From Nitrospina sp. (GTDB lineage Bacteria; Nitrospinota; Nitrospinia; Nitrospinales; JACRGP01), in contig JACAVV010000034.1 of the NCBI GenBank assembly GCA_024648695.1, positions 1 to 54,320 of the forward strand: a stretch of 54,320 nucleotides of DNA, given 5' to 3'. Made by a program: the position numbers and the translations under genes. Shown one piece after another: positions 1-54,320 of the stretch. The notes below the pieces were generated by a model. The model did not search any database and had not been told where the DNA came from. It saw only the letters and a program-made list of their open reading frames with translations. Numbering within the stretch: position 1 is the stretch's first letter; each line of letters starts with the position of its first letter.

Positions 1-96
1 TGAAAATACGGTTCCTACTTGGGTCATGGCTTGATCCTCCAGTTTAGATAACGTTTTTTCGCAATCACATTATCTCATTGCTGAAGGGGTTAAGCC

Positions 97-2721
97 ATGA
101 CTCTCATTTTTTACCGGACACTAGTGATAAAATATAATTCCTTACCCTTACTTTTTGAAGCCAATCGAGGCCAGGTAGACAAACAGGTGCAATACCTGTC
201 CCGTGGGAAAGGTTATGGATTTTTTTTCACGCCCAAGGAAGCGGTTATGACATTTAATCGTCAGGACCCCTATTCAGGTCAGGTTACAAACTCCACCATT
301 AGCATGCATTTAATAGGGGCGAATCCAAATCCGGAAGTTTTGGGTAAAAATTCACTTGTTACAAAAACGAACTATTTGATTGGTAACGATCCCTCCAAAT
401 GGAAACGCAATGTTTCCAATTACGAGAAAGTACTTTATAAAGAAGTTTATCCAGGGATTGATCTGATTTATTATGGAAACAAAAATACCCTTGAATATGA
501 TTTTATCGTTTTTCCTGGAGCCGACTCCAAAGTAATTAATATGGAATTTGAAGGGGTCGAATCGATGGAGCTGGATGATGAAGGCCACTTGGTTTTAATC
601 TCTCTGCATGGAAATTTGATTCAGCGTGCTCCAATGATTTACCAGGAAATTGACGGCAAGAGAAACTTGGTGAATGGCAATTACCGGTTGCTTGGGAAAA
701 ATCAAGTGGGCTATGAAGTGAATTCATATGACCGTGAAAAACCGTTAGTGATCGACCCCTTTTTTGACTTTTCCACATTTTTTGGAGGTAATGGTTTGGC
801 TATAAGAGCCGCGGCTTATCCCTATGATATTGCTGTCGCCGAGTCAGGAGAAGTTTATATTATCGGTACTTCAAATGGTCTACCTTATCCATCGCCTCCC
901 GACGTTTTTCAAAAAGAATTATCAGGTACCAACGATATTTTTGTCGCTCAACTTAACGCGAATGGAAGCACCCTTGAATTTTTCACCTATTTAGGCGGAA
1001 CAAGCATTGAATCGAATGCGTCGTTAACCTTAGATTCGGATTTAAACATCTACATCGCGGGAACAACGACGTCGATTGATTTCCCTACTGCGGGCAATCC
1101 TGTTTCCGCAACCTCGGGTGGGCTTACGGACGCCTTTGTGGCAATTTTATCGGCTGATGGTAAGGACCTTACGTATTCCACTTATATTGGAGGAATCGGC
1201 CATGATTATGCCACGGATATCGCCATTGATGGAAACCGGGATATATATATTACAGGCCAAACCAATGGATTTTTTTTTCCTCTAGTCAACTCCTTTCAGG
1301 GGACGGAGATCTTTGGTAACGATGCATTTCTGACCAAATTAAACCCTTCCGAGGTCCTCTATTCAACGTATTTTGGTGGTAGTGGAGAGGATGATGCTTT
1401 GGCAATAGCCATAGATAATTCTAACCGCCCTTTTATCGTTGGCTCAACCCAATCCATTGATTTACCCTTCGGAACCTCTAACGGTTTTGATTCCACAATG
1501 AATGGAACAACAGATGGATTTGTAGTCGGGTTTCTTGACGATGGTTCCGATATATTTTATGGAACCTACCTCGGTGGGGTGGAAGGAGAGACTATCATTC
1601 GAGATATTTCGTTGAGCCCGAAAACTCAAGATGTCTATATAACTGGATTAACGACCGCCTCTGATTTTCCCACCAAAAATGCTTTCCAAACAAAACTTGC
1701 CCATTTAAAGGGTGATACCATAATTTCCAAACTGGCCCCCAATACACCAGGTGAGGGATCTCTCCTATTTTCCTCCTTTTTTAGTTCTGGTTTTGATCCT
1801 GGTTCAGACTTCCATAAGGCCGGTGGTTATAGCATTTCCGTAGATGACTCAAATAACATCTTTATTGCCGGACACGGTAATGATATACCCCTAGTTGACC
1901 CTATTTCTGAGGGGACTCTGGGTTTTGTTGCAGCAATCAATATTCCTGACTCCGGAAAAGGAAATATACTTTTCTCCACCCCATTGGATTTGTACGGATT
2001 TAGTCAACCTATTCCCCTTGCCATCGACTCCGCTTCAAATATATATGTAACAAGCAATACCCCGTCAGAAGATTTCCCGGTTACCAAGGGTGCTTTTCAA
2101 ACGAGCACCAAAATAGCAATATCAGGCTCTACAACCTTTGTGAGTAAGATCAATCCAGAATTACCAAGGCCACCAATAGATATCAAAGGCTTGCCTCTGG
2201 ACATCGTATCCCCATATTGGCAAGCGGATACTCAAACCTACAGCTTTATATCTGTCGCCCACCCTTCCCTTTCCGGCATGAGCACTCAAATGGGCATCGT
2301 GATGCATGCGCTTTTAGGAGATGGCGACCCTTCAGGAATATTTAAGGGACGGGGCAATTCGGACGCCACCGGAAAGGTCCAGTTTACGATTAACGCAGAC
2401 GATATAAAGAGAGTATTTATAGTCTCGACAAACCACTTATTTTTCCAACCAGAGAATGTTCCCGATGGGGTGGAAGTGATTTTGGTTCGCACGAATTCAG
2501 GAGGACAATTCGGGCAATTGCAGTTTTTTAACACATCAAAAAACTTAAACACCTGTGTGAGCAGTGTCGAAAACCATTGCGGATTCCCGGACTTAAACCA
2601 ACTGTCCCTATGGGGAGCCGTTGTCGTACAAGACACCAGCACTGGTTTCGCAATGAGTTTTATTGGCGATAATCAGGATTCGAGAGCAGTGAATTATCCA
2701 CAGGTGAGTGGAGTCAACTAA
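97..2721 (+). CDS. SBBP beta-propeller repeat protein
   Basis: Predicted large beta-propeller protein of 874 residues. The N-terminal part carries the FEANRGQ motif typical of the domain that precedes SBBP repeats (about residues 15-225). About five SBBP-type repeats follow, each with an aspartate/phenylalanine-valine start, a YLGG or YIGG turn and an IYI-G-T end, near residues 279, 344, 408, 472 and 545. Residues after about 690 form a separate, unrecognised C-terminal domain with two close cysteines. Members of this family are normally exported, but no signal peptide is visible: the first 14 residues are a short mixed stretch and the conserved motif begins almost at once. The ATG at 97 has a GAAGGGG-like ribosome site about 8 bases upstream, and in-frame stops lie just before it. 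The gene may be truncated at its 5' end. The biological role is unknown. Confidence 0.8.
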   Translation: MTLIFYRTLVIKYNSLPLLFEANRGQVDKQVQYLSRGKGYGFFFTPKEAVMTFNRQDPYSGQVTNSTISMHLIGANPNPEVLGKNSLVTKTNYLIGNDPSKWKRNVSNYEKVLYKEVYPGIDLIYYGNKNTLEYDFIVFPGADSKVINMEFEGVESMELDDEGHLVLISLHGNLIQRAPMIYQEIDGKRNLVNGNYRLLGKNQVGYEVNSYDREKPLVIDPFFDFSTFFGGNGLAIRAAAYPYDIAVAESGEVYIIGTSNGLPYPSPPDVFQKELSGTNDIFVAQLNANGSTLEFFTYLGGTSIESNASLTLDSDLNIYIAGTTTSIDFPTAGNPVSATSGGLTDAFVAILSADGKDLTYSTYIGGIGHDYATDIAIDGNRDIYITGQTNGFFFPLVNSFQGTEIFGNDAFLTKLNPSEVLYSTYFGGSGEDDALAIAIDNSNRPFIVGSTQSIDLPFGTSNGFDSTMNGTTDGFVVGFLDDGSDIFYGTYLGGVEGETIIRDISLSPKTQDVYITGLTTASDFPTKNAFQTKLAHLKGDTIISKLAPNTPGEGSLLFSSFFSSGFDPGSDFHKAGGYSISVDDSNNIFIAGHGNDIPLVDPISEGTLGFVAAINIPDSGKGNILFSTPLDLYGFSQPIPLAIDSASNIYVTSNTPSEDFPVTKGAFQTSTKIAISGSTTFVSKINPELPRPPIDIKGLPLDIVSPYWQADTQTYSFISVAHPSLSGMSTQMGIVMHALLGDGDPSGIFKGRGNSDATGKVQFTINADDIKRVFIVSTNHLFFQPENVPDGVEVILVRTNSGGQFGQLQFFNTSKNLNTCVSSVENHCGFPDLNQLSLWGAVVVQDTSTGFAMSFIGDNQDSRAVNYPQVSGVN

Positions 2722-2859
2722 ACCTCAAGTCAAGGCCATTTAAAGAGTTTTAAATTTTCGTATTTGGTCTGTAAAGATAGAGGTAAAATTTCATATAAAA
2801 GTTTGCACTTATCGAAGCCTCCTACCATTGGTTGATACCCGTATGATCCATAATTAGGG

Positions 2860-3954
2860 TCAATCCAGGTCGTGGACCATGCGGATGGCTTTGATGTGGG
2901 CGAAGACTTTTTGTCCTTCCTTCAATTTCAGGTTAGCCAGGGATTTCCGCGTGATGGTGGCCCAGAGGGGTGCGCCAACATCCAGCAGGACTTTTGCCAT
3001 ATAGGGGTCCTCTTCGTTTTGAACTACTTTCTTTATGACCGCCGGTAACACGTTGAGCACACTGGTTTGATGTTGCACTGGAGAAACCGCAAGGGCCACA
3101 TCGCCGGCGTGAATGTTTACGCGTAAGCGGCTTCCCTGTTTTACATTCTGCCGTGGGACATACAAGGTTTGCTCTTTGAATTGAAGAACGGTCAGGTGGT
3201 AATCTTCGTCCTGGCGTATCACTTGCGTCTCCAGTATGCCGCCGATGGGTAGAGCGGAACTGCCTGGCATGCTTTCGACATGTGAGAAGACTTCATCTAA
3301 GGGACCGGTTTGTGTGACCCGGCCTTGCTCCATTAAAACCAGGGTGTCGACCAGTTGCAGTACTTCGCTTATGGAATGGGTCACGTAAAAAACGGGGATT
3401 CCTAATTCCTCCTGGACTCTTTGAAAATAGGGCAGGATCTCCTGTTTGCGTTTCGCATCCAGCGCCGCCAGGGGTTCGTCCATGAGCAGTAAGCCGGGTT
3501 CGGTGAGTAAGGCGCGGGCTACGGCGACGCGTTGTTTTTCTCCGCCGGATAACTGGTGGGCCCGGTTTTTTAATAGAGGACCGAGGTCCAGGATATTCAC
3601 TACCTGGTCGAACCGGGAAGATGCGTTCTTGCCTGAACTCCGTTTCAGCGCGTAGTTCAAATTACCGTCCACGCTCAAATGATTGAACAGTCGTGCTTCC
3701 TGAAACACATACCCGACAGGCCGTTTCGGAACCGGAAGAAAGATGCCTCTGGATTCGTCCTGCCAAACGGTATCTCCAATTTGTAGAAAACCGTCCGGGC
3801 ATCGCTCCAGTCCGGAAAGGCACCGAAGCAATGTCGTCTTGCCGCACCCTGAGGGGCCGAACAGGACGGTGAATCCTTCCACGGGGACCTCCAGGCTGGC
3901 GTCCAGTTGGAAATTGGGAAAGTCTAATTTGAATCGTGCGATCAGTCGGCTCAT
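2860..3954 (-). CDS. modC: Molybdate ABC transporter ATPase ModC
   Basis: ATP-hydrolysing subunit of the molybdate importer, acting at the cytoplasmic face of the inner membrane with ModB. The Walker A motif GPSGCGKTT is at residues 33-41, the ABC signature LSGGEKQ at 135-141 and the Walker B DE at 159-160. The C-terminal third (about 290-360) looks like the oxyanion-binding TOBE/MOP domain that distinguishes ModC from other importer ATPases. The length of 364 is normal for the family. The start overlaps the end of modB by four bases (ATGA type), so the two are translationally coupled. In a nitrite oxidiser or nitrate-metabolising cell this would supply molybdenum for molybdopterin enzymes, which is an inference because none is in the window. 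Confidence 0.93.
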   Translation of the reverse strand: MSRLIARFKLDFPNFQLDASLEVPVEGFTVLFGPSGCGKTTLLRCLSGLERCPDGFLQIGDTVWQDESRGIFLPVPKRPVGYVFQEARLFNHLSVDGNLNYALKRSSGKNASSRFDQVVNILDLGPLLKNRAHQLSGGEKQRVAVARALLTEPGLLLMDEPLAALDAKRKQEILPYFQRVQEELGIPVFYVTHSISEVLQLVDTLVLMEQGRVTQTGPLDEVFSHVESMPGSSALPIGGILETQVIRQDEDYHLTVLQFKEQTLYVPRQNVKQGSRLRVNIHAGDVALAVSPVQHQTSVLNVLPAVIKKVVQNEEDPYMAKVLLDVGAPLWATITRKSLANLKLKEGQKVFAHIKAIRMVHDLD

Positions 3955-4634
3955 GAAACGTGAACGGGTAAGCGGCGGTTGAGGGTGTATACCGTCAGCA
4001 ATACCAGAAAAGAGAAGATGAGGAGTCCGCCGGAAAGAATATGCGCCTGAGTGTATTCGAGAGTTTCAACATGATCATAAATTTCGATGGAGACCACTTT
4101 TGTTTTTCCGGGAATACTGCCGCCTACCATCAAGACCACGCCGAATTCTCCCAGGGTATGAGCGAATCCCAATACGATGGCGGTGATGTAGCCGCGCAAG
4201 GCCAGGGGCGTGGCCACGGTCCAGAATGCATCCCATTTCGAGGCCCCTAAAGTCCAGGCCGCTTCCAAAGGAGATTTCCCGATGGCTTCAAAGGTCGTGT
4301 GCAAAGGTTGCACCACGAAGGGAAGCGAGTATAAAGTCGAAGCGATCACGAGTCCGGCGAAGCTGAAAGATAAAGGGTCGCCGGTTAACGCTGAAAACGG
4401 TTGGCCAAGCCAGCCATGGGGTCCAAGGAGAATCAACAGGTAAAATCCCAGAACCGTCGGTGGCAGGACCAGGGGCAAAGCGACCACGGCTTCAACGATG
4501 GGGCGGATGCGTGAGCCCGTATGGGCGAGCCACCATGCGATGGGAATTCCCACCACCAGCAAAACACCCACTGTGGTGAGAGCCAGCTTCAAGGTTAAGA
4601 GAATGGGTTGAAAATTCAGTGCGGCATAGTCCAT
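3951..4634 (-). CDS. modB: Molybdate ABC transporter permease ModB
   Basis: Integral membrane channel of the molybdate importer, 227 residues, as usual for ModB. Several hydrophobic segments flank the conserved cytoplasmic loop with EAAWTLGASKWDAFW, the EAA motif that docks on the ATPase. It lies between modA (upstream) and modC (downstream, 4-base overlap). About 88 bases separate it from modA, and that gap contains a GC-rich hairpin. A GAGA-rich stretch about 10 bases before the ATG is a weak ribosome site. Confidence 0.92.
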   Translation of the reverse strand: MDYAALNFQPILLTLKLALTTVGVLLVVGIPIAWWLAHTGSRIRPIVEAVVALPLVLPPTVLGFYLLILLGPHGWLGQPFSALTGDPLSFSFAGLVIASTLYSLPFVVQPLHTTFEAIGKSPLEAAWTLGASKWDAFWTVATPLALRGYITAIVLGFAHTLGEFGVVLMVGGSIPGKTKVVSIEIYDHVETLEYTQAHILSGGLLIFSFLVLLTVYTLNRRLPVHVS

Positions 4635-4672
4635 GAATAATTTCTCTATTTACTCCAGTTGTGGATTGAATC

Positions 4673-4697
4673 CCCTCTCTCCCCTGGCGGGAGAGGG
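4673..4697. repeat. REP-like hairpin between modA and modB
   Basis: Inverted repeat with arms CCCTCTC (4673-4679) and GAGAGGG (4691-4697) plus two more inner G-C pairs. The core TCTCCCCTGGCG (4678-4689) recurs exactly at 54129-54140, where the arms have changed together to keep pairing. It could be a small dispersed extragenic repeat or an mRNA-stabilising hairpin that sets modA above modBC. There is no uridine run on either side, so it is not a typical terminator. Confidence 0.45.
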
Positions 4698-4722
4698 TTT
4701 CTTTTTCCAAAACCTGGGTTAC

Positions 4723-5514
4723 TTAATCGCCTGGTAATCCCGGCCCATATCCATACCTATTAATTACATCAGTCGGAAAACCGCCTTGCATATATTTCCA
4801 GAACGCTTTGGCTGTGGAATTGTTTTTGGCCTTTTTTAAAATCACAGCATCCTGATTGATGGGCTTGTAATAGGTTTCCGGGACGAGCCACCTGGAACCC
4901 TTCATTTTGTTTTTTGGATCCAGAATTTGCGACAGCGCGACAAACCCAAGGTCAGCGTTTTCGGAAGAAACGAATTGAAACGTTTGGCTGATATTTTCCC
5001 CCTGCACCAAACGTTGGCGCAAAGAATCCCACAACCCGAGTTTCTGCAAGGTTTGACGCGCGGCTGAACCGTATGGCGCGGTTTTCGGATTGGCTATCGC
5101 CAGGTGTTTGAATCGTTTGGCTTTGAGTGTAGAAATACCGTCTTCAGAAACCTTCCCCTGCTTTGGGCTCCACAACGCGATCTTCCCCTGGGCATAGGTA
5201 AAGGCAGAGTCTTTCACGGCCAATCCCCTTTTCAGCAAAAGCGCAGGCCTTGTTTGGTCGGCCGCCAGAAAAATTTCGAAAGGAGCTCCATGAACGATTT
5301 GAGCAAACAGTTTTCCCGTAGAGCCGGAAATGATTTGCACGCGGTCGCCCGTTTCTTTTTGGAAACTGCGTGCGATCTCGCGAAGCGGATTCAAAAAGTT
5401 GGAAGCCACCGCCACTTGTACTTCCCCCGCATAAGAAGGGGAATTCCAAATAAGAATCAAGGCCACAAGAAAAAAGAAGGTTGGCCTGCAGGCTTTAAGC
5501 CTTTTATTAATCAC
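4723..5514 (-). CDS. modA: Molybdate-binding periplasmic protein ModA
   Basis: Substrate-binding protein that captures molybdate or tungstate in the periplasm and delivers it to ModBC. A signal peptide is clear: a basic start, a hydrophobic stretch around FFFLVALILIW, and a likely cleavage just before GEVQVAVASN. The mature part has the ModA pattern, including the early ASNF motif and STGKLFAQI. The longest frame starts at a TTG at 5541. The GTG at 5514 is preferred because TTGGAG sits six bases before it and the resulting N-terminus is a better signal peptide (263 residues). The gene follows waaA with its own predicted promoter and a ModE-like dyad immediately upstream. Confidence 0.9.
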   Translation of the reverse strand: MINKRLKACRPTFFFLVALILIWNSPSYAGEVQVAVASNFLNPLREIARSFQKETGDRVQIISGSTGKLFAQIVHGAPFEIFLAADQTRPALLLKRGLAVKDSAFTYAQGKIALWSPKQGKVSEDGISTLKAKRFKHLAIANPKTAPYGSAARQTLQKLGLWDSLRQRLVQGENISQTFQFVSSENADLGFVALSQILDPKNKMKGSRWLVPETYYKPINQDAVILKKAKNNSTAKAFWKYMQGGFPTDVINRYGYGPGLPGD

Positions 5515-5542
5515 CTGGATCTCCAATTGAAACGATTGCAAG

Positions 5543-5575
5543 CGTTATATTCTCAGATATATAAGGCTTTGTCAA
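5543..5575 (-). promoter_or_regulatory. modA promoter with ModE-like operator
   Basis: On the minus strand a perfect -35 TTGACA (5570-5575) is followed, 17 bases later, by GAATAT (5547-5552). Across the same span the plus strand reads CGTTATAT (5543-5550), eight bases, then ATATAAGG (5559-5566). This dyad resembles the Escherichia coli ModE box (CGTTATAT, spacer, ATAACG half). Binding there would occlude the promoter and repress modABC when molybdate is plentiful. The -35 overlaps the last codons of waaA. No modE gene is in the window. Confidence 0.5.
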
Positions 5576-6813
5576 ATCGTTTCGGTGATCAGATCCAGAT
5601 TCTTCTGTAATGCGCCCTGGTGATCCAGTACCGCTTGTCTTGCCTGGTCGCCTCGGCGTTTGCGGTCTTCGGGATTTTGCAGGAGATTTAGAATCACAGG
5701 ATAGAGCTGGTCCGGGCTCTCTATTTGCAGGCCGCCTCCGGATTCCACCAGCACTTTGGCCTCTTCTTCAAAGTTCGCCATGTGGTTTCCGAAAATTACA
5801 GGTTGACTGTGAAGAGCGGGTTCAATTATATTCTGTCCCCCAAACTCCGCAGACAATCCTCCGCCAACATAGGCGAAGCAACTGTGGGCATACAAGGCAT
5901 TCAACATGCCCAGGCGGTCGAGGAGGAGTAGGGTTGGAAGGTCCTCGCCGGGGACGTACTCGGAGTAGCGTTTGTAAGAAAGGCCACTTTGCTGGATGAG
6001 GGATTCAACTTCCGGGCAACGGTTCACATGGCGAGGTGCTAAAACAAACTTCAGATCCGGAAACACTTTTAGCAAGCGCGCCATCGCATTCAGCGCCGGT
6101 TCTTCATCGCCCGGACGGGTCGAGCCGAACGCCACGACTTGAGCATCGGAAGGATGGAGTTTGACTGTGCTATCGAAGCTTATACTCGCATCGAATTTGA
6201 TGTTTCCCGTGATTTTCACTTTGGATTCTGAAACGCCTAACTCAATCAAACGTCGTGCATCGGTTTCCGAGCGCATGGAAAACCGGGTGATCCCTTCGCA
6301 TAGCCAATGGAAAACACATTTGAATGTTGCGTAACTTTTAAAAGAACGTTCCGATAACCTGCCATTGACGAGAAGAACCGGAGTTCGAGTGACCCAACAT
6401 TTTCTTAACAGACAGGGCCACAGTTCGGCTTCTACCAGAACCAGCGCTTTTGGTTTTAATTTCCTGAAAAGAGGATGAATCCAGAAAGGAACATCCGGGG
6501 GCAAACGAAATACCGGGCACAGGTTTGCTTCCTGGGCTAATTGGTATCCATGTGGGGTGAATGTAGATAAGACGACAGGCGGTGAGTCTGAAATTACTTT
6601 AAGGGCTTTAATAAGGGTTTTGGCGATTCCCACTTCACCCACGGAGGAAGCGTGAATCCAAAGGCATCCCCGGGTGTTGGGCAAGGACTTGAAATTCCCG
6701 ATTCTTTCAAATAGTTCGCGGCGAAAATCTGCGTCGAAGGCTATTTTAAACAGAACCCAGGGAGATGCCGCTATCAAAGCGATTAAAAGGATGAGATAGT
6801 AAGCAAGATCCAT
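5572..6813 (-). CDS. waaA: 3-deoxy-D-manno-octulosonic acid (Kdo) transferase
   Basis: Inner-membrane-anchored glycosyltransferase that adds Kdo from CMP-Kdo to lipid IVA in lipopolysaccharide core synthesis. The N-terminus is a membrane anchor (about residues 3-25), followed by the family's CLWIHASSVGEVG motif, the LVEAELWP motif and the NGRLSERS motif. The C-terminal Rossmann half has FGSTRPGDEE, PRH and a GGQNIIEPA nucleotide-binding motif. The length of 413 is normal. Together with lpxK at 9 kb it shows a Gram-negative outer membrane. The stop codon overlaps the predicted modA promoter. Confidence 0.93.
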   Translation of the reverse strand: MDLAYYLILLIALIAASPWVLFKIAFDADFRRELFERIGNFKSLPNTRGCLWIHASSVGEVGIAKTLIKALKVISDSPPVVLSTFTPHGYQLAQEANLCPVFRLPPDVPFWIHPLFRKLKPKALVLVEAELWPCLLRKCWVTRTPVLLVNGRLSERSFKSYATFKCVFHWLCEGITRFSMRSETDARRLIELGVSESKVKITGNIKFDASISFDSTVKLHPSDAQVVAFGSTRPGDEEPALNAMARLLKVFPDLKFVLAPRHVNRCPEVESLIQQSGLSYKRYSEYVPGEDLPTLLLLDRLGMLNALYAHSCFAYVGGGLSAEFGGQNIIEPALHSQPVIFGNHMANFEEEAKVLVESGGGLQIESPDQLYPVILNLLQNPEDRKRRGDQARQAVLDHQGALQKNLDLITETI

Positions 6814-6971
6814 AGATCCATATCATACCCGAAACCCGCAATTTTTCGATGCGGCGTTTGGCTTTTAATATACAAATTTGATCAGGATGGAAGGGTGTTG
6901 ATAATATAGCAACACCTGGGAGGAATAAGATTCCGTGCAAAAAAACCTGAAATTCTAATAAATTTAAAACA

Positions 6972-6998
6972 TTGAAGATTGGATGAATTTAATATAAT
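6972..6998 (+). promoter_or_regulatory. Candidate promoter for nrfHA
   Basis: A consensus TATAAT lies at 6993-6998, with TTGAAG at 6972-6977. The 15-base spacer is shorter than ideal, so only the -10 is convincing. It sits about 65 bases upstream of nrfH. I see no FNR-type or NarL-type dyad in the 250 bases separating nrfH from the divergent waaA. Confidence 0.3.
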
Positions 6999-7062
6999 TA
7001 AACAAAATCTCATCCTCCCTGTTATTTAAAGCTCTAACCTTTCATTCAGAGCGCAAGCACAG

Positions 7063-7548
7063 ATGTTTCAGAAATTTTTAGGTGCCCTATTAAAAAATCG
7101 GTCGACGCATTCTTATTTGTGGGTGCTGATTTTGTTTTTGGCTGGGGGAATTGTTGGTCTGGGAGGCTTTACATTTATTTACGGTCAGGGATTTTCTTAT
7201 CTGCTGGATGACCCTAAAGCCTGTTCCAACTGCCACATTATGCAATCCGTCTATAACCGGTGGAACCACGGTACCCACAAGGCGGTTGCGACTTGCAACG
7301 ACTGCCACACCCCTGATCTTTTATACGGTAAGTATATTGTGAAGGCCATCAACGGTTGGAACCACAGTGTGGCCTTTTCCAGCGGAAACTTCCCTGAGCC
7401 TTTGCGAATCACAGAATTTAATAAGAAGATCACCCAAAAGCAATGCCTTAAATGCCATTCTACGTTTGCGGCTTCGGTTTTTCAGTTGCATAAAAATGAG
7501 GAATTGCAATGCCTGAGGTGTCATTCGGGTGTCGGGCATGGAAATTGA
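7063..7548 (+). CDS. nrfH: NrfH-like tetraheme quinol dehydrogenase
   Basis: Small membrane-anchored NapC/NirT-family cytochrome c that takes electrons from menaquinol and passes them to NrfA. One membrane helix (about residues 20-40) is followed by four heme c motifs: CSNCH at 54, CNDCH at 78, CLKCH at 128 and CLRCH at 150. The first motif reads CxxCHxM, the arrangement in NrfH where methionine serves the first heme. The length of 161 matches NrfH rather than the longer NapC. It is followed after 27 bases by nrfA, forming the usual nrfHA pair. The ribosome site before the ATG is weak. Confidence 0.9.
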   Translation: MFQKFLGALLKNRSTHSYLWVLILFLAGGIVGLGGFTFIYGQGFSYLLDDPKACSNCHIMQSVYNRWNHGTHKAVATCNDCHTPDLLYGKYIVKAINGWNHSVAFSSGNFPEPLRITEFNKKITQKQCLKCHSTFAASVFQLHKNEELQCLRCHSGVGHGN

Positions 7549-7575
7549 CCCGGGTATACCTATTTGGAGAAAAAA

Positions 7576-8880
7576 ATGAACAATCGTTTTGAAAAGTTTT
7601 CAATAGATTTTGTAATCGCTCTGGGTGTTTCTTTCATCCTCGGCGTTGGGCTCATGTGGGGAATCGGAATGTTGTTGGTGAATATTCAGGAGAGAAAATT
7701 TGAAGCCCAAATCCCATTTCAAAAAGTGGTTGAAATTGGGCCAGACGAACTGGACCCTGCTGTTTGGGGAAAAAATTTTCCAAATCAATTTGACACATTC
7801 ATGAAAACGAAGGATTCCTCCCAGGGAACGCCATTTGGAGGCTCCTTTCCCTACAGCAAACTGGAGAAGACCCCCTCACTCATCCGCCTCTGGGCAGGTT
7901 ACGCATTCAGTAAAGACCATAATGAAGACCGAGGTCATTTTTATGCTTTGGAAGATCAAATAAATACGCAAAGGGTGAAACTGGTCAGCCAACCGGGGGC
8001 TTGTGCCAACTGCCACGCCGCTGAAACTCCGAAACTGATACAGTCCATGGGATGGGAAGCTTTCAATAGAACACCATTTAATGAACTGAAAGACAAACTT
8101 CATCTGGGGACCTCCTGCGCGGATTGCCATGATCCTGAAACGATGGATCTGCGCATTACCCGTCCCGCTTTCAAATTTGCCATGGAAAAGAGAGGAGTTG
8201 ACCTCTCAAAAGCCACCCGCCAGGAGATGCGCAGTTATGTTTGCGGTCAATGTCATGTGGAATATTATTTCAAAGGTGAGGACAAGCTCTTAACCTTTCC
8301 CTGGGATGGCGGATTGAGCGTGGAAAGCATTGAGGCATATTATGATGCCAATGGATTTAAAGACTGGACGCATAAGGAGACAAAAACACCCATGGTAAAA
8401 ATCCAGCATCCGGAATTTGAAATGTGGAGTTCGGGACTTCATGCCAAATCGGGCGTAACCTGTCCGGACTGCCACATGCCCTACACGAGGGTCGGGTCAA
8501 TGAAAATTTCGGACCATTGGTTGCGAAGTCCACTGAACAATATCAACAAGGCTTGCCAGACATGCCATAAGGCCAACGAGCAAAAACTACGGGACCGGGT
8601 GATTACCATTCAAAACCGGACGACCGAGTTGTTAGGGGTTGCGGAGGAATCTATTCTTCAGGCAATGGATGCCATTGTAGCGGCTCAAAACAAGGGTGTT
8701 GCAGATGATAAGCTGGAGGAAGCAAGAAACCTGCACAGAAAAAGTGAAATCCGCTGGGATTTTGTTTCTTCCGAAAACAGCACGGGGTTTCACAGCCCTC
8801 AGGAATCGGCTCGCATCCTGGCAAACGCTATCAACTTCGCTCGTCTGTCGCAAATATCTGCTGTGAAAGCCCAGAATTAA
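7576..8880 (+). CDS. nrfA: Pentaheme nitrite reductase NrfA (ammonia-forming)
   Basis: Cytochrome c nitrite reductase, converting nitrite to ammonium with six electrons outside the cytoplasmic membrane. Five heme motifs are visible: CANCH at 143, CADCH at 181, CGQCH at 223, CPDCH at 296 and CQTCH at 327. Their spacing matches the family. The CGQCHVEYYF segment with the active-site tyrosine and the QHPE segment with the active-site histidine are present. The first, catalytic heme carries CxxCH instead of the CxxCK of enteric NrfA. The N-terminal hydrophobic segment (about 10-35) may be an uncleaved anchor. The ATG at 7576 is chosen because GGAG precedes it by six bases; a TTG at 7564 would add four residues. 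Confidence 0.92.
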   Translation: MNNRFEKFSIDFVIALGVSFILGVGLMWGIGMLLVNIQERKFEAQIPFQKVVEIGPDELDPAVWGKNFPNQFDTFMKTKDSSQGTPFGGSFPYSKLEKTPSLIRLWAGYAFSKDHNEDRGHFYALEDQINTQRVKLVSQPGACANCHAAETPKLIQSMGWEAFNRTPFNELKDKLHLGTSCADCHDPETMDLRITRPAFKFAMEKRGVDLSKATRQEMRSYVCGQCHVEYYFKGEDKLLTFPWDGGLSVESIEAYYDANGFKDWTHKETKTPMVKIQHPEFEMWSSGLHAKSGVTCPDCHMPYTRVGSMKISDHWLRSPLNNINKACQTCHKANEQKLRDRVITIQNRTTELLGVAEESILQAMDAIVAAQNKGVADDKLEEARNLHRKSEIRWDFVSSENSTGFHSPQESARILANAINFARLSQISAVKAQN

Positions 8881-9055
8881 CAAGATTCCTTTTGGGGGAA
8901 GTGAGTAATTGAACCAAGGTGCAAAAGCAACGTCCGTTTGGGAGAAGTTATTCCTTAATCTAGATTATAGAACAATAGGACTTTTTTCAGATTAGTTATA
9001 TGATCTTGTAACAATTCTAAACTTAAAAGTTTATACGGCAAAATAAAACTATTTA

Positions 9056-10174
9056 ATGAACCTGGAAACGATTTATTATCAAATTATTGCTGAGGATCGT
9101 AAACCCTTACTCCACCCTCTTTTCTGGATCTTGCGCGGGTTGGCCGGGTGTTATGAAGTGATCCTGAAAGTCCGGGCCGGTTTTTATCGACGCAAGATTT
9201 TCAGGAGCTACCACCTGGACAAACCCGTAATCAGCGTGGGCAACTTGACCCTGGGGGGAACGGGCAAGACGCCCATGGTGATTAAAACCGCAGAAGCGGT
9301 AATGGGTTTAGGATGGAAACCGGCCATACTGAGCCGGGGTTATGGCGGCGTTTCAAAAAAGCAGGTTAATGTGGTTTGCGATGGAGAGCGGGTATTGCTT
9401 TCAGCCCAAGAGGCAGGTGATGAACCGGTGATGATCGCGCGGCGATTGCAATCCGTTCCTGTAGTCACTGGACGCGACCGCGTGGCGACAGGGCGCTACG
9501 CGATTGAATCATTGAAAGCCGACTGCCTCATTCTCGACGATGGCTTCCAGCGCCTTTCTTTGCACCGCGATTTAAATTTACTGTTGCTGGACTGTAAACA
9601 TCCGATTGGCAACGCCCAGCTATTCCCGGCAGGAACTTTACGGGAACCGATGGAATCGGCGAGCCGGGCGGATGTTCTGGTATGGACTCGTTGTGTGGGC
9701 CCGGAAAGCCCCGACAAAAGTTTCCTGGCGGAAAAAGAGTTTGTGGAAATCAAAACGGAATTAAGCTTTAAAGATTTCGTTAGTTTGAAGGATGGTAAGG
9801 GACAGGAGGCCAGTGGTTTAGAAGGGCAAGGCGTTTTTGCATTTTGTGGGATCGCCCAGCCGGAAAGTTTCCTCTCTTTGATCAAGCAAAAGGGAGCGAA
9901 AATTTTTGGGTTTTACTGTTTTCCGGATCATCATAACTATTCAGCAAAAGAAATTTCAATAATACAGGAAGAGGCCAAAAGTGCGGGCGCTTCTGTTTTG
10001 GTGACGACGGAAAAAGACGCTGTCAAATTAGATCCGGAAGAAATAAATTTGCCCGTATGGACGGTTCGTGTGGAAATGAATTTTCTGGATGGAGAAGAAT
10101 GCTTTGATAGTATTTTGAGGGAAACACTTGAATCCGGCGGCCAACGGATTTCCCAAGGCAGGGACATTTCGTGA
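9056..10174 (+). CDS. lpxK: Tetraacyldisaccharide 4'-kinase LpxK
   Basis: Phosphorylates the 4' position of the lipid A disaccharide precursor at the inner membrane. The P-loop variant GNLTLGGTGKT occupies residues 62-72, and LILDDGFQ with the downstream HRDLNLLLLD is the family's acidic active-site stretch. An N-terminal membrane-associating helix is present. The length of 372 is slightly above the usual 330. No clear ribosome site precedes the ATG. Its last four bases overlap the GTG start of the next gene. Confidence 0.93.
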   Translation: MNLETIYYQIIAEDRKPLLHPLFWILRGLAGCYEVILKVRAGFYRRKIFRSYHLDKPVISVGNLTLGGTGKTPMVIKTAEAVMGLGWKPAILSRGYGGVSKKQVNVVCDGERVLLSAQEAGDEPVMIARRLQSVPVVTGRDRVATGRYAIESLKADCLILDDGFQRLSLHRDLNLLLLDCKHPIGNAQLFPAGTLREPMESASRADVLVWTRCVGPESPDKSFLAEKEFVEIKTELSFKDFVSLKDGKGQEASGLEGQGVFAFCGIAQPESFLSLIKQKGAKIFGFYCFPDHHNYSAKEISIIQEEAKSAGASVLVTTEKDAVKLDPEEINLPVWTVRVEMNFLDGEECFDSILRETLESGGQRISQGRDIS

Positions 10175-10635
10175 ATCTGAATTTTTGGAAGCATCTCAAC
10201 TCCAACCAGAAGTTGCTGGTCGACATAGCCGTGCCTTTGATTTATTTGATCCCTTTGGTCGTTGCATTTTTTTCAGAGAAAAATTTCGGATTTGGCCACA
10301 GATGGCTCGTATATGCCGGTTTGGGCATTGGAGGCACGGGAGTGATTTTATGGATCGCCGCCATGTTTTTTCTGGGGAATTCGTTGGCCGTCCTTCCAGG
10401 GTCGGACAAACTGGTCACCCGGGGATTGTACAAGTACATTCGTCATCCTGTATATTTGGGTATCGAGCTCAATTTATTCGGTTTGTTTTTGGCCTGCGGC
10501 TCGGTGTTTGGAATGTGTTATTTGCTGGTTCTTGTGATTCCATTAAATGTTGCGCGCTCCAGATTGGAAGAGGAAACCCTGATTCACCAGTTTGGTGAGC
10601 ATTATGAAGACTATAAAAAGTCAACCTGGTTTTAA
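10171..10635 (+). CDS. Isoprenylcysteine methyltransferase-family membrane protein
   Basis: Small membrane protein with about four hydrophobic segments and the C-terminal motif region of the ICMT/PEMT superfamily: GLYKYIRHPVYLG followed later by a conserved EE-x2-L and FGEHYEDY. Family members methylate small hydrophobic substrates using S-adenosylmethionine. The substrate here cannot be told. The GTG start overlaps the lpxK stop in a GTGA arrangement, which implies translational coupling and perhaps a role in envelope lipid metabolism. Confidence 0.8.
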   Translation: MNLNFWKHLNSNQKLLVDIAVPLIYLIPLVVAFFSEKNFGFGHRWLVYAGLGIGGTGVILWIAAMFFLGNSLAVLPGSDKLVTRGLYKYIRHPVYLGIELNLFGLFLACGSVFGMCYLLVLVIPLNVARSRLEEETLIHQFGEHYEDYKKSTWF

Positions 10636-10755
10636 GTTTTATGATCGGTCTCCATTGAATTGCTGGGTGTGGAAGGTACAATAGAGAATCAAAAGAATCA
10701 CCTCGAAAAATTTTGTCTTGAGGGTACCCCTTTATAGAAAAGGAATTTACTTATT

Positions 10756-11703
10756 ATGAAAATCGTCACCTTACTACCCTCCGCAACAGAGATTGTTTGT
10801 CGGCTGGGATTGGAAAAAAACCTGGTCGGGCGATCCCACGAATGCGATTATCCCGAATCGATCACCCACTTGCCGGTGCTCACCAAATCCAAAGTAAATG
10901 CCAAGGCGGATAGCGGAACGATTCACAACTCGGTCCTTGATATTCTAAAAAACTCCATTTCCGTATACGATCTCGATCTAGAGCTTCTTAAAGAACTTCA
11001 ACCCGACTTTGTGATCACCCAGGACCTGTGCGATGTGTGCGCGGTTTCTTTTGATCAGGTAGACTCCGCGTGTAAGGAATTCTTCGGCGAATCGACGGAG
11101 ATCATAAGTTTGCGTCCCAATCGTTTGCAGGACATTTGGGACGATATACAACGCGTCGCGGGAATTTTGGGGGCTCGGTCGCAAATGATATTCCTGGATC
11201 AAGAAATCCAGGGTCGAATCGCTTTTGTCCAGGATAATATTCTCGCCTCTTCATCTGCACGACGCCGCAAACGAATATTAACCATCGAATGGATGGATCC
11301 GGTGATGATTGGAGGACTTTGGGTCCCGGATATGATCAAAAAGATAAACGGAAAAAGCCTGCTGGCCAAATCAGGAGAAAAAGCCCAAACGGTCAATAGA
11401 GAAACCTTGATGGAAATTGATCCGCAAGTGGTGGTCATTAAACCCTGTGGATTTGATCTGGAACAAACCCAGGGAGAACTGGGCACTTTGAAGAATAATA
11501 TTCCCTGGGACCAGTGGAGCGCTGTGAAAAACGGTCAAGCCTATATAGTTGATGGCAACGCATATTTCAATCGTCCGGGACCCCGCATTATCGAGTCTAT
11601 CGAAATTTTAGGGTATTGCGCCTTTCCCGAAGTGTTTCCCACTTTTAAAAACAAATTTAAGGATGAAATTATCCAGTTGACACCGGAATTTTGCGTTCCA
11701 TAA
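10756..11703 (+). CDS. BtuF/FecB-like helical-backbone metal-binding protein, no signal peptide
   Basis: Resembles periplasmic binding proteins of the cobalamin/iron-siderophore ABC class: it begins with the typical IVTLLPSATEIVCRLGL segment and ends with a GPRIIESIEIL-like helix. The 315-residue protein has no signal peptide and starts directly at the fold, as in a well-known subgroup of stand-alone cobalamin-binding-like proteins. A QDLCDVC segment gives two nearby cysteines (residues about 94-97). No permease or ATPase partner is adjacent. The ATG follows AAAGGAA by about 10 bases. Cargo and location are uncertain. Confidence 0.75.
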   Translation: MKIVTLLPSATEIVCRLGLEKNLVGRSHECDYPESITHLPVLTKSKVNAKADSGTIHNSVLDILKNSISVYDLDLELLKELQPDFVITQDLCDVCAVSFDQVDSACKEFFGESTEIISLRPNRLQDIWDDIQRVAGILGARSQMIFLDQEIQGRIAFVQDNILASSSARRRKRILTIEWMDPVMIGGLWVPDMIKKINGKSLLAKSGEKAQTVNRETLMEIDPQVVVIKPCGFDLEQTQGELGTLKNNIPWDQWSAVKNGQAYIVDGNAYFNRPGPRIIESIEILGYCAFPEVFPTFKNKFKDEIIQLTPEFCVP

Positions 11704-11731
11704 GATGAATATGCCTTTAAAACATGTTAAC

Positions 11732-11753
11732 CTGTTACTGTATTATGTAACAG
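11732..11753 (+). promoter_or_regulatory. Dyad overlapping a putative -10
   Basis: Perfect inverted repeat CTGTTAC (11732-11738) and GTAACAG (11747-11753) with eight bases between. The -10-like TATTAT (11741-11746) lies inside the dyad, so a bound regulator would block it. It sits just upstream of AAGGAG and the 25-codon ORF. Arms of this length also occur by chance, so the position is the main argument. Confidence 0.35.
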
Positions 11754-11777
11754 ATTTTGAAGGAGAAGAATGGAACA

Positions 11778-11855
11778 ATGATGTTGAAAATCATGACCTG
11801 GATGTTTGTGTTGAGCATAGTCTTTGGGTTTTTGTTAATGATTTTTAAAATGTGA
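11778..11855 (+). CDS. Possible 25-residue hydrophobic membrane peptide
   Basis: Too short for normal gene calling. It encodes 25 residues with one lysine near the start, one membrane-spanning stretch (WMFVLSIVFGFLLMIF) and a short basic end. A perfect AAGGAG (11760-11765) precedes it, but the spacing of 12 bases is long, and a three-codon ORF at 11770 lies between. It could be a small membrane regulator or a type I toxin-like peptide. It could equally be chance, since minus-strand coding is also possible here. Confidence 0.3.
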   Translation: MMLKIMTWMFVLSIVFGFLLMIFKM

Positions 11856-12059
11856 TTTGGGTTTGAAGGCTTTTTCCAGGGTCCTTTTGAGACCTGTGTT
11901 GTTTTCGGTTTAGCCACGAATTGTTTGCGAAGAGACATATTTCCCCTTGAAAAAGAAACATCTGCAAATGGCTCCAAAGACGGTTTCGAAGGTCGATGAG
12001 GCGAACTGTTAAAAAGCGGATGGCCTCAATGCAGTGAATGTAAAAAAAGGGGTGCGGTT

Positions 12060-12545
12060 ATGAAACAGATATTCATCCTTATCGCCATAATGGTTTTTTT
12101 AACTTTGGGTTCAGGATTTTCCCAGGGGCAGGAAAATGAGGGCATCCAGATCTATCAAATGGAGGATGATCTCGCCAGAGCGATTCAAATGCTCAATAAA
12201 AAACGGGCCGAAAGTGAAAAACGACAGGATGCTCCTGAGCCGGAAAAGGGCTTGAACAAAACCCAAAAAGAATTATCGAGGCACGAATCGGTTCGTGATA
12301 AATCCCACAATCTTCCACCTGTGGGAAAAGATGTAAAAAATGCCAAACGCTTTGTTACAAAACAAAAGCTCAATCCTACCGATAAAATTTCAAACACTAA
12401 AGAAAAGTTTATTCCAAGGGAAGCGATGCCCATTGAGGCCACAAAAGATGATATTGAAATGTGGCAAGGCTTTGCGGACAACGTAAAAATCAAATTAAAA
12501 AAAGAAGCGCAGGAGAATAAATCCGGGAAAAGCAAAGGGGAATAA
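12060..12545 (+). CDS. Secreted lysine/glutamate-rich protein of unknown function
   Basis: 161 residues. A signal peptide is clear: a short basic start, the hydrophobic stretch IFILIAIMVFLTLG, and a likely cleavage after GFSQG-like residues (about 22-24). The mature part is strongly charged, rich in lysine, glutamate and glutamine, and predicted largely helical or disordered. It has no cysteine and no domain I recognise. AAGGGG precedes the ATG by about eight bases, a good ribosome site. Probably periplasmic. Confidence 0.7.
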   Translation: MKQIFILIAIMVFLTLGSGFSQGQENEGIQIYQMEDDLARAIQMLNKKRAESEKRQDAPEPEKGLNKTQKELSRHESVRDKSHNLPPVGKDVKNAKRFVTKQKLNPTDKISNTKEKFIPREAMPIEATKDDIEMWQGFADNVKIKLKKEAQENKSGKSKGE

Positions 12546-12845
12546 GGAAAAGGATTTACTCCAAGCCCAGTCATGGTTAATGACATTAGGCCTGATAACT
12601 AATTAGCACAACAGATCAGCTTTAGGCCTTAATTCTTTCTCCTCACCCCACCACTCTTCCTCCAGGAAAGAGTGTTTTAATAATTGGACCCGTCCAAAAA
12701 CAAAAAATAATTTCGTGACTGAAAACAACAAGCCCCTGAAGGTTTGCTCCAGGGGCTTTGAGTTGTTGCAATTCAAATCTCTTGCCACTTTTAAAACGCC
12801 TAAAAATTTTGCAGGAAGGTTACATCCGTCCTGAATTTTAACGCC
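12546..12845. other. Convergent intergenic region
   Basis: 300 bases between two convergent genes. Near 12650-12672 there is a hairpin with CACTCTT and AAGAGTG arms and CTCC-rich flanks, loosely like the hairpins at 4673 and 54127. At 12731-12757 there is a stronger stem described separately. No ORF with a ribosome site was found. Confidence 0.4.
12731..12757. terminator. Probable bidirectional terminator
   Basis: Perfect eight-base arms AGCCCCTG (12731-12738) and CAGGGGCT (12750-12757) with an 11-base loop. On the minus strand the stem is followed by TGTTGTTTTC, serving the FKBP gene. On the plus strand it could stop transcription from the secreted-protein gene, but its T-run is weak. The position between convergent genes fits a shared terminator. 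Confidence 0.6.
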
Positions 12846-13343
12846 TTAATTTATAGAAACCATTGTGATTTCAAAAACCAGGGTTTTTCCTGCGAGAAAA
12901 TGATTGGCGTCGATCACTGCTGTTTCTTTTTTCAATTCCTTCACGGTCACCATGTACCCTTGAGGGCTCTGCAACTGGCTACCGATTTTAACATCCGGCG
13001 GCAGATTTTTTAACGGCACGTCGATCAAGAGGCTTTTGTCATATTCACCATAAGCTTCCTTGGGTAGAATGTTGATGGTTTTTTTATCCCCTACTTTCAT
13101 TCCGATCACTCCATTGCTCATTCCCGGAATAATCTGGGGCGATCCGACTTTAAATTTCAACGGCCCTCTGCCTTCGGATTTATCGAACACGGTATCGTCT
13201 GGGAGTTTACCTACATAATGAACTGCCACTTCACTGCCATTTTTGACCACGGCATCACCCGCCAGGGCCTGCGACGTTAACAGAAAGCATGCCACCAGGC
13301 ATAATGCAACGCTGGCTACACGGGACTTAATACTTAGAAACAT
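12846..13343 (-). CDS. Periplasmic FKBP-type peptidyl-prolyl isomerase (SlyD-like)
   Basis: Protein-folding helper that speeds proline isomerisation. A signal peptide (residues 1-28, cleavage after ALA) places it in the periplasm. The FKBP core motifs are seen: VAVHYVGKLPDDTVFDKSEG, PLKFKVGS, IPGMSNGVIGM and GDKKTINILPKEAYG. The long insertion after the last motif (VPLKNLPPDVKIG) is the IF-type insertion of SlyD-like enzymes, which adds chaperone activity. AGGAG precedes the ATG. The gene stands alone, with a hairpin terminator downstream. Confidence 0.9.
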   Translation of the reverse strand: MFLSIKSRVASVALCLVACFLLTSQALAGDAVVKNGSEVAVHYVGKLPDDTVFDKSEGRGPLKFKVGSPQIIPGMSNGVIGMKVGDKKTINILPKEAYGEYDKSLLIDVPLKNLPPDVKIGSQLQSPQGYMVTVKELKKETAVIDANHFLAGKTLVFEITMVSIN

Positions 13344-13469
13344 ATGGATCTCCTATGGTTTAAAGGATGCATAGAGGTCTGATTGCGGGACTAAGCGGTC
13401 CGGTATCGGCAGGAATGAAAAGGGAGCCGGTCAGGAATAGAAGTGTAGAAGCGGTTCGCTTGCTTACCT

Positions 13470-13628
13470 TTAAACAGGGATCTCTAAACAATCGTTGGGT
13501 GGCTTGAACTCTATTTTCAGGACCACCAAAGGCTTCGGCTTGGCCGGATAATGAAATTGGGTAATGGCTTCCTTAAGTTTAGTCAACGGGTGATTAAAAA
13601 CCTTTCCGGATGGAGATGGCTTTTTAAT
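13470..13628 (-). CDS. Possible small protein with ATT start, coupled to upstream gene
   Basis: A 52-codon frame with protein-like composition, ending in a proline-rich tail with one cysteine (KIEFKPPNDCLEIPV). No ATG or GTG begins it. An ATT at 13626-13628 has AAAGGAA about six bases upstream and overlaps the TAA stop of the preceding gene as ATTAA. This would be an ATT-start version of the usual ATGA coupling. A TTG further in has no ribosome site. It may instead be a decayed gene or chance. I recognise no family. Confidence 0.3.
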   Translation of the reverse strand: MKKPSPSGKVFNHPLTKLKEAITQFHYPAKPKPLVVLKIEFKPPNDCLEIPV

Positions 13629-13830
13629 GGAATTTCCTTTTTAACACCTCGACAGGACTTTCATATTTCTCACAGGATATAACGTTTTCCTGACTTTCTA
13701 CCCGTTCCTTTAAAAGTTCTATATCCCCACTAAAGATCGGCTTGGCCTGGCATTTACTGAACTCGAAAGAACAAAAATCGCACATATTCAGTATTCGATA
13801 CAGTTTTTCAGATTTTGGTTGATCCGCCAC
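13624..13830 (-). CDS. Small four-cysteine protein, probable metal-binding
   Basis: Unrecognised small soluble protein. It carries MCDFCSFEFSKC and a later SCEKYESPVEV segment: four cysteines spaced as C-x2-C-x6-C and a distant C, compatible with a zinc or iron-sulfur site. The open frame extends upstream to a GTG at 13884, but a consensus extended -10 lies downstream of that codon, so the message probably starts inside. The GTG at 13830 is chosen because AAAGG precedes it by seven bases (68 residues); the ATG at 13785 is an alternative. Its stop overlaps a possible ATT-start ORF. Confidence 0.6.
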   Translation of the reverse strand: MADQPKSEKLYRILNMCDFCSFEFSKCQAKPIFSGDIELLKERVESQENVISCEKYESPVEVLKRKFH

Positions 13831-13872
13831 AGCGAAGCCTTTGTCTATGGAAAATTTAGGATAGATACCCAA

Positions 13873-13881
13873 ATTATAGCA
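13873..13881 (-). promoter_or_regulatory. Extended -10 promoter
   Basis: The minus strand reads TGCTATAAT, an exact extended -10 element. No good -35 is seen, as is common for this promoter type. It would start transcription about 13866 and so drive the four-cysteine protein from an internal start codon. Confidence 0.5.
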
Positions 13882-13979
13882 CACGAATCGCTAGCACCCT
13901 GCCGATTTTTATTGAATTTGGGAAAATCAGGCGTTTTGCCCAGCAACAATGAACAGACGATGTGGGGGAAGCTGATTCC

Positions 13980-15803
13980 CTAATTGATTTTAAGAGGCAT
14001 GCCTTTGATGGGCTTCCCGTTCACCTCAAGCTGACCTTCCAGGAAAGTCAATTCTGCGACATAACTGCCGTCCTGCTTGATGAGATACCCTTTTTTCAGC
14101 AGGGTTTTAAGCTCTTTCCTGGCCTTTCGTGGGCTCATGCTTTTGCCGGGAAGTGAGCGGGAATTTTTTAATAGGTGATCCATCAAGGATTCAGGAATTT
14201 TGACCCCCGCTTCCGCTTCGATTTTTGTTAAAGCCATGAGCGGGTTTTGTGCCAAACTTCCATCGCTTCCATCAATAGATACTCGGGCAAACGATGAAAA
14301 TTCTCCATGTTCGGTACCAATATTGAACTGGGAAATTTCGAACTCGGGAACTTTAGTGGTGAGGTCCGCCATCAATTTCATCATTTCCTGCTGATTCTTC
14401 ATGGTTTGTTGCATATCCGGTTTGCCGGACGCCAGGTTGGCCTGATTTTGAGTATTCAGGTCTTGCAGTTTTTTAAGAGTGAGACCGTCTATATTTTTAA
14501 CCTTCGTTTTGAAAGTGACCGGGCCAAATCTGGTTTTGTCCAATTGGGCTCTTTGCAGGCTCAGGTTCATAATAAAATTATACAAATTTCCATTGGCATT
14601 GGCAGACTGGTAAACCTTAAAATTGTTAACCGTTCCCATTCCCATTGCGGAATCGAGTTTGACGGAACCGACTTCTATATTTGAACTGCCAATATACATT
14701 CCAAGGGGGCCTTCCTGAACATCCCCGGTGAACCTGGAGTTTGCCAAAGTAAGTTTTCCTTCCTTACTTTCGATAGCAAGAGGTTTGCTGGTCAGGTTGC
14801 CATGAATATTTTGCCAGTCGAGCGCAGAGGTTATGGTCCCACTCATCCCTTGCCAATTGACCCGGACGGCGTCTTTTTTGGGGCTATAAAAAGGAGCAAC
14901 GGTAATTTCTTCTTTAACATCACCCTTAAAAGGTATCAGGGTGGTCACAAGCATTTCGGGTAGTTTGGGAGCTGGTTTTTTACCAGGCATTTTTACTTGG
15001 GCCTTAAGGCTGGAATCCGCCCTGGCTTGCATTATTTGAAAACCTTCAAAACTAAAGTTTCCCTGCATCAACTGGTCGAACAAGTCCTTAAACGGGATCG
15101 GTCCATGAATGATATGACTATCCACTTGAACGCTTAATGGCAATTTAAGGGAACGAACGGAAAATTTTGCATTCGTATCGAGCCAACCGCGTTGATAGTC
15201 CACGATCTGGATAAGAACTCCCTTTTTCGACCAGTGGTCCACTTGTTTCTGCACCAGCTTCTCCGCTTCCATGCCAAACCAGAAAGGAGCCACCGCACCG
15301 GCACCTAAAATGAGAATCAACAAAACAGCAAAAATACTGCCGGCGGAACTTTTCCCTTTCGGCCTTTTCGGTTTTTTCGGCTTGGGGGGTTTGCCCGGTT
15401 TGGGGGGTGGAGGCACATCGGCCTGACCAGATTTCTTTTTGCCGAATCCGAACAGACCACCTTTTTTCTCCTTGGGGGCTTTCTCTTTCCCCCCTCTTTT
15501 AAATCCAAACAGGGATTTGCGTTGCGGACGATCCTCTTCCAGAAGTTCATCATCAAAACTGGCGAAGGAAGGTTCACCCGAGGTCAATTCGGCAGAAAAC
15601 CCCATTGCATTCAGATAATCCATAGCTTTCTGGCTTTGCGCAAGCGGAATGGGCTTGTCGAATTGCCAGGAATTTCCTTTTTGCAGACCTTTAACGATGG
15701 AGGCGGCTTCTTTTGGCGACAATTTGAACATTTTTGCCAAACGTTGAGAAACGCCTTTGGGGTCGGTTCCGGACCAGCTGTGAATTTGAATAAAATTGCT
15801 CAT
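13980..15803 (-). CDS. DUF945 (YdgA-like) membrane protein with N-terminal degenerate L7/ClpS-like domain
   Basis: 607-residue protein in three parts. Residues 1-75 form a small alpha/beta domain with the pattern seen at the N-terminus of many envelope proteins (SQRLAKMFKLSPKEAASIVKG), loosely like ribosomal L7/ClpS folds. Residues 95-153 are a strongly basic, glycine- and proline-rich linker. One membrane helix follows (about 155-177). Residues 178-607 match the DUF945/YdgA pattern, with FWFGMEAEKLVQKQV soon after the helix and a long beta-rich periplasmic part. The orientation implied is cytoplasmic N-terminal domain and periplasmic C-terminal domain. Function is unknown; YdgA-type proteins are thought to act in the envelope. 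Confidence 0.75.
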   Translation of the reverse strand: MSNFIQIHSWSGTDPKGVSQRLAKMFKLSPKEAASIVKGLQKGNSWQFDKPIPLAQSQKAMDYLNAMGFSAELTSGEPSFASFDDELLEEDRPQRKSLFGFKRGGKEKAPKEKKGGLFGFGKKKSGQADVPPPPKPGKPPKPKKPKRPKGKSSAGSIFAVLLILILGAGAVAPFWFGMEAEKLVQKQVDHWSKKGVLIQIVDYQRGWLDTNAKFSVRSLKLPLSVQVDSHIIHGPIPFKDLFDQLMQGNFSFEGFQIMQARADSSLKAQVKMPGKKPAPKLPEMLVTTLIPFKGDVKEEITVAPFYSPKKDAVRVNWQGMSGTITSALDWQNIHGNLTSKPLAIESKEGKLTLANSRFTGDVQEGPLGMYIGSSNIEVGSVKLDSAMGMGTVNNFKVYQSANANGNLYNFIMNLSLQRAQLDKTRFGPVTFKTKVKNIDGLTLKKLQDLNTQNQANLASGKPDMQQTMKNQQEMMKLMADLTTKVPEFEISQFNIGTEHGEFSSFARVSIDGSDGSLAQNPLMALTKIEAEAGVKIPESLMDHLLKNSRSLPGKSMSPRKARKELKTLLKKGYLIKQDGSYVAELTFLEGQLEVNGKPIKGMPLKIN

Positions 15804-15851
15804 GGTTTTATGCCGAATCAGGTTATTTGTTGTGGACAGGAAGAGGTCGCG

Positions 15852-16715
15852 TCACCCGTCCAATTGAATCGCCTTTGACCGCCTTTCGAAGTTTTCCTCA
15901 TATTCCTGGTCGATGCGTTTCTGGCGTTCACCACGGCGATCCAATACTTCTTCCTGCAAGTGTTCGTACAAATCCGCATCCATATTTTGCGACGGCAGGG
16001 TTTTCCACTCTGGTTTTAATTCGGACCGGTTCAGTAAAGCCACGGTGGTTTCGTGAATCGAAAAATCCAATGCAATGGATTTTAAAATTTCAATAGGGTC
16101 ACCACCGTCTGCCATTTTTTGCTTGAACGCATCTTCTATAGGCCGGTTTCGCCCTAACAAGGCGTCATGAGGGTAATCCGGTTTGGACAACAACATGAAA
16201 TCAAGATGCTCCCAATAGTTATTGACAAAATCGTCGAAGTCGACTTTCTTGCCCTGACTCAATTGGATGTCGTGGGCTTTACCGGGTTCATTCCGTAAAA
16301 ATTCGTTATATATTTCTATGATGTTGTTCGTGCAATCGTATAGCACCACCCAATGGTAGGTATTTGGGATTTCCTGCGTGCGAAAGGAATCCATGGCCTT
16401 TATCAGGATCACCAGTAAATCATGCATGTCTTCCATTTCCAGGAAGGAGCCTGTCCAGGGAAAACGTGAACGGTACCAGGCATTGGCATCTGACGGGTAA
16501 TCTTTACGTTCGGAATCGGGAGGCGGCTGGTAATCGTTATCGATGAAATTCAATATGTCATCGAGTTCCTTATAGGCTAGATCCAGACCGGCACGAATGA
16601 TCGTATAAGGAAACAATTGCCGCTGATAATCCATGTACTCCTTTAGCCCGGGGTCGGAAGCCTCGCGCGCATGTACATGGTCCCGTTCAGAGATATCTTT
16701 GTGAAACACCACCAT
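15852..16715 (-). CDS. Conserved-looking soluble protein of unknown function
   Basis: 287 residues, acidic, mostly helical, with many tryptophans and tyrosines and a charged C-terminal coiled-coil-like tail (RRGERQKRIDQEYEENFERR). No signal peptide, membrane segment or motif is recognised. The frame extends to a TTG at 16739, but the ATG at 16715 is preferred because GAGGG lies ten bases before it. It ends about 48 bases before the start of the DUF945-like gene, so the two may be co-transcribed. Confidence 0.65.
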   Translation of the reverse strand: MVVFHKDISERDHVHAREASDPGLKEYMDYQRQLFPYTIIRAGLDLAYKELDDILNFIDNDYQPPPDSERKDYPSDANAWYRSRFPWTGSFLEMEDMHDLLVILIKAMDSFRTQEIPNTYHWVVLYDCTNNIIEIYNEFLRNEPGKAHDIQLSQGKKVDFDDFVNNYWEHLDFMLLSKPDYPHDALLGRNRPIEDAFKQKMADGGDPIEILKSIALDFSIHETTVALLNRSELKPEWKTLPSQNMDADLYEHLQEEVLDRRGERQKRIDQEYEENFERRSKAIQLDG

Positions 16716-16821
16716 TTCAAATAAACCCTCTAAATTCAATAATTAATCCCATAGTTGTAACATAAACCAAGGGGGATTTGGAAATGGATTTTACTTTAGA
16801 AACTAAAAACAAGGCGGCAAT

Positions 16822-17274
16822 TTAAATAGTGATGCCCAATTCCTTCTTTAATTTCTGGAAGGTCTGGGACAATTTGACATAGGCTTTCAATATATCGGTC
16901 GCTGAGAGAATGCCCACCAGGCGGCCGTTTTTAGCCACGGGCAAACATCCGATCTTGCGCTTGGCCATGATGGCCGCGGCATCGGAAGAAAGCTCTTCGG
17001 GTCCCACTGTTAAAACATTGCGTCGCATGATTGTCCGTACTTTCCTCGGCGAAATGTTAAATTGCTTGTCGTTACCTGACTTCAACGTTGTTTGGGTTTT
17101 AGGACCCAGAATTTTTTTCATATCACGGTCGGAAACGATTCCTACAACTTTTTTCTTTTCCACCACCGGAACATGCCGAATGCCTTCATAATGAAACAGC
17201 ACAAAAACCTTGTCTACAGGATCGTCCGGACCCACGGTATAGACTTTTTCGGTCATTAAATCCTTAACTTTCAT
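16822..17274 (-). CDS. CBS domain pair protein
   Basis: Stand-alone tandem CBS protein of 150 residues. The first CBS motif reads VKDLMTEKVYTVGPDD...GIRHVPVVEKKKVVGIVSDRDM and the second RRNVLTVGPEEL...IGCLPVAKNGRLVGILSATDIL. Such pairs bind adenosyl nucleotides (AMP, ATP or SAM) and regulate a partner. A 35-residue insertion separates the two domains. AAGGAG precedes the ATG at good spacing. The partner is not evident from its neighbours. Confidence 0.88.
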   Translation of the reverse strand: MKVKDLMTEKVYTVGPDDPVDKVFVLFHYEGIRHVPVVEKKKVVGIVSDRDMKKILGPKTQTTLKSGNDKQFNISPRKVRTIMRRNVLTVGPEELSSDAAAIMAKRKIGCLPVAKNGRLVGILSATDILKAYVKLSQTFQKLKKELGITI

Positions 17275-17335
17275 TGCCGTCTCCTTTCAGGATAGATAAA
17301 GTTTCCAAAGTTGACCAGACGAACCCGGCTGGCTC

Positions 17336-17782
17336 TTATTCCTTTTCGGGAGGATTCAGGTTGGAAATCATTTTCAGGATCTCTACCTTTTCCTCATCAC
17401 TCATGTTCTCAACCTTTTCCCTGATTTCCTGAATCTGCCCCGGGTCCATTTGGGCCATTTGTTGTTGGGCCATTTGTTGCAAACCGGCCAGGGACCCCAT
17501 TTGATTCATCAACGGCGGCAAACTGCCCTGGTTATTTTCTTGCCTGGCCGCGGTTTCGAGATATTGATTTTGTTTTTCTTTGGAGCGAAACTCAATGAAA
17601 TCTCCGGCGATGGTTGCGAACACGTCATCACTTTTCAAATCGGTCAAAACGTCTTTAAGGGGCACCTGATGGTTTTTGCAACTGGCGAACACGGGCTTGA
17701 ACGGAAGTTTCACCACCTTGTCGGGAAACCCGTTCTTGATGATCGATTGAAGAATACTGGTTTTTACAGGATTGCTGTCCAT
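17336..17782 (-). CDS. Unknown protein with glutamine/methionine-rich segment
   Basis: 148 residues from the ATG at 17782. The open frame runs further upstream, but that part overlaps the divergent nadE promoter region and is not protein-like. The N-terminal half is mixed (KVVKLPFKPVFASCKNHQVPL). The middle is rich in methionine and glutamine (MNQMGSLAGLQQMAQQQMAQM), and the C-terminus is acidic and helical with MSDEEKVEILKMI. No family recognised. It lies 62 bases upstream of the CBS gene and may share its transcript. Confidence 0.6.
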   Translation of the reverse strand: MDSNPVKTSILQSIIKNGFPDKVVKLPFKPVFASCKNHQVPLKDVLTDLKSDDVFATIAGDFIEFRSKEKQNQYLETAARQENNQGSLPPLMNQMGSLAGLQQMAQQQMAQMDPGQIQEIREKVENMSDEEKVEILKMISNLNPPEKE

Positions 17783-17875
17783 AGATAAAATTCTTAAAAA
17801 GCTGGAAATCTTTTCCTTGTGCCTTGTTTGGTTTTCGAAAAAACGATGCAACTGATTGTAGTATAATCCCAAAAC

Positions 17876-19744
17876 GTGGCCTACCAAAAAATAATTACAA
17901 AAGGCTCCCAGGATAAAATTAACCCGGTTCTCCACCAATTGAAAGCGATAGAATTTTTGAAATCTTCCCGAAACCAGAAAACCAAAAAAGCGTCTACAAA
18001 AACCAAACCCTCCAATCGAGTGGGCAAAAACAATCCGGTGCCTGTCCGATTGGCCCTGGGCCAGATCAACGCGGTGGTGGGCGACTTTAAAACTAATTCG
18101 CGAAAAATCATCTCGGCCATAAAAAAAGCCCGACAGGGGGACGCGGACCTGATTGTGTTTCCGGAGCTGGTTGTATGCGGCTATCCTCCGGAAGATTTAT
18201 TGCTGAAAGAAAATTTTCTCCGTGCCAATCGGGACGCCCTAGAGTCAATCGTTCCAAATACCCAGGGCATCACTGCCATTGTCGGTTTTACGGAATCAGA
18301 TAAAACGGGCATCTATAATTCTGCCGCTCTGATCGCCGACGGCAAGCTGAGGGGCGTCTATCGGAAACATCTGCTTCCCAATTACGGAGTGTTCGATGAA
18401 AAGCGCTATTTTAGGGAAGGCCGTTCCCTGCTTCGCTTTGTTTTAAACAAGGCCGTGTTCGGTATCACCATCTGTGAAGACATCTGGGAGAGCGAAGGCC
18501 CCGGTAAATCCTTATGCTCGGAAGGTCAGGTGGATGTGCTCATCAATATCTCCTCCTCCCCTTTTCACATAGGGAAAGTACGGGACCGAGAATCCATGAT
18601 TCGCATGCGCGCCAAACAATATCAATGCTATCTGGCCTACGCCAATCTGGTGGGTGGGCAGGACGAACTTGTGTTCGACGGCAACAGCCTCATCGCCGCG
18701 CCGGACGGGTCCCTGATTTACCACTGCCAGGGATTCGATGAAGATGTCAGCCTGACGGATTTCTGGATCGGCTACCCCAAATCCAATGGAGGCAAACTGG
18801 AAAAACCGGAAGGCAGGGCAACCAAAACGGTCAAATTGGGCACGAGGAAAGAATCGGGAAAACGTGCTGATTTATTTTCCGCAGACTACACCGCAGAATC
18901 AGAAATCGCCGAAGTCCAGAAGGCCCTGATACTGGGCACCCGCGATTATGTGCTAAAAAACGGATTCCAGAAAGTGTTAATCGGCTTGAGCGGCGGCATT
19001 GATTCAGCGCTAACTGCCGCAATCGCAGTGGAGGCTTTGGGACCCGGGAACGTGATCGGCGTGCTGATGCCCTCGCGCTATTCCTCACAGGGGAGCATTG
19101 ATGATTCCCTGGACCTGGCACTAAACCTGGGAATAGAAACTTATACTTTACCTATAGAAAAAGCGGTAAAAGCTTACGACACTATATTAAAGATTCCCTT
19201 TAAAGGCACTGAACCTGGAATCGCAGAAGAAAACCTGCAAGCCCGCGTGCGCGGAAATCTGCTGATGGCCCTTTCCAATAAAAACCGCTGGCTTGTGCTG
19301 ACCACCGGAAACAAAAGCGAAATCAGTGTCGGCTATTGCACGCTCTATGGAGACATGGCAGGCGGTTACGCCGTGATTAAGGACGTTCCCAAAACACTCG
19401 TTTATGAATTATCCCGGTACTACAATAATATAAAGGGAAGCGATGTTATTCCAGATAATATCATGACCAAAGAACCCTCAGCCGAACTGCGACCCGACCA
19501 AAAAGACAGCGACTCCTTACCTCCCTATGATGTCCTCGACAAAATCCTTTACCACTATGTCGAACTGGATTGGGACTTAACGCAATTGAAGACTTTGGGC
19601 ATTTCCAAAAAAACTATCGAAAGAGTCATACGTCTGGTAGACCTTAACGAATACAAACGCCGCCAGGCTCCCCCCGGAGTAAAAATCACCCCCAAAGCTT
19701 TTGGGAAAGATCGCAGGTTGCCACTGACGAATGGGTTTAGATGA
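17876..19744 (+). CDS. nadE: Glutamine-dependent NAD+ synthetase
   Basis: Last step of NAD synthesis: amidates nicotinate adenine dinucleotide using glutamine and ATP. The N-terminal nitrilase-like glutaminase has its catalytic triad in VFPELVV (Glu), YRKHLLPNYG (Lys) and ITICEDIWE (Cys). The C-terminal synthetase has the PP-loop SGGIDS at 372-377 and the TTGNKSE motif. At 622 residues it is longer than usual: conserved sequence begins only at PVRLALGQINAVVGDF (about residue 56) after a lysine-rich lead. The annotated start is a GTG at 17876. A TATAAT at 17862-17867 makes such an early start nearly leaderless, so the true start may be up to 50 codons downstream. Confidence 0.93.
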   Translation: MAYQKIITKGSQDKINPVLHQLKAIEFLKSSRNQKTKKASTKTKPSNRVGKNNPVPVRLALGQINAVVGDFKTNSRKIISAIKKARQGDADLIVFPELVVCGYPPEDLLLKENFLRANRDALESIVPNTQGITAIVGFTESDKTGIYNSAALIADGKLRGVYRKHLLPNYGVFDEKRYFREGRSLLRFVLNKAVFGITICEDIWESEGPGKSLCSEGQVDVLINISSSPFHIGKVRDRESMIRMRAKQYQCYLAYANLVGGQDELVFDGNSLIAAPDGSLIYHCQGFDEDVSLTDFWIGYPKSNGGKLEKPEGRATKTVKLGTRKESGKRADLFSADYTAESEIAEVQKALILGTRDYVLKNGFQKVLIGLSGGIDSALTAAIAVEALGPGNVIGVLMPSRYSSQGSIDDSLDLALNLGIETYTLPIEKAVKAYDTILKIPFKGTEPGIAEENLQARVRGNLLMALSNKNRWLVLTTGNKSEISVGYCTLYGDMAGGYAVIKDVPKTLVYELSRYYNNIKGSDVIPDNIMTKEPSAELRPDQKDSDSLPPYDVLDKILYHYVELDWDLTQLKTLGISKKTIERVIRLVDLNEYKRRQAPPGVKITPKAFGKDRRLPLTNGFR

Positions 19745-19802
19745 TTCTAGATAGTGTTTGGAATGATGCGGAATCCAACTTAAATAAGGCTTCATTTTTA
19801 AC

Positions 19803-20510
19803 TTGAATCCAAAAGGACAAATCCAAACCATTATATTTCCCGGAATGCATGGGACCGAAGGGCTTTTAACTGACTTTTGTTTATTGTCTCCTGAAAGATT
19901 TCTGGTGGTTTTAAAAAATCTGCCTTTGAATATTTTGAATGGGTATGGTTCCATTGCCAATGGTATTGCCGAGACACTTCCTGCCAAAGATAAGCTTTTG
20001 CTCATAGCAGAATCTTTTTCAGGTCCAATTGCAGTGAAAATGGCTTCAGGTTATCCGGATAAAATATGGGGTGTCGTGCTGGTAGCCAGTTTTATAGATC
20101 CACCGGTCACTTCTTTGATCCAACGGCTCCCCTGGAAATTATTATTTAGCTGGCCATTGCCTGAAATTATTTGTCGGTGGTTATTGCTATCAAACGAGGC
20201 TTCTCGAAGGGATGTGCGGAAAATTCAAAAGTCCTTGAGTCAGATTCCACCTGAGGTGATGGCAAATCGATTGGATCTGATTTTGGGAGTCGATGAAACG
20301 GAATCACTTAAAAATGTCCGATGCCCTCTACTCTATATTCAACCTACGAAGGACAAACTGGTGCCGGATCGTTGTTGGCAAACGATCAAGCGGATTAAAC
20401 CTGACGCCAAATGCGTCTCAATAGATGGACCTCATTTCATCTTGCAGAGAAACCCCAAAGAAGCCTGGCGTCATATTGAAGAGTTCGTCAAATCAATCGA
20501 TCTAGGGTGA
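19803..20510 (+). CDS. Alpha/beta hydrolase
   Basis: 235-residue soluble hydrolase of the alpha/beta fold. The nucleophile elbow is AESFSG with serine at about 71, the acidic residue is likely in PTKDKLVP and the histidine in DGPHFILQ. An oxyanion-type FPGMHGTEG loop is near the start. Substrate unknown; such enzymes include esterases and thioesterases. The start is a TTG with a weak ribosome site. It ends at 20510, directly abutting the end of the convergent methyltransferase gene. Confidence 0.75.
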   Translation: MNPKGQIQTIIFPGMHGTEGLLTDFCLLSPERFLVVLKNLPLNILNGYGSIANGIAETLPAKDKLLLIAESFSGPIAVKMASGYPDKIWGVVLVASFIDPPVTSLIQRLPWKLLFSWPLPEIICRWLLLSNEASRRDVRKIQKSLSQIPPEVMANRLDLILGVDETESLKNVRCPLLYIQPTKDKLVPDRCWQTIKRIKPDAKCVSIDGPHFILQRNPKEAWRHIEEFVKSIDLG

Positions 20511-21581
20511 CTATTTCTTCGCCACGAAATAACAATTCTGTATGTCGTGATCGAGCCGGTTGATTTTGATGTTTTTGAACCCCGCTTCCTCCAACATTTC
20601 CTGGGCTTTTTCGATGCCCCACATGGCCCCCAACCCTTCGCCTCCCTGCTCCAGGGAAACGGTCATGCAATGCAGGCAGGAAATGGTGTACAGAAGCGTT
20701 CCCAGAGGATGATCAACGTTTTTATGAACATGCGAGGACCCGGAAATATCCTGCATCATGAAACTCCCGCTCGGATGCAGGGCCTGATGAACGTTCTTCA
20801 ACACCTGCCGCGGATGGGCCTGATCGTGAATAGCATCCAAAGCCAAAATCAAATGAAAGCGATCCTTCGCCTCCGACTTGGAAACATCCTGCGCCTGGTA
20901 AGATATGTTTGTCAGCCCTTTTCTGGAGGCTTCTTGTGTGGCGTGCGATACAGCTTCTTCGGAAAGGTCGTACCCGACAAACCGGCTTTTCGGAAACGCT
21001 TTCGCCAACTCCTGCAATGCCCGGCCGCGCCCGCAACCGATGTCGAGCACCTCCACGCCAGATTGCAAAGCTTCCTTCATACCATCCATCATGGGCACGA
21101 CCTGATCGACAATCACGGGAACAATCGATTGTCCGCTATCCTCTTCCATGATTTCGTGAAAACGTTTGAACGACGAATAAGGAACGCCGCCGCCACTTTT
21201 GAAGCAGGCTAAAATCTCTTCTTCAATCGTTCCAAGTTGAGATATATACTGAGCGAACACTGCGATATTTCCTTCGGGAGATTGACGCGATAACCAGGCG
21301 GCATGTTCGGGAGGAAGAAAATAGGTTTTTTGTTCAGGATCATATTCCATCACTTTACCCGTGACCATCGAACCCAACCATTCACGTACATAACGCTCGT
21401 TCAGATTTGCCGCCCTGGAAATTTCCTCGCTGGTTGCCGGCTTGCTGTCCCGAAGAGCATCGAACAGGCCGGTACGGTGGCCGAGAGAAAGCATGAGCGA
21501 CAAAGCGCCGTGGTTCAAAGTTTCCACAAGTTGGCCGGCAAACTGTTCCGATTTTTTGTCGTTGAATTCGTTCACACTCAA
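20511..21581 (-). CDS. SAM-dependent methyltransferase with N-terminal winged-helix
   Basis: Class I methyltransferase of 356 residues. Residues about 20-95 form a winged-helix dimerisation domain (LFDALRDSKPATSEEISRAANLNERYVREWL), as in O-methyltransferases and the Rv2258c-like group. The SAM-binding motif VLDIGCGRG lies at 178-186, followed by the acidic GYDLS. Substrate unknown, probably a small molecule. The start is a TTG, supported by AAAGGAG eight bases upstream. Confidence 0.82.
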   Translation of the reverse strand: MSVNEFNDKKSEQFAGQLVETLNHGALSLMLSLGHRTGLFDALRDSKPATSEEISRAANLNERYVREWLGSMVTGKVMEYDPEQKTYFLPPEHAAWLSRQSPEGNIAVFAQYISQLGTIEEEILACFKSGGGVPYSSFKRFHEIMEEDSGQSIVPVIVDQVVPMMDGMKEALQSGVEVLDIGCGRGRALQELAKAFPKSRFVGYDLSEEAVSHATQEASRKGLTNISYQAQDVSKSEAKDRFHLILALDAIHDQAHPRQVLKNVHQALHPSGSFMMQDISGSSHVHKNVDHPLGTLLYTISCLHCMTVSLEQGGEGLGAMWGIEKAQEMLEEAGFKNIKINRLDHDIQNCYFVAKK

Positions 21582-21616
21582 GGCAATGTCTCCTTTACGT
21601 TTTAAAAAACCTGTTA

Positions 21617-22759
21617 TTAAGTTTTTCGTTTCAATTGCTCAATGGAATAAAACGTATCCCGCCATTGTATACCACCTTGTTTCAGAGTGCTGAAGGCAGA
21701 GTTCCAAAGTGTGACTATTTCGATAAAGGCAACCACTGGGATCGTGCAGGTGGTCAACCACCCGCCCTGCACCTTTTTGGCGAAATAGGCGAATATCAAA
21801 TGCATCTCCACCAGCAGTAAAGCAAAAATCCAGGTCGCCGCTTCTTGTGTCCAGATAAAGGCAAGGTAAGGGAAGAGGTACATGGCAAAGAAAATGAAAG
21901 TCACAAAAACTGTTTTTCCCAGGGAAAAGTCTAATGAGGCAAACATATTTTTCTTCAACCCTCGTACGGTTTCGCCGACACCATCGTACCAGCGCAACCG
22001 CAAAGCCTCCAAACCCAATAATAAATCCTGAGAAAATCCGCCTTGCTTGATATTCTTGCCCAAAAGCAAATCATCGACGATTTCCATTCGCAGGGCCTCG
22101 TGTCCGCCCACCGCATCATAGGCGGATCTTTTAACCAGATTGAATGCGCCCATTCCCACATAGACATCGGGCGATTTGGAACGAATGCTTCCCGCTTTCA
22201 CGAACAAAAGAAATCCGAACAGGATGAAATACTTGAACGCCCTTTCCAGAAAACCGTCCGCCAACCCGGCAGGCACCAATACCAAATGATCCGTTTGGGT
22301 GCCCATAGCGTAACGAATCGACTGCTTTAGAGCGGATGGTTCGAACAGAACATCACCATCGGTGAACAGCAAATACTCTCCCTGGGCCATTTGGGAACCC
22401 TGGTGCAGGGCATTGTTTTTTCCAAGCCAACCTTTGGGAAGCTCATGGATGATCAATGGCCGGATTCTGCTATCACGCTTCGCCAAATCGCAAATGATCG
22501 AGCCGGTCCCATCGGTAGAACGGTCATCAATTGCGATGATCTCAAAAACGGGATAATCCAATTCCAGCAAACGGGACAGGCAATGCCGGATCTCCCGCTC
22601 TTCATTTCGGGCGGGGACTAGAATAGACACAAAGGGCCATTTCTCCGGAACCTTAACCTCGTTCACCAATCTCTCCAACCGCCGATGCTTCAGGAAACCC
22701 GTCAAAGTCCACCCTTGCAAGGCCCAAAACATACACAATAATCCACCTATCCAAATCAT
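21617..22759 (-). CDS. Membrane-associated family 2 glycosyltransferase
   Basis: GT2-type enzyme of 380 residues using a nucleotide sugar. An N-terminal membrane helix is followed by the catalytic GT-A domain: VSILVPARNEE, DDRSTDGT at 78-85 and the TDGDVLF metal-binding motif. Several hydrophobic segments form the C-terminal third, ending in QGGIQWRDT, which resembles the Q-x2-RW motif of membrane GT2 enzymes. The pattern resembles CrtQ/HpnB-like transferases acting on lipid carriers (carotenoid or hopanoid type). The acceptor is not determined. Confidence 0.8.
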   Translation of the reverse strand: MIWIGGLLCMFWALQGWTLTGFLKHRRLERLVNEVKVPEKWPFVSILVPARNEEREIRHCLSRLLELDYPVFEIIAIDDRSTDGTGSIICDLAKRDSRIRPLIIHELPKGWLGKNNALHQGSQMAQGEYLLFTDGDVLFEPSALKQSIRYAMGTQTDHLVLVPAGLADGFLERAFKYFILFGFLLFVKAGSIRSKSPDVYVGMGAFNLVKRSAYDAVGGHEALRMEIVDDLLLGKNIKQGGFSQDLLLGLEALRLRWYDGVGETVRGLKKNMFASLDFSLGKTVFVTFIFFAMYLFPYLAFIWTQEAATWIFALLLVEMHLIFAYFAKKVQGGWLTTCTIPVVAFIEIVTLWNSAFSTLKQGGIQWRDTFYSIEQLKRKT

Positions 22760-22828
22760 ATCTGCTCAATAGAAATTAAATAAATATTATCCATCAAAAC
22801 GGGTATTCTGGAATTACCCTACTTCGGT

Positions 22829-24124
22829 TCAAACTCTTTCCACATTCAATTTAAGAAAATGGGTGGCGCAGGATATGCAAGGGTCGTAATTGCGAATGGC
22901 TTGTTCACATTGCCAGGTCAATTCTTCCTGGGTAAGATCAAGGTGGTCGGGAACGTAATGCCACAGATCGTTTTCGATGGTTTTCTGGTTTTGAGAGGTA
23001 GGAGGAATGATGTTCGCTTCCAGTATTTTGCCGTCTCCATCAATTTTGTAACGATGGTACAACATGCCCCGGGGCGCTTCTGTAAAGGCGTGCCCCTCTG
23101 CTTCCTTATTCTCTACTTCAATAAAAGGTCGTTCTGGTTTTTCGTAGGTTTCGATGATCCGGAGCGCCTCGTCAAAGGCGTACAGGACTTCTATGCTTCG
23201 AACGACGATACTTTTAAAGGGATTCGTGCAAGCGCCATTCAACCCAACTTCCCTCGCCGATTCCCGGGCCAAAGGAGACAAGCGGTCAAAATTTAAATTG
23301 AACCGCGCCATGGGTCCCACAAAATAAGCTCCGCGTTCTTTTAGCACCGAATGCAGGGCATTGGAATGGGCGACATGCTCCTCTTCGAAATGATCTTCGT
23401 ACTCGGAAGCTTCGATATTCAACCCTTTGTTGGAAATCAACCGGCCTTCATTGAAAGGATATTCGTCGGGATGACTCAAAGAAATGAATTCGTAGTCGCG
23501 ATCAAAATCCGGAAAATCCAATTGCGATGTCCACAACACCGTATCCCAGGCGGCATCGCGAGCCCATTTGAGTTTATCCGTCAGGCTCGACAATTCTTTT
23601 TTGGAAAATACTTTGTAAAATCCACCCACCCGCACATTGACAGGATGAATCTCCCTTCCGCCCAGAAACGCGACGATATCGTTACCCGCTTTTTTCATCT
23701 GCAAACCGCGTTGGACAATTTCTTTATGATCCTTGGCCATTTGAATGGCGTCCTGGTACCCGAGAAAATCAGGGGCGTGCAACATATAGATGTGAAGCAC
23801 GTGACTCTCGATCCATTCCCCACAATATAGCAGGCGGCGAAGTTCCCTGAGGGGACCTTCAACACGAATTCCCAATCCGTTCTCAATGGCGTGAACGGCG
23901 CTCATTTGATACGCCACCGGACAAATCCCGCAAATACGAGCTGTGATGTCCGGTGCTTCTCGAAAATCACGGCCTTGCAAAAAAGCTTCGAAGAAACGTG
24001 GCGGCTCGAAAATTTTTAATTTAACGTCGACGACCTGATCGTCCTGGATTTTAAGATACAGCGCGCCTTCCCCCTCGACGCGAGCGAGGTAGTCGACTTT
24101 AATGGTTCGCGTTTTTTTAGTCAT
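22829..24124 (-). CDS. hydA: Group 3b [NiFe] hydrogenase large subunit
   Basis: Catalytic subunit of the cytoplasmic NADP-linked sulfhydrogenase, reversibly splitting H2. The nickel ligands are in [16 protein letters not shown] (C65, C68) and DPCISCATH (C416, C419). Nine residues follow H422, the site where maturation proteases cut. The ATG at 24124 is chosen, overlapping the small-subunit stop by eight bases (431 residues); an ATG at 24163 would add 13. Last gene of the seven-gene operon. No hyp maturation genes or protease are in the window, so they must lie elsewhere. Confidence 0.93.
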
Positions 24125-24893
24125 GAGATTCGCTTTCTTTTCGAAACGGTTCGGACCAGGCATTGAACCCTCTGAAAGCCCGCATCATTTGATCATCATT
24201 CGCACCGCTTTGTTTCAGCCAGGAACTCAGAGAATTCGTATTGGGCGTTTCTTTCGGTCCGAAACAGCCGTAGCACCCGCGATTGTAGGTGGGGCAAAGC
24301 GCACCGCAACCAGTATGGGTGACGGGCCCAAGGCAGGGAGTGCCCTGTGCAACCATCACACACACATTGCCTTCCAACTTGCAATCAATACATGTGCTAT
24401 GCGGTGGCGTATTGGGTTTTCGGCTATTGAGAAAAGCGTTGATCACTTCCACCAACTGCATTTTGTTAATGGGACAACCGCGTAATTCGAAATCCACTTT
24501 TACGTGGTCCGCAATGGGAGTCGATTGATCCAGAGTATCGATGAATTCCGGATTCGCGTAAACTGTGTTGATGAAATCCTTCACATCCTTGAAATTCCGC
24601 AACGCCTGAATGCCGCCTGCAGTGGCGCAGGCTCCGATGGTGATCAGCACTTTCGAACTTTTGCGTACCATTTGAATCCGTTCGCGATCATGCGGCGTGG
24701 TGACCGACCCTTCTACCAGGGAGACGTCATAAGGACCCTCAATGACTTCCCGGGACGCTTCGGGAAAATTGGCGATCTGAATTTCCTCAGCCACTGCCAG
24801 CAGTTCATCCTCACAATCCAGAAGGCTCAACTGACATCCGTCGCAGGAAGCGAATTTCCAAACGGCGACTTTAGGTTTTGACCTTTCCGCCAT
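24117..24893 (-). CDS. hydD: Group 3b [NiFe] hydrogenase small subunit
   Basis: Iron-sulfur electron-transfer subunit pairing with HydA. The proximal [4Fe-4S] ligands start at SCDGC (C17, C20), continuing in GACATAGG and RGCP. A C-terminal cysteine-rich stretch (CIDC, CLGP, GCGALCP, CYGC) provides ligands for two further clusters, as in SHI-type delta subunits. There is no twin-arginine signal, so it is cytoplasmic. A GTG at 24899 overlaps the hydG stop (GTGA). The ATG two codons on has better spacing to AGAGG and is used here (258 residues). Confidence 0.93.
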
Positions 24894-24895
24894 CC

Positions 24896-25735
24896 TCACA
24901 CCTCTCTCAAACTGAATAACGGTTTCACCCGGTCATAGCGAAATACCGGTCCATCTTTGCAAATAAAGGCTGGCCCAAACTGGCAATGCCCGCAAAAGCC
25001 CACAGCACATTTCATGTTCCGTTCCATGGTGACATAAATGTTTTCCTCAGAAACACCGTTCTGCCTGAGTTCCAGTACCGCATAGCGCATCATGATCTCC
25101 GGTCCGCAGATCATCGCTACTGTTTGTAGCGGATCGAAGTTCACACGAGGAATCATGGTCGTAACCACTCCCACGTTTCCGGACCATGTCCGGTCGGCAT
25201 TATCCACCGTCACTCGCACCTGCACTCCGTATTTACCACGCCAGGATTCAAACTCATCGGTGTACAGCAAGTCTTCCGGTTTGCGCGCGCCATAAAGCAG
25301 AGCAATGTCACCGAAATTTTTTCGCGACTCCATCAGCGCGTAAAGAGCGGGACGCAAGGGAGCCAGACCAATGCCACCCGCCATTATAACTACATCCGAA
25401 CCTTTGCTTTCATCAATCGGCCACGCACTGCCAAAAGGTCCGCGCAGGCCGATGGTGTCTCCCTCCCTCAATTGATGAAGCGCATGCGTGACCGTTCCGA
25501 CATCGCGAATGGTATGAATCCAACCGTCTCCGTTTTTGGAACAGGCACTAATCGAGATGGGCACCTCTCCCACGCCAAAGGCATACAACATGTTGAACTG
25601 GCCAGGAGCGAATTCGGAATGCAGTGAGGGGCCCTTTGGTTCCAGGTCCAGAGAAAAGGTGTCATGTGTTTCTTGCCAAATTTGCCTCACCTTATAAGGT
25701 TGAGGCACCATAGGATCCGGTTCAGAAAAATTCAT
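24896..25735 (-). CDS. hydG: Hydrogenase FAD/NAD(P)-binding gamma subunit
   Basis: Diaphorase subunit linking HydAD to NADP(H). It is a ferredoxin-reductase-type fold: the FAD region APGQFNMLY, the nucleotide-binding [12 protein letters not shown] and ICGPEIMM, and a C-terminal [2Fe-2S] site (C243, C248, C251, C259) in the CAVGFCGHC region. The long open frame extends to 25861, but the ATG at 25735 overlaps the previous stop as ATGA and begins the homologous region (279 residues). Confidence 0.92.
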
Positions 25736-26205
25736 ACTCCCTCTGAACTCTTGATTCCATATACATTCATCAACTGCAATCGGCTCGCGTCCATGGTTTT
25801 CCCAACGACAGGTAGAAGCCGACTCAATAATTCGTAGCCCAGACCGTGATCCTCCTGGCATTTATTTCGTAAACATTTGCCGTCGAAAGCAATCGTCCGT
25901 GTCAACTCGACCGCTTGCGCATCGAACTTCCAGTGATAGGGTGGGACAATCCAGGCCCAACCCAGGATCTCTCCTTCACTGACTGTTTGCAGGACCATGG
26001 GCTCGTGTCCCGGTTGACATATTTCGAGCGACACCTTACCTTGCCGAATGATATAAAATGTATCCGCTTCCTCATCCTGCCGATAGATGAACTCTCCCGC
26101 ATTGAACCTCACGTTGGAAGCGCACCCGGTCACCAGTTCCAGGTAAGGTTCATCCAGACCTTTAAAGAACGGATGCGTTTCAATTATGGATTGTAAAGAT
26201 TTCAT
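25732..26205 (-). CDS. Cyclic-nucleotide-binding-fold protein in hydrogenase operon
   Basis: 157-residue protein consisting of a single Crp-type beta-roll (residues about 5-125) plus a short helical end, with no DNA-binding domain. Typical features are HPFFKGL, GEFIYRQDEEADTFYIIRQGKVSL and GEILGW. The phosphate-binding arginine expected a few residues after GE is absent: that stretch reads PPYHWKFDAQAVE. It may therefore sense something other than cAMP, or be a structural or redox-regulatory subunit. It starts as TAATG with the hydB stop and ends as ATGA with hydG, so it is made in step with hydrogenase. Confidence 0.85.
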   Translation of the reverse strand: MKSLQSIIETHPFFKGLDEPYLELVTGCASNVRFNAGEFIYRQDEEADTFYIIRQGKVSLEICQPGHEPMVLQTVSEGEILGWAWIVPPYHWKFDAQAVELTRTIAFDGKCLRNKCQEDHGLGYELLSRLLPVVGKTMDASRLQLMNVYGIKSSEGV

Positions 26206-27350
26206 TATTCCTTTCCTCCTTGAGATGGCGTGGAGGTTTTTGATCCTGCATTTTCTATAGCACGGACTTCTTCGGTGATGTCGATTCCTACCGGACACCA
26301 CGTCACACACCGTCCACATCCGACACATCCTGACGATCCGAATTGATCGATCCAGGACGCCAGTTTATGCGTCATCCATTGCCGGTAGCGGGATTTGGTG
26401 GAAGACCGCACACTGCCACCATGCAGGTAGCTGAAGTCCATCGTGAAACAGGAGTCCCACCTCTGCCAACGCTCGGCATGATCCCCCGTGATGTCGGTAA
26501 CATCCTCGACTGTTGAGCAAAAGCAGGTGGGGCAGACCATGGTGCAATTGGCGCACGACAAACAACGCTCAGCCACCTCGTCCCACCGGGGATGTTCCAG
26601 ATTCTCAAACAACAATTCCTTGATGCCGTCCGTTTTCATCGACCGACTCATCTGTTGAGCGGCCTGTTCAATTCCCTTCTCAGCTTTGGAAATATCGGAT
26701 TCTTTCGCCGGTCTGGGGTCAAGCTCACCCAATAATTCCAGTCCCTTCTCACTACCTGCTTGCACAAGAAAATGATGAATGTTGTTTTCAAGAATTTCAG
26801 TGAGCACAAGATCATATCCCGATTCTGCTTTAGGACCTGTGTTCATCGACACGCAAAAACAGGTCGGCGCAGATTGCGTGCAATTGACCGCAATGATCAA
26901 GGCGTTTTCCCTTCGCAGACGGTAATCGTTATCCACATGGGGACCTTTGATAAATACTTCGTCCTGAATAGTGATGGCATGCAGTTCGCAGGACCTGACG
27001 CCCAAAAAGGCGAAACGTGTGGATTCAGCAGACTCCGGTATGATATCAACCTCGCCGTCCTTTTGTTCTGCCCTCCATAGGCGGCGTCTGGGCGGATGCA
27101 AATACTTTTTCCAGGAATGGGGTCCTACGACATAACCAAAATACGCGTTATCGTCCCGCTTCTTTATGCGGTAATGCCCCGCTTCCTGTTCGTCAGTCCA
27201 GCCTTGGGGAAGATCGTTAATCGAGTCCAGAGTATCGTACACAATCGCTTCGTCACGCACGGTGGGACCCATCACCTGATACCCTTTTTTCTGAAGCAAT
27301 TTAATCAGTTGGCCAAGGCCTATAGTGTCTATAAGAACAGGTGCATTCAT
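26205..27350 (-). CDS. hydB: Hydrogenase 4Fe-4S beta subunit
   Basis: Iron-sulfur subunit of sulfhydrogenase-type enzymes, carrying electrons between the flavin subunit and the hydrogenase core. Two ferredoxin motifs are seen at C263/266/269/273 and C342/345/348/352. Additional cysteines (121, 157, 164, 166) may bind a further cluster. The length of 381 fits the family. The start overlaps the carbamate kinase stop (ATGA), and the end overlaps the next ATG (TAATG). Confidence 0.9.
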   Translation of the reverse strand: MNAPVLIDTIGLGQLIKLLQKKGYQVMGPTVRDEAIVYDTLDSINDLPQGWTDEQEAGHYRIKKRDDNAYFGYVVGPHSWKKYLHPPRRRLWRAEQKDGEVDIIPESAESTRFAFLGVRSCELHAITIQDEVFIKGPHVDNDYRLRRENALIIAVNCTQSAPTCFCVSMNTGPKAESGYDLVLTEILENNIHHFLVQAGSEKGLELLGELDPRPAKESDISKAEKGIEQAAQQMSRSMKTDGIKELLFENLEHPRWDEVAERCLSCANCTMVCPTCFCSTVEDVTDITGDHAERWQRWDSCFTMDFSYLHGGSVRSSTKSRYRQWMTHKLASWIDQFGSSGCVGCGRCVTWCPVGIDITEEVRAIENAGSKTSTPSQGGKE

Positions 27351-28300
27351 AATATCTGGGTTCCGGTTTTTCCTTCCATGGCAGGGATCAGGTCGTTCAA
27401 ATTAGCGATCACGGCCCTTTTACCACCATTCTTTAAAAAGTTCAACGCCGCTTCAACCTTGGGTTTCATGCTACCCTCTGCAAATTCCCCACGGTTCAAA
27501 TATACTTCTAATTTATCAGAGGATATGTTTGAAATTGGAAAGGATTGTTCGGTATTGAAATTTAAATACGCATGATCAATTTGCGTCAGAATGATCAACT
27601 CGTCTATATCGCATTCCGTCGCCAACAGCGAACTGGTGTGGTCCTTATCAATCACCGCTTCCACTCCAGACAAAGCTCCATCGGCCGAACGGGTCACCGG
27701 CACCCCGCCGCCACCACCTCCAATGGTAATAAATCCCTGACCCAGCAAATCATAAAACAAGTCTTTTTCAATAATCTCCAGAGGTTTGGGAGACGGCACC
27801 ACGCGGCGAAAACCGCGTCCCGCATCCTCTATCATATTCCAGCCACGTTCCTTCATCAGCTTTTCCGCATTCGGTTGATCGTAATACAAGCCTATTGGTT
27901 TGGTTGGACGCTCAAATGCCGGGTCATTGGAATCAACCATAACCTGGGTGATGATAGCCGCGGCTTTTTTGGAGAGTCCTTTGGTTTTTCCGAGATTATC
28001 AAACACGTTTTGCAAAAGATAACCGATTCGGCCCTGGCTATCGGCAACACAAACATCCAGAGTGATTTGCCTGGGGAACTCGTCCCGAGTCAGTTCCTGT
28101 TGCAAAAAAATCTGGCCCACCTGGGGCCCGTTGCCGTGAGTCAGGATCATGCGATCATAACCCATTTCAATCAGGGCAATGACCCCTTGCATGCTTTTTC
28201 GGGCAATCTCGAATTCTTCTCTTTGATGGTAGTGAACCTGATCCGGGACATTGAGCGCATTGCCTCCAAAGGAAATGAGGAGACTCGGCTTGTTATTCAT
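27347..28300 (-). CDS. arcC: Carbamate kinase
   Basis: Transfers phosphate between carbamoyl phosphate and ADP, making ATP plus carbamate, or the reverse. The amino-acid-kinase fold has the family's ISFGGNAL start, HGNGPQVG and the later GGGGGVPV loop, and a length of 317. It is an odd partner: carbamate kinase is usually with arginine deiminase or purine-degradation genes, yet here it overlaps the cPGS-like gene by eight bases upstream and hydB by four downstream. The substrate source (citrulline, allantoin or oxamate pathways) is not in the window. Confidence 0.93.
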   Translation of the reverse strand: MNNKPSLLISFGGNALNVPDQVHYHQREEFEIARKSMQGVIALIEMGYDRMILTHGNGPQVGQIFLQQELTRDEFPRQITLDVCVADSQGRIGYLLQNVFDNLGKTKGLSKKAAAIITQVMVDSNDPAFERPTKPIGLYYDQPNAEKLMKERGWNMIEDAGRGFRRVVPSPKPLEIIEKDLFYDLLGQGFITIGGGGGGVPVTRSADGALSGVEAVIDKDHTSSLLATECDIDELIILTQIDHAYLNFNTEQSFPISNISSDKLEVYLNRGEFAEGSMKPKVEAALNFLKNGGKRAVIANLNDLIPAMEGKTGTQIL

Positions 28301-29621
28301 TTTCCAAAAAATGTTTCAAAACCGATACCAGATCCGGCTTTCCAATCTCTTCCAGTTCATAACGCACCCGGACGGTGGTCTTGTTGATTTTTATAATTCT
28401 GCTCAAATCGATAGGCGTTCCAATGACCACCACATCACAATCCGTGGCATTGATAGTAGTTTCCAGATCATGAATCTGGTCCTTTCCATAGCCCATAGCC
28501 GGTAATAAATTGCCGATGTGCGGATATTTCTCAAAGGTATCTTTTAGTGAACCCGTCAACCAGGGACGGGGATCAACAATTTCTTTAGCCCCAAATTTTT
28601 CAGCCGCAACGGTTCCAGCCCCGTATTTCATACCACCGTGAGTCAGGGTGGGGCCATCCTCAAGCACAAGTACCTTGCTATCCAGAATGCTTTCGGGATC
28701 GTCGACCGTCACCGGCGACGCCGCCTCGATAACCGTGGCTCCGGGATTGATGCGGCGAATATTTTTCTTTACCTGCAAAATATTTTCCCGATCCGCCGTA
28801 TCCATTTTATTGATCACCACAACATGCGCCCGTTTTAAATTCACCTCGCCGGGGAAATACGCCAGTTCGTCACCCGGCCGGTGCGGATCCGTGATCACAA
28901 TTTCCAGGTCGGGTTTATAAAAGGAGAAATCGTTGTTGCCCCCGTCCCAGACGATGACATCCGCCTCCTTTTCAGCTTCACGCAAAATCGCTGAGTAATC
29001 GACCCCAGCGTAAACCGTACAACCCATATCGATATAAGGTTCGTATTCTTCCATCTCTTCGATGGTGCACTCGTGCGTTTCAAGGTCTTCCAGACTGGAG
29101 AACCGTTGCACCTTTTGTTTATCCAGATTTCCGTAGGGCATGGCGTGACGAATGGCAACCACGCTTTGATTCCATTCCTTTAACAAACGGACAACTTTTC
29201 TTGAAGTTTGGGACTTGCCGCATCCTGTTCGAACGGCACAAATGGAAATGATTTTTTTGGAAGATGGAATCATCGAGCGTCCGGTTCCCATCAACCAGAA
29301 ATCGGCGCCTTCGGCCACCACGTCGGAGGCCTTGTGCATGACGTATTCATGCGACACATCGCTGTACGCGAAAATCACGGCATCGATGTTTTCTTTTTTA
29401 ATGAGCGTGGGTAATTGATCTTCAGGCAGAATGGGTATGCCCTCCGGGTACAGCTCTCCAGCCAGACTGGCGGGATACAGCTTTCCCTCAATACCGGGGA
29501 TTTGAGTGGCGGTGAAGGCCACCACCTCGTATGCATCCGCGTATCGGAATTGCGTGTTGAAGGTATGAAAGTCGCGGCCCGCCGCCCCCATTATGATTAT
29601 TTGTTTGCGTTTCAGGTTCAT
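28293..29621 (-). CDS. Cyclic 2,3-diphosphoglycerate synthetase-like P-loop protein
   Basis: 442 residues of the COG2403 type, predicted GTPases that include archaeal cyclic 2,3-bisphosphoglycerate synthetase. Residues 1-130 are Rossmann-like (IIIMGAAGRDFHTFNTQFR). A P-loop AVRTGCGKSQTSR follows at about 130-142, then VIWDGGNND and VVINKMDTAD. It heads the hydrogenase operon and overlaps arcC by eight bases. Whether it makes cyclic 2,3-bisphosphoglycerate or has another activity cannot be told from sequence alone. Confidence 0.8.
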   Translation of the reverse strand: MNLKRKQIIIMGAAGRDFHTFNTQFRYADAYEVVAFTATQIPGIEGKLYPASLAGELYPEGIPILPEDQLPTLIKKENIDAVIFAYSDVSHEYVMHKASDVVAEGADFWLMGTGRSMIPSSKKIISICAVRTGCGKSQTSRKVVRLLKEWNQSVVAIRHAMPYGNLDKQKVQRFSSLEDLETHECTIEEMEEYEPYIDMGCTVYAGVDYSAILREAEKEADVIVWDGGNNDFSFYKPDLEIVITDPHRPGDELAYFPGEVNLKRAHVVVINKMDTADRENILQVKKNIRRINPGATVIEAASPVTVDDPESILDSKVLVLEDGPTLTHGGMKYGAGTVAAEKFGAKEIVDPRPWLTGSLKDTFEKYPHIGNLLPAMGYGKDQIHDLETTINATDCDVVVIGTPIDLSRIIKINKTTVRVRYELEEIGKPDLVSVLKHFLENE

Positions 29622-29709
29622 CGTTTCTCAAGGAGATGCAATAGTAACAGGAATAATTTTAACGTTTCATTCAGAACGATTTTAAACTTCCAAACAAGAA
29701 TACACAATA

Positions 29710-29752
29710 GTGTCATTCTGAGGCAGAACCAGGTTAAACTTCAGGATGACAC
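29710..29752. terminator. Long hairpin between the two minus-strand operons
   Basis: Twelve-base arms GTGTCATTCTGA (29710-29721) and TCAGGATGACAC (29741-29752), pairing throughout with one wobble. It lies after the dehydrogenase gene and before the cPGS-like gene on the minus strand. The downstream tract is only moderately T-rich, so it may be a weak terminator or a REP-like element. Confidence 0.45.
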
Positions 29753-29863
29753 GCTGTACCCTTTACAGCAAAACTATTTTCATTTCAATGCTTATGCTAT
29801 AACCTGAAAAAGTTTCTTACTAAAACCATTACCAAACAATTCACATAATCTTTTTACCTTTCA

Positions 29864-30970
29864 CTAAATATGCGCCCGAAAGGCCATAGCTTGGGAAATG
29901 CGTTCCTGGGCCATTTGCAAAGCGGCATCGTGAGGTGTTACTGCACCTTTGGCCGTGCGCTCGAAAATCTCCCTGGTGTTTCCTCCAATCGTGTTTTTAA
30001 CACGCTCAAAGGCCAGAGATTCGGTCATGCCCTGGTACTCGGTGGCGGCACAAATCACGCCTCCGCTGTTGGCGATAACATCCGGAACAATCATGATTCC
30101 CCGTTGAAACATTTTCTTTGCGGCCTCGTGTGTGATCGGAATGTTGGCACCTTCCAGAACCAGTTTGGTATTCAACAGATACTGGTTCAGTTCCGTAAAA
30201 ACATCAGGCCGTGCGGCCGGAATAAATATATCAGACTCCAATGCCAGCAATTCCCCCTGACTGATGGGACTACCCAATCCGGATTCCTGTACGCTATTCC
30301 CCTGCTGTCTTGCCTTTATCAGTTCCAGAACATCCAGTCCGTCCTTGTTAACTATCGCACCTTGAGAATCGCAGGTAGCGATCAGTTTAGCTCCTTTTTG
30401 GTCCAGAAATCTGGCGACCGCTTTGCCGACATTGCCAAATCCCTGAATCACCACACGTGCGTCTTCCAATGGTAAATCGAGATAGTCACCGGCAACTTCA
30501 GCGGCAACGGCCAACCCATACCCTGTCATTCCCAGTTCGTCCAAAGGGATGCCACCCAGAACTTTGGGAAGCCCGACGGCGCGGCCAATCTCGTCGTGAA
30601 TCCAGGCCATGCAGGTTTCATCCGTCCCCATATCCGGACCGGGAATATAGTCCGTCAAATGTTTTATAGATTGGGCGAATTCGCGAACGAGGAGTTCTTT
30701 GTTTTCGCATCGGGAATTGGCCAAAATCGCGGATTTTGCACCTCCATGTGGAAGTTCGCTCAACGCATTTTTCAAGGTCATGGCACGAGCGAGACGAAAT
30801 ACTTCCCGCGTGCTGACATCGGTCGCCATCCGGCAACCTCCCACGGCCGGTCCTAATGAAATGTTATCGATCACAACGGTTGCTTTAAGACCAGACTTCG
30901 GTTCAAAAATATGAATAATTTTTTCTGGACCCAGATCATCTGCAAAATCTTCAATATAATGTGTCCTCAT
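29864..30970 (-). CDS. Glu/Leu/Phe/Val-type amino-acid dehydrogenase
   Basis: Oxidative deamination of an amino acid to its 2-oxoacid with NAD(P). Substrate-binding and catalytic lysines lie in MTLKNAL (K67) and PHGGAKS (K79), preceded by GGCRMA. The nucleotide fold has IQGFGNVGKAVA. At 368 residues it is nearer leucine dehydrogenase than the usual 410-450 residue glutamate dehydrogenase, though motifs are mixed. The open frame reaches 31099, but the ATG at 30970 with a G-rich ribosome site is preferred. It ends the por-acd operon, 29 bases after acd, suggesting it feeds 2-oxoacids to the oxidoreductase. Confidence 0.88.
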   Translation of the reverse strand: MRTHYIEDFADDLGPEKIIHIFEPKSGLKATVVIDNISLGPAVGGCRMATDVSTREVFRLARAMTLKNALSELPHGGAKSAILANSRCENKELLVREFAQSIKHLTDYIPGPDMGTDETCMAWIHDEIGRAVGLPKVLGGIPLDELGMTGYGLAVAAEVAGDYLDLPLEDARVVIQGFGNVGKAVARFLDQKGAKLIATCDSQGAIVNKDGLDVLELIKARQQGNSVQESGLGSPISQGELLALESDIFIPAARPDVFTELNQYLLNTKLVLEGANIPITHEAAKKMFQRGIMIVPDVIANSGGVICAATEYQGMTESLAFERVKNTIGGNTREIFERTAKGAVTPHDAALQMAQERISQAMAFRAHI

Positions 30971-30999
30971 GACCGTCACCCCCTTTTGGGAATTGTTTT

Positions 31000-33114
31000 T
31001 CACATAGCGATTTTTGCATCCAGAACAACCAGGCGGTCGACAAAAAGACGCACCGGGTTGAAATCGAGAGATTGCAAGGCAGGTTCCAAATCGGCCCAAC
31101 CTGCAGTCAAATTGGCAAAACCTAACAGTTTATCAAGGGCCAGCGATTTTTTACTGCGATACCCCTGGACAATCTTACCAGCCTGCGTCCGGTTAAAAGC
31201 TTTTAGTATATCTTCGTTTGAAACAGGCAATACCAGTCGTTCAATATCCTTATATAGTTCCACATAGCTCCCTCCGCTACCCAGCAACAGCACCGGGCCA
31301 AAATCCGGATCCCGGTTCATGCCAACCATTAAATCCAGTCCCGCGGGCACCTGTTCTTCGGCCCAGACCAAACCGGGCCAAGTGTCATTCATCTCCTTCC
31401 AGGCGCTAATCAGTTCTTTCGGGTCACTAACAGGTCCACGTACTGCCCCCAATTCCGTTTTATGCCGAATGTCCGGATCGTCCACTTTTAGCACCAGTGG
31501 AAAATTCAGTGATTGACTTGCGATTTGCAGGTCCTCTACTTTAAATATAGTTTTTGCTTCAGGAATTTCAACACCACAAGCCGAAAGTATTTTTTTTATC
31601 TGTCTTTCATTGAATAAAACACCTTTCCCACTGGGGCGATTCTTCAAAATATTTTCATCATAATGACAGGACGTTGCCTGTTGAAATTTTCCTGCACACC
31701 GATTGTTTTTGTTCCATGTCAGCATAAGGTTGAGAGCCCAGGCGGCTTCTTCTCCAGACCGAAAAACGGGAATGCCCATTTTGCCAAAAGCGGCTTCAAA
31801 AGATAAAAACATTCGGTCGCCATAAGTTGAAACCACCACGGGAAACCGTTCCGGTAACACGCTCTTTAATTTTTCTCCCAACTCCCAGGTAATTCCTTCT
31901 GTACCCGGCAGGGCTACCAGAAGCAGGCAATCAAACAATCCGCTTTCCAGCAAACGATCCACCACACGGACGCATTGTTCATTGGTTCCCGATCCCGTGA
32001 GATCAATGGGATTCCTTAAAGAAAAGTACTCCGGTAAATGCTGTTTCAACTCTTTCTGCAGACTCATGGGAACTTCTTTGATCTCACACGGACCCGCTTC
32101 GCACAAATCGGTGAGTAAAACGCCCATGCCCCCGCCGTTGGATACGATCAAAACCTTTTCACCTTTAAAATCTACAGGCCGCGAAAAAATTTTCAGGGCA
32201 AGGATCAGTTCTTCTAACCCCTGAACTTCGATCATCCCGGTTTGCCTGCAAACCGATCGGAACACTTCATAAGATCCTGCCAGCGATGCCGAATGTGCTT
32301 TTACAGCTTTTCCACCAGTACCCCGTTTGCCTCCTTTACAAATGATTACAGGTTTTCGCCTGGCGACCTCACGCGCAATATCCAAAAACCGCCTGCCATT
32401 CTGGAAGCCCTCCAGATACAAGCCAATCACCTTCACCTGCGGGTCCTGGGCAAATGCTTCCAAAGCATCACATTCCCCAACGTCGACGCGGTTACCAAAA
32501 TTGACAGCCCGATGCACACCCACGCCATGACCGGCCAGGCGATTCAGTATCACCGAAAGAAACGCTCCACTTTGGGAGATCAGTGCCGTCGAACCCGGTT
32601 GAGGATAATGAATTGCATTCCCGGACAAAAAGAAACTGTTGAAATGATCCGGTGCGCTAAATGTTCCAAGTCCATTGGGCCCCACGATGCGGACACCATA
32701 CTGTTTTGCCAGATCCTGCAATTCAGTTTGCAGTTGGCGGCCAGTGTCATCCGTCTCCGCAAAGCCTCCGCTTACAACAATCAAATGATGCATTCCATGG
32801 GCGGCCAGGTCCGGAACCAGTTTCGGAATGTGCGAAGCGGACAGGCATGCAATCGCAAGGTCGGTTTCTTCCGGCAACTCCGCCAGGGTCTTCACTGTAT
32901 GGAAATTAGCCAGATGCATTTCATCCGGATGCACCGCTGTAATTTTTCCTCGATAACCCTGGCCTTGCATGCTTGCTATGATCCTCCCACCGAGATTATC
33001 TTTTTTGGAAGACGCACCGATAACAGCGACTCCTTTAGGCGAGAAAAACGGCTCCAGCGAAGCCCTGTCTTTCACCGGGACCCTACCAATATTCGGTTGT
33101 GTGGTCTCATTCAT
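31000..33114 (-). CDS. ADP-forming acyl-CoA synthetase (fused alpha/beta)
   Basis: Converts acyl-CoA, ADP and phosphate to acid, CoA and ATP by substrate-level phosphorylation. The 704 residues hold a CoA-binding domain (about 20-150; VAVIGASSKKDNLGG), two succinyl-CoA-ligase-like domains (about 170-460) with the phosphohistidine likely H274 in KAHSASLAG, and a C-terminal ATP-grasp domain (about 500-704). The start overlaps the porB stop by eight bases. This is the enzyme type that makes ATP in archaeal peptide fermentation; in bacteria it is less widespread than Ack-Pta. Confidence 0.9.
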   Translation of the reverse strand: MNETTQPNIGRVPVKDRASLEPFFSPKGVAVIGASSKKDNLGGRIIASMQGQGYRGKITAVHPDEMHLANFHTVKTLAELPEETDLAIACLSASHIPKLVPDLAAHGMHHLIVVSGGFAETDDTGRQLQTELQDLAKQYGVRIVGPNGLGTFSAPDHFNSFFLSGNAIHYPQPGSTALISQSGAFLSVILNRLAGHGVGVHRAVNFGNRVDVGECDALEAFAQDPQVKVIGLYLEGFQNGRRFLDIAREVARRKPVIICKGGKRGTGGKAVKAHSASLAGSYEVFRSVCRQTGMIEVQGLEELILALKIFSRPVDFKGEKVLIVSNGGGMGVLLTDLCEAGPCEIKEVPMSLQKELKQHLPEYFSLRNPIDLTGSGTNEQCVRVVDRLLESGLFDCLLLVALPGTEGITWELGEKLKSVLPERFPVVVSTYGDRMFLSFEAAFGKMGIPVFRSGEEAAWALNLMLTWNKNNRCAGKFQQATSCHYDENILKNRPSGKGVLFNERQIKKILSACGVEIPEAKTIFKVEDLQIASQSLNFPLVLKVDDPDIRHKTELGAVRGPVSDPKELISAWKEMNDTWPGLVWAEEQVPAGLDLMVGMNRDPDFGPVLLLGSGGSYVELYKDIERLVLPVSNEDILKAFNRTQAGKIVQGYRSKKSLALDKLLGFANLTAGWADLEPALQSLDFNPVRLFVDRLVVLDAKIAM

Positions 33115-34039
33115 ATTGGCTCCAGTAAGCGTCTACCCGGCTTTGTATTTGTGCAAGAGTCTCTTCCTGCCGAACCGGAATGAACAAATGCTGAAACCTT
33201 TTTTGTCTTTCCAGATACCTTTCCACGGGCACCCGTTTGCGCGGAACCTTGTTATGCATCACCTTGCCCTCAAAAAATTCTTTCAGAGGGAAGATGCCCG
33301 TATCCCGAGCCAGTTTGGCAATCAGGTGAGTTTCCTTCGGATCAAAGCCCCAGCCCGTCGGACAAGGCGAGAGACAAATGAACAAACGCGGTCCCTTCAT
33401 CAATTTCGCTTTGGCAAACTTGTTCGCCAGGTCGATGGGCTCTCTGGGAGACACGGTGGCAATATACGTCGGGTTTTGCGCTCTCCAGATTTCGAACAGA
33501 TCTTTTTTCGGCAACTCCGCACCCGCAGGATGGAGTCCGGTGCTCGGCGCGGTTTGCGTGGCTCCCCCAAATGGAGATGCGGCAGACAGTTGAAAGCCCG
33601 TGTTGCCATAGGCTTCATTGTCGTAACAGAAGTAGATGAAATCCAGTTTGCGGTGAATCGCTGACGAGGTCGGCCCCATACCCATATCGTTGGAAGACCC
33701 GTCGCCTGCGAGAACCATCACTTGCAGGTTTTCACTTTCCGGCATATCTCCCTGCTGAATGCGAATGTCCAAGGCGTCGCGCACCCCTTGCGCCGCCGGA
33801 ACGGGTCCCCCCATAGTTGTGTACAACCAGGAACCCCGCAATGGCGTGAAGGGATAAACAGACAACAAAGTCATGCACCCTGCGGCATTACAAATAATCA
33901 CATCATCCCCCAACTCCTTTAAAGCCAGACGCAACCCTTCCAATCCTCCGCACCCCGCGCACAGGCTGGTTCCGGCGCTCAGGCTTTCGTGAGGATTCAA
34001 ATCTTTAATTTTTTTGTAGTTCGATGTGATAGCGCTCAT
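33107..34039 (-). CDS. porB: 2-oxoacid:ferredoxin oxidoreductase beta subunit
   Basis: Thiamine-diphosphate-binding subunit of a pyruvate- or branched-chain-2-oxoacid:ferredoxin oxidoreductase. Cluster cysteines are seen as CAGC (27, 30), AAGC (55) and LSPCP near residue 225, the family's proximal [4Fe-4S] pattern. The thiamine motif is LAGDGSSNDMG. The start overlaps porA by four bases (ATGA) and the end overlaps acd by eight. The substrate (pyruvate versus isovaleryl-type 2-oxoacids) cannot be settled by eye. Confidence 0.9.
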   Translation of the reverse strand: MSAITSNYKKIKDLNPHESLSAGTSLCAGCGGLEGLRLALKELGDDVIICNAAGCMTLLSVYPFTPLRGSWLYTTMGGPVPAAQGVRDALDIRIQQGDMPESENLQVMVLAGDGSSNDMGMGPTSSAIHRKLDFIYFCYDNEAYGNTGFQLSAASPFGGATQTAPSTGLHPAGAELPKKDLFEIWRAQNPTYIATVSPREPIDLANKFAKAKLMKGPRLFICLSPCPTGWGFDPKETHLIAKLARDTGIFPLKEFFEGKVMHNKVPRKRVPVERYLERQKRFQHLFIPVRQEETLAQIQSRVDAYWSQYE

Positions 34040-35271
34040 GACCTTGCCACCTCCTCGGGTTTGGCGATCCGTTCAAATTTCAGGAACGTGTTCAAATCCT
34101 GTTCTCCATACAAATAAAGCGGTCCTTCCGGTTTGGGGTTACCCAGATGCTGAATAATGGTTCCGAAATCCTCTTCACGAATGTCCTTTCCTCCGAGACC
34201 TCCTATGACCGACAGTACCTTTTGCCCGGCAGTTTTCTCCGGAAATAAAGCACTGACAATTTCCGGGTAAATAATGCCGCCTCTTCCGGGAGCGATGTTC
34301 TGGTCGATGACCGCAATTTTTTTGCAACCCTTCAAAGCTTTGGCAATCGCCTTTTCGGGGAAAGGCCGGATCATGCAAAGTTTAAGAAGCCCGGCTTTAA
34401 TTCCCTGATCCCTCAGTTTCAACACAGCGGATTTGCCTTTGGTCGCGAAGGAATTGCTCATGACAAAAACGTATTCAGCGTCTTCCATTCGAAAACTTTC
34501 CACGGGGAGGTAATAACGTCCAAACATTTCACTGAACCGCCAGGCTTTCTCGATAAACACCTTTTCTGCATGCCGTACAGCAAGATCCTGCTGAATTTTG
34601 AACCAGGAATACGTTTCTCCGCCAAAAACGGCAGACGCCCGGGCTTGAGGTTGTGAGGCCTGGAACACCGGCTGTACCGCTTTAAACTTAGGCAGAAATT
34701 TCTCGACAAGCCCCGGATCGGGAATCGATACGGGCTCGCGAGTGAACGAAAGGTAAAAGCCATCCATGTTTACCAGAACAGGCAGGCACACCTTGGGATC
34801 TTCGGCCATGTGGTAGCCGATTAGAATCAGGTCCAGAACCTCCTGACAGGTTTCGGCATGCAATTGAATGAGTCCGCTGTCGCGCGTGATGAGCACGTCG
34901 TTGTGATCCGGTTCCAGAGTGATCGGCGTTGCTAACGCCCGGGAAACGTTCACCATAACAAGAGGCACTCTCCAGCCACAAAGGGTGTGCAGGGATTCCA
35001 GCCCATGCAAAATACCCTGACTGGAAGAAGCCGTGAATACGCGAACACCGGAAGCAGACGCCGCACCTGCGGCCATGAACATGGAGTGTTCCGAATCCAT
35101 GTTGGTGAACTTACCCTGCATGGTTCCATCTGCAAACCAGCCCGCCAGAGTTTCGACGATTTCCGTTTGCGGTGTGATGGGAAACGCAGGAACATACTCG
35201 ACCCGTGCCAGGCGTGCTGCCCAGGCGGCGGCCTTGTTACCGGTCAGCATCATTTTCCGATTCGGTTTCAT
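34036..35271 (-). CDS. porA: 2-oxoacid:ferredoxin oxidoreductase alpha subunit
   Basis: Core catalytic subunit (411 residues) pairing with PorB. The N-terminal pyrimidine domain has the family's TGNKAAAWAARLA and FPITPQTEIVETLA motifs. The MDSEHSMFMAAGAASASG stretch is the conserved glutamate region, and the C-terminal domain has VIDQNIAPGRGG. It is flanked by overlapping porCD and porB. With only these three genes the complex is the compact type, not the five-subunit type used in reductive-TCA bacteria. Confidence 0.92.
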   Translation of the reverse strand: MKPNRKMMLTGNKAAAWAARLARVEYVPAFPITPQTEIVETLAGWFADGTMQGKFTNMDSEHSMFMAAGAASASGVRVFTASSSQGILHGLESLHTLCGWRVPLVMVNVSRALATPITLEPDHNDVLITRDSGLIQLHAETCQEVLDLILIGYHMAEDPKVCLPVLVNMDGFYLSFTREPVSIPDPGLVEKFLPKFKAVQPVFQASQPQARASAVFGGETYSWFKIQQDLAVRHAEKVFIEKAWRFSEMFGRYYLPVESFRMEDAEYVFVMSNSFATKGKSAVLKLRDQGIKAGLLKLCMIRPFPEKAIAKALKGCKKIAVIDQNIAPGRGGIIYPEIVSALFPEKTAGQKVLSVIGGLGGKDIREEDFGTIIQHLGNPKPEGPLYLYGEQDLNTFLKFERIAKPEEVARS

Positions 35272-36173
35272 GACCCATCCTCCGTTTCGCTAACGGTTTG
35301 AATAACATTGCCTGGGCATTCTTCGGCACAAATCATACATCCCTTGCAATGCTCGTAATCGATTTCGGGGCTCCCCGATTCCTGAACGGAAATGGCTCCC
35401 TCGGGACAACGGGCGTAGCATATCAGGCACTGGTTGCAACGCTTGTAATCAATCTCAGGCCGGTCCACACGCCAGTTACCGGTTTTCCTCAACGCCATAT
35501 TGCCAGCGGCAAGAATGATAGGTGCGGAATCGGCGGCCAGGCGTGGTTCCAGTAAAGCCAGCGACCCCGCTTTAATCACGGTTCGCTCACGTTCCTGCAA
35601 ATTTACGGAAGTCAGAGATTCAAACACCTTCTGAGCAAGCTCCTTGTTGTGTTCTATTTGTTTTTCGGCCAATCCCTGTTGTTCCAATTCGATCTCCACT
35701 GCTTCTAATAGAAAACCCATATCAATCGATCCCATCAACCGTGCTCCCACTGAGGCCAAGGCGGAACTATACAGGTTCGCTTTTTTAAGGTAATGCCGGC
35801 AAAGTGGAATCAGATTCAAGCCCACCGGAAGCGAAGGCAACTGGTAGTATTGCTGTAACGTTTCAGGGGCTAATGAAGAATTAATAAATATAGTTGTGGA
35901 CTCATCGGCCCCGTTCAATGGGACCGGACGCACGCTTTCAAGAAGAGTGGCGTCGGCGATGAGCAAAAGATCTGGAATGCCAATCGGTCCCCGCTCCAAA
36001 ACGGGTTCGGGGCTCACGCGAGTAAAAGAAGTAACGGGAGCGCCTCGCCTCTCGGCACCATAGAGAGGAAAATCCTGTGCCTGAAAACCCGCAAGAAACG
36101 CGGCGCTCCCTAAAATCTGGCCAGCGGTTTTTATTCCCTGGCCACCTCGACCATGCATTCGTATGCGTAACAT
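35268..36173 (-). CDS. 2-oxoacid:ferredoxin oxidoreductase gamma-delta fusion
   Basis: Two POR subunits in one chain. Residues 1 to about 190 match the gamma subunit (MHGRGGQGIKTAGQILG, YGAERRGAPV). After a linker, residues 235-301 are the delta ferredoxin with two [4Fe-4S] motifs: C246/249/252/256 and C276/279/282/286. It leads the operon with AGGAG before the ATG and overlaps porA by four bases. In most organisms gamma and delta are separate genes. Confidence 0.9.
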   Translation of the reverse strand: MLRIRMHGRGGQGIKTAGQILGSAAFLAGFQAQDFPLYGAERRGAPVTSFTRVSPEPVLERGPIGIPDLLLIADATLLESVRPVPLNGADESTTIFINSSLAPETLQQYYQLPSLPVGLNLIPLCRHYLKKANLYSSALASVGARLMGSIDMGFLLEAVEIELEQQGLAEKQIEHNKELAQKVFESLTSVNLQERERTVIKAGSLALLEPRLAADSAPIILAAGNMALRKTGNWRVDRPEIDYKRCNQCLICYARCPEGAISVQESGSPEIDYEHCKGCMICAEECPGNVIQTVSETEDGS

Positions 36174-36253
36174 TGCTTTTCTCCTGAATTTATCTCTCTA
36201 TATATAAGACTTCCCGGAAGAAGCCAATATTCCAAAATTCGACCATTCTAGCG

Positions 36254-36703
36254 TCACTCTGGAGCGAATTTCCCAGAGGGGCTATCGTAGAATTGTTCAT
36301 TTCCGTTCACACCATCCTCCATCACATCTTTGTACATAAGATCCCAATGACCATCCTCGTCTGTATCGAAAACATAAAACAAGGGTTGAGGAGCGGCAAT
36401 GTAGAAATAGCAATCCCATTCGTAATCAACGAAGAAAACCAGGTTGTCGGGCCAAATTCCAGCAATCGTCGCAACGGACTCTGCAGATGGGTAGGCCCGT
36501 ACGACGAATCTCAGGGTCAAATAATCAGCTCGACCGTTACCGTCCCTGTCAAAATCAACGACCAGCAAACCGGAAGGTGCGAGGTCCCAACCCATTGCGT
36601 TTGCCAAATCGGGCTCCTGAACGGGAAGAGGCACTCCCCAGACCAATCCAGGTAAAGCGGCCAAAAGCACTACCAATACAAAGAGCGTTGCAAAGCGTTT
36701 CAT
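36254..36703 (-). CDS. Small secreted protein with EF-hand-like calcium loops
   Basis: 149 residues from the ATG at 36703 (a GTG three codons earlier is possible, but GGGG sits ideally before the ATG). A signal peptide ends near VWG at residue 23. Two calcium-loop-like stretches are seen: DFDRDGNGRAD (50-60) and DTDEDGHWD (about 114-122). Such D-x-D-x-D-G loops occur in dockerin and thrombospondin-type proteins. Probably periplasmic or exported. It lies 80 bases downstream of porCD, but as a separate unit with unclear link. Confidence 0.7.
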   Translation of the reverse strand: MKRFATLFVLVVLLAALPGLVWGVPLPVQEPDLANAMGWDLAPSGLLVVDFDRDGNGRADYLTLRFVVRAYPSAESVATIAGIWPDNLVFFVDYEWDCYFYIAAPQPLFYVFDTDEDGHWDLMYKDVMEDGVNGNEQFYDSPSGKFAPE

Positions 36704-36760
36704 GACCCACACCCCCCTTCGAGGTGCAGTTCCTAAGGGATGTTATTTCTGGATTTTTCC

Positions 36761-36806
36761 AAAAAAAAGCCTGTCTTTCTTCAGGTTGACCCGAATAAGG
36801 ACAGGC
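36761..36806 (-). terminator. Strong intrinsic terminator with no gene assigned
   Basis: On the minus strand GCCTGTC (36806-36800) and GACAGGC (36775-36769) pair. An inner stem TTCGGGT with ACCTGAA extends it, and eight uridines follow (36768-36761). This is a textbook intrinsic terminator for minus-strand transcription, yet no minus-strand gene lies within 1.5 kb upstream; the next is fhs ending at 38364. It may end a small RNA or a long 3' transcript. Confidence 0.7.
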
Positions 36807-37369
36807 AGTAAAACCAATAATCGTTAATAAATAATTCTGCTTTTCTTCTAAAGATCAAAATATCAGGTCAACCACACCCCTTAAACCATGTTCGCTCGCA
36901 AGTACATCCTGTTTTTCCCCTTCTATATATTAGATGACATAAAAATTCGGGCCGATTCTCTCGTTCAAACAAATATGAAAAATTACCCATAGACGGGCAG
37001 ATGTGTCCTAAATTGGATCCTTTTTTATAGAAAATCACCCAGAACGAAAGCTTATTACTTCAATCCTGAATAAGGGGTGCAAACAAATGATTTCTTGCTA
37101 TTGGTGAGAAATAGAATATATTGTTTATATATACCGAATCCGTATCCTAAACCGGCCTTTTTTCTTACCATTACATCCATTCAATGTAACGCGAAGAAAA
37201 AACATCACGCTTAAAAGGTTTCTTGAAGGTATTCAAGTCCAAACAATTTGCGGATATTGTAAAGTATCCAGGTCAACTTTTCGAAGATTCATAATGACCC
37301 GTCTAATTTAGTGCGGGAAGTTGATTCATTTCCGGTCATAACGTCTCTCATCGAAACCTGTATGTAATC
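36807..37369. other. AT-rich non-coding stretch
   Basis: About 560 bases with no ORF that has both protein-like composition and a ribosome site on either strand. Several AT runs (for example near 37120-37135) could be promoter elements. Because a minus-strand terminator lies at its left edge, this stretch is the most likely body of an unannotated minus-strand RNA. No tRNA cloverleaf was found. Confidence 0.4.
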
Positions 37370-37448
37370 AAAGGAGCAAATGCTTGGGGGAAGGCCATTG
37401 GCTTTCGGTCTGCAATAATGCCGTATCGCGGGGTTGGGAATAAGCATT
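37370..37448 (+). promoter_or_regulatory. Structured leader with 12-codon ORF
   Basis: Arms AATGCTT (37379-37385) and AAGCATT (37442-37448) pair perfectly and enclose a seven-pair hairpin, GAAGGCC (37390-37396) with GGCTTTC (37400-37406). A perfect AAAGGAG (37370-37376) precedes an ATG at 37380 that lies inside the outer stem and begins a 12-codon ORF ending TAA at 37418. The layout suits a leader-peptide attenuator or riboswitch-like control of the downstream small genes. It fits no class I can name. Confidence 0.4.
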
Positions 37449-37537
37449 CTTATCTAGTAACTTTCGCTTTTCCCGACCTTTGACATCGCGGTCGATCATT
37501 CTTGCATAATAAAGGCAGGTTAAATCGAGGTCGATCA

Positions 37538-37711
37538 ATGTACGAAGTAAAGGTATTCGATGGATCAGGAAACTTGAAGCAGGTTATTTCAGTTCGAAAA
37601 CTGAATCTTCGATCACAAAAACAACTGGAAAACCCGGGTTTTTTCAGAAAAAACAAAAAAGCCGCAGGTCGGATCAAAAATTCGGCTACCTGCGTAAGCA
37701 ATGAAGTTTGA
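37538..37711 (+). CDS. Small basic protein of unknown function
   Basis: 57 residues from the ATG at 37538. The longer frame from 37502 is rejected because GAGG sits at good spacing before this ATG and the sequence becomes protein-like only from MYEVKVFDGSGNLKQVISV. The second half is strongly basic (FFRKNKKAAGRIK) and there is one cysteine. It precedes rpsU by 200 bases and follows the structured leader. The N-terminal pattern looks conserved in style, but I cannot name a family. Confidence 0.6.
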   Translation: MYEVKVFDGSGNLKQVISVRKLNLRSQKQLENPGFFRKNKKAAGRIKNSATCVSNEV

Positions 37712-37765
37712 AGGAATCCCGGTAATCACAGGTGCAACAGAAAACCTTTAAAAAGGGTTTTAAAA

Positions 37766-37794
37766 TTGAAATGTCAAAAAATCACCTTTATATA
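37766..37794 (+). promoter_or_regulatory. Predicted rpsU promoter
   Basis: TTGAAA (37766-37771), 17 bases, then TATATA (37789-37794), in an AT-rich setting. Transcription would begin near 37801, giving a leader of about 110 bases that contains the hairpin before rpsU. Confidence 0.5.
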
Positions 37795-37841
37795 TAAATA
37801 ATCGGATTTTTCGAATTTCACAGATCGGCATTTTTTCAACG

Positions 37842-37891
37842 GTTCCCTGAGGTAAAACCTTTGTTTATTCAAGGGTTTCATTACCAGGGAC
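37842..37891 (+). promoter_or_regulatory. rpsU leader hairpin
   Basis: Imperfect long stem: 37842-37861 pairs with 37871-37891, about 17 pairs including CCCTG with CAGGG, GTAA with TTAC and AACC with GGTT, with a loop near 37862-37870. Its 3' foot ends about 12 bases before the GAGG ribosome site of rpsU. It could be an autoregulatory site for S21 or a translation-control structure. Confidence 0.45.
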
Positions 37892-37912
37892 TCTCTTGAT
37901 TATGAGGTACTT

Positions 37913-38116
37913 ATTTCTTACGTCATCGTTTATCAAAATCAAGTAGAACAGGCATTAAAGCAATTAAAACGCAAGCTCAATAAAGAAGGTTTTTTCAAGG
38001 ATCTTAAACGCCGGAAGTTTTTCATGAAACCTTCAGTTAAAAAAAAATTAAAAATAAAAGAAGCCAAGAAAAAACGCAAAGCGGCAAAAGTACGAATGAA
38101 ATCTGCCTGGCATTAA
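37913..38116 (+). CDS. rpsU: Ribosomal protein S21, apparent ATT start
   Basis: Small-subunit ribosomal protein at the 3' end region of 16S rRNA, helping initiation. The 67-residue product has the S21 pattern: VIVYQNQVEQALKQLKRKL, then EGFFKDLKRRKFFMKPS, then a lysine-rich tail. The open frame begins after a TAA at 37853 and contains no ATG, GTG, TTG or CTG before the conserved region. An ATT at 37913 is placed exactly where S21 should begin and has GAGG five bases upstream. Either the gene uses an AUU start, as infC does in enterics, or one base differs from the true genome. The first in-frame ATG is 37 codons in, too late. Confidence 0.8.
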   Translation: MSYVIVYQNQVEQALKQLKRKLNKEGFFKDLKRRKFFMKPSVKKKLKIKEAKKKRKAAKVRMKSAWH

Positions 38117-38169
38117 CGAATCGGGCTTATTTCGGGTTATTAGAAATACTTTGAATGAGTGAGAATATT

Positions 38170-38340
38170 ATGGAATCCCAGGCATTTTTTATATTAGTGA
38201 CATCCATGATATTAAACTTCATAGTACTGGGAATCTCATTGAATCGGCCGAATTCCCTGTTTCCGGTCAGTCTTTCGGCGATCTCAATATCTCTTCAGGG
38301 TTATGCTTTACGGCTTATTGCAATTGGCTCTATTGGTTAA
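38170..38340 (+). CDS. Possible small two-helix membrane protein
   Basis: 56 residues from the ATG at 38170 (an ATG at 38155 would add five). Two hydrophobic stretches are separated by a short polar turn: AFFILVTSMILNFIVLGISL and SLSAISISLQGYALRLIAIG. The ribosome site is weak (TGAGAA). It follows rpsU by 53 bases and ends 23 bases before the convergent fhs. No family recognised, and it may be chance. Confidence 0.35.
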   Translation: MESQAFFILVTSMILNFIVLGISLNRPNSLFPVSLSAISISLQGYALRLIAIGSIG

Positions 38341-38363
38341 TTGATCCAATGAATGCTATCAAA

Positions 38364-39992
38364 TCACCGCATTCCATAAATTTCGCCTTCTTTGAAATCG
38401 ATATTCTGTGCATTGGGCGTTTTAGGTAAGCCCGGCATCCGCAAAATATCTCCCGTCAGAGGAATAAGGAATCCGGCCCCTGCGGCGATGAGGATTTCGC
38501 GGACGGTGATACTGAAATTTTGCGGCCTACCGCGTAGCTTGGGGTCATCGGTGAGTGAGGTGGGAGTTTTCGCTATACAAACGGGAAGCCCTTCGTATCC
38601 TAAAGACGCAATCGATTTCAAGTCACGATTGGCTTTTTTGGCATAGTGGATGGATTCGGCCCCATACATTCCGCGGGCCACTTTTTCGATTTTGGTTTTG
38701 ACGGGTTCATTCCAGTCATAAAGCGGACAAAAGGGTTTGCTTCTCTTTTCCGCGTGATCCATCACGGCTCGAGCCAAATCCACGGCACCTTTTCCACCTT
38801 CGGCAAATCCATTGTTTACGGCAAAAGGGACTTTCAGTGTATTTTCACAATGAGAGCGGATCGCTTCTATTTCTTCTTCCGAATCGTTTTCAAAACGGTT
38901 GAGGCAAACGATTGGCGGTTCGCAAAACTTTTTAATATTTTCGATATGTTTTTCCAGGTTGGGGAATCCGCGCTCTACCGCAGGCACATCGACCTTTTTA
39001 AAATCAGCTTTAGCTACACCTCCATGCATTTTAAGAGCCCGGCACGTCGCCACTAAAACCACTGCGGCCGTATCCAGTCCGGCACCCTGGCATTTGATGT
39101 CAAAAAACTTTTCCGCACCCAAATCGAAACCGAACCCCGCTTCCGTGATGGTCCAGTCCGAGAAGGCCAACCCCATCTTTGTAGCAAGCACCGAACTGCA
39201 ACCGTGGGCGATATTGGCAAAGGGTCCTCCGTGGATCAACGCGGGAACCCCTTCGGTAGTTTGAACCAGGTTTGGCAATAATGCATCTTTGAGCAAGGCC
39301 AACATAGCACCGGAGGTTTTTAGGGCTTTGGCGGTCACCGGCTCGCCGTCAAATGTAAATGCAACGAGGATATTGTCGAGACGCCTTTGCAGATCTTCAT
39401 GGTTTTCGGACAGACACAGAATCGCCATGATCTCAGATGCGGCGGTGATGTCGAATCCTGTTTCCCGCGGTACGCCCTGCAACACTCCGCCGAGACCGAC
39501 CACCACATTACGCAAAGCACGGTCGTTCATGTCCATCACCCTCTGCCAACAAATGCGTCTGGGGTCGATTCCGGACAATCCTTCGTGATATATTTTATTA
39601 TCCAGCATGGCGGCCAACAAATTATGCGCCGAAGTGATGGCATGAAAATCTCCGGTAAAATGCAGGTTGATGTCCTCCAACGGCAACACCTGGCTCAAGC
39701 CGCCACCGGTCGCTCCTCCCTTCATTCCAAAACAGGGACCCAGCGACGGTTCCCTCAGTGCCAGGCAAACAGATTCCCCCAAGTGGCCAAAGGCCTGCGC
39801 CAATCCGATACTGGTGGTGGTTTTTCCTTCTCCTGCAGGGGTGGGGGTGATCGCCGATACCAGAATCAATTTTCCACGAGGGGGATGCTTGTCCAGGGTT
39901 TCCAGGCGAATTTTCGCTTTGTCGGTACCGTAAGGAATAATATCATTATCATTTAAAGCCAGTTTTTGGGCGATTTCGCGGATGGGTCTCAT
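38364..39992 (-). CDS. fhs: Formate-tetrahydrofolate ligase
   Basis: ATP-dependent activation of formate to 10-formyl-tetrahydrofolate, or the reverse with ATP gain. The nucleotide loop TPTPAGEGKTT is at residues 50-60, and family blocks include LREPSLGPCFGMKGGATGGG and NLHFTGDFHAI. The length of 542 is close to the usual 555. It stands alone, divergent from nfnA. It connects formate and glycine-derived one-carbon units to folate, which suits the nearby threonine-to-glycine genes. Confidence 0.95.
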   Translation of the reverse strand: MRPIREIAQKLALNDNDIIPYGTDKAKIRLETLDKHPPRGKLILVSAITPTPAGEGKTTTSIGLAQAFGHLGESVCLALREPSLGPCFGMKGGATGGGLSQVLPLEDINLHFTGDFHAITSAHNLLAAMLDNKIYHEGLSGIDPRRICWQRVMDMNDRALRNVVVGLGGVLQGVPRETGFDITAASEIMAILCLSENHEDLQRRLDNILVAFTFDGEPVTAKALKTSGAMLALLKDALLPNLVQTTEGVPALIHGGPFANIAHGCSSVLATKMGLAFSDWTITEAGFGFDLGAEKFFDIKCQGAGLDTAAVVLVATCRALKMHGGVAKADFKKVDVPAVERGFPNLEKHIENIKKFCEPPIVCLNRFENDSEEEIEAIRSHCENTLKVPFAVNNGFAEGGKGAVDLARAVMDHAEKRSKPFCPLYDWNEPVKTKIEKVARGMYGAESIHYAKKANRDLKSIASLGYEGLPVCIAKTPTSLTDDPKLRGRPQNFSITVREILIAAGAGFLIPLTGDILRMPGLPKTPNAQNIDFKEGEIYGMR

Positions 39993-40080
39993 TAGATTCT
40001 CATTTGATTGTTGTCAATAACATTATTATTTTATCAAAATCAATCGCAGGAAGTTTGCATATTTTCCTGTGAAGGATTAA

Positions 40081-40094
40081 TACTATTAATAGTA
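40081..40094. promoter_or_regulatory. 14-base perfect palindrome between fhs and nfnA
   Basis: TACTATTAATAGTA is fully self-complementary and lies in the 195-base divergent spacer, about 90 bases from each gene. It could be an operator for one or both genes. A few such palindromes are expected by chance in 54 kb, so evidence is positional only. Confidence 0.3.
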
Positions 40095-40187
40095 CAGGCA
40101 AAGGGAATAGCCACCCCTGTATTTCGATCTTATATTACAAAAGAGCGTTTAACAACGAAGTCCTCGACCCCCTGACCAAGAGCGATT

Positions 40188-41069
40188 ATGTACACGATTC
40201 TGGAAAAAGAAAATTTGGCCCCTCGCGTGTTCCGTTACATCATTCAAGCACCGGATATCGCAAAAAAGGCGCGACCCGGACAATTCGTCATCATTCGTCT
40301 GGATGAAACCGGAGAACGATTTCCCATCACAATATCAGACATGGATTCGAATTCGGGAACCCTCACCGTGTATGTCCAGGCCATCGGCAAGTCGTCCCTG
40401 GAAATGAGCGAATTGCATGACGGCGACTCCATTCTGGATGTGGTCGGCCCTTTGGGTAATGCCAGTGAAATTGCAAAGTTTGGTACCGTTGTGCTGGTGG
40501 GGGGAGGATTCGGCATTGCCGCGATTCATCCCATCGCCCGCGCTCTGACCGAGGCCGGAAATCATACCCTTTCCATTCTAGGAGCACGGACCGCCGAACT
40601 GGTGCTTTTAGAAGACGCTATGCGCAAGGTTTCATCTGAAGTTTGCATCGTCACCAACGATGGTTCTTCGGGAAGTGAAGGATTGGTCACCGATGTACTT
40701 CTTCAAAAAATTAAGGAAGGGATACCCATAGACCGGGTAATCGCTATTGGTCCCCTGGTCATGATGAAATCGGTTGCCGACCTGACACGTTCCTATAACA
40801 TTAAAACAACTGTCAGCCTGAATCCCATCATGATCGATGGTACAGGCATGTGCGGCGCTTGCCGGGTGACGGTAGGAAACCAAATGAAATTCGCTTGTGT
40901 CGACGGACCCGAATTTGATGGGCATGAGGTCGATTTTGAATCCTTGTTCAACCGCTTGAATTCCTATGTCTCGGAAGAATACGAAGCCAGGCAAAGGTAT
41001 ATTCAGGACACTCAGGATAAGGAACCCTGCCGATTGGAAGCCTCGTCCCAGACGGTTTCAAGCTCATAA
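40188..41069 (+). CDS. nfnA: NfnA-type ferredoxin:NADP oxidoreductase, FAD subunit
   Basis: Small subunit of NADH-dependent reduced ferredoxin:NADP+ oxidoreductase (also named sulfide dehydrogenase beta). The FAD region has ARPGQFVIIR and RFPITISD, the nucleotide-binding VLVGGGFGIAAIHP and AIGPLVMMK, and a [2Fe-2S] site with C222, C225 and C237. Family members use an aspartate as fourth ligand, and D217 is a candidate. The 293-residue length is typical. It is followed after 32 bases by nfnB. Confidence 0.9.
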   Translation: MYTILEKENLAPRVFRYIIQAPDIAKKARPGQFVIIRLDETGERFPITISDMDSNSGTLTVYVQAIGKSSLEMSELHDGDSILDVVGPLGNASEIAKFGTVVLVGGGFGIAAIHPIARALTEAGNHTLSILGARTAELVLLEDAMRKVSSEVCIVTNDGSSGSEGLVTDVLLQKIKEGIPIDRVIAIGPLVMMKSVADLTRSYNIKTTVSLNPIMIDGTGMCGACRVTVGNQMKFACVDGPEFDGHEVDFESLFNRLNSYVSEEYEARQRYIQDTQDKEPCRLEASSQTVSSS

Positions 41070-41101
41070 GACAGATAGATTTATTTCCAGCGGAGATGAT
41101 A

Positions 41102-42511
41102 ATGAAATCAGGAAAAAAAATTCCACGCACGCAACCACCCGAACAAAAGCCGGAAGTGCGACGCCATAATTTTCAGGAGGTGAGTTTGGGGTATACCCCC
41201 GCCATGGCGCAATTGGAGGCTTCCCGGTGCATACAATGTAAAAAACCAAAATGCATGATTGGGTGTCCCGTGCGGGTGCATATTCCTGAATTTATCGATC
41301 TGGTGGCCCAGGGCAAATTTCTCGAGGCGGCTGAAAAAATTAAGGAATCCAATTCCCTTCCGGGAATTACCGGTCGGGTGTGTCCACAGGAAGACCAGTG
41401 CGAAAAGCATTGTGTCGTTGGCATTAAGGGAGAACCCCTGGCTATAGGAAAACTCGAGCGCTTTGTCGCCGATTTTGAACGTTTGCACAAAAGTGGGGAT
41501 TCCCTCATCCAGACCCAACCCACCGGAAAACGAATCGCCATCATCGGTGCCGGTCCGGCAGGATTGACGGCGGCAGGTGACCTGGCCAAAATGGGTCATG
41601 AGGTGGTGATCTTCGAAGCCCTGCATCAACCGGGTGGCGTTTTATTTTATGGTATTCCCCAGTTCAGACTGCCCAAAGATGTGGTTGAGGCGGAAATCGA
41701 TTACCTGCGTAAATTGGGTGTCGAGATCAAGGTCAATTACGTGATTGGCCAAATCAAATCTCTGGACGAACTGATGAAGGAAGAAGGATTCCATGCGGTC
41801 TTCATTGGAACCGGGGCTGGCCTTCCGCACTTTTTGGACATTCCTGGAGAAAACCTGAATGGTGTGTATTCAGCCAATGAATTTTTGACCCGCGTCAACC
41901 TCATGCACGCCTGGGAGTTTCCCCGGTTCGACACGCCGATTCATCCACACAAAGTAATCGCCGTTGTTGGAGGTGGCAACACGGCGCTTGATGCCGCCCG
42001 CACCGCTTTGCGGTTACCCACCACTGAAAAGGTAATCGTTTTGTATCGGCGTTCGCGCGAAGAAATGCCGGCACGGCAAGAGGAAATCCAGCATGCGGAA
42101 GAAGAGGGTATCGATTTCCAGTTTCTCACCGCACCCTTCGAGTTTCGCGGTAAGAATGGATGGCTATCGCAAATTGCCTGCTATCGAATGGCTCTGGGAA
42201 AGCCAGATGCCTCCGATCGAAGACGTCCTGAACGGATTCCCGACAGTGAGTTTGAGGTGAAGGCAGATGCGGTGATCATCGCTTTGGGAAGCGGTGTGAA
42301 TCCGCTGATCGCCAAAAGCGCCGAGGATTTACAAACCGACTCAAAAGGCCATATTGAATTGGCGGATGAGGATATTAATGTCACCTCCAAGCCAGGGGTG
42401 TTTGCGGGCGGTGACATTGTCACTGGGGCGGCAACGGTCATCTCGGCGATGGGGGCAGGCAAAAAGGCGGCGCAGGGAATTCATGAGTATGTAATGAAGG
42501 GAAACCATTAA
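41102..42511 (+). CDS. nfnB: NfnB-type oxidoreductase, GltD-like large subunit
   Basis: Large subunit of the Nfn complex: N-terminal [4Fe-4S] motifs starting at C43/46/51/55 and a further set in CPQEDQCEKHC, the FAD-binding GAGPAGLTAAGDLA and NADPH-binding GGGNTALDAART. Together NfnAB can bifurcate electrons between NAD(H), NADP(H) and ferredoxin. The ATG at 41102 is chosen over 41096 because GGAG is six bases before it. It may otherwise serve as a glutamate-synthase-like subunit, but pairing with NfnA makes Nfn likelier. Confidence 0.9.
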   Translation: MKSGKKIPRTQPPEQKPEVRRHNFQEVSLGYTPAMAQLEASRCIQCKKPKCMIGCPVRVHIPEFIDLVAQGKFLEAAEKIKESNSLPGITGRVCPQEDQCEKHCVVGIKGEPLAIGKLERFVADFERLHKSGDSLIQTQPTGKRIAIIGAGPAGLTAAGDLAKMGHEVVIFEALHQPGGVLFYGIPQFRLPKDVVEAEIDYLRKLGVEIKVNYVIGQIKSLDELMKEEGFHAVFIGTGAGLPHFLDIPGENLNGVYSANEFLTRVNLMHAWEFPRFDTPIHPHKVIAVVGGGNTALDAARTALRLPTTEKVIVLYRRSREEMPARQEEIQHAEEEGIDFQFLTAPFEFRGKNGWLSQIACYRMALGKPDASDRRRPERIPDSEFEVKADAVIIALGSGVNPLIAKSAEDLQTDSKGHIELADEDINVTSKPGVFAGGDIVTGAATVISAMGAGKKAAQGIHEYVMKGNH

Positions 42512-42547
42512 TCTCCTTTTTAATCTAGCGCCAATCGGAGGTAGGTA

Positions 42548-43711
42548 ATGAAAGCACTGGTAATCGACGTTCAGCCTGAAGATTGGGCAGTCACCCAGGG
42601 AATGGTCTTGCGCGAAGTTCCGAAGCCGGTTCTGGACGAAGCCAATTGCCTGGAAGATGCAGGCAAGTGCATCATCAAACCACTGTATACCGGCTTTTGC
42701 GGGTCGGACAAAGGCATCTGGTACCGAAAAGCATTTAAGGAGATGATCTTTGATTCGCTGGAAAAGGAAGATAAACCGTACCGCATTTGTGGCCACGAAT
42801 TGCTGGGCGAAATCATCGAAGTTGGTTCCTACGCCACCAAACATTATGGCTACCGTCCTGGAGATATCGTGTCCACCGAATCACATATTTTTTGCGGCCG
42901 ATGCCATCAATGCAAAATTGGGGATGCCCATGTGTGCTCGGATCACCTGATTATAGGAATTTCCACCGATGGGTGTTTTGCCGAATCCATCAAACTCCCC
43001 GCCAAAGAATTGTGGCGGACGGATCTGGATAAAATCCGGCCCGAGGTCGCGGCTATTCAGGAGCCCCTTGGCAATGCGGTACATGCCTGTAGCAAGGTGG
43101 ATTTGAGGGGCAAAACTGTTGCGATCTTCGGTTGTGGGACCATTGGTTTGTTCAGCATTTTAGTGGCGCGTTCCATGGGCGCTTCCAAAATCATCGGCAT
43201 AGATCCCGGCAAGGGAAATTTAAAAATGGCCGAAGACCTGGGCGTGGATGCCTCTCTCCGCGCTCCTCGTGATCGCCTGAACGAACTGGGCACGGCCCCC
43301 GATCTGGAAGTGGCCAATAAAATCAAAAGCCTTTGTTTCGATGAAGGCGTGGACGTGGCTTTTGAAATGTCGGGGAGCAATCAGGCCTTGAATACTGCGA
43401 TTGCCTCAACTCGCGCGGGCGGTGACATCATTCTTTTCGGCTTATCCGCGGGAGATTACACGATTCATAATTTCCAGGAAATCATCATGTACGGAAAATC
43501 CTTACACAGTGTGGTGGGGCGAAAAGTGTTTCAAACCTGGTACATTTTGAGTAACCTGCTCATGTCCGGTGGACACAACCTGCAGGATAAAATTTACGAT
43601 GTCATATTAAATCGAGGACAGGGAACCGTGTTTCCATTTTCCGATTTTGACGGGGACCAGTTCGAAAACGTCCTCAATGCCCGGCCTAAAGTAATTTTGA
43701 AATATGAATGA
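42548..43711 (+). CDS. Zinc alcohol dehydrogenase, probable L-threonine 3-dehydrogenase
   Basis: Medium-chain zinc dehydrogenase of 387 residues. Catalytic zinc ligands lie in FCGSD (C51) and CGHE (H83, E84); structural zinc cysteines are C116, C119, C122 and C130. The NAD fold is [13 protein letters not shown]. Alone the substrate would be open, but it overlaps kbl by eight bases, so oxidation of threonine to 2-amino-3-ketobutyrate is most probable. GGAGG precedes the ATG. It is longer than Escherichia coli Tdh (341), so it could act on another polyol or sugar alcohol. Confidence 0.8.
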
Positions 43712-44906
43712 TACTCACAAAAATTTTACCGATACATTGCAATCCGAATTGAATGCCCTTCGTGAATCGGGTTTGTTTAAAGACGAACGTGTTTTGCTAT
43801 CGCCGCAGGGTGCGCATATCGCCACGGCTTCTGGAGAGGTTCTCAATTTTTGCGCGAATAATTACCTGGGCCTTGCCAACCACCCTGAAATTATAAAATC
43901 GGCCCATGAGGCTTTGGACCGTTATGGTTACGGTATGGCCTCCGTGCGTTTCATTTGCGGCACTCAGGAAATCCACAAGCAACTGGAAGAAAAAGTTTCA
44001 GCGTTTTTTGGAATGGAGGACACGATATTATACTCTTCCTGCTTCGATGCCAACGGCGGTTTGTTCGAAACCCTGCTCACCGAAAAAGATGCAGTGATCA
44101 GCGACCGCTTGAATCATGCCAGCATCATCGACGGTGTGCGCTTGTGCAAAGCCACCCGGTTTCGCTACCAGCATTCTGATCTCAATCATCTGGAAACCCA
44201 ATTAAAGCGGGCGCAAAAATATCGCAACCGATTAATCGCTACCGACGGCGTGTTCAGCATGGATGGCGATGTGGCTTTATTGAATGAAATATGCGATCTT
44301 GCCGAACGCTACTCAGCCTGGGTCATGGTGGACGATTCCCACGCCACCGGTTTTTTCGGAGCCACCGGTCGCGGCAGTCTGGAATACCGCAACGTTTTGG
44401 AACGTGTCGACCTGGTGACCTCCACTTTCGGGAAAGCCCTGGGAGGAGCCTCGGGAGGCTTCACCAGTGGAAGTAAGGAAGCGGTCACGCTTCTACGACA
44501 GAGGTCTCGGCCTTACCTGTTTTCCAATAGCCTGTCGCCAGTGATCACGTCTACCACTCTAAAAGCTATAGAGCTGATAGAACAAACTCCAAATTTGCTC
44601 AAGCAGTTGGCCGAAAATGTAAAATATTTTCGCTCGAAGATTTCGGCATCGGGATTTGACATTCGTCCGGGAGACCACCCCATCATTCCCATTATGCTTG
44701 GTGAGGCCCACCTGGCCAAAAAGATGGCTGACGAGCTTTTAAAGGAAGGTATCTACGTGATTGGGTTCAGTTATCCTGTGGTCCCCCAAGGACAAGCTCG
44801 CATTCGCATTCAAATTTCCGCGGCCCATCAGAAAAACGATCTGGACCGGGCTCTCAACGCTCTTGTTAAAATTCATAATACTCATTCAAGTCAGGATTCT
44901 TTATGA
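43704..44906 (+). CDS. kbl: Glycine C-acetyltransferase (2-amino-3-ketobutyrate CoA ligase)
   Basis: PLP enzyme splitting 2-amino-3-ketobutyrate with CoA to glycine and acetyl-CoA. The alpha-oxoamine synthase fold shows [22 protein letters not shown] and the PLP lysine K244 in TFGKALGG. The 400-residue length is standard. It is coupled to the dehydrogenase by an ATGAATGA overlap. The pair converts threonine to glycine, acetyl-CoA and NADH, feeding folate one-carbon and energy metabolism. Confidence 0.93.
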
Positions 44907-45155
44907 ACGATTTCCGTGTTTGGCTCACTCTTTGTCCATTCGGTATAGGGCTTTCGGTAAATCATCTCAGATAAGCCTCCATTTTTGACCCAAAAAGCAA
45001 GATTCGAGAAACCTGGTTCAATTCAATAACGTATTTAATCTCGAAAAAAAGTTCGCTCATCAGTCCTGATCTCTGTCAACTCAAATGATCCTTTGGAGAA
45101 TCTTTGTTTAAACAATTTGATAAAAACCTGCATTTAGCAGAATAGACTCTTGGTT

Positions 45156-47861
45156 ATGACTAAACAACAATCCGCAAATATCCCTTGGCACTCCAAAGAA
45201 GTTCCAGAGCTTCTGGCAGAACTGTCAACCCCTAATAATGGCCTGACCAAGGAAGAGGCCGAAAAACGACTCAAAACTCATGGGCCAAACATACTTCCCA
45301 GCAAACCCCCTCCTACCTGGTGGGAAATTTTAGGTCGGCAGTTTAAAAGCGCGCTCATTTACATTTTAGGTCTGGCCGCGCTCGTGTCATTTGTGATTGG
45401 CGATTATACCGATGCTTTTTTTATTGCGGCGGTTCTTGCTATCAACGCATTGATTGGCGGGTTCCAGGAATGGCGGGCAGAGCAAAACGCCCAGGCCCTG
45501 AAAAAACTTCTTCAAATCCGCGCGAACGTAGAGCGTGATGGTGATATTCAAGAAATCAATGCGGAGGATGTTGTCCCTGGGGATGTGATCTGGTTGGAAT
45601 CGGGAAATCGGGTTCCCGCCGACATTCGGATCCTTACGGCCCACAAGCTGGAAGTGGATGAGTCTTTGTTGACCGGCGAATCCTTTGGAGTTTTTAAAGA
45701 TCCTTTATGGATTGGAAAACCCGAAACCCCCATGGCGGACCGGCTCAATATCGGCCATGCAGGATCGACCATTATTCGAGGACGTGGAAAAGGAGTGGTG
45801 GTGGCTACTGGAATGAAAACCTCCATCGGTCAACTTGCCAAAAATGTCATGCTGACCTCCGGCGGAAAGTCTCCTCTCCTGGTACGTATGGAACAGTTTA
45901 GTAAAATGGTGGCAATCGCTGTTCTTACTGCGGCTTCGCTTTTGGCAATTATTGGCATTATAGGGCAAGGACACGGGATAAAAGAAATGTTCATGTTTGG
46001 CGTCGCTTTGGCGGTATCCGCAATTCCAGAAGGATTGCCGGTCGCTATGACCGTCGCACTTGCGGTGGGTTCCTCACGTATGGCGGAAAGGGGGGTCATC
46101 ATTCGTCAACTTGCGGCTGTTGAAGGGCTGGGAAGTTGCACCCTCATCGCCAGCGACAAAACCGGCACCCTGACTTGCAATGAACTCACCGTCCGGGAAA
46201 TTCGTTTGGCCCAGGGAGAAATGTTCGAAGTGACGGGAGAGGGTTTCATTCCGGAGGGCCAGATCCTTTTTCAGGGATGCCCTGTCAAGGCTACCGAACA
46301 TCCGGGACTGGAATGGCTGACCCGTGCGGCAGTTCTTTGTAATGAGGCGGATTTGCATCATCGCGGGGAAACCTGGACCTGGAGGGGAGACCCTACGGAC
46401 ATCGCCTTTCTTTCTATGGGCTACAAAATGGATGGCAAACCCCACACCGCTCTCGAACAATTCCCTATAGTCAACCAGATCCCCTTTGAGCCGGAATACC
46501 AGTTTTCCGCCTCCTATCATAAAGTCAATGGTGAAACGATGGTATTCGTCAAAGGAGCTCCCGAGCGTGTTCTTTCCATGTGCGGTATGACACAAAGTGG
46601 TGAAGATACGAAGAAGCTTCATTTGGTTGCTGAGGATATGGCACAACAGGGCTACAGGGTTTTAGCCTTTGCCCACAAAAAAATTACTGAGGATATAAAT
46701 CCCTCACATGTGCCTCCCGAACCCGCTGGTTTAGATTTTCTGGGATTTGTTGGCATGATTGATCCCTTGCGTCCCGGTGTTCGGGAAGCGGTTGCGGCTT
46801 GTGGATCTTCGGGTATAAAAGTCTCGATGGTGACGGGGGATCATCCCAAAACCGCCTTGGCGATCGCTCGGGGACTCGGTTTGGCGACCGATCCGGCGCA
46901 GGTGGTCAACGGTCAGGACCTGACAGGAAAATCGGATGAAGATCTAAGGGAAATTGTTCAGCAGGCCCGTGTGTTTGCCCGGGTGGCGCCGCATCAAAAA
47001 CTGAGTCTGGTCAAGGCTTTACAGGATACAGGACATTTTGTTGCGGTCACCGGAGACGGTATCAACGACGCGCCGGCCCTGAGGGCGGCCAATATTGGCG
47101 TTGCCATGGGAAAATGTGGCACCGACGTCGCGCGTGAGGCGGCCGAACTGGTCATAAGTGATGACAATTTCGCAACCATTGTTAATGGGATCGAAGAAGG
47201 ACGCGTCACCTACGACAATATCCGCAAGGTCATATACCTGCTGATTTCCACGGGTGCGGCCGAGATCGTGATGATCACTTTGGCGGTAACCCTGGGGATG
47301 CCTCTCCCATTATTGCCTGTGCAAATATTGTGGCTGAACCTGATCACTAACGGCATTCAGGACGTGGCCCTGGCCTTTGAACCCAGCGAGGGCGACGTGC
47401 TCACCCGACCACCCCGCCCATCTCGCGAACCCATATTTAATCGGCTGATGATCGAGCGAACGGTCATCGCCGCTCTGGTAATGGGATTGGTGGGGTTTTT
47501 CCTGTTCAAATATCTTCTGCAAACAGGCTGGACCGAATCCGCCGCACGCAACACTTTGCTTCTTCTCATGGTGCTGTTTGAAAACGTTCACATTGCCAAT
47601 TGCCGGTCTGAAACAAAATCGGCATTTTCCATGTCGGTTTTTCGTAGTCCAATTTTATTTTACGGCGTCATAACAGCATTTACCATTCATGTGATGACCA
47701 TGTACCTCCCGTTGGGGCAGAAGGTCTTAAACACTGAACCTGTGGTTTTTTCTACCTGGTTACTGGTCCTGGGTTGTGCACTTTCTATTCTGGTGGTCAT
47801 GGAAATTCATAAATGGTTTTGGAATCACCGTCATCCGCAAAGTAAAATATCCTCTGATTAA
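45156..47861 (+). CDS. P-type cation ATPase, calcium-pump (PMCA/SERCA) subfamily
   Basis: 901-residue inner-membrane cation pump. The phosphorylation motif DKTGTLT starts at D334, the actuator loop is LTGES, and the hinge has TGDHPK and TGDGINDAPAL near 632-640. Helix 4 carries PEGLP (P291), typical of calcium pumps. In helix 6 the site reads NLITNG (about residue 728), so the aspartate that binds calcium in SERCA is an asparagine; the true cation is uncertain. A TTG two codons earlier is possible. The ribosome site is weak. The gene stands alone between long spacers. Confidence 0.88.
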   Translation: MTKQQSANIPWHSKEVPELLAELSTPNNGLTKEEAEKRLKTHGPNILPSKPPPTWWEILGRQFKSALIYILGLAALVSFVIGDYTDAFFIAAVLAINALIGGFQEWRAEQNAQALKKLLQIRANVERDGDIQEINAEDVVPGDVIWLESGNRVPADIRILTAHKLEVDESLLTGESFGVFKDPLWIGKPETPMADRLNIGHAGSTIIRGRGKGVVVATGMKTSIGQLAKNVMLTSGGKSPLLVRMEQFSKMVAIAVLTAASLLAIIGIIGQGHGIKEMFMFGVALAVSAIPEGLPVAMTVALAVGSSRMAERGVIIRQLAAVEGLGSCTLIASDKTGTLTCNELTVREIRLAQGEMFEVTGEGFIPEGQILFQGCPVKATEHPGLEWLTRAAVLCNEADLHHRGETWTWRGDPTDIAFLSMGYKMDGKPHTALEQFPIVNQIPFEPEYQFSASYHKVNGETMVFVKGAPERVLSMCGMTQSGEDTKKLHLVAEDMAQQGYRVLAFAHKKITEDINPSHVPPEPAGLDFLGFVGMIDPLRPGVREAVAACGSSGIKVSMVTGDHPKTALAIARGLGLATDPAQVVNGQDLTGKSDEDLREIVQQARVFARVAPHQKLSLVKALQDTGHFVAVTGDGINDAPALRAANIGVAMGKCGTDVAREAAELVISDDNFATIVNGIEEGRVTYDNIRKVIYLLISTGAAEIVMITLAVTLGMPLPLLPVQILWLNLITNGIQDVALAFEPSEGDVLTRPPRPSREPIFNRLMIERTVIAALVMGLVGFFLFKYLLQTGWTESAARNTLLLLMVLFENVHIANCRSETKSAFSMSVFRSPILFYGVITAFTIHVMTMYLPLGQKVLNTEPVVFSTWLLVLGCALSILVVMEIHKWFWNHRHPQSKISSD

Positions 47862-48099
47862 TCTGAGTGATGAATCCATGTTGAAACTGATTTGTATTTT
47901 ATCAACCTTATGAAAGTAACCTCCTAGGGCAAGAATTGATTTTTAAAGTGGGTTGTTTGAGACAAGCCCAAGGGTTCTCTAAACTAACTGGTTTTGACTC
48001 TAAATATTAGTGGATAAGGATTGGTAATTGATTTCTTTAAGAATGGATTTTACCTATCCAGGGGATGAACCTTCTGTTTACTTTAATTTGATTTGCGGT

Positions 48100-49470
48100 T
48101 TAAAGCTTCTCCGACAGTTCTTCCGCGGGGTAGGTCCAGATTTCTGCAAGGGTGGGATGATAATGAGGGATTTTCAGAAGGTCGAATACGGTCCCTCTAA
48201 AATGCATGTGGGTGATTAGCTGATGAATGAGTTCGCCCGCTTCCGGTCCAACGATATGAGCACCAAGCACCTCTCCCAAATCGGGTCGGCACAGGAGTTT
48301 GACGTGTCCCTCTGTTTCTCCCAAACACAGGGACTTGCCATGGTCGTTGAAAGGATAAGAAGCGGCAAGATAGGGTATCCATTGGGCTTTACACTGCTTT
48401 TCATTTAATCCCACACTGGCAACGGCGGGGTCGGTGAAGGTGACTCGGGCATTCAGCCGGTCGTCCATCTCTTGCGCCTTGTCATCAGGGTGCATCGCAT
48501 TATAGGCGGCGATCTCACCTTGCTGGATGGCGATATGCACCACTTCGTGCAAACCGTTCACATCACCTACGGCAAATATATGCGGGTGATTGGTCCGCAT
48601 TTGGGGATTCACTTTTATTCGGGCGCCATCTGTTTCCACACCCGCTTTATCGAGGTCTAATGAATTGACATTGGGTTTTCGACCCAACGCCTGAAAGATG
48701 ACTTGCGAGGTAACCGACTTTTCCTGTCCCCCGTGCTCGAAAATGACCGTCCTCTTCTCACCGTTTCGCTCTACGCGAAGCAAACGGGTACCGGTGAATA
48801 ATTCCATCCCCTCTTCCCGCAAACGGTCCTCAACAGGCCGCGCCAGGTCTTCGTCTTCTGAGGATAATATGTGCTGGCTCCGTTGAATCAACGTCACATG
48901 GGTTCCTAACCGGCAATAAAATTGGGCGAGTTCTACCGCCACCGGTCCGGCACCAAGAACAATCATGGATTCCGGAAGGTCCCGAAGTTCCAAAGCTTCG
49001 TCGCTGGTGATATATCCGCTTTCTTCCAGGCCGGGTATGGGATAACGTCCCGGCACAGATCCTGTGGCTATGATAAAGTTTTTGGCTTGGATTCGTTTTC
49101 CGCCCACCTGCACTTCCTGAGGCGAAAGGAATCGGGCCGGTTCTTCAAACAATTCGAAGCGAGGGTTTTTGAGTTGCCCGATACGATAATCGGCAAACTC
49201 CTTTATCAACCTGTCCTTGCGGTCGATGATCGCACCAAGATTTGCTTGCAAGGGACCCGAGTTCAAACCAAATTCGCCAGCCCGTCGCATTAGGGACATT
49301 ACGTCTGACGAACGGAGAATGGTCTTCGTGGGCATGCATCCACGCAGGATGCAAAGTCCACCCAGAGGCCCCGGATCGGCAATACCTACACGGGCACCGA
49401 AATCATGCGCTGATCTGGCGGCGGCGTACCCTGCCGAACCTCCTCCCAAAATAAAAACATCAAAATTCAT
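48100..49470 (-). CDS. Pyridine-nucleotide disulfide oxidoreductase (Lpd/MerA-like)
   Basis: FAD enzyme with redox-active disulfide C40-x4-C45 in GGLCILRGCMPTK, an FAD motif GGGSAG at 9-14, a second nucleotide motif VLGAGPVAVELAQF, and a C-terminal dimer-interface histidine/glutamate in HYHPTLAEI. It lacks the N-terminal heavy-metal domain and C-terminal cysteine pair of true mercuric reductase. No lipoyl partner genes are near, so dihydrolipoamide dehydrogenase activity is possible but unproven. The length of 456 is normal. Confidence 0.85.
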   Translation of the reverse strand: MNFDVFILGGGSAGYAAARSAHDFGARVGIADPGPLGGLCILRGCMPTKTILRSSDVMSLMRRAGEFGLNSGPLQANLGAIIDRKDRLIKEFADYRIGQLKNPRFELFEEPARFLSPQEVQVGGKRIQAKNFIIATGSVPGRYPIPGLEESGYITSDEALELRDLPESMIVLGAGPVAVELAQFYCRLGTHVTLIQRSQHILSSEDEDLARPVEDRLREEGMELFTGTRLLRVERNGEKRTVIFEHGGQEKSVTSQVIFQALGRKPNVNSLDLDKAGVETDGARIKVNPQMRTNHPHIFAVGDVNGLHEVVHIAIQQGEIAAYNAMHPDDKAQEMDDRLNARVTFTDPAVASVGLNEKQCKAQWIPYLAASYPFNDHGKSLCLGETEGHVKLLCRPDLGEVLGAHIVGPEAGELIHQLITHMHFRGTVFDLLKIPHYHPTLAEIWTYPAEELSEKL

Positions 49471-49496
49471 AAAAAGTGAAAGTCGTTTTACCGGAG

Positions 49497-50018
49497 TTAT
49501 TGAATTTCTTCGTCAGGGCTGATACCAAACTCTTTATAGCAATCGTTCAGAATACTGCTAGCATTTGCGGCCAGCTGGGGATCATTGCTTTGCTCCTCGA
49601 ACAATTTCTTTGCGATGCGCAAATGCTTTACCGTCTGATGACCCTGCTTGAAAGAGTAATACAGCATAGCCAGGTTACTATGAGCCTTCGCGAAATCGGG
49701 GTTGATTTCGATGGCTTCCTTATAGTGAGACAACGCCTGGTCCGTTTCGCCAATCAAATTGCTGACGTAAGCCAGGCTGTAATGAACCATGGGGTCTTTG
49801 GGTTTCAATTCGAGGGCTTTTCTGAAACTTTGGGCGGCTTTGAGGTTTTGCGGAATTTTACCGTACCGGATGCCCATATTGAAATAGGCCTTGAAATGTT
49901 CCGGGTCCAGTTCGACCGCTTTTTCGTAAGCGGCAATCGATCCATGATTATCGCCTGCGCGTCCCAGCGTAAGGCCTTGTTGAAACCATTGTTCAGCAGT
50001 TTTTTCTGATTCGGACAT
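49497..50018 (-). CDS. TPR repeat protein
   Basis: 173-residue protein with about four tetratricopeptide repeats, each with the alanine/tyrosine pattern (AEQWFQQGLTLGRAGDNHGSI, AYFNMGIRYG, VHYSLAYVSNLIGETDQAL, AHSNLAMLYYSFKQG). It has no signal peptide. The frame extends upstream to 50081, but the ATG at 50018 with GAAGGAAG is the likely start. It ends 26 bases before the disulfide oxidoreductase start and may share its transcript. It probably serves as a protein-binding scaffold. Confidence 0.85.
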   Translation of the reverse strand: MSESEKTAEQWFQQGLTLGRAGDNHGSIAAYEKAVELDPEHFKAYFNMGIRYGKIPQNLKAAQSFRKALELKPKDPMVHYSLAYVSNLIGETDQALSHYKEAIEINPDFAKAHSNLAMLYYSFKQGHQTVKHLRIAKKLFEEQSNDPQLAANASSILNDCYKEFGISPDEEIQ

Positions 50019-50130
50019 GTTGCTTCCTTCTATATAATGATAAAGTTTAATTGTTAAGAAAAACAGGCATCGTTGCCACACGCAGTTGCCCCATCCGCAA
50101 CCAGCTATAAGGATTTACGAACACGACGGG

Positions 50131-50152
50131 AATCAAACCCGCGGGTGGGATT
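50131..50152. promoter_or_regulatory. Near-palindromic site in divergent spacer
   Basis: The core ACCCGCGGGT is perfectly palindromic and is flanked symmetrically by AATC and GATT, two bases out on each side. It lies in the 285-base spacer between the divergent TPR gene and the 91-residue gene. It is a candidate operator. Part of it also resembles a tRNA T-arm, but no tRNA can be folded. Confidence 0.35.
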
Positions 50153-50303
50153 GAATTTTCGTGGTGAGTTATGCTACCTTATAATCCCTTAAAAAAGCAA
50201 GCATCTACCCCTAAACATGGCAAGGTGCCCGGTAGAACACAGGACCGTTCGGCAGGCTTGCAATGATTTCCGGATAATATTTGTATGAGAGGTTATTTAA
50301 ATT

Positions 50304-50579
50304 ATGGCGATTGAGCCCGGCTCCGAAGAGGAGAAGAAAATTTTAGCAAAATGGATTCGAACCGGTAGAGGGCTGATTGTAGGTGGCTCCCCCCTGGGCG
50401 ATTCCTATATCGATCCCAATGTTGTTCGTGATGACGATGTGGGACAACGCACCAAAGAATATGTTGAACTGGATCATCAATTGGGCGAACAGCTTCCCCA
50501 CTTAAAAGGAAAGTTCCGCTACGAGCTGGAAAAATATTTCAGCGATAATTGGGGACCCTACCTCCCCCTGGAAGATTAA
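50304..50579 (+). CDS. Small acidic protein of unknown function
   Basis: 91 residues, soluble, no cysteine. It begins with a charged helix (GSEEEKKILAKWIRTGRG), has a glycine/aspartate-rich middle (GGSPLGDSYIDPN) and ends with an aromatic DNWGPYLPLED. GAGG precedes the ATG by about ten bases. It ends 14 bases before the Rieske-like gene, so the two form a small operon next to nirA. No family recognised. Confidence 0.65.
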   Translation: MAIEPGSEEEKKILAKWIRTGRGLIVGGSPLGDSYIDPNVVRDDDVGQRTKEYVELDHQLGEQLPHLKGKFRYELEKYFSDNWGPYLPLED

Positions 50580-50593
50580 AAACAGGAGTCCCC

Positions 50594-50917
50594 ATGTCAC
50601 AGGTCAAACTCATTGATGTCGCTGAAGCCCCTCCAGAAGGGGGCAAGATGCGCGTTCACCTTCAGCATCCCGTAACATTTTTTGAATACGAAATCGGTCT
50701 GTTTCACGTCAAAGGCAGATATTTCGCCATTTTGGACGAATGCAAAAGTTGCGGTACCAGTTTAGCCAAAGGGGCCTTGAAAGGCCTTGTGGCGTATTGT
50801 ACAGGTGAAGAACATACCTGGAATGTAAAAACCGGGGTTTGCCAATACGACCGAAGCCAATCCACGCCCACCTATAGAATCACCCTTCAGGACGATGCGA
50901 TTTTTTTGGAGATATGA
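50594..50917 (+). CDS. Rieske-fold protein with altered metal ligands
   Basis: 107 residues with the layout of a small Rieske/NirD-like domain. C50 and C69 are 19 apart, exactly as the two cysteines of a Rieske site, and the end motif reads TWNVKTG as in the usual HGWxFDxxTG. Both histidine ligands are lost, however: C50-K-S52 and C69-T-G-E72. Extra cysteines C53 and C83 and a shifted H74 could give a different metal site, or none. The ATG at 50594 has AGGAG upstream; the longer frame from 50549 overlaps the previous gene. It is convergent with nirA, suggesting a redox role with nitrite or sulfite reduction. Confidence 0.75.
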   Translation: MSQVKLIDVAEAPPEGGKMRVHLQHPVTFFEYEIGLFHVKGRYFAILDECKSCGTSLAKGALKGLVAYCTGEEHTWNVKTGVCQYDRSQSTPTYRITLQDDAIFLEI

Positions 50918-50984
50918 CGGTGCCTGAGTTGAGATGTTTTAAATCCTGTGAACCCAGAATTCAATACAACCCACTCAAAAAAAT

Positions 50985-52550
50985 TTATTGCACTGAAGCT
51001 TCCATTTCCGCTTCTTTCTTCTTAGCCTTCTTTTTGGCTTTTCTGGCTCCTTTATCGATATGCATTTTTTCTCGAGCGTGGTAGGGGATCACCCATTCCA
51101 ACAGGCTGGGCAAATGTTCGCAGGGAACGTTCTCCAAAACCTTGACCGCCTTTTTCGGGTTGGGACCCGCTCGACCACCCATGAACACATCCACAGCCTC
51201 CACGGTCTTGCCATTGTATTTGGCACGCTTTCCCAAAAACCCTATATCTGCAAGCAAATGATTCCCGCAAGAGGCAGGACACCCCGACCAGTGCATCGAG
51301 ATGGGACCGGCGGATTCCATTGATGAGGACAACTTATCTGCTATTTCCACTGCACGCGATTTGGTTTCAATTGTTGCCAAGCCGCAATAATCGTTGCCCA
51401 CACAACTCACCAGGTTCCTGTGAACCGGAACCGGGTTGTAAGGAAATTTTTTAATCAATGGTTCCTCAAGAAAGGCTCCGAGCTTGTTGTCTGAAACGTT
51501 GGGAATGATAAATCCCTGATTCGCCGTCAATCGGATTTTACCATCACCATACTTTTCAGCCTGATCCGCAATGTCCGTTAAGTCGGACGCCTGCATTCTT
51601 CCTACCGTCACCTTGAGCCCCACATAATTCATCAAGGGCTGGCGCTGACGGTAGATTCCGATATGGTCTTTGTGAGCCTTGTTGCGGTAATCTTCTCCCG
51701 CTCTGGGTAAAGACCTCTGCAACCGTTTGACCAGTTCGAAACGAAAGCGGTCGACTCCCCATTCGTCAATTAAAAATCCTAACCGATTGGTGGTGCGCGA
51801 TTCGCGATCCCCAAACTCGTTATAAATAGCGATCACCACAGAACACAACTCAATCGCTTCTTCGGGCAAAACGAAAATGTCCAGCGAAGACGCGATCCGG
51901 TACCCTCCGGACCCAAGCTTGCCTCCCGCCATCACGTTGAACCCTGCAATCGGATTGTCTCCATCGCCATGCAGGGCAGGCACCAATGCCAGGTCCTGGG
52001 ACTCGGAGTGGATGCAGTTATCCGGGCATCCGGTAATGGCGACATTAACTTTTCTGGGCAAGTTGGTGAACGCCGGATTGTTCAGAATCTTTTCGGTGAG
52101 TCCCTGAACGATTGGTGACGCGTCTAACAATTCCTTCGGATGCAAGCCGGCCACGGGACACCCCATTATATTGCGGACATTATCAAGTCCGGTTTGCATA
52201 CTCGTCAATCCGACATCATCCATAAGCCGGTGAATTTCTTCGATATTTTCAATTTTCAAGTTTCTGAGTTCGATCGCCATACGGGTGGTCAGATCAATCA
52301 CTCCGTTTCCAAACCGCTTTGAGATATCCGCCAACACTCGGATCTGATGCGAATAGGTGAAACCGTTTGGAACCCGTACCCGAATCATAAAATAGCCGGG
52401 AGTGGGAACTCGCAGGAACCAACCGAACCATTTGAGCCTTTGCACATCGTCTTCGCTAATGCTTTCCCAACCTTCTTTGGCAAAGCGCGAAAATTCCATA
52501 TTGATTTTCAAAGGATCTTTTTCGGTTTTCATCCGTTCGAATTTATTCAC
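50985..52550 (-). CDS. nirA: Ferredoxin-type nitrite/sulfite reductase (siroheme)
   Basis: Cytoplasmic six-electron reduction of nitrite to ammonium (or sulfite to sulfide) using ferredoxin. The [4Fe-4S]-siroheme ligands are C383/C389 (CVGNDYC) and C424/C428 (GCPASC). Two NirA/SirA ferredoxin-like half-domains each have the expected repeats, including NIMGCPVAG and TGCPDNC. The 521-residue length fits NirA. A lysine-rich tail (about 495-510) is unusual. The start is a GTG with AGAGGG upstream. Proximity to an FNT channel favours nitrite as substrate. Confidence 0.9.
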   Translation of the reverse strand: MNKFERMKTEKDPLKINMEFSRFAKEGWESISEDDVQRLKWFGWFLRVPTPGYFMIRVRVPNGFTYSHQIRVLADISKRFGNGVIDLTTRMAIELRNLKIENIEEIHRLMDDVGLTSMQTGLDNVRNIMGCPVAGLHPKELLDASPIVQGLTEKILNNPAFTNLPRKVNVAITGCPDNCIHSESQDLALVPALHGDGDNPIAGFNVMAGGKLGSGGYRIASSLDIFVLPEEAIELCSVVIAIYNEFGDRESRTTNRLGFLIDEWGVDRFRFELVKRLQRSLPRAGEDYRNKAHKDHIGIYRQRQPLMNYVGLKVTVGRMQASDLTDIADQAEKYGDGKIRLTANQGFIIPNVSDNKLGAFLEEPLIKKFPYNPVPVHRNLVSCVGNDYCGLATIETKSRAVEIADKLSSSMESAGPISMHWSGCPASCGNHLLADIGFLGKRAKYNGKTVEAVDVFMGGRAGPNPKKAVKVLENVPCEHLPSLLEWVIPYHAREKMHIDKGARKAKKKAKKKEAEMEASVQ

Positions 52551-53098
52551 TTGAGTACCCTCTCTTGAAAGTGGATTCCAGACATTACTTCTAAGCCGGA
52601 TTGAAATACAATTCCGATGCCAAAATCAGGAAACCTATAAAAACCTTACAAAATGGCTTTAAAACCGGCCTTTAATAGAGAGGTGATATCTATATAAGTA
52701 ACATTCAGCGGACAAGACCCATTTCTTGAGTTATCAAAGACTCAACAATACGCTCAATTATTAAGCGTCGGACTTGAATCCGCTCCAAATTTAAGCAAAG
52801 CCTGAATTTTTCGAATGCTTAAAAATTCATCACGATAAAAAGAGCGCCACCATTTCGATGAAATAGTTTTTTTAGCTTTGGCTTATTTGAAAAGCGCTTT
52901 TTAGTTTAACTATGTATTTCTAAAGTGCCTGAAGGAGACAGGCATACCCTCCAAACAGAATCCTTTTATTAAATTTTATGAACTTTGTTTGATTTTGGAA
53001 TAGAACTTGAAACATTCCTTTTCAACAAACCCGGATCGTTTTCCAGGAGTAGGCGCAATCAATTATTTTTTAAAATACCTATGGAAGGGAGGTTCAAC
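52551..53098. other. Divergent promoter region nirA/FNT
   Basis: 548 bases without a convincing gene. It is AT-rich, with many possible -10 elements, so promoters cannot be assigned by eye. A small hairpin (TGCCTG 52926-52931 with CAGGCA 52939-52944, seven-base loop containing GGAG) lies in the FNT leader. No sigma-54 TGGC-N8-TGC element was seen. Confidence 0.4.
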
Positions 53099-53950
53099 AT
53101 GTATTCCAGGGAAATAAAACAAATCGAAGACAGTTCTCTAAAAAAAATTGAATATCTCAAACAGTCCCCCTGGGGTTACTTGTTGTTATCAGCATTGGCG
53201 GGGGCGTATATCGGATTCGGTATCATCCTCATATTTTCCATTGGAGGCCCCTTCTCGGTTTCTGCAGACGCACATTTTTTGAAACTGATCATGGGAGTCA
53301 GTTTTGGTATTGCCTTGAGCCTGGTCATTTTTTCTGGCGCCGAACTGTTTACAGGAAACAATATGGTATTCGCGGTGGGCAGGCTTGGGAATAAAGTCGG
53401 CTGGGGAGCCATTGTCGTTTTATTTGTCATGTGTTATGTGGGCAACTTTATAGGTTCCATACTTCTGGCCTTTTTGGTTTCCAAAGGGGGTAGTCTGCCG
53501 GATGCATCCCATCAACTGATCTTGAAAGTCAGTAGCCAGAAAATGAATCTTGAACCTATGGAACTTTTCATTCGAGGAATTTTATGCAACTGGTTGGTGT
53601 GCCTGGCAATCTGGATGTCCAACCGAACTTCCAGTGACTCGGCCAAATTGATGGTGATCTTCTGGTGCCTGTTCGCTTTCATCGCCAGCGGATTCGAACA
53701 CAGCATCGCCAACATGACCTTGCTGGGATACGCCCTTATGATTCCGCATGGGCTGGATATCTCAATATGGGGGTTTATTTACAATCAAATTTGGGTCGTT
53801 GCAGGTAATCTTTGTGGCGGAGCTTTGATGGTGGGAAGCATCTACTGGTTCATCGCGTCCAACCCTGAAAAAAAAGAAACCGCTATAGAAAAGGTCGAGC
53901 TATCCAGATTGACAAAATTGCAAATCCAAAAACATCACTCTTCCCCTTGA
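53099..53950 (+). CDS. Formate/nitrite transporter family channel
   Basis: 283-residue pentameric channel protein for small monovalent anions. Six membrane helices are apparent (starting near GYLLLSALAGAYIGFG, ending near GALMVGSIYWFIA), with the FNT features SGAELFTGNNM and GILCNWLVCLAIWM, the latter the conserved N-W-L-V-C-L-A stretch. The frame runs from 52985, but the ATG at 53099 with GGGAGG six bases upstream is the start. Next to nirA, nitrite (NirC-like) rather than formate is the probable cargo. A strong terminator follows. Confidence 0.92.
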   Translation: MYSREIKQIEDSSLKKIEYLKQSPWGYLLLSALAGAYIGFGIILIFSIGGPFSVSADAHFLKLIMGVSFGIALSLVIFSGAELFTGNNMVFAVGRLGNKVGWGAIVVLFVMCYVGNFIGSILLAFLVSKGGSLPDASHQLILKVSSQKMNLEPMELFIRGILCNWLVCLAIWMSNRTSSDSAKLMVIFWCLFAFIASGFEHSIANMTLLGYALMIPHGLDISIWGFIYNQIWVVAGNLCGGALMVGSIYWFIASNPEKKETAIEKVELSRLTKLQIQKHHSSP

Positions 53951-53960
53951 TGATCAGCAG

Positions 53961-54016
53961 GTGGCCCCAGTAATCCCATATCAATAGCATCCGGTATGTC
54001 TGGGGCCACATTTTTT
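53961..54016 (+). terminator. Intrinsic terminator of the FNT gene
   Basis: Ten-base perfect arms GTGGCCCCAG (53961-53970) and CTGGGGCCAC (54000-54009), then A and six T (54011-54016). The loop of 29 bases is long, but the stem is strong. Confidence 0.8.
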
Positions 54017-54126
54017 CAACAAACGTCGATTAAAATGAAGCTTATAACTGTAGTGAGAACCTTCCGTTTTAAATTGCTTCTTGGCCCCAATACCGTTAGA
54101 TAAAGGAATCAGATAACCTAAAAAAC

Positions 54127-54147
54127 CTTCTCCCCTGGCGAGAGAAG
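54127..54147. repeat. REP-like hairpin, second copy
   Basis: Arms CTTCTC (54127-54132) and GAGAAG (54142-54147). It shares TCTCCCCTGGCG with the hairpin in the modA-modB spacer. Confidence 0.4.
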
Positions 54148-54298
54148 ACTTCGATGATTCTTTCCTTTTAAGCCCGAAAACCCTCCTTAAATTAATTTAA
54201 GGGTGCCTCTAAAAATAGGGCAAAAAGTTATTGAATGAATTAAAATACGTATGTTAAGCGTTTTACAGCATTCCCCCCTGTTTGAAAGGAACCCTGCC

Positions 54299-54320
54299 AT
54301 GTCCCAACCTGGATTTTTTG
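54299..54320 (+). CDS. Start of a gene cut by the window end
   Basis: ATG at 54299 preceded by AAAGGAA at about seven bases and open to the window edge (first residues MSQPGFF). Too short to identify. Confidence 0.4.

Follow-up and report, generated by a model that had tools for sequence, protein, structure and literature searches.

A probable AUU start codon on rpsU-B, a second bS21 gene of Nitrospinota

Introduction

How is translation initiated on a ribosomal protein gene whose reading frame offers no canonical start codon? The question is raised by a gene for S21 (bS21), a protein that acts in translation initiation, in the window, by which we mean the whole stretch of 54,320 nt analysed here (Nitrospina sp., contig JACAVV010000034.1 of assembly GCA_024648695.1, forward strand). 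To our knowledge, bacterial AUU starts are known from very few genes. One of them is infC, which in E. coli begins with AUU and is autoregulated by IF3, and whose start in Streptomyces is ATC. The literature that we searched, with most subscription papers outside its scope, contained no published AUU start on rpsU.

Results

The S21 frame and its start site

The open S21 frame spans positions 37856-38116 on the forward strand, between an in-frame TAA read from the sequence at 37853-37855 and the terminal TAA at 38114-38116. Beyond the upstream stop it reads NLCLFKGFITRDSLDYEVLISYVIVYQNQVEQALK... and contains no ATG, GTG, TTG or CTG until the S21 core is reached; its earliest in-frame methionine is internal (FFMKPS). 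At the expected first position stands ATT (37913-37915), separated by five nucleotides (TACTT) from the Shine-Dalgarno (SD) core GAGG (TATGAGGTACTT, 37904-37907), where relatives carry GGAGGTCTT or GGGGGTCTT. Both the missing canonical start and the ATT with GAGG five bases upstream had been described in the initial annotation, and both are confirmed on the sequence.

Read from this ATT, the gene (37913-38116) encodes 67 residues plus a stop codon. The protein scores 61.1 bits against PF01165 (Pfam Ribosomal_S21, cut-off 27) and 51.4 bits against TIGR00030 (NCBIfam, cut-off 28.95), which places it in the bS21 family. A run of 20 upstream codons lacking a canonical start is unremarkable alone; what is remarkable is such a lack in a conserved and selected gene, and since it is common to 16 of 30 orthologous copies it is not due to chance. 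The ATG at 37902 was rejected as a start, lying in another frame than S21 and not being conserved. No known RNA element was matched in an Rfam scan of the window, and the single-sequence fold of the 108-nt start region has a z of -2.2.

A divergent second bS21 paralogue

The genome from which the window derives has two rpsU genes. The window copy, which we name rpsU-B, is the divergent paralogue and thus not the sole rpsU, while the canonical type, rpsU-A, lies on another contig (C8) and begins TTG-GAA-GTT. UUG is the rpsU-A start in all 55 Nitrospinales copies (for example L001 and L021-L032) and ATG in none of them; in the outer family f9, unlike in Nitrospinales, rpsU-A starts with ATG. The rpsU-A SD is very strong throughout Nitrospinales (median -12.0 kcal/mol), and the one in the window's own genome (-13.7 kcal/mol) is the strongest among the genes examined, above 33 control genes.

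rpsU-B shares 65-80% identity with the B copies of relatives, and a conserved C-terminal Trp is found in 29 of 30 copies. Its distribution is patchy (26 of the 69 genomes with any S21), and it is therefore not essential. The named relatives in the public genome set are nearly all MAGs of Nitrospinota or Nitrospina; the exceptions are a Nitrospirae-labelled entry and a more distant S21 from Maribacter. Relatives of the window's genome belong to a single order, which we take to be Nitrospinales. A phage origin of the paralogue was considered and rejected, as S21 proteins in viral contigs are merely 38-42% identical.

Start codons of rpsU-B across the phylum

S21 genes were located in 77 Nitrospinota genomes and fetched, and their starts were read, with codon positions in rpsU-B counted from the VEQAL core. 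This survey yielded 30 rpsU-B copies in 26 genomes. Relatives with ATG at the codon corresponding to 37913 had been named in the initial annotation as evidence that would speak against the AUU; ATG is the start in none of the 30 copies, though it is one substitution away from ATT, and the comparison thus supports the AUU start.

No plausible canonical start is present in 16 copies, from 16 genomes, 10 genera and 4 families. Immediately after the SD (typically GGAGGTCTTATT), their codon -10 reads ATT (14) or ATC (2), and no other near-cognate codon is shared by all 16. Its first two bases are invariant (A 16/16, T 16/16) and its third nearly so (T 14/16), whereas each position of codon -9 varies without constraint; rpsU-B of this group thus falls into the class of conserved non-canonical starts, defined by the lack of ATG, GTG and TTG and by a conserved near-cognate codon behind an SD. 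In L010, L014 and L110 an in-frame stop lies a few codons upstream, and the ATT at -10 is the sole near-cognate codon; as an exception, L020 has one in-frame TTG 18 codons upstream of its ATT, without an SD. The other 14 copies carry TTG at codon -9, one codon after -10, and their codon -10 is ATT (7), ATA (2), GTT, GTC, ACT, TTT or AAT. This either/or pattern of AUU/AUC at -10 versus TTG at -9 (Fisher p = 0.0017, kinship ignored) is the one expected if translation begins at -10. About five changes, few of them supported, account for the TTG state on the B tree, and the pattern is not phylogenetically independent. The deepest split of this tree has AUU copies in both of its branches, which suggests that AUU is old in rpsU-B.

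A sequencing or assembly error hiding a true ATG could be suspected, because the draft genome that contains the window is split into 56 contigs. However, 16 separate genomes agree in having ATT or ATC at this codon, among them a single-contig assembly (G010/L009) and a record titled chromosome (L035), and with no ATG among the 30 B copies we give such an error next to no probability. Taken together, the sequence comparisons indicate that the AUU at 37913 is very probably the genuine start of rpsU-B.

Selection on rpsU-B

Could rpsU-B instead be a decaying pseudogene, which lost its UUG start and is not translated? It is a patchy second copy, 14 copies have UUG at -9 and the main rpsU also has UUG, and a decayed extra copy with two stops is known (G032:C187). 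However, the median pN/pS of the AUU/AUC group (0.165, with synonymous sites near saturation among its 16 copies) matches that of the UUG group (0.159). The AUU copies are thus as constrained as the UUG copies, under purifying selection with a pN/pS of about 0.17. Moreover, their frames are complete, the AUU is conserved as an island, and the position of AUU copies on either side of the deepest split also counts against decay, so that we regard this explanation as highly unlikely.

The upstream small ORF

A small open reading frame (uORF) with an ATG start, encoding a conserved 57-residue protein (MYEVKVFDGSGNLKQVISVRKLN...), lies at 37538-37711 on the forward strand; of the 30 rpsU-B copies, 24 have such a uORF in front of them. 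Its product (MYEVKVFDGSGNLK...) belongs to a multi-copy Nitrospinales-specific family. Within the phylum this family was detected in 63 of the 64 Nitrospinales genomes, with up to 8 matches per genome, but not in the 13 others; the protein has no match in Pfam or NCBIfam. The decayed extra uORF/rpsU-B pair, with its two in-frame stops, is located at G032:C187:2112-2397. In most relatives the uORF stop is 13-31 nt upstream of the AUU, with the SD within the spacer, and translational coupling from the uORF to rpsU-B is possible there. In the window this distance is 201 nt, and the spacer contains a near-perfect inverted repeat (AAAACCTTTAAAAAGGGTTTT, 37742-37765).

The short spacer of the relatives, as well as the out-of-frame ATG at 37902, would also fit a fusion protein, made by frameshift or read-through from the uORF or by entry at that ATG. 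However, rpsU-B stands in frame 0, 1 or 2 relative to the uORF in different genomes, the uORF is missing from several copies, and the ATG at 37902 is absent from relatives; a fusion is extremely improbable.

Strength of the SD

SD energies were calculated on the assumption of the standard 16S tail; the tail itself was not recovered from the window's own genome with RF00177 or from seven relatives by pattern. SD-like motifs are common in Nitrospinales. The median SD pairing is -9.8 kcal/mol in the AUU/AUC group versus -6.9 kcal/mol in the UUG group (p = 0.004, kinship ignored), and the SD of the window's rpsU-B is of average strength (-7.0 kcal/mol). Thus the strong SD of relatives and their possible coupling to the uORF are both less marked at the window locus.

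infC and control genes

As a control we took 33 translation-region genes from one ribosomal-protein region of the same genome and judged their starts by eye, guided by known N-termini. Every one of them has a canonical start: ATG in 28, GTG in 2 and TTG in 3. The infC gene of Nitrospinota (L119-L148), with starts assigned from the conserved N-terminus KKQRIN plus an SD, begins right behind the SD with AUU in 25 of 30 genes and with AUA in 5 of 30, including that of the window's genome (L127). In the window's family infC appears to start with AUA, in most other Nitrospinota with AUU. Several infC genes have a stop codon immediately upstream of the AUU or AUA, and infC is likely misannotated by standard gene callers. 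Initiation at AUU or AUA in these organisms is thus independently indicated by infC, and the analogy with IF3 autoregulation drawn in the initial annotation is strengthened.

Discussion

The explanation that we favour as a whole, and hold to be probable, is that rpsU-B is a functional second bS21 gene whose translation starts at the AUU behind an SD, with the AUU as a putative throttle. The ribosome would read this AUU with initiator Met-tRNA, and IF3 would discriminate against it as it does for infC, which would make the AUU a deliberate throttle. Under normal proof-reading by IF3 the output of bS21-B would be low, while relaxed initiation, due to low IF3 or to 30S subunits lacking bS21, would permit more of it; the dosage of bS21-B would then be coupled to the state of the 30S pool. 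The best reading of the start is that it is kept weak by selection. For the more specific proposal that the AUU is an IF3-sensitive throttle, we judge the chances to be about even, and a closed feedback loop of bS21 or IF3 on rpsU-B, though plausible, is rather unlikely. A similar loop had been suggested in the initial annotation; it is weakened by the fact that the window gene is the second paralogue and not the main S21 gene, and by its average SD.

In the main rival to the throttle, expression is simply set at a constant low level, as has been suggested for pcnB: the AUU would be an inefficient constitutive start, or one coupled to the uORF, with no regulatory response. The E. coli pcnB AUU start is described as inefficient (Binns and Masters 2002, as cited in PMC13009471), AUU on S. 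aureus cvfC1 cuts yield with no effect of the medium (PMC13009471), and the uORF stop of most relatives, at 13-31 nt with the SD inside the spacer, would suit coupling. However, the window uORF at 201 nt is too far for simple coupling, and the link to initiation factors is suggestive, as the rare kind of start recurs in infC of these genomes and S21 acts in initiation. We consider this rival to be a real contender, albeit of lower probability than the explanation favoured above, taken as a whole.

Comparison of the sequences shows that both rpsU genes have conserved, weak starts other than AUG, namely UUG on rpsU-A and AUU/AUC or UUG on rpsU-B. A broader proposal, which we put forward tentatively and think rather unlikely, is that selection in Nitrospinales holds both bS21 genes off AUG, such that S21 synthesis reports the fidelity of 30S initiation. 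Subunits short of bS21 or IF3 would initiate at the weak rpsU codons and thereby restore bS21. If true, this would be a ribosomal-protein feedback that operates through start-codon discrimination and not through mRNA structure.

The locus matters because a poor start is kept across an order on the gene of a protein that acts in initiation, in genomes where infC has a start of the same rare type. This makes testable the hypothesis that start-codon discrimination regulates ribosome composition. Furthermore, gene callers limited to ATG, GTG and TTG would miss or truncate rpsU-B.

Several known systems resemble the one proposed here. In Flavobacterium johnsoniae, loss of bS21 or of its C-terminus improves initiation by the ribosomes on rpsU mRNA, and complex formation by subunits without the bS21 C-terminus is independent of IF3 (PMC9976891). 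The likeness lies in the unusual initiation signals of rpsU, since Nitrospinales rpsU-A has a very strong SD; the difference is that SD strength is what matters in F. johnsoniae, which belongs to a phylum with ribosomes that disregard most SDs (PMC9976891). The Flavobacterium type is marked by an rpsU SD below about -13 kcal/mol, a value that the genome's own rpsU-A reaches (-13.7) but neither the window rpsU-B (-7.0) nor the median of the AUU group (-9.8) does, and by a bS21 Tyr54 contacting the 16S tail (residue number from PMC9976891), at which both Nitrospinota paralogues have Lys.

Other genes, too, have conserved starts of a non-canonical kind by which yield is limited or regulated: they are found on pcnB, on cvfC1 (AUU) and ccpN (AUA) of S. 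aureus, where together with extended SDs they lower yield (PMC13009471), and on Streptomyces sigR, which starts with GTC (PMC5472188). None of these genes encodes a ribosomal protein, and none is known as an order-wide start-codon trait in a bS21 paralogue. Francisella likewise has more than one rpsU gene per genome and possibly specialised ribosomes (PMC9578407); its rpsU genes are not known to us to have a peculiar start codon, and functional data exist for them, whereas our case is built from sequence.

A further comparison is with infC, whose AUU autoregulates, IF3 repressing starts other than ATG, GTG and TTG (PMC5472188). rpsU-B differs from infC in encoding the ribosomal protein bS21 and in that its IF3 sensitivity is putative, and it resembles infC in being a gene of the initiation machinery with an AUU behind an SD.
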